A stretch of 20,507 nt of DNA, taken from IMG/VR virus record IMGVR_UViG_3300027749_000550, positions 1 to 20,507 of that record, one strand, 5' to 3'. Below the pieces are notes generated by a model. It was not told the DNA's origin, searched no databases, and saw only the letters and a program-made list of their open reading frames with translations. The translations under genes were made by a program, and so were the position numbers. Positions 1 through 20,507 of the stretch are shown here, one piece after another (the stretch's first letter is position 1; the number at the start of each line of letters is the position of its first letter). The DNA comes from a virus.

Positions 1-1
1 A

Positions 2-808
2 GCAACGCCTATGGTCAATGCGCAGGAATACAAACAAATTATTGACCAGCCCTTTATGCCGGATAATATTTGGGATCCAGGCAATTTTTATCCACAGAAT
101 GAAGTTGTTAAAGATGGCGACAAGTATTACGAGGCTACACAAAATGTTCCACCTGGGACACCAATTACTGATCCTACTCACTGGGCATTAATTGTCAAGC
201 CTACTACATTAGGCGATGCCGATTCTACTCGCAACAAAGATTTAGCGATTAATGACGCACTTGTTATACAAGCTAACGTGGATGTTCCGTTATCGGGATA
301 TGACAATGTATCTTTTTACATATTACCAAACACACCTTCGGGTCAACCTTCATCCAATGGATTGTATGCTGATTCATTGAATCCGCCTGTAAGTTCTACA
401 ACACAGGGCCAAGGGGAAACACCACAGTCGTTTGGTTATACCATGGGCTACTTAACTGGCGACACCATGGCGCCAAATGGACTGCCAGTGACACCAGGTG
501 TATCGTTTCCTATGGGTCCAACAAAAGGAGACTACTGTTTGCGTCTAGATTATTTCCCCAATAGATTATTCCGTTTCAGCGGATCAGCGTGGATTGCTAT
601 TTCCGATGATGTTCGCACTCCTCTTGATTGGGGTCTCGAGAATAAAACACAGCGTTCATCCTTTGTTAACAATCCATATACCGTTAATACTTCAGATCAG
701 GGTGCGATTCCAAGTCGCCAGAGTTTATCTGAATTACTCAAGCCTCAAGCCGACAATGGCAATGACCACGGCAACAAGCCACCTAAACCAAGACCACTAG
801 GACAATAA
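2..808 (+). CDS. Phage virion structural protein, probably 5'-partial
   Basis: The frame is open to the left edge; the first visible ATG is at 11 (265 aa), but there is no stop upstream and no visible Shine-Dalgarno, so the true start may lie outside the window. Counting from that ATG, residues 21-59 have the Trp/Tyr/Gly spacing of small carbohydrate-binding modules (WDPGNFY, then DGDKYYEA, then a Trp near 58). Residues about 173-200 carry a second aromatic module, GDYCLRLDYFPNRLFRF followed by a Gly-Ser-Ala-Trp turn. The C-terminus is low-complexity, rich in Pro, Asn and Lys. The stop overlaps the ATG of the gp15-like gene (TAATG), so the two are probably translationally coupled and both virion proteins. 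In T4 the gene before gp15 is the neck protein gp14, but I see no gp14-type motif here. Exact role unknown. Confidence 0.6.
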   Translation, partial: ATPMVNAQEYKQIIDQPFMPDNIWDPGNFYPQNEVVKDGDKYYEATQNVPPGTPITDPTHWALIVKPTTLGDADSTRNKDLAINDALVIQANVDVPLSGYDNVSFYILPNTPSGQPSSNGLYADSLNPPVSSTTQGQGETPQSFGYTMGYLTGDTMAPNGLPVTPGVSFPMGPTKGDYCLRLDYFPNRLFRFSGSAWIAISDDVRTPLDWGLENKTQRSSFVNNPYTVNTSDQGAIPSRQSLSELLKPQADNGNDHGNKPPKPRPLGQ

Positions 809-2211
809 TGCAACAATTCTTTTTTGATTCTCAAATACGACGCTACTTAATTCAGTTTGCTAGAATGTTTTCTGGTTTTCAGGTTGAGTTTGGCCGCAAT
901 GAATCAGCGGCACCCGGAACTGGTGATACATTATATCGTGTTCCCGTTCGTTATGGCGATAGTTCTCGTCAAGCGCAGACTATTATACAGGAAAATAGTG
1001 CTAGTAATATGCCGTCAACTCCATTGATGACTTTTTATGTCACTGGATTAGACTTTGACCGTCCTCGTATGCAGAATCCAACTTATGTTGATAACAAAAC
1101 TGTTCGTCAGCGTGAGTATGATGCTACTACAAATACATATGAAACTACACAGGGCAATGCGTTTCAAATAGAACGCTATATGCCAGCGCCTTATAAACTA
1201 TCCATCAACTTGGATATTTGGACTAGTAATACCAATCAAAAGATGCAGATTTTAGAACAAATATTACCATTGTTTAATCCGTCGTTGGAAATACAATCCA
1301 CTGATAATTTTTTAGACTGGACCAGTTTAAGTATTGTTGAATTAGTCAGCACAGGCTGGAGTAGTCGTTCCGTTCCGCAGGGCACAGAAGATCCTATTGA
1401 CATTAGTACTATTAAATTCGCACTACCAATTTGGTTGAGCTTGCCGGCTAAAGTTAAAAAACTTGGTGTTGTTGAAACTATTATTGCCTCTATCTATGAC
1501 GGGCAGGGTGATTTGGTCAATGCTATTAAAAACAATGATTTGTTATTGGGTACACGTCAATATATTACTCCGTTTGGATATAAAGTAGTATTAATTGGTA
1601 ATAAATTACAAATATTAGCACAGTCTGCTATTGTAGATGAACAAAATTATCAGTTACCTCCGCCCGATCCAGTTGAGCCAAGTAACTTAAACTGGACTCC
1701 CGTAGTCAATATGTATGGTGTGTTAAGGCCTGGCATCTCTATGATTGCTCTTACACAGGAAGATGGTAATAAAGTATATGGAACAGTGGCATTTGATCCT
1801 ACCAACGACCAGTTTTTATTGTTTACTATTATTGAGGAATCTGTTCCGTCTAATACATTGAGGCCATTGGATGCTGTTATAAATCCACAGGCCAGTGGAC
1901 CTGGTTATGGACTACCTGCGGCGGCTACTGGTCAGCGTTACTTGCTAACAGAAGCTACTGGCAGTGAGTCAGGTGGATATGCCGAAGCGTGGGTAGGTTC
2001 TAATAATCAACCATTGGTAGCTAATCCCAATGACATTATTGAATACAATGGCGGTAATTGGTTTGTTGATTTTAATGCTAAATCTAGTCCTGACAATACG
2101 CAATATTGCACAAATATTGTCACCGAGATACAATACAAGTGGATTGGTCATGGATGGGTCAAATCTTATCAAGGCCTATACGCCGGAGGCGAGTGGTCGC
2201 TTATTATATAA
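808..2211 (+). CDS. T4 gp15-like tail sheath stabiliser / tail completion protein
   Basis: This 467-aa protein opens like the gp15 family: an aromatic N-terminus followed by IRRYLIQFARMFSGFQVEF, then VPVRYGD and, further on, PLMTFYVTGLDFDRPRMQNP (about residues 70-90). In T4, gp15 caps the tail tube and sheath and joins the finished tail to the head neck. The segment around residues 125-225 (YMPAPYKLSINLDIWT, then LEQILPLFNPSLEIQ) also fits the family fold. T4 gp15 is about 270 aa; this one has an extra C-terminal part (about 230-467) ending in a Trp-rich stretch (NGGNWFVDF, YKWIGHGWVKSY, GGEWSLII), similar to what I recall from aquatic T4-like phages. The start ATG overlaps the previous stop (TAATG). 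The identity rests on motif recognition, not a search. Confidence 0.8.
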   Translation: MQQFFFDSQIRRYLIQFARMFSGFQVEFGRNESAAPGTGDTLYRVPVRYGDSSRQAQTIIQENSASNMPSTPLMTFYVTGLDFDRPRMQNPTYVDNKTVRQREYDATTNTYETTQGNAFQIERYMPAPYKLSINLDIWTSNTNQKMQILEQILPLFNPSLEIQSTDNFLDWTSLSIVELVSTGWSSRSVPQGTEDPIDISTIKFALPIWLSLPAKVKKLGVVETIIASIYDGQGDLVNAIKNNDLLLGTRQYITPFGYKVVLIGNKLQILAQSAIVDEQNYQLPPPDPVEPSNLNWTPVVNMYGVLRPGISMIALTQEDGNKVYGTVAFDPTNDQFLLFTIIEESVPSNTLRPLDAVINPQASGPGYGLPAAATGQRYLLTEATGSESGGYAEAWVGSNNQPLVANPNDIIEYNGGNWFVDFNAKSSPDNTQYCTNIVTEIQYKWIGHGWVKSYQGLYAGGEWSLII

Positions 2212-2245
2212 TTTTGTAGCGGCAGTTCAGTTACATATATACAAG

Positions 2246-2683
2246 ATGAGCAATATTGTGTCCGCTGTGGGAATTTGGTTTTATTCCCAGTCTACTAATC
2301 GCTACTTATATTTGCTGAGAGATGATCCTAAGCATCCAGATTCCTGGGGACTTGCAGGTGGAAAAATCGAACAGGGAGAAAGTATTATGGCTGCCATGGT
2401 TCGTGAGTGTGAGGAAGAGTTGGGCAGTATGCCTAAATATGTAAAATTAATTCCTTTGGAAAAATTTACAAGTGCAGATGGTGGATTTGAATATAATACT
2501 TTTTTTTGTATTACTGAAACAGAATTTACACCTGTTCTAAATGACGAACATTCGGGCTATGCTTGGATTGATTCGGGGACTTGGCCTAAGCCATTACATC
2601 CAGGATTATGGAGCACTATAAATTTTGCAGCGGTTAGAGATAAAATTTCTATTATACAGCAACAACTTCAAACATCACAGTGA
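2246..2683 (+). CDS. Nudix hydrolase
   Basis: A 145-aa Nudix-fold pyrophosphohydrolase. The Nudix box is complete: G39, E45, then R53-E54-C55-E56-E57-E58-L59-G60, matching Gx5Ex7REUxEExGU, with the metal-binding glutamates present. It follows DDPKHPDSWGLAGGK, typical of MutT-type enzymes. Family members cleave nucleoside diphosphates linked to another group; the substrate (damaged dNTP, ADP-ribose, NADH, RNA cap) cannot be told from sequence. T4 also encodes a Nudix enzyme (NudE). I chose the ATG at 2246 because the frame upstream overlaps the gp15-like gene and encodes no Nudix-like sequence; the gap to the gp15-like stop is 34 nt. No clear Shine-Dalgarno is visible. The last 16 nt overlap the convergent gene on the other strand. 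Confidence 0.88.
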   Translation: MSNIVSAVGIWFYSQSTNRYLYLLRDDPKHPDSWGLAGGKIEQGESIMAAMVRECEEELGSMPKYVKLIPLEKFTSADGGFEYNTFFCITETEFTPVLNDEHSGYAWIDSGTWPKPLHPGLWSTINFAAVRDKISIIQQQLQTSQ

Positions 2684-3330
2684 CAAACAAAATCGTAATG
2701 ATCTAATGTATTAGTATTGGCGCAGGATAGCCACTCATTGGGCATATTAAATTTGTTACCAACCATGGTAAAAATTGTGCCTGAATAGGCTTGTATAATA
2801 TTAGTTATTTGTTCAATCCAATTACTCTGTCCACCATCTAATTCTTTGTTGTAACCAATCATATAAACTTCTTTGTGTCCATCAAATGCAGCTAGATAAA
2901 TGGGTAATGCTATAGTACATAAGTGTGGATTCTGTGGAATTAAATAAAATTCACCTGGATTTTTAATACAGTTTCTAGCTGTAGTATAAACAATATTATT
3001 TTCTGTGTATCCAGATTCAAGTAATGGTTGTATATTAGCATAGTCAACATCCACAGCAAAATCTAGTCGCATCTCCTGGGCTATCGTTGCTGTTCCATAA
3101 GTTTGTAATTTTTTACTACCTAATAATCCGCCGCGATGATTTTCTAATAATTTGAATTTGAAGTATTCTCTATCCATATCCGAGCCAATTGCCGCGGCTC
3201 TGCCTGAGATATGTTGGTTGATAATAGGATTTTCAATGAATTCTCTGCGTTCAATCTTTTTGCCACCTGACCATTTGGATTCAAGTATGACAAATTCACC
3301 AGGGTAGTCTGCGCGGTATCTAGCTTGCAT
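2668..3330 (-). CDS. Phage protein of unknown function (220 aa)
   Basis: I do not recognise a named family. The protein opens with MQARYRADYPGEFVI, has a motif with NQHISGRAAAIGSD (about 37-50), a basic Gly-rich segment HRGGLLGSKKLQTYG (about 64-79), and a hydrophobic strand EVYMIGYN followed by an Asp/Gly-rich loop (about 153-165), which resembles the end of a Rossmann-like strand as in some nucleotide- or sugar-handling enzymes. A second such strand (GTIFTMVGNKFNM) follows. It ends with a His/Cys-bearing tail (YDFVCHCDV). No signal peptide or membrane segment is visible. The start lies 2 nt after the stop of the 1067-aa glycine-rich gene, so it is probably the last gene of that transcription unit; its 3' end overlaps the convergent Nudix gene by 16 nt. 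A glycosyltransferase-like role is only a guess. Confidence 0.7.
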   Translation of the reverse strand: MQARYRADYPGEFVILESKWSGGKKIERREFIENPIINQHISGRAAAIGSDMDREYFKFKLLENHRGGLLGSKKLQTYGTATIAQEMRLDFAVDVDYANIQPLLESGYTENNIVYTTARNCIKNPGEFYLIPQNPHLCTIALPIYLAAFDGHKEVYMIGYNKELDGGQSNWIEQITNIIQAYSGTIFTMVGNKFNMPNEWLSCANTNTLDHYDFVCHCDV

Positions 3331-3332
3331 AA

Positions 3333-6300
3333 TTATGCTAGGTATGATCCTGATGAGTTAAATGTTATGATAGTATTACTGCCAGAAGTTGTAATAGTTG
3401 GTGACCCTGTATATATTCCTGAATAATTAGCTGTTGAAATAGATAAAATAACTACTCCAGATCCGCCTGCTCCACCAGAATATCCATCTGACCCACTACC
3501 GCCACCACCGCCTGTGTTTGCAGTTCCAGCAACACCATTACCAGGACGCTGTGCGCCAGCACCATTTCCACCGCCGCCAGTGCCGCCGTCTTGCCCGTTT
3601 ATAGATTCGGCAACGCTGCCACCGCCACCACCACCGCCACCACGAGTAACAGATGAGCCTGTGATTGAGCTTGCTAAACCGTTGCCACCTCTTCCAGCGT
3701 AGCCGCCGCCACCAGTACTACCAGCTCCGCCTGCTCCGCCGCCGCCGCCTGACCAGTTAGTTACACCGGTGCCGCCGTTATAACCTTGACCAGATGTTGC
3801 TGACCCGCCAGCAGCTCCAGATGATGCGCTTGCACCACCGCCACCTCCAGATCCTCCAGATCCGCCAGCAGTAGGAGTCGCAGAAAATCCGGCATATCCG
3901 CCACCAATAGATGTAATAGATCCAAAAATTGAACTATTGCCTTGTGCACCTTGTGCTCCGCCAGCACCAACGGTTACAGTATATGTAGTTCCAGGAATAA
4001 CTTGAAGTGGCGTTTCGGCTGAACCTCCACCACCACTGGTTTCTCCACTTACTGAATTTCGATAGCCGCCAGCACCACCACCACCAGTTGATTTACCACC
4101 ATTAAAATATACTCCGCCACCACCACCGGCTACTACCAAATAAGTAACAGGATAAGCACCTGTTAAACTTCCACTACTAGTAAATGTGTGAATTGTATTG
4201 CCGCCAGAAGTAGTAATAGTTCCGCCTTTAAATTGTTGAGCTCCAGAGTAGGATATAATTACTACGCCTGATCCACCAGCAGCATTTGTGCCCGTGCTAG
4301 TTCCGCCGCCACCGCCACCGGTATTTGTTGTTCCAGCAGTAGCGGCTCCAGAAGTTGACCCTGCTCCACCGCCTCCGCTACCACCACCTCCACCAGCAGT
4401 AGTACCACCACCACCACCTCCACCAGCGTATGTTACTGATGATCCAGAAATATTTATAGTAAACCCAGTACCACCAGCGCCTCCAGTATCACTAGAAGCA
4501 TTACTACCTGCAGCACCAGCTCCACCACCACCACCACCAGCACCAGAACTTGCTGAAGTTGAACCACTTCCACCTGCATTACCTTGCGAAGACGTTCCTG
4601 AACCGCCAGCGGCGCCTACGGTTCCACCGCCACCTCCTCCTCCACTACCACCAGAAACGCCAACAATATTATTAAATGTGCCGCCAGATCCACCGCCTGT
4701 TGCAGTAGTAGGAATAATGCCAAATAAACTATTTGAGCCAATAGCACCGGCCGCGCCGCCTGCTCCAACTGTTACTGTATAGGTTGAATTGATATCAAGT
4801 GTAGTCCCAGTGCTATATATAACTCCACCAGCTCCGCCACCACCAGTTCTAACACCAGGATTACCTGAGCCAGCACCGCCAGCAACAATTAAATAATTTG
4901 CTTGTAAAGTGCTTAATGGTATTAATGATCCTGAGACAGTAAATGTATGTATAGTGTTTCCAGAAACTGTGGATACTGTGCCGCCACCAAATTGTTGTGG
5001 TCCAGCATAAGCAATAATAACTACACCTGATCCGCCAGCGCCCGAAGTTCCAGCAGCTCCGTTAGATCCGCCACCGCCACCGGTATTGGCAGTACCCGCT
5101 GTTGCTGTTCCCGATGGAGAAACAGAACCGGCTCCGCCACCACCTAATCCGCCTGTACTGCCAGTTCCTGCCGCTTCTAATGCGCCACCACCACCACCAG
5201 CATAATATGTTGCTGTGCCTGATATTGAACTTTGTACTCCAATACCACCGTTGCCTCCAACTGAGCTACTAACTGGTGAAACACCTACCGCACCCGCCCC
5301 ACCACCACCACCGCCTGGATAACCAGCCCCGGCATTTAAACCAGTACCACCATTATTTCCTTGACCAGCTGTACCAGTACCGCCACTAGCGCCAGGTTGT
5401 GAGCCGCCACCAGAACCACCGCTTAATCCAGCCTGGTTGGACGCAGAGCCACCTCCACCTCCACCAACTGATGTAATAGTTGTTAGGCCTGTTCCAGAAA
5501 CAACAGAATTGCCGCCAGATCCACCCGGAGTGGAAAAAGAACTAGATGCTGTTCCGCCAGCGCCTACTGTAATAGTGTAAGATTGTGTTGTAGCTAAAGA
5601 TGTTGTGCCTGTTAAAAGACCGCCTGCTCCGCCACCGCCACCAACATCTCCGCCTGCTCCGCCACCAGCTACTACTAAGTAGTTGACTAATATTAACGGT
5701 GTTAGTGTACCACTTGATGTAAATGTATGTATAGTGTTGCCGCCAGAACTAGTAACGGTACCACCACTAAATTGTTGAGTGCCAGAATAGGATACAATAA
5801 CAACTCCTGATCCACCAGCACCTGAAGTATAAGTTCCGCCACCAGCAGCTCCGCCGCCACTACCAGTATTTGTTGTTCCAGCAGTTCCATTTGTGCCACC
5901 GGCTCCGCCACCACCAGTACCACCAGCATAAGTGCCGCCACTATAGTTAGATGCGCCACCACCACCTGCATAAGTTACGGATGAGCCACTTATAGAACTT
6001 GCTGTACCATTTCCGCCAATACCTTGACCACCTGTATTGCCAGCTTGTGTTGCTCCACCGCCACCACCGCCTGGATATGGAGCACTTGATACACCGCCGC
6101 CGCCATTATTTCCTTGGCCGACAGTTCCAGTGCCTCCACCAGCTTGTAAATAACCGCCTCCACCACCTGATCCACCAGTGCCTCCAGCACCGCCAGGACT
6201 AGCACCATAGCCGCCTCCTGTGGAAGTTACTGAAAAAGCTGAAGAATTAGTACCTGGGTTACCTTGAAAATAATTACTGGCTGTTCCGCCAACTGCCGCT

Positions 6301-6536
6301 CCGCCTGCTCCTACTGTTATAGTATAAGTTGCGCCAGTTGATATAGTTGTTGTGCCAGTTTGAAAGCCACCTGCTCCACCACCGCCACCACCTGCGCCAC
6401 TACCAGAAGCATAAGTAGAAGCACCTCCAGAACCGCCACCAGCCACAATGAGATAACTGGCAGTAAGGCCAGTTGGGCCCGACATAACAATGCCACCGCT
6501 GGAAAATTGCATTCCGCCGGAAATAGTTATTGGCAT
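3333..6536 (-). CDS. Giant glycine-rich adhesin with four tandem glycine-rich domains
   Basis: A 1067-aa tail-fibre-type protein. It starts with a short head, MPITISGGMQFSSGG, shared in pattern with the 733-aa protein. Four glycine-rich domains follow, each opening with (S/N/T)YL(I/V)VAGG near residues 27, 284, 546 and 798 and closing with GGSGVVI(I/V/L). The first three are followed by a linker of type TIxTSGGNTIHTFTSSG; the fourth ends in a different tail (SGSNTIITFNSSGSYLA) shared with the 363-aa protein. Long poly-Gly runs broken by Ala, Ser, Thr and Asn resemble the polyglycine-II helices of T-even adhesin gp38, which bind the host receptor. No enzyme motif, signal peptide or membrane segment is seen. 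A Shine-Dalgarno-like AGGAA lies upstream of the ATG. Likely virion surface, host recognition; the receptor is unknown. Confidence 0.82.
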   Translation of the reverse strand: MPITISGGMQFSSGGIVMSGPTGLTASYLIVAGGGSGGASTYASGSGAGGGGGGAGGFQTGTTTISTGATYTITVGAGGAAVGGTASNYFQGNPGTNSSAFSVTSTGGGYGASPGGAGGTGGSGGGGGYLQAGGGTGTVGQGNNGGGGVSSAPYPGGGGGGATQAGNTGGQGIGGNGTASSISGSSVTYAGGGGASNYSGGTYAGGTGGGGAGGTNGTAGTTNTGSGGGAAGGGTYTSGAGGSGVVIVSYSGTQQFSGGTVTSSGGNTIHTFTSSGTLTPLILVNYLVVAGGGAGGDVGGGGGAGGLLTGTTSLATTQSYTITVGAGGTASSSFSTPGGSGGNSVVSGTGLTTITSVGGGGGGSASNQAGLSGGSGGGSQPGASGGTGTAGQGNNGGTGLNAGAGYPGGGGGGAGAVGVSPVSSSVGGNGGIGVQSSISGTATYYAGGGGGALEAAGTGSTGGLGGGGAGSVSPSGTATAGTANTGGGGGSNGAAGTSGAGGSGVVIIAYAGPQQFGGGTVSTVSGNTIHTFTVSGSLIPLSTLQANYLIVAGGAGSGNPGVRTGGGGAGGVIYSTGTTLDINSTYTVTVGAGGAAGAIGSNSLFGIIPTTATGGGSGGTFNNIVGVSGGSGGGGGGGTVGAAGGSGTSSQGNAGGSGSTSASSGAGGGGGGAGAAGSNASSDTGGAGGTGFTINISGSSVTYAGGGGGGGTTAGGGGGSGGGGAGSTSGAATAGTTNTGGGGGGTSTGTNAAGGSGVVIISYSGAQQFKGGTITTSGGNTIHTFTSSGSLTGAYPVTYLVVAGGGGGVYFNGGKSTGGGGAGGYRNSVSGETSGGGGSAETPLQVIPGTTYTVTVGAGGAQGAQGNSSIFGSITSIGGGYAGFSATPTAGGSGGSGGGGGASASSGAAGGSATSGQGYNGGTGVTNWSGGGGGAGGAGSTGGGGYAGRGGNGLASSITGSSVTRGGGGGGGGSVAESINGQDGGTGGGGNGAGAQRPGNGVAGTANTGGGGGSGSDGYSGGAGGSGVVILSISTANYSGIYTGSPTITTSGSNTIITFNSSGSYLA
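3340..6460 (-). repeat. Four tandem copies of a ~250-residue glycine-rich domain
   Basis: Copies start at about 6460, 5688, 4900 and 4145 (- strand), giving spacings of roughly 770, 790 and 755 nt. Each copy has the same order: YLxVAGGG opening, a TYTVTVGAGG strand, poly-Gly loops, a SSITGSSVTYAGGGG-type strand in most copies, and the GGSGVVI closing strand. The nucleotide sequence is dominated by GGT/GGC codons (CCA/CCG on the + strand). The copies differ in loop content, so this is divergence after duplication, not a recent perfect repeat. Confidence 0.8.
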
Positions 6537-6566
6537 ATGGTTCCTATTGTATTAAACATTTTCATT

Positions 6567-6574
6567 TATTTACT
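6567..6574 (-). promoter_or_regulatory. Weak T4-late-promoter-like site (AGTAAATA)
   Basis: The site agrees with the T4 late consensus TATAAATA at 6 of 8 positions and overlaps the stop of the 348-aa gene, 31 nt before the start of the 1067-aa gene. In AT-rich DNA such a match can arise by chance; it is listed because three other - strand genes have similar sites at similar distances. Confidence 0.2.
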
Positions 6575-7620
6575 CATCTGGCGTTAGCGTATTTAAAAGG
6601 GTTTTCGGCAAATGCTGCGTAGATGTAAGTTGCACCGCTCTGATTAATTCCATAAGTGTCAATTGATCTATTTTTAAACCCATTAGACAAAATATCTATA
6701 TAACTATACACATCGGTATTGTCTGCTCCAGCACTATTTGCAAGCATAACTAAGTTTGTCAAATTATACGGATTCCTAGATGTATCAAAAAGATCCCAGC
6801 TTGCAGCATTGGTTAAACCACTTGAACCTTTTATCATCACAAACTTAGGTCTAAATCCTGTGTATACAAAAGGACCATCAGTAGAACCGTTGCCTGTGTA
6901 GCTACCAAACTGACTATATCCTGGTATCGGGGTCCAGCAGTAGGCTACTTGTGTTTGACTAGAATTGCTTACATTGGCGTTTGTTCCAACTGAAAATACA
7001 GAAGATGTTGGTGTTGTATTTTGCCAAAGTGCTGTATCCGCACCATATGCATTTGTAAGATTTAAATACATACCACCGCCATTTCCCATTGAAACATGGT
7101 ATGTAGCCCAGTTATACGCTGCGTTTCTTGCTTTAACAATTATCATGCTAGGTACTGCGCCCAAACCATGACCAATGGTCGCATTAGCTCCTGCTGAAGT
7201 CCAAGTAACAATACTAAATCCAGCTGTAGTATTTACGCTGACTGTTGATGTGATAGTGCCGCTTGTATTAGATGACGTAGTACCTTGTCCAGCTTGCCAT
7301 TGCCAGCCAACAATACTTTGACCATTAGAATAATTTCCCGTTCCTAGGGAAAAACCGTTTGAATTAAATGCTGTTATAAAGTTGGCATCAGTTGTTTCTG
7401 CTGCAGTAGAAAATGAAATTAAATATTTAGACGCACCTCTAACCGAATCGTTTAAATCATTTCCATCAGTAGTTGTTCTTGATTTAGTCCATACTAAATC
7501 GGGTTTAAACCCAGATGTTCCTAAATCATTATTTGTAACTGTCTGAACACCACCATTACTGGTAAACAGAGTAGCATCCATTACTGTCCTGCCGTTAGGT
7601 ATTGCGTATGTTGTTGGCAT
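6574..7620 (-). CDS. Phage tail protein with FAENPFK C-terminus (DUF7483-type)
   Basis: A 348-aa protein with hallmarks of a domain widespread in tail proteins of aquatic phages (DUF7483, as I recall the name): GFKPDLVWTKSR near residue 37, DSVRGASKYLISFSTAAETTD near 58-78, GWQWQAG near 105, GHGLGAVPSMIIVKAR near 150, GFRPKFVMIK near 257, and the diagnostic ending YIYAAFAENPFKYANAR. In many marine phages, from memory, this domain is the C-terminal part of a single LamG-SPRY-DUF protein; here it is its own gene directly after the LamG-SPRY gene, with a 10-nt gap and in a different frame. Its Shine-Dalgarno (AAGGAA) overlaps the upstream stop, so it is surely translated separately. Probable role: part of the receptor-binding tip. 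Confidence 0.8.
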   Translation of the reverse strand: MPTTYAIPNGRTVMDATLFTSNGGVQTVTNNDLGTSGFKPDLVWTKSRTTTDGNDLNDSVRGASKYLISFSTAAETTDANFITAFNSNGFSLGTGNYSNGQSIVGWQWQAGQGTTSSNTSGTITSTVSVNTTAGFSIVTWTSAGANATIGHGLGAVPSMIIVKARNAAYNWATYHVSMGNGGGMYLNLTNAYGADTALWQNTTPTSSVFSVGTNANVSNSSQTQVAYCWTPIPGYSQFGSYTGNGSTDGPFVYTGFRPKFVMIKGSSGLTNAASWDLFDTSRNPYNLTNLVMLANSAGADNTDVYSYIDILSNGFKNRSIDTYGINQSGATYIYAAFAENPFKYANAR

Positions 7621-7623
7621 TTT

Positions 7624-7633
7624 CTATTCCTTA
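7624..7633 (-). promoter_or_regulatory. Shine-Dalgarno embedded in upstream stop codon
   Basis: On the - strand the stop of the 733-aa gene and the ribosome-binding site of the 348-aa gene merge as TAAGGAAT, about 7-10 nt before the ATG at 7620. This arrangement allows terminating ribosomes to reinitiate and so keep the two products in proportion. Confidence 0.6.
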
Positions 7634-9832
7634 CATATTGTATGCGTTAAGTTGAACATAACCCAGTGGTGGGGTATAGACAAAAGGTTGCTGGCCAAAG
7701 TTAACGTCTAACAAAGGTGTTCCGTTGTTATAAGCAGATACTCCAGGCATAAATGTGCCAGTTAATCCACTATACGCTGTACCTTGACTTACATTATTTT
7801 TGTAAAATGTTAGTGTTCCAGTGCTAGTGTCATATGTAACACCAATCACATCACCTGTTGTCCAGGATGATCCATATGATGTACTTGCAGCATTGTTATA
7901 TTTTGTTCCACCGTTGTAGTAACCATAGCTACCAGCAGTTGATCCAATATAAGAAGCAACACCTGTCCAAACTTCCGTTGAAGCTGTGATACCAACTAGT
8001 GTACCGCTTGGTGAATAAGCAGTAATAGTTACTTCCCAATAATATTTGCCATTTGACATACCCATTGTGCCACTACAACTAGCATAAGTTCCAGCAGTAT
8101 TACTAAAGCGTAAACTGCCATTGGTTATAGTACCGTTATTGTTTAATGGATTATATACACAATAATTTGAAACTGAAGCATTTGTTAGTGTTGGTACATC
8201 TGTAACTGAATCGTAGGTAGCACCCGAAGTTAAACTAATATTGTTTACTGTAAAAGTATTATTATTCCCTGATGTATCTGTGCCTAGTGCGGCAGTAGAA
8301 ATGGTATTAGTAAATGGCAAATGAAATCCGTTAGTACCATAAGTGCCAGTATAGGAAATAGGTTGCCATACTCCAGTAGTAGAGTTAGTAGCACCAAATG
8401 AACTTGCTGATAATCCTTGTCCGTCAATGAAATTGACGTCAGTTAGATAACCGTCTGTATAAACGCTTCCGGCAGAATAAGCCATCATTTGTGATGGATA
8501 AGCAGGGGCATTTATTCTTATATTATCATTTAAAGAATAATAATTTGTTGTGGAAAATGAAGTTACTTGAGAACCGTTAACATAAACTAATATTCTGTTT
8601 GCTGTAGTTGCTTGTGTAGTATCAACTGAAACTTGAATATGATACCAAGCAGCAGGGTCACGATAAACGGCATTAGATACTAATGAAGTTCCAGAACCAT
8701 TAATAAGTATTTGTAATTGGTCTGAAGAGTTAAAAACCACCCAAAATATTATTGCTGCACCTGATGTATCGCTAATATAAATATAAGAAGTGGTAGATAA
8801 TTTTCCTCTTTTTATCCATCCAGACCATGTAAATTTTTGTGCGCTTCCAGTTGCTGTAGGAGTTCTATTTAAATAAGCACTACTACTACTTCTAAATCTC
8901 AATGAGTTAGTCATTAATGAGGCGCCCGATATAAGTGTGCCCGATGAATAAAAAGTATGTATAGTGTTGCCACCTGAACTGGTGATTGTTCCGCCACTAA
9001 ATTGTGGAGCTCCAGAGTAGGATACAACAACAATACCCGATCCACCGTTGCCACCATTAGTATTTGCTGCTTTTCCGCCACCGCCACCTGACCCTGTATT
9101 CGTACCACCGTTGCCACCTGCGCCGCCAGCTGTTCCTGCTGTACCTGCATTTAATCCACCTGTTCCAGCAGCTCCAACGTTTGTATTAGCAGCGCCGCCA
9201 CCGGCACCACCTTGGCCACCAGCTCCGGCATTACATGATGTTGCACTATTTTGGGCACCACCGCCACCACCTGCCGCCCAATAATAAGATGTGCCTAAAA
9301 TTGTAGATATTGCACCAATACCGCCAGCACCTGATTGACCGTCGGAGCCACCAGCACCTACCGCTCCGGCTCCACCGCCACCAGCTGCTGGATAATTATT
9401 GCTTGTGCCAGAAGTAGTTCCGCCAGCATATCCAACACCATAGCCATAAGTTGAATTTTGTGTGCTGGTACCTGGCGATAATGTTCCTGTTCCTGGTGGG
9501 ATTGGTATAACTCCACCGCCACCGCCTGATCCACCATTTGAGCCTGCTGTGTTATAGCCACCACCAGTTCCACCACCTAAGGCAATAAAATCAAAAGCAG
9601 TTGTATTTGTTCCATTTGATCCTGGGCTTCCGCCAGCCCCAACAGTTACAGTATAATTAGAGCCTGACCCTAATGTTATTGAGCCGGCTACCAATCCGCC
9701 ACCGCCGCCACCGCCAGCATATCCGCCGCTTGCGCCACCGCCAACTACAAGATAAGTTGCTGTAACAGGAGGTCCAACTGTAGCACTAACGCCACCTGTA
9801 AATGTCATTCCCCCGGTAATAGTTATAGTCAT
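7631..9832 (-). CDS. Tail adhesin: glycine-rich domain + LamG + SPRY
   Basis: A 733-aa modular protein. Residues 1-306: short head MTITITGGMTFTGG, then one glycine-rich domain opening YLVVGGGASGG and closing GGSGIVVVSYSG, with the linker TITSSGGNTIHTFYSSGTL. Residues about 307-470: a LamG/concanavalin-like sandwich (NSLRFRSSSSAYLNRTP, FTWSGWIKRG, WYHIQVSVD, ILVYVNGSQV, YLTDVNFIDGQ), a fold that commonly binds sugars. Residues about 590-733: a SPRY domain (GKYYWEV, then GDVIGVTYDTSTGTLTFYKN and GTFMPGVSAYN, ending QPFVYTPPLGYVQLN). The LamG part begins with its own methionine (M307), the usual first residue of stand-alone relatives, so the glycine-rich part looks fused on. No strong Shine-Dalgarno; a late-promoter-like GCTAAATA is 27 nt upstream. 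Likely a host-surface-binding virion protein. Confidence 0.85.
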   Translation of the reverse strand: MTITITGGMTFTGGVSATVGPPVTATYLVVGGGASGGYAGGGGGGGLVAGSITLGSGSNYTVTVGAGGSPGSNGTNTTAFDFIALGGGTGGGYNTAGSNGGSGGGGGVIPIPPGTGTLSPGTSTQNSTYGYGVGYAGGTTSGTSNNYPAAGGGGAGAVGAGGSDGQSGAGGIGAISTILGTSYYWAAGGGGGAQNSATSCNAGAGGQGGAGGGAANTNVGAAGTGGLNAGTAGTAGGAGGNGGTNTGSGGGGGKAANTNGGNGGSGIVVVSYSGAPQFSGGTITSSGGNTIHTFYSSGTLISGASLMTNSLRFRSSSSAYLNRTPTATGSAQKFTWSGWIKRGKLSTTSYIYISDTSGAAIIFWVVFNSSDQLQILINGSGTSLVSNAVYRDPAAWYHIQVSVDTTQATTANRILVYVNGSQVTSFSTTNYYSLNDNIRINAPAYPSQMMAYSAGSVYTDGYLTDVNFIDGQGLSASSFGATNSTTGVWQPISYTGTYGTNGFHLPFTNTISTAALGTDTSGNNNTFTVNNISLTSGATYDSVTDVPTLTNASVSNYCVYNPLNNNGTITNGSLRFSNTAGTYASCSGTMGMSNGKYYWEVTITAYSPSGTLVGITASTEVWTGVASYIGSTAGSYGYYNGGTKYNNAASTSYGSSWTTGDVIGVTYDTSTGTLTFYKNNVSQGTAYSGLTGTFMPGVSAYNNGTPLLDVNFGQQPFVYTPPLGYVQLNAYNM

Positions 9833-9858
9833 ATGTTATTGTGTAATTGTTATTACTA

Positions 9859-9866
9859 TATTTAGC
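9859..9866 (-). promoter_or_regulatory. Late-promoter-like site (GCTAAATA)
   Basis: Contains the TAAATA core of the T4 late consensus TATAAATA and lies 27 nt before the start of the 733-aa gene, just downstream of a small hairpin. One of the few gaps between genes here, so a transcription start is plausible, but no experimental support exists. Confidence 0.3.
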
Positions 9867-9875
9867 TTTAACGGC

Positions 9876-9897
9876 CCTGGTAAAACATACCCCAGGA
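9876..9897 (-). terminator. Small hairpin, possible weak terminator
   Basis: An inverted repeat CCTGG/CCAGG with an 11-nt loop sits in the 80-nt gap between the 121-aa and 733-aa genes. There is no U-tract after the stem on the - strand, so it is not a standard intrinsic terminator; it may be an RNA-processing or stability element, or chance. Confidence 0.22.
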
Positions 9898-9912
9898 ATT
9901 ACTATTTTACGA

Positions 9913-10278
9913 TCAAGCTACTAATACCCAGCTGGTTGTTGGCTCATCCCAATAGTATTGCTTGCCGTCTGTGGGAAATGGTGTTGGAGCAGCCCAAGTC
10001 CAAGTTGATTGATCGAGTGTCCAACTTGGATATGGTTGAGGCGCATAAAATACGTCATTCGTTGGGTCATATGTATAACCAATTCCAGCGTAATTACCGC
10101 GTAATGCTACACCACCATCTGGATTACCATCGGCTCCATAATGAACACCGCCACGGGTATTATAAGATGTTTGAATCCATGAACCTGGGCTTGTATCCAC
10201 AAAAGTTGTGAAAAAATCTGCTTCAGCTACAATAACTTGCGTTACTGTGCCATCTGTTACTTTAGCATAATGTGACAT
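9913..10278 (-). CDS. Small phage tail-region protein, paralogue of the 129-aa protein
   Basis: A 121-aa protein of a family common in aquatic T4-like phages near tail-fibre genes; function unknown. Motifs in order: MSHYAKV, FFTTFVDTSPGSWIQTSYNT, the conserved core NYAGIGYTYDPTNDVFYAP, PYPSWTLDQSTWTWAAP and a C-terminal DGKQYYWDEPTTSWV. Rich in Trp, Tyr and Pro; no signal peptide or membrane segment. It matches the 129-aa protein encoded 348 nt upstream along most of its length, so the two arose by duplication. Good Shine-Dalgarno (AAAGGAAAC) before the ATG, and a CATAAATA box 37 nt upstream. Likely a virion or assembly component of the fibre system (inference). Confidence 0.75.
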   Translation of the reverse strand: MSHYAKVTDGTVTQVIVAEADFFTTFVDTSPGSWIQTSYNTRGGVHYGADGNPDGGVALRGNYAGIGYTYDPTNDVFYAPQPYPSWTLDQSTWTWAAPTPFPTDGKQYYWDEPTTSWVLVA

Positions 10279-10314
10279 AGTTTGTTTCCTTTAAAAAGTT
10301 ATGTTATACTTAGA

Positions 10315-10322
10315 TATTTATG
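10315..10322 (-). promoter_or_regulatory. T4-late-promoter-like site (CATAAATA)
   Basis: Matches TATAAATA at 7 of 8 positions, 37 nt before the ATG of the 121-aa gene. It overlaps the end of the orphan adhesin C-terminus, whose stop codon supplies part of the box. Confidence 0.35.
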
Positions 10323-10350
10323 CGGTATAAGTTCCGCTTGATGTATAAGT
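10318..10350 (-). pseudogene. Remnant of a glycine-rich adhesin C-terminus
   Basis: Between the cupin stop and the 121-aa gene, the - strand encodes TYTSSGTYTA and a stop. This matches the C-termini of the 363-aa (TASGTYTA) and 355-aa (ATSGTYTA) adhesins. The frame is closed by a TAA at 10366-10368, so only this tail survives. The intact copy (363-aa gene end followed by the 129-aa gene) has the same order as remnant followed by 121-aa gene, which suggests duplication of the pair and later loss of the adhesin body, with the cupin gene now in its place. Confidence 0.55.
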
Positions 10351-10354
10351 TAAT

Positions 10355-10621
10355 CTACTCCATATTTACAAAAATAGTATTGTTCTCTAATGCTTCAATT
10401 TCATGCCATTCATTGGCAACTAAATTAACCGCATCATCTTTTGGCGTTAATACTATCTCTTTATTTTCTTTTCTGATAGCACAAGAACCAGTAATGCAAA
10501 CAGTTCCATGGCTATAAGTATGTTCGTGTTTTGGTAATCCCTCGCCTTTATTGGCAAAAAATTCACTAAATTGTACACTCCTATAGATAAAAGATCTATT
10601 TAACCTTGCTGGTGTTGTCAT
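10355..10621 (-). CDS. Small cupin-domain protein
   Basis: An 88-aa single-domain cupin. The first metal-binding motif is visible as KHEHTYSHG (H32, H34, H38) with Gly at 45, and the second as NEWHEIEALEN (H73), so a divalent metal site is plausible; the usual motif-1 Glu seems replaced by His38. Small cupins include sugar isomerases, dioxygenases and plain metal-binding proteins; no substrate can be assigned. I chose the ATG at 10621, because the longer frame needs a TTG start inside the upstream gene. The start is 4 nt after the stop of the 129-aa gene, without a clear Shine-Dalgarno, so translation is probably coupled. It is the only enzyme-like gene inside the fibre cluster and lies between two paralogous small tail genes. 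Confidence 0.72.
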   Translation of the reverse strand: MTTPARLNRSFIYRSVQFSEFFANKGEGLPKHEHTYSHGTVCITGSCAIRKENKEIVLTPKDDAVNLVANEWHEIEALENNTIFVNME

Positions 10622-10625
10622 TATA

Positions 10626-11015
10626 TTAGATAGAAGCAATAGTTGTTACTGGATCCCAAGATTTGGTGGTTTCATTCCAAATGTACTGCCCACCATTTGT
10701 AGGATAAGGCTGAGGCGCAGTCCAAGTCCATGTAGGAGCAGAAATTGTCCATGATGGGAAAGGTTGCGGAGCATAGAAAACATCGTTTACTGAGTCATAT
10801 GTATATCCAATACCAGCATAGTTAGCGCGAAGTGCCTTAGACTGATCTGGATCAGCTGTACTTGTATTAGGTGTGTAGTAAATTCCACCACGAGTATTGT
10901 ATGAAGTTTGAATCCAAGTACCCGGTGTTGTATCTACAAAGGTATCAAAAAACGATTGATCAGCAACGATTGCTTGCTCGACTAATCCGTTATTTACTTT
11001 TACAAAATGACCCAT
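10626..11015 (-). CDS. Small phage tail-region protein, paralogue of the 121-aa protein
   Basis: A 129-aa member of the same family as the 121-aa protein: MGHFVKV, FFDTFVDTTPGTWIQTSYNT, NYAGIGYTYDSVNDVFYAP, PFPSWTISAPTWTWTAP, and NGGQYIWNETTKSWDPV. It differs by a 7-8 residue insertion after the TRGG motif and by a short C-terminal extension (TTIASI). Strong Shine-Dalgarno (AAAGGAGAT) 7-8 nt before the ATG, the best in the window, and only 15 nt after the 363-aa adhesin stop. Function unknown; the constant position next to adhesin genes suggests a fibre-associated or assembly role. Confidence 0.75.
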   Translation of the reverse strand: MGHFVKVNNGLVEQAIVADQSFFDTFVDTTPGTWIQTSYNTRGGIYYTPNTSTADPDQSKALRANYAGIGYTYDSVNDVFYAPQPFPSWTISAPTWTWTAPQPYPTNGGQYIWNETTKSWDPVTTIASI

Positions 11016-11030
11016 TTAAATCTCCTTTAG

Positions 11031-12122
11031 TTATGCTGTATAGGTGCCAGAGGCGGTAAATTTAACAATAGTATTACTACCGCTTGTAGTGATTGTTGGG
11101 CTACCTGTGTATGTACCAGTATATGATGCTGTTGGTATGGACAAAATAACTACACCAGAGCCACCTGCGCCGCCAGCGTTTGTCACAGCAGAGCCTCCAC
11201 TTCCATTATTACGCTCTGCTCCACCACCACCGCCGCCAGTATTTACAGTTCCAGGATTGCCTGGCCCACCAGAACCAGCACCACCACCGCCATTACCACC
11301 TGCTCCAGGGACGCCACCAATTCCGCAAACAGTAACGGCTGCTCCGCCACCACCACCAGCATAATAAACAGCAGAGCCAGTAATAGATGAAGATAAGCCA
11401 ACACCGCCGGCACCAGCAGTTACACCAGAGGAGTTTCCACCTACAGCACCAGCACCACCACCACCGCCTTGACCAGCATTAGGAGGAGCGCCATTACCAC
11501 CTGCATTTCCTTGTCCTGATGTGCCGCTGGCTCCAGCACTACCCAAGGAACCGCCGCCACCACCTGATCCACCTGATAATGGTGGGTTTCCTGCAACATA
11601 TCCGCCACCGCCACCTCCACCTAATGCTACGGTTAGACCTGTAATAGAAGAATTTCCACCGCTAGCACCTGCGTAGCCAATATTTCCAAGGCCACCAGCA
11701 CCGCCAAGACCAACAGTGATTGTGTATTGTGTTCCTCTTACTAAATCTGTAGTTCCAGTTAACATACCGCCAGCACCACCACCGCCACCTAAATAACATC
11801 CACCACCACCGCCCCCGCCGGCAACTATAAGGTAAGAAACGTTAACAGAACCGGCTTTAATTGTAGTCCAAATTCCGTTGATATAAGCTTCTAATGCTCC
11901 ATAACTTGCTGTATTATATCTTATCATACCATTAGTTGGACTTGACGGTCGTTGAGCTGTATTGCCCACCGATACAGTAATAGCACCAGTAGAGTTACAA
12001 GTAATATTTTGATCGGTACCCGCAGTTAATGCGGCATTACCGTTGGTCTGTAGTTGTAATACTCCAGACGTATCTGAAGTTTCTACTAGTCCTGATGAGC
12101 TTGCGTTTATTGTAGTTGTCAT
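11031..12122 (-). CDS. Modular glycine-rich tail adhesin (363 aa)
   Basis: Residues 1-95 form a fibre head/stem: MTTTINASSSGLVETSDTSG, LQLQTNGNAALT, QNITCNSTGAI, then AQRPSSPTNGMIRYNT and YINGIWTTI, a stem motif seen in many phage fibre proteins. Residues about 98-320 are one glycine-rich domain (YLIVAGGGGGGG opening, TITVGLGGAGG, poly-Gly loops, AGGSGVVILSIP closing). The last 45 residues (SYTGTYTGSPTITTSGSNTI, then SGTYTA) match the end of the 1067-aa protein. Its ATG overlaps the stop of the 355-aa gene as ATGA, so it is translationally coupled. The head probably docks to the fibre or baseplate and the glycine-rich part binds the host (inference). Confidence 0.8.
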   Translation of the reverse strand: MTTTINASSSGLVETSDTSGVLQLQTNGNAALTAGTDQNITCNSTGAITVSVGNTAQRPSSPTNGMIRYNTASYGALEAYINGIWTTIKAGSVNVSYLIVAGGGGGGGCYLGGGGGAGGMLTGTTDLVRGTQYTITVGLGGAGGLGNIGYAGASGGNSSITGLTVALGGGGGGGYVAGNPPLSGGSGGGGGSLGSAGASGTSGQGNAGGNGAPPNAGQGGGGGAGAVGGNSSGVTAGAGGVGLSSSITGSAVYYAGGGGGAAVTVCGIGGVPGAGGNGGGGAGSGGPGNPGTVNTGGGGGGAERNNGSGGSAVTNAGGAGGSGVVILSIPTASYTGTYTGSPTITTSGSNTIVKFTASGTYTA

Positions 12123-13186
12123 GCTGTATAAGTTCCTGATGTAGCAAAACTTAAAATAGTATTAGCTCCTGATGTAGTAACAGTAGCGTTAGCATAAGAT
12201 CCTGAATAATTTATAGTTGGAACAGATAAAATAACTACGCCAGAGCCACCATAGCCGCCTGATCCGCCAGCAATTCCAGATTGGCCACCTGCTCCACCAC
12301 CGCCACCACCTAAATTTGCTGTAGCCGGCGAGGGCGCGGCGGCTGTATAAATTGATCCATTAGCGCCGCCACCGGCGCCACCGCTACCGCCAGTAGTACC
12401 ACTGACGTGGCCACCACCACCACCACCGCCAGCATAAGTTACACTTGAACCAGTTATAGAACTTGTGTTTCCAGACCCGCCGGCTCCGGCAAAGCTACTA
12501 GCAGCTGTTTGACCTGTAGAAAGTGCTCCGCCACCGCCGCCGCCAGAATAATATGTTGGGCCATTAGTACCGCCTCCTCCGTTAGACCCTTGCCCAGTAG
12601 TTCCAGTTCCACCACCAGTTGGTGTAGCTGGGCCTGAGCCACTGCCGCCGCCAGATCCGCCATTGCCGCCTATTGGTGGTTGTCCATTATATCCTTGTCC
12701 ACCACCACCGCCACCAATAGCTGTTTGGCTAAATGCTACTGAATTGCCTCCTTTTACATTTTCAGCGCCACCTGCGCCAACGGTAAATGAATAAATAGTG
12801 CCACCGGTAAGTGTAGTAGTTCCAGATAACAACCCGCCGCCGCCACCTCCGCCACCACCAGCCCATGTGCCGCCACCGCCACCTCCAGCTACTATAAGGT
12901 AAGAAGCTGTATATGATCCAGATTTAATTGCGGTCCAGCTTCCTAATATATAACCTTCTAATACCCCGCCGGTGGTATTATATCTAATCATACCATTAGT
13001 TGGACTACTTGGGCGTTGTGCTGTATTGCCAACAGGAACAGTAAACGTGCCAGTTCCATTACAAGTAAGATTTTGACTATTATCAATAGTTAGGGCAGCC
13101 GTGCTATTAGTTTGGAATTGTAAATTTCCCGAAGTATCTGCTGTTTCTATTAGACCAGCTGAACTTGCGTTTATTGTGGTTGTCAT
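12119..13186 (-). CDS. Modular glycine-rich tail adhesin (355 aa)
   Basis: Closest paralogue of the 363-aa protein: the same head (MTTTINASSAGLIETADTSG, QRPSSPTNGMIRYNT, YILGSWTAIKSG), one glycine-rich domain (SYLIVAGGGGGG opening, YSFTVGAGGAE, poly-Gly loops, GGSGVVILSVP closing), and a tail ending ATSGTYTA. The glycine-rich loops are quite different from those of the paralogue while the head is nearly the same, as expected for swapped or rapidly changing binding tips. I chose the ATG at 13186: it overlaps the upstream stop as ATGA, exactly as the next gene does, and gives the conserved MTTTINAS start; a longer frame from a TTG at 13201 is less likely. Confidence 0.8.
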   Translation of the reverse strand: MTTTINASSAGLIETADTSGNLQFQTNSTAALTIDNSQNLTCNGTGTFTVPVGNTAQRPSSPTNGMIRYNTTGGVLEGYILGSWTAIKSGSYTASYLIVAGGGGGGTWAGGGGGGGGGLLSGTTTLTGGTIYSFTVGAGGAENVKGGNSVAFSQTAIGGGGGGQGYNGQPPIGGNGGSGGGSGSGPATPTGGGTGTTGQGSNGGGGTNGPTYYSGGGGGGALSTGQTAASSFAGAGGSGNTSSITGSSVTYAGGGGGGGHVSGTTGGSGGAGGGANGSIYTAAAPSPATANLGGGGGGAGGQSGIAGGSGGYGGSGVVILSVPTINYSGSYANATVTTSGANTILSFATSGTYTA

Positions 13187-13467
13187 GTTAAAGTGAGCCA
13201 AGTATTAATAATATAAATTTCCATATTGGAAATTGTGGTGTTGTATCGCAACATTCCACTAACCGGACTTGCTGGGCGTTGTAGTGTGTTTCCAACTGGA
13301 ATAGTAAATGCTCCAGTGGAAGAGGCTGTAATGTTTTGTAGTGTGTCTATTGTTAGTGCTGTATTCCCAGAAGTTTGAAGTGAAAGATTGCCCGTGCTAT
13401 CAGCAGTTTTAACGATGGCTGTGGCTACTAATGCTGAACCTGGTTGTGCGTTAATTGTAGAGGCCAT
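13183..13467 (-). CDS. Head-domain-only fibre protein (94 aa)
   Basis: Contains only the head/stem module found at the N-termini of the 355- and 363-aa adhesins: MASTINAQPG, TADSTGNLSLQTSGNTALTI, TIPVGNTLQRPASPVSGMLRYNT and a final YIINTWLTLT, then stop. The glycine-rich tip is missing. The stop overlaps the ATG of the 355-aa gene (ATGA). It could be a truncated adhesin, a separate adaptor that forms mixed trimers with the full proteins, or simply a minimal fibre. Only a weak Shine-Dalgarno (CGGATAA) is seen. Coding is intact without frameshift, so I do not call it a pseudogene. Confidence 0.72.
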   Translation of the reverse strand: MASTINAQPGSALVATAIVKTADSTGNLSLQTSGNTALTIDTLQNITASSTGAFTIPVGNTLQRPASPVSGMLRYNTTISNMEIYIINTWLTLT

Positions 13468-13487
13468 AGTTTATTATCCGTTAATTA

Positions 13488-14285
13488 TTAAAAGTATGCT
13501 GTAACTATAATGATACCAGTTGCTCCTGCTCCGCCAGCAGAACCTCCACTGCCAGCAGTTCCAGCAGTTCCAGCCGTACCAACCAAGTAAGAATATGTTA
13601 CTGATGGACTAGAAATAATTGCATTTATATATCCACCTGCCCCGCCACCTGCGCCAGTAAATGAGCTAGTTCCGCTTCCACCACCACCTCCACCTGCACC
13701 AGTATTATTAGCGCCAGCATTTCCTGTTGTATTTGCGCCAGTTGAGCCAGATCCTCCGCCCAGTGGGTTCACGCCACCACCGCCGGCGCTATTATAGCCT
13801 GCGCCAGCATACCATGCAGCGCCACCAGCACCACCGTATATACTATAACCTGTAGCTGGACTAGTTATAGTTCCTGCTCCACCATTGCCGCCAGGTCCAA
13901 AAGTTGCACTACCTCCGCCAGTGCCGCCAGTAGCAGAAAGTAAAGATGTACCAAAAGTAGTAGTTCCTCCAGTGCCGCCACCAGTACCGCTGTATAATGT
14001 AGTACCGCCACCTCCTCCACCGCCGCCACCACCGACCAGTTGAACTGTTAAATATTTTGCGCCAGTAGGTGTTGTATAAGTTCCTGACCCGCTGGTATAA
14101 GTTGTTACTTGCGGAACAGCGCCTGTGCCATAAGGAACAGATTGCCAAGCACCACTTATATATTGATCAAACAATCCAGTGGTTGTATTAAACCCCATTT
14201 GTCCTGCTGTGGGACTAGCTGGTCGAGTAGCTGTAGTCCACGATGGATATGTAATACCGTCTGTTCCGTTAATAATTGCTGTCAT
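13488..14285 (-). CDS. Glycine-rich tail adhesin (265 aa)
   Basis: A different glycine-rich subfamily from the 355/363-aa pair. It has a short head (MTAIINGTDGITYP), the stem motif ATRPASPTAGQMGFNTTTG with YISGAWQSV, then VTTYTSGSGTYTTPTGAKYL and VQLVGGGGGGGGGG leading into poly-Gly loops, and the ending GATGIIIVTAYF. The family is common in aquatic phages; likely receptor-binding on the virion. The gap to the 230-aa gene is 9 nt and consists of an A-rich tract instead of a Shine-Dalgarno, so expression probably depends on coupling. Confidence 0.78.
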   Translation of the reverse strand: MTAIINGTDGITYPSWTTATRPASPTAGQMGFNTTTGLFDQYISGAWQSVPYGTGAVPQVTTYTSGSGTYTTPTGAKYLTVQLVGGGGGGGGGGTTLYSGTGGGTGGTTTFGTSLLSATGGTGGGSATFGPGGNGGAGTITSPATGYSIYGGAGGAAWYAGAGYNSAGGGGVNPLGGGSGSTGANTTGNAGANNTGAGGGGGGSGTSSFTGAGGGAGGYINAIISSPSVTYSYLVGTAGTAGTAGSGGSAGGAGATGIIIVTAYF

Positions 14286-14294
14286 ATATTTTTT

Positions 14295-14987
14295 TTAAAA
14301 GTACGCTGTAACTATAATAATTCCAGATCCGCCGCCGCCGCCAGAATATTTTGTTGCGCCACCGTCGCCTGCGCCACCTGCGCCACCTGCTCCAACACCA
14401 TACGAATAGGTTGCTGATGGTGATGTATATGTTTTTTCTACATAGCCACCTGCGCCACCACCAGCTCCAACAGAGCCCGCGCCAGATGCGCCGGATGGAT
14501 AGCTATTATTTCCACCTGCTCCGCCACCACCTGAATTTGTCGCTGCACTCCCGCCGCCAGTATTTGGTTGAGCCCCGTATCCACCACCACCTAAAGCAGA
14601 ACTACCGCCGTTGCCACTTGTTACAGGACTAGTTCCTCCTGTTCCACCACTTGAACCGCCGCCACCTTGAATATTAACGTCGCCGCCCGAAGCAGCTCCA
14701 CCAGATGCTCCGGCAGTCCAATTTCCGCCGCCAATGCCACCAGAACCAGTCAAGCTACCAAAAGTAGTATTTCCACCGGTTGTTCCTGCATTTGTACTCG
14801 ATGCGCCACCACCGCCGCCACCGCCAACTAATCGAACAAATAACCATCTTGCGCCAGTAGGTGTTGTATAAGTTCCAGATCCGCTGGTATAAGTTGTTAC
14901 TTGCGGAGTACTATTACTAGCCGCGACAGCTTGTACACTTCCATCTGGAAATGTAATGCCTGTTGTGCCGTTAGTAATCAGTGTCAT
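14295..14987 (-). CDS. Glycine-rich tail adhesin (230 aa)
   Basis: Paralogue of the 265-aa protein: head MTLITNGTTGITFPDGSVQ, no RPASPT stem, then VTTYTSGSGTYTTPTGARWL and VRLVGGGGGGG, poly-Gly loops and the same ending SGIIIVTAYF. The GTYTTPTGA segment is nearly identical in the two proteins at the DNA level as well, whereas the loops differ. Shine-Dalgarno AAGGATAA lies about 8-10 nt before the ATG. Virion surface, host binding (inference from family). Confidence 0.78.
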   Translation of the reverse strand: MTLITNGTTGITFPDGSVQAVAASNSTPQVTTYTSGSGTYTTPTGARWLFVRLVGGGGGGGASSTNAGTTGGNTTFGSLTGSGGIGGGNWTAGASGGAASGGDVNIQGGGGSSGGTGGTSPVTSGNGGSSALGGGGYGAQPNTGGGSAATNSGGGGAGGNNSYPSGASGAGSVGAGGGAGGYVEKTYTSPSATYSYGVGAGGAGGAGDGGATKYSGGGGGSGIIIVTAYF

Positions 14988-14999
14988 TTTTTATTATCC

Positions 15000-15170
15000 T
15001 TATGCTGGTGGAAGTGGTGTGTTGCCTTCGGCTAACCAGGCTTGGTAACCTTGCCAATCTGTGTTGGCTGAGTCGTTGGGGATGATAGCGTTATCTGGCA
15101 AACGTAAGATACGAGTAGGATCTAGTTGACCTGTAAAGGGCGCTAATAATTGTTGATAGTTGTATTCCAT
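15000..15170 (-). CDS. Small phage tail protein (56 aa)
   Basis: A short frame starting [12 protein letters not shown] and containing [13 protein letters not shown], then [20 protein letters not shown]. The last motif (D-W[15 protein letters not shown]) is typical of small tail-fibre-linked proteins and fibre C-termini of many phages. It starts 3 nt after the 401-aa gene stop, with GGAG of that gene's last codons as Shine-Dalgarno, and ends 12 nt before the 230-aa gene. Without it the 186-nt gap would be by far the largest in this tightly packed region. Function unknown; possibly fibre assembly. Confidence 0.75.
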
Positions 15171-15173
15171 TTT

Positions 15174-16379
15174 TTATAACTCCGCAGAAAACATTAAACT
15201 ATTTGCATCGGTAGAACTAACTGATGCCGCATATCCATTGGAAGGAACTGTTGTAGCTAAATTAACACCAAGTGTACACATAGCTATTTGCGCTGTGCTT
15301 CCAAAACTTGCCACACCAAATGTTGCACTAGCACAATAAACTGTAAAATTACCAATTGCGGAAGTTGTTATTGTTGGAACTGTTCTTTTTGTAGCTTTGT
15401 AATAATAACCGCCATAACCACTTGCAGTGGAATACATACCAACTACACAGCCACTTAAAATTCCTGATGTTTCATAATAGCGTTGACACATTGCAAATTC
15501 TGTTGGGTAAGAACGGAAGTCAAAGCTCGTTGCTTGTGAGCCAACTTCTAGTTGTACGCCTGTGATGTAGAATGTTGCGCCTGATGTGCCTACTACGCTT
15601 GTTGCGCCTGTGGCTGAAAAATATGTATTGGCAGACCACGATCCAGCGGTTCCGTTATATGTAGAGCCTACACCAATACCAAATAAAGCAACAAGACCAG
15701 TACCGTTTGTTGCACCAACCCACGTCCCTGTTGTCGGTCCTGCTATTGTTACTGAAATAGAAGTCCAAGTATTTGCTGAAGAAATTGTGTATGTAAATGG
15801 GTATGAATAGTTATATGCGCTGTTAGTGATAACTCCACCAAAAGTTCCAGTCAATGAACTGTAAACTTGAAATGATAAAGTAACTGTTTTGGCGTTGGCG
15901 GTTCCCCAAGCTAAATCTGCAGTATTAAAACCTTCAATACGTTGTTGAATCCCAAAATAATCTGTAGATGTAACACTATAAGCAGATGAAGAGGTGCAAC
16001 CCAAATAATTACTATATCCAACGGGCGGTGTTACTGATCCAGCATTTTGTTGAACTGTAAATTTAGATGCTTGCGTTCCTAAAATTAGCCATCTATCTAA
16101 ACAATACTGCGTTCCTGTTGTTCCTTGCGTAACACTAGCACCAGCATTACGTTGGTCAATAACCATACCGCCATTAATTAATCGATTTTTAAATCCAAAT
16201 GTATTAACTGACGTTACCGATCCAACAACACTAGCATTGTTAGCCAATGTGGCATTCTGACTAGTACTCAATGTCAGTGCTGTAGTCGTGCCGTTAGTTT
16301 GGAATACTAGATTACCTGTAGTATCTGAACTTGATATAAATCCAGTTGTTAGTGTGTTGCCCGCTGATATTGTGCTCAT
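15174..16379 (-). CDS. Tail fibre protein with jelly-roll-like receptor-binding domain (401 aa)
   Basis: The N-terminus (about 1-55) is a diverged copy of the fibre head: STISAGNTLTTGFISSSDTT, NLVFQTNGTTTALTL, SQNATLANNA. It then shows the pattern of a widespread phage tail domain: FKNRLINGGMVIDQRNAG (about 63-80), DRWLILG, FGIQQRIEGFNTADLAWGT, KTVTLSFQVYSSLTGTFGG, WTSISVTIAGPTTGTW, and ITGVQLEVGSQATSFDFRSY followed by CQRYYE. These segments look like a beta-sandwich carbohydrate-binding module. The last 90 residues are rich in Tyr, Gly and Ser and have no recognised family. Good Shine-Dalgarno (AAAGGAAT) and a TATGAATA box upstream. Confidence 0.82.
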   Translation of the reverse strand: MSTISAGNTLTTGFISSSDTTGNLVFQTNGTTTALTLSTSQNATLANNASVVGSVTSVNTFGFKNRLINGGMVIDQRNAGASVTQGTTGTQYCLDRWLILGTQASKFTVQQNAGSVTPPVGYSNYLGCTSSSAYSVTSTDYFGIQQRIEGFNTADLAWGTANAKTVTLSFQVYSSLTGTFGGVITNSAYNYSYPFTYTISSANTWTSISVTIAGPTTGTWVGATNGTGLVALFGIGVGSTYNGTAGSWSANTYFSATGATSVVGTSGATFYITGVQLEVGSQATSFDFRSYPTEFAMCQRYYETSGILSGCVVGMYSTASGYGGYYYKATKRTVPTITTSAIGNFTVYCASATFGVASFGSTAQIAMCTLGVNLATTVPSNGYAASVSSTDANSLMFSAEL

Positions 16380-16401
16380 TTTGATTCCTTTTGTTTACAA
16401 T

Positions 16402-16409
16402 TATTCATA
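16402..16409 (-). promoter_or_regulatory. T4-late-promoter-like site (TATGAATA)
   Basis: Matches TATAAATA at 7 of 8 positions and sits directly after the stop of the giant fibre gene, 23 nt before the ATG of the 401-aa gene. The short distance leaves little leader, but T4 late transcripts can have short leaders. Confidence 0.3.
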
Positions 16410-19400
16410 TTATAGTATAATCCATCTTTGTCCTGAGGCCACAGTTACTGACACATTGTTAGCATAAGTCATTGGTCCCACTGATAAGCCGTTTTGGCCG
16501 TTGGCTATTGTTAAGTTAGCTGATATAGTTGCAGTAGTAACTGATACAGGAGTTATAATAATGCCAGTTGCGCTTACTGATCCAGCGATTAATATATTGC
16601 CACCTGTCACGTTTCCGGTAGCACTTACTAGACCAGCAGTTAGAATATTTCCATGTATAGCATTGCCAGTTGAACTCATTAATCCAGCTGTTAATACATT
16701 GCCACCAATTACGTTACCAGTAGCACTTACTAGACCAGCAGTTGTAATGTTTCCATGTATAGCATTGCCAGTACTTGACATCAATCCAGCTGTTAATACA
16801 TTACCACCAGTTACGTTACCAGTTGCTGTTATCAAACCAACAGTGGTTATGTTTCCACCAACTATGTTAGCGGCACTAGTAATTGTACCAGTGGCTGAAA
16901 TTAATCCAGGTGTTAATATGTTGCCACCAGTTACATTGCCGCTTGATCCATCAAGTACTCCCGATGAGCCAAATGTTGCGTTAGCCGTTCCTTGTAATTG
17001 AAGTTTAGATCCACTTTGAATATTAACAACTGTAACTCCGCCGCCACCCAATGTTGAATTTCCTGAAGCGGTCAAACCAGTGGTATTTACATTGCCACTG
17101 ATTACATTACCAGTTACACTGAGTAATCCGGTACTTAATAAGTTATTACCAGTTACGTTACCAGTGGCAGTTAACAAGCCAGCAGTTGTAATATTACCGC
17201 CTGTGATATTACCATTGCCAGTAATAGTTCCTAATATGGAAACACCCGTTGGTGTAAATACTGCCACATTACCTACAGTACTTACTGAAACAGTTACGTT
17301 GGCATTAGCAGACGCAATATTTACATTACTGTTGCCAGAATTAATATTACTTGATGTAGTACTTACTCCAGTTAACAATGCACCATTACCTAAAATATAA
17401 TTACCAGTTACGTTACCAGTTGCGCTGAATAATCCAGCAGTTAAAATATTTCCGCCAGTTATGTTACCTGCAACACTTAACGCAGAGCCGCTGGTATTGG
17501 CAACTGCTAAAATTGTATTGGCTGTAAATGATATATTTCCATTGCCAGTATTGGTTCCTATAGTAATTACTGTGTTTGAGCCCGCAACTCCGTTGGTACC
17601 AATATTGATTGTTTTGATATTGCCACTACTAACCGCGCCATTGGCAACATTTAAAGTTTGAGAGGCCGAAGATTGACCAACAGTAATTGTGCCAGTTTGT
17701 GTGGCATTTCCAATTACAGTATTACCAGTGTTTTGATTTGTACCAATAGAAATAGTACCGCTTGATGTGGTCATTTGAACTGTGGCACTAAATGAAGCAG
17801 TACCGGCAGCACTTAGTATACCAGCAGTTATAATATTTCCAGCAGTGATGTTACCAGTAACTGATTCTGAACCATTATTAGTAATATTACCCGCAATAAT
17901 ATTGCCGGTAGCACTAATCAATCCAGCTGTTAATATATTTCCGCCAGTTACATTTCCACTAGCACTTATCAAACCAGTTACATATTCACCTGTTGGAGCA
18001 AATACAGCAATGTTGCCCACTCCACTTACACCAATAGTTATGTTAGCATTAGCATTAACAACAACATTACTATTGCCGTTGAGAATAGTAGTTCCACCGC
18101 TGATTGTTAAACCAGTCAAGTAATAAGCATTTCCCAGGAAATAATTACCAGTTATGTTTCCTGAAGCACTAAACACGTTAGCACTAATTACATTAGCGCC
18201 AGATAAGTTACCACCTGAACCTGTACCTACAATTAAATTGGCACCAGTTACATTACCAGTAGCTGAAATCAATCCAACTGTTAATACATTACCAGATGTA
18301 ATATTTCCAGTAGCACTAATTGATACATTGGTTGACCAGGAATTTGATGCGTTTAAATATTGCCAATAAGTTAATGGCGATCCAGTCGGACCAACTGATA
18401 GTCCGGCATTGTTAACGTTAGCATAAGTGTTTTGATTGTTAGCCAGTACAATATATAAATCATTTGTAGTAACTACATTACTATTAATAAATGTTACGTT
18501 ACCTTGAACGTTTAAATTACCAACAATAGTAGCATTGCCTGCTACACTTAAATTACCATTTGATAATAAATTACCCGCTGCTGATATTAATCCACCAGTT
18601 AGTACGTTACCGCCAGTTACATTACCTGACGCACTGATTAATCCAGTTACATATTCACCTGTTGGTGCCCATACTACAACGTTACCTACTCCACTTACAG
18701 CCACGGTAATATTGGCGCTGGCTCCTACGGTTACATTACTGTTACCATTAGATACGAAACTTCCGGATGGCACACTAGTCAAGTAATAAGCATTTCCCAG
18801 GAAATAATTAGCAGTTACGTTGCCGCTTGCGCTAAACACGTTGGCACTAATAACATTAGCACCTGATAAGTTGCCGCCTGATCCTGTGCCCACAATTAAA
18901 TTAGCACCAGTAACGTTACCAGTAGCTGAAATCAATCCAACTGTTGTAATATTGCCACCAATTACATTGCCAGTAGCAGTTACTAAGCCAGCAGTTGTTA
19001 TGTTTCCACCAGTAATATTAGCGGCACTTGTAATAGTTGATGTAGCTGAAATTAATCCGGCTGTTAATACATTACCACCGGTTACATTGCCATTGCCAGT
19101 AATAGTACCTAATATACTAATACCAGTTGGCGTAAATACTGCCACATTACCCACAGTACTAACTGATATAGTTACATTGGCATTAGCCGCAGAAATGTTT
19201 AAATTACTATTACCATTTACCACATTGGATACACTTGTAATAATGCCAGTTAATTGACTACCATTACCTAAAATATAATTACCAGTTACATTTCCAGTAG
19301 CACTTACTAGACCAGCAGTTAGAATATTTCCATGTATTGCGTTGCCATTACTGGACATTAATCCAGCGGTTAATATATTGCCACCAGTTACATTGCCAGT

Positions 19401-20507
19401 AGCCAAAATATTTGCTGTAGCTGTTACGTTAGCCGAATTAACATTAAGTGCATAGAAATTATTCCAATAATTAGCAGTTGTACCTAAATTTAGTGATATA
19501 TTGGCTGATGGAGCAATACTTACATTGCTTAACCAACCTTGCGTGGTATTGTTATATACAAATGTAGCTAAAGGAGTGCCACCAGAGTTACCAGCAGTAA
19601 GTCCTATACCAGTTAAGTTTGCTCCAGTAGTTATACTACCACCAGCTATTACGTTAGCATTTGATGTTACATTACCAGTACTAGATATTAATCCAGCAGT
19701 TAAAATATTTCCGTGTATTGCGTTACCAGTTGAACTCATTAATCCAGCTGTTAATACATTACCACCGGTAATATTGCCATTTCCAACAATAGTACCAAGT
19801 ACACTAATACCTGTTGGGCTGAATACTGCTATATTTCCTACAGTACTTACACTAATAGTCACGTTGGCATTGGCAGATCCAATGTTTAAATTACTATTGC
19901 CGTTTACAACATTAGATACACTTGTAATAATTCCAGTAAGTTGTGATCCATTACCTAAAATGTAATTACCAGTTACGTTACCACTAGCACTGATTAATCC
20001 AGTGACATATTCGCCAGTTGGAGCAAACACAACTACGTTACCTACTCCGCTTACGCCAACAGTGATGTTGGCATTGGCACCTACAGTTACATTACTGTTG
20101 CCGCTGTTAATAGTAGTAATATTAGCGTTAATTATATTACCTATGAAATAACTAGCTGTAATATTTCCACTGGCACTAAACACATTAGCACTAATCACGT
20201 TAGCGCCCGATAAGTTGCCACCTAAACCTGTACCAACGATTAAATTACCACCAGTTACATTACCAGTTGCCGAAATCAATCCAGCTGTTAATACGTTACC
20301 AGATGTAATATTAGCAGTAGCACTAATTCCCACATTGGTTGACCATGTATTAGATGCGTTTAAATATTGCCAATAAGTTAATGGTGATCCAGTTGGCCCA
20401 ACCGATAATCCAGCAGTATTAACGTTAGCATAAGTGTTTTGATTATTTGCCAGTACAATATATAAATCATTTGTAGTAACTACATTACTATTAATAAATG
20501 TTACGTT
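16410..20507 (-). CDS. Giant repetitive tail fibre protein, 5'-partial (at least 1365 aa)
   Basis: The frame is open to the right edge: the codons between 20334 and 20507 contain no stop and encode the same repeat seen inside the gene, so the real start lies outside the window. The protein is made of short beta-type repeats such as SATGNVTGGNILTAGLI, with inserted modules: NYxLGNGSQLTGI; GNSNVxVxANANITVxVS followed by GNxxVFxPTG; and a VVTTNDLYIVLANNQNTY module followed by SVGPTGSPLTYWQYLN. The C-terminus (GQNGLSVGPMTYANNVSVTV, then SGQRWIIL) matches the usual end of aquatic phage fibres. Almost no Cys or charged residues. Probably a long trimeric shaft, with the downstream adhesins as tip or side proteins (inference). 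Confidence 0.85.
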   Translation of the reverse strand, partial: NVTFINSNVVTTNDLYIVLANNQNTYANVNTAGLSVGPTGSPLTYWQYLNASNTWSTNVGISATANITSGNVLTAGLISATGNVTGGNLIVGTGLGGNLSGANVISANVFSASGNITASYFIGNIINANITTINSGNSNVTVGANANITVGVSGVGNVVVFAPTGEYVTGLISASGNVTGNYILGNGSQLTGIITSVSNVVNGNSNLNIGSANANVTISVSTVGNIAVFSPTGISVLGTIVGNGNITGGNVLTAGLMSSTGNAIHGNILTAGLISSTGNVTSNANVIAGGSITTGANLTGIGLTAGNSGGTPLATFVYNNTTQGWLSNVSIAPSANISLNLGTTANYWNNFYALNVNSANVTATANILATGNVTGGNILTAGLMSSNGNAIHGNILTAGLVSATGNVTGNYILGNGSQLTGIITSVSNVVNGNSNLNISAANANVTISVSTVGNVAVFTPTGISILGTITGNGNVTGGNVLTAGLISATSTITSAANITGGNITTAGLVTATGNVIGGNITTVGLISATGNVTGANLIVGTGSGGNLSGANVISANVFSASGNVTANYFLGNAYYLTSVPSGSFVSNGNSNVTVGASANITVAVSGVGNVVVWAPTGEYVTGLISASGNVTGGNVLTGGLISAAGNLLSNGNLSVAGNATIVGNLNVQGNVTFINSNVVTTNDLYIVLANNQNTYANVNNAGLSVGPTGSPLTYWQYLNASNSWSTNVSISATGNITSGNVLTVGLISATGNVTGANLIVGTGSGGNLSGANVISANVFSASGNITGNYFLGNAYYLTGLTISGGTTILNGNSNVVVNANANITIGVSGVGNIAVFAPTGEYVTGLISASGNVTGGNILTAGLISATGNIIAGNITNNGSESVTGNITAGNIITAGILSAAGTASFSATVQMTTSSGTISIGTNQNTGNTVIGNATQTGTITVGQSSASQTLNVANGAVSSGNIKTINIGTNGVAGSNTVITIGTNTGNGNISFTANTILAVANTSGSALSVAGNITGGNILTAGLFSATGNVTGNYILGNGALLTGVSTTSSNINSGNSNVNIASANANVTVSVSTVGNVAVFTPTGVSILGTITGNGNITGGNITTAGLLTATGNVTGNNLLSTGLLSVTGNVISGNVNTTGLTASGNSTLGGGGVTVVNIQSGSKLQLQGTANATFGSSGVLDGSSGNVTGGNILTPGLISATGTITSAANIVGGNITTVGLITATGNVTGGNVLTAGLMSSTGNAIHGNITTAGLVSATGNVIGGNVLTAGLMSSTGNAIHGNILTAGLVSATGNVTGGNILIAGSVSATGIIITPVSVTTATISANLTIANGQNGLSVGPMTYANNVSVTVASGQRWIIL
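17965..18230 (-). repeat. Fibre module copy 3 (GNLSGANVISANVF ... PTGEYVTG)
   Basis: Encodes SGGNLSGANVISANVFSASG, a YFLGN site, a GNSNVVVNANANITIGVS strand pair and FAPTGEYVTGLISASGN. Two other copies lie at about 18630-18890 and 19985-20240. Boundaries are approximate. Confidence 0.7.
18324..18500 (-). repeat. Fibre long repeat, internal copy
   Basis: A stretch of about 177 nt that recurs at 20331-20507 with a constant offset of 2007 nt (669 codons) and only scattered substitutions. It encodes the module with VVTTNDLYIVLANNQNTY, SVGPTGSPLTYWQYLN and SWSTNV. Confidence 0.85.
18630..18890 (-). repeat. Fibre module copy 2 (GNLSGANVISANVF ... PTGEYVTG)
   Basis: Second copy of the module, with VWAPTGEYVTG in place of VFAPTGEYVTG and NYFLGNAYYLTS at the loop. 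It lies about 660-670 nt from copy 3, so these two are adjacent repeats. Confidence 0.7.
19985..20240 (-). repeat. Fibre module copy 1 (GNLSGANVISANVF ... PTGEYVTG)
   Basis: Copy closest to the right edge, with SYFIGNIINANITTI at the loop. With the neighbouring long repeat at 20331-20507 it forms a unit that matches 17965-18500, about 2 kb away. Confidence 0.7.
20331..20507 (-). repeat. Fibre long repeat, edge copy
   Basis: Copy of 18324-18500, in frame with the giant fibre gene. It shows that the gene continues past the window edge, since the copy stops only because the sequence ends. Encoded differences are few (for example NTA for NNA, NTW for NSW). Confidence 0.85.

Follow-up and report, generated by a model that had tools for sequence, protein, structure and literature searches.

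The window analysed here is the whole 20,507-nt stretch of virus DNA in IMG/VR record IMGVR_UViG_3300027749_000550. Within its tail-fibre cluster, a small cupin gene lies between two related small genes and directly before a ten-codon fragment that resembles the end of an adhesin. This arrangement raises the questions of whether the cupin took the place of a lost adhesin and of why a cupin should be encoded among fibre genes. A preliminary description of the sequence proposed that a unit of adhesin plus small gene was duplicated, and that the cupin then replaced the second adhesin body at what would be a cargo slot. Comparison with other phage loci (numbered with the prefix L below) leads to a different answer.

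Organization of the locus

Five elements lie on the minus strand in the order adhesin, small1, cupin, scrap, small2. They are given here with the small1 tail on a line of its own:

11031-12122, minus strand: Gly-rich adhesin/fibre gene, 363 aa (Pfam Gly_rich_2), C-terminus KFTASGTYTA and stop
10626-11015, minus strand: small1, 129 aa, phrog_7759 family, proposed fibre chaperone
10629-10655, minus strand: small1 C-terminal tail DPVTTIASI; in phrog_7759 the tail is present only when the cupin follows
10355-10621, minus strand: cupin, 88 aa counted from ATG, starting 4 nt past the small1 stop
10318-10350, minus strand: adhesin 3' scrap, TYTSSGTYTA and stop, starting 4 nt past the cupin stop
9913-10278, minus strand: small2, 121 aa, phrog_7759 family, C-terminus SWVLVA and stop, without the tail and without its own cupin

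As first described, each small gene is preceded by an adhesin C-terminus, that of the intact 363-aa gene for small1 and the scrap for small2. The same cluster holds a second relic, a 94-aa ORF (13183-13467, minus strand) that corresponds to the adhesin N-terminal domain without its Gly-rich body; a 104-aa stub in L084 (4684-4998) resembles it. A NUDIX hydrolase ORF (2030-2683, plus strand) lies downstream of a tail-sheath-like gene and is convergent with the fibre cluster.

The cupin and the small gene before it

L002 (3821-5266) matches the window continuously over about 1.5 kb at 72% identity (positions 8674-10152 of the reverse complement). The match runs through the adhesin body, small1 and the cupin and stops at the cupin stop codon; the adhesin is the first gene of an adhesin-small1-cupin unit. 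The order of small gene and cupin is kept in L002, L003, L004, L005 and L007 and predominates in about 70 further loci. Because L002 is collinear and this order is conserved, the cupin is not replacement cargo: it belongs to small1 and does not occupy an adhesin's place, contrary to the proposed replacement of a second adhesin body. Most of the approximately 70 loci have the cupin without an adhesin trace, an arrangement that the preliminary description took to count against its own reading if found in an older branch; no rooted tree shows these loci to be older.

Cupin homologues occur in 548 matching stretches of IMG/VR, whereas INPHARED has one record, the complete circular phage genome MW202879.1, in which the cupin (22945-23199) is without annotation; one scan of GTDB genomes found no relative. 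Nearly all of 59 non-redundant cupins with usable upstream sequence have a small ORF directly upstream, and a Gly-rich gene lies within 1 kb upstream in 38 of them. The cupin itself is 50-60% identical across unrelated phages, and the upstream small genes of 74 distinct cupin loci fall into 13 families, defined as groups that are mutually undetectable at E 1e-3 after removal of the last 10 residues. A search of the open-access literature found no report that connects a cupin with phage fibre chaperones.

The suggestion of a cargo slot holds for a different position. In 65 of 94 loci the phrog_7759 small gene is immediately downstream of a Gly-rich adhesin, and this junction does receive other genes. 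HNH endonuclease genes occupy precisely this place, next to an intact adhesin, in L115 (4495-4989; scored as HNH_3, with a weak AP2 match) and L157 (2190-2699; called HNH by eye), a 2OG-Fe(II) oxygenase (Pfam 2OG-FeII_Oxy_3) lies there in L091, and similar-looking candidate genes do so in L099 and L102. The cupin, however, lies beyond the small gene, outside this junction.

Origin of the adhesin scrap

The scrap DNA, ACTTATACATCAAGCGGAACTTATACCGCATAA, translates to TYTSSGTYTA and a stop. It is identical at 28 of 33 bases, ungapped, to an adhesin end in L004 and at 27 of 33 to ends in L002, L003, L115 and others, against a background elsewhere in the window with a 99.9th percentile of 19 of 33 and a maximum of 25. 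The peptide matches an adhesin end at 9 of 10 residues. For comparison, 171,256 stop-terminated decapeptides were taken from outside ORFs of at least 80 aa and away from contig edges; in this set, matches of at least 8 of 10 were found only for the scrap, a relic in L015/L017 and an ambiguous 71-aa ORF in L149/L154, so that the concern that so short a match might be common by chance is answered. Since both DNA and decapeptide identity lie far above chance, the scrap is a true adhesin relic, as had been proposed, and an adhesin stood immediately before small2 in the past. An exact-DNA search with the spacer that adjoins the scrap returned a single match, an overlapping contig whose identity to the window is 100% in the compared stretch. 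A T4-like late promoter motif at the scrap (ATAAATA, 10315-10321) was also considered; the motif occurs 4 times in the window against 8.5 expected, and its presence here is thus no evidence for a promoter.

Gene-end scraps recur in such loci. In L203 (2181-2320) the cupin is a pseudogene: the stop of a tail-less small gene is followed directly by the last 22 cupin codons, a single deletion having taken the small gene's tail and all of the cupin but those codons. L015 (2901-3500) and L017 (3887-4486) are mosaics in which an ORF starting MYTRVTHQHD has a cupin C-terminus at its end; next comes MYTRF, fused to a scrap of an adhesin C-terminus.

Adhesins come directly or nearly directly after the cupin in L002 and L003, and for this reason the scrap in the window is most simply explained as what a deletion between the cupin and small2 left of a further adhesin, namely its 3' end. 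The same scrap is expected whether an adhesin was deleted or a whole adhesin-small1-cupin cassette was swapped in. In the latter history, a phage with an adhesin and small2 would have gained the cassette near the 3' end of its adhesin, and the scrap would be the recipient's. Adhesin ends are alike between genes and could have served as crossover points, and the closest relatives of small1 and small2 differ; but a simple deletion suffices given the adhesins after the cupin in L002 and L003, and L203 is a plain deletion that left a 3' scrap. We regard such a replacement as possible, although it is not the history that we expect. Duplication of an adhesin-plus-small-gene unit, with cupin cargo then replacing the second adhesin body, would account for the gene order and for the scrap before small2, and the small1 and small2 proteins are 64% identical. 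In the phrog_7759 tree, however, small1 clusters with L115 (support 0.89) and small2 with L088 (0.78), and many other phages separate the two, with low support on inner branches. Because each is closer to genes of other phages, they are not halves of a recent local duplication; with the cupin also collinear with small1 in L002 and beside a small gene in about 70 further loci, the duplication proposed at first is highly improbable.

A C-terminal tail that accompanies the cupin

At the 74 cupin loci, nearly all upstream small proteins, whatever their family, carry a tail with the consensus QPxTTGTQT[LIVF]. Counted from the C-terminus, position -5 is Gly in 59 loci, -9 is Pro in 53, -3 is Gln in 46 and -1 is L, I, V or F in 71. 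Tail codons vary synonymously while the residues stay, and the tail lies at distances of -4 to +4 nt from the cupin start. The small1 tail, DPVTTIASI, differs from this consensus in several residues. A conserved ORF of about 45-60 aa (IYPGSTPEFRxLxKxDG) separates the tagged small gene from the cupin in L034 (4864-5001), L038 (2694-2821) and L044 (4859-5001); the tail is still present in these loci despite the intervening ORF.

The association can be followed within single families. A second chaperone family, searched with a tail-trimmed alignment, has 43 non-redundant members, and the tail is present in 14 of 14 with a type-1 cupin compared with 1 of 29 without (Fisher 1.9e-10). When the four members on contigs that seeded the alignment are left out, the counts are 10 of 10 and 1 of 29 (about 2e-8). 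The single exception, L239, has a tail, and no cupin was found in its 24-kb fragment, while L251 is without a cupin and has a truncated tail, QPTTTG followed by a stop. The tree of the protein bodies shows at least nine cupin switches, and the tail comes and goes with the cupin. In phrog_7759, the pattern VT..[ST][IV], which was composed after the data were seen, ends 5 of 5 cupin-linked members (including small1, and including the near copies L003 and L004) and 0 of 83 others, and the cupin-linked members are scattered in the tree. The MW202879 chaperone, whose C-terminus is DQPITTGSQTL, has homologues in 346 INPHARED records (345 besides MW202879); among the best 40 of these 346 matches, only MW202879 itself has tail and cupin, and none of the others extends past residue 78, near the start of the tail. 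Since tail and cupin are neighbours in the DNA, one recombination can move both, as in L203, where one deletion removed both.

Other cupin types occur with other tails. A second cupin type (GHTHQFDHLTLL) stands behind small genes with tails unlike the consensus in L232 (1767-2120), L245, L096 and L106; tails found before this type are SGEIPSAVL, TPTTVATLP and QTPVVQLP, and two type-2 cupins come after the tail SGEIP[AS].[IV]L. L242, with a type-3 cupin only, has no tail. These sequences suggest that cupin types and tail types form matched pairs. Tandem cupins, type 1 and then type 3 (HFSDGLYAK), are found behind a tagged small gene in L243 (around 1740-2300), L220 and L068.

Small proteins as candidate fibre chaperones

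Neither NCBIfam nor Pfam gave a convincing family for the small proteins, and a PDB sequence search found no relative of the small1 family. The AF2 model of small1 has a pLDDT of 93.8, lowest (75) in the last block, which is the tail. Its sole solved structural match is 7ypx chain a, which, like Pam3 gp25, has 162 residues; residues 1-86 of small1 superpose on residues 3-60 of that chain over 56 residues at 2.0 Å, a weak match (Z 5.5, below 8; Foldseek E 1.4). In Pam3 gp25, residues 1-55 form a beta-sandwich, the fibre-binding domain, which grips the fibre at its Gly-rich and TNF-like part (PMC9608196). The small genes resemble the Pam3 gp25/Tfa family (TfaMu) in that the proposed chaperone partners a fibre with a Gly-rich domain and the N-terminal part of small1 superposes, though weakly, on gp25. 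They differ in having a tail of about 10 residues, a separate cupin gene and no C-terminal helical trimerisation domain, the small1 model having no helix of at least 4 residues after residue 25. In other phages, members of the second small family bear the annotation tail fibre assembly protein. Given this annotation, the gene position and the modest gp25 match, the small proteins are most likely chaperones of the tail fibre.

Predicted nature of the cupin

The AF2 model of the cupin (pLDDT 97) matches many cupins (Foldseek, VIA; Z up to 12.3). H32, H34, H38 and H73 are invariant in 56 cupin sequences and reproduce the HxHxxxH...H metal-ligand pattern of TM1459-type cupins; the manganese ligands of TM1459 are H52, H54, H58 and H92 (PMC5031596). 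Likeness to the TM1459-type manganese cupins extends to the fold (Z about 11.8 over 87 residues) and to the same spacing of the four His, but identity is about 15%, and the phage gene is linked to fibre chaperones. Predicted fold and four-His pattern together mark the protein as a putative small metal-type cupin encoded alongside a chaperone-like gene. Against Pfam Cupin_2 (PF07883) it scores 17.9 bits and the L010 cupin 15.2, below the gathering cut-off of 27.2. CelOCE and KdgF are its best PDB sequence-profile matches (E 1.5e-5 and 4.6e-4) and have close folds, but they act on sugar substrates, share 20-26% identity and have another genomic setting. The 2OG-Fe(II) oxygenases beside phage fibre genes belong to the same double-stranded beta-helix metalloprotein class and occur in the same fibre loci (L091), yet they are larger (about 190 aa), of another family and without any tail association seen. 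Many cupins are equally close in fold, so that the reaction cannot be read from the fold, although strict conservation of the four His would favour chemistry.

Proposed explanation and its alternatives

In the explanation that we favour with moderate confidence, the window contains an adhesin-small1-cupin unit and, after it, small2 as a second chaperone-like gene; the adhesin that belonged to small2 was probably removed by a deletion from just past the cupin stop to the adhesin's last 11 codons. Chaperones of any family carry a short C-terminal tail where the cupin follows, and the cupin may recognise this free tail. It would then either hold chaperones together in fibre assembly or oxidise or otherwise modify the tail. 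In Pam3 and Mu, a variable fibre-binding part of the chaperone is joined to a conserved C-terminal part (PMC9608196), whereas here the variable bodies have only the short tail in common and the cupin is the constant partner. A bolder form, in which cupins covalently modify the tails of unrelated fibre chaperones, with types matched, and in which this modification licenses or times fibre assembly, is rather improbable.

The tail might instead be mere DNA that travels with the cupin gene, as a start overlap, a means of translational coupling or a cassette border, with no function in the protein. In many loci there is an overlap of 1 or 4 nt between its codons and the cupin start, and L203 lost both in one deletion; but its residues are kept while codons vary, it persists across gaps of +1 to +4 nt and with an ORF between, the partner bodies are unrelated, and the tail corresponds to the cupin type. 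We consider passenger DNA a doubtful account, though one that deserves some weight. It is clearly improbable that the cupin is a host-directed metabolic or sugar enzyme (KdgF-like or CelOCE-like), or an enzyme that acts on the host surface at the fibre tip, with its place beside chaperones incidental. The best solved relatives by sequence and fold do include CelOCE and KdgF, but the fold similarity ties with many cupins; its fixed place behind chaperone-like genes and its co-switching with the tail argue against such a role, and identity of 50-60% across unrelated phages does not resemble host-driven diversity.

Implications

That phage fibre loci exchange fibres and chaperones in modular fashion is already known, and the present loci indicate that they leave gene-end scraps upon cassette loss. 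The new element is a short tail that recurs among chaperone-like proteins from at least 13 families and whose presence follows that of a single small metal cupin. This suggests that tail and cupin form a tag-and-cupin pair, not described before, in the assembly of phage tail fibres. A testable partner is thereby provided for hundreds of phage genes that lack annotation. The cupin might be an adaptor common to many chaperones, or fibre assembly might include a step of protein modification.
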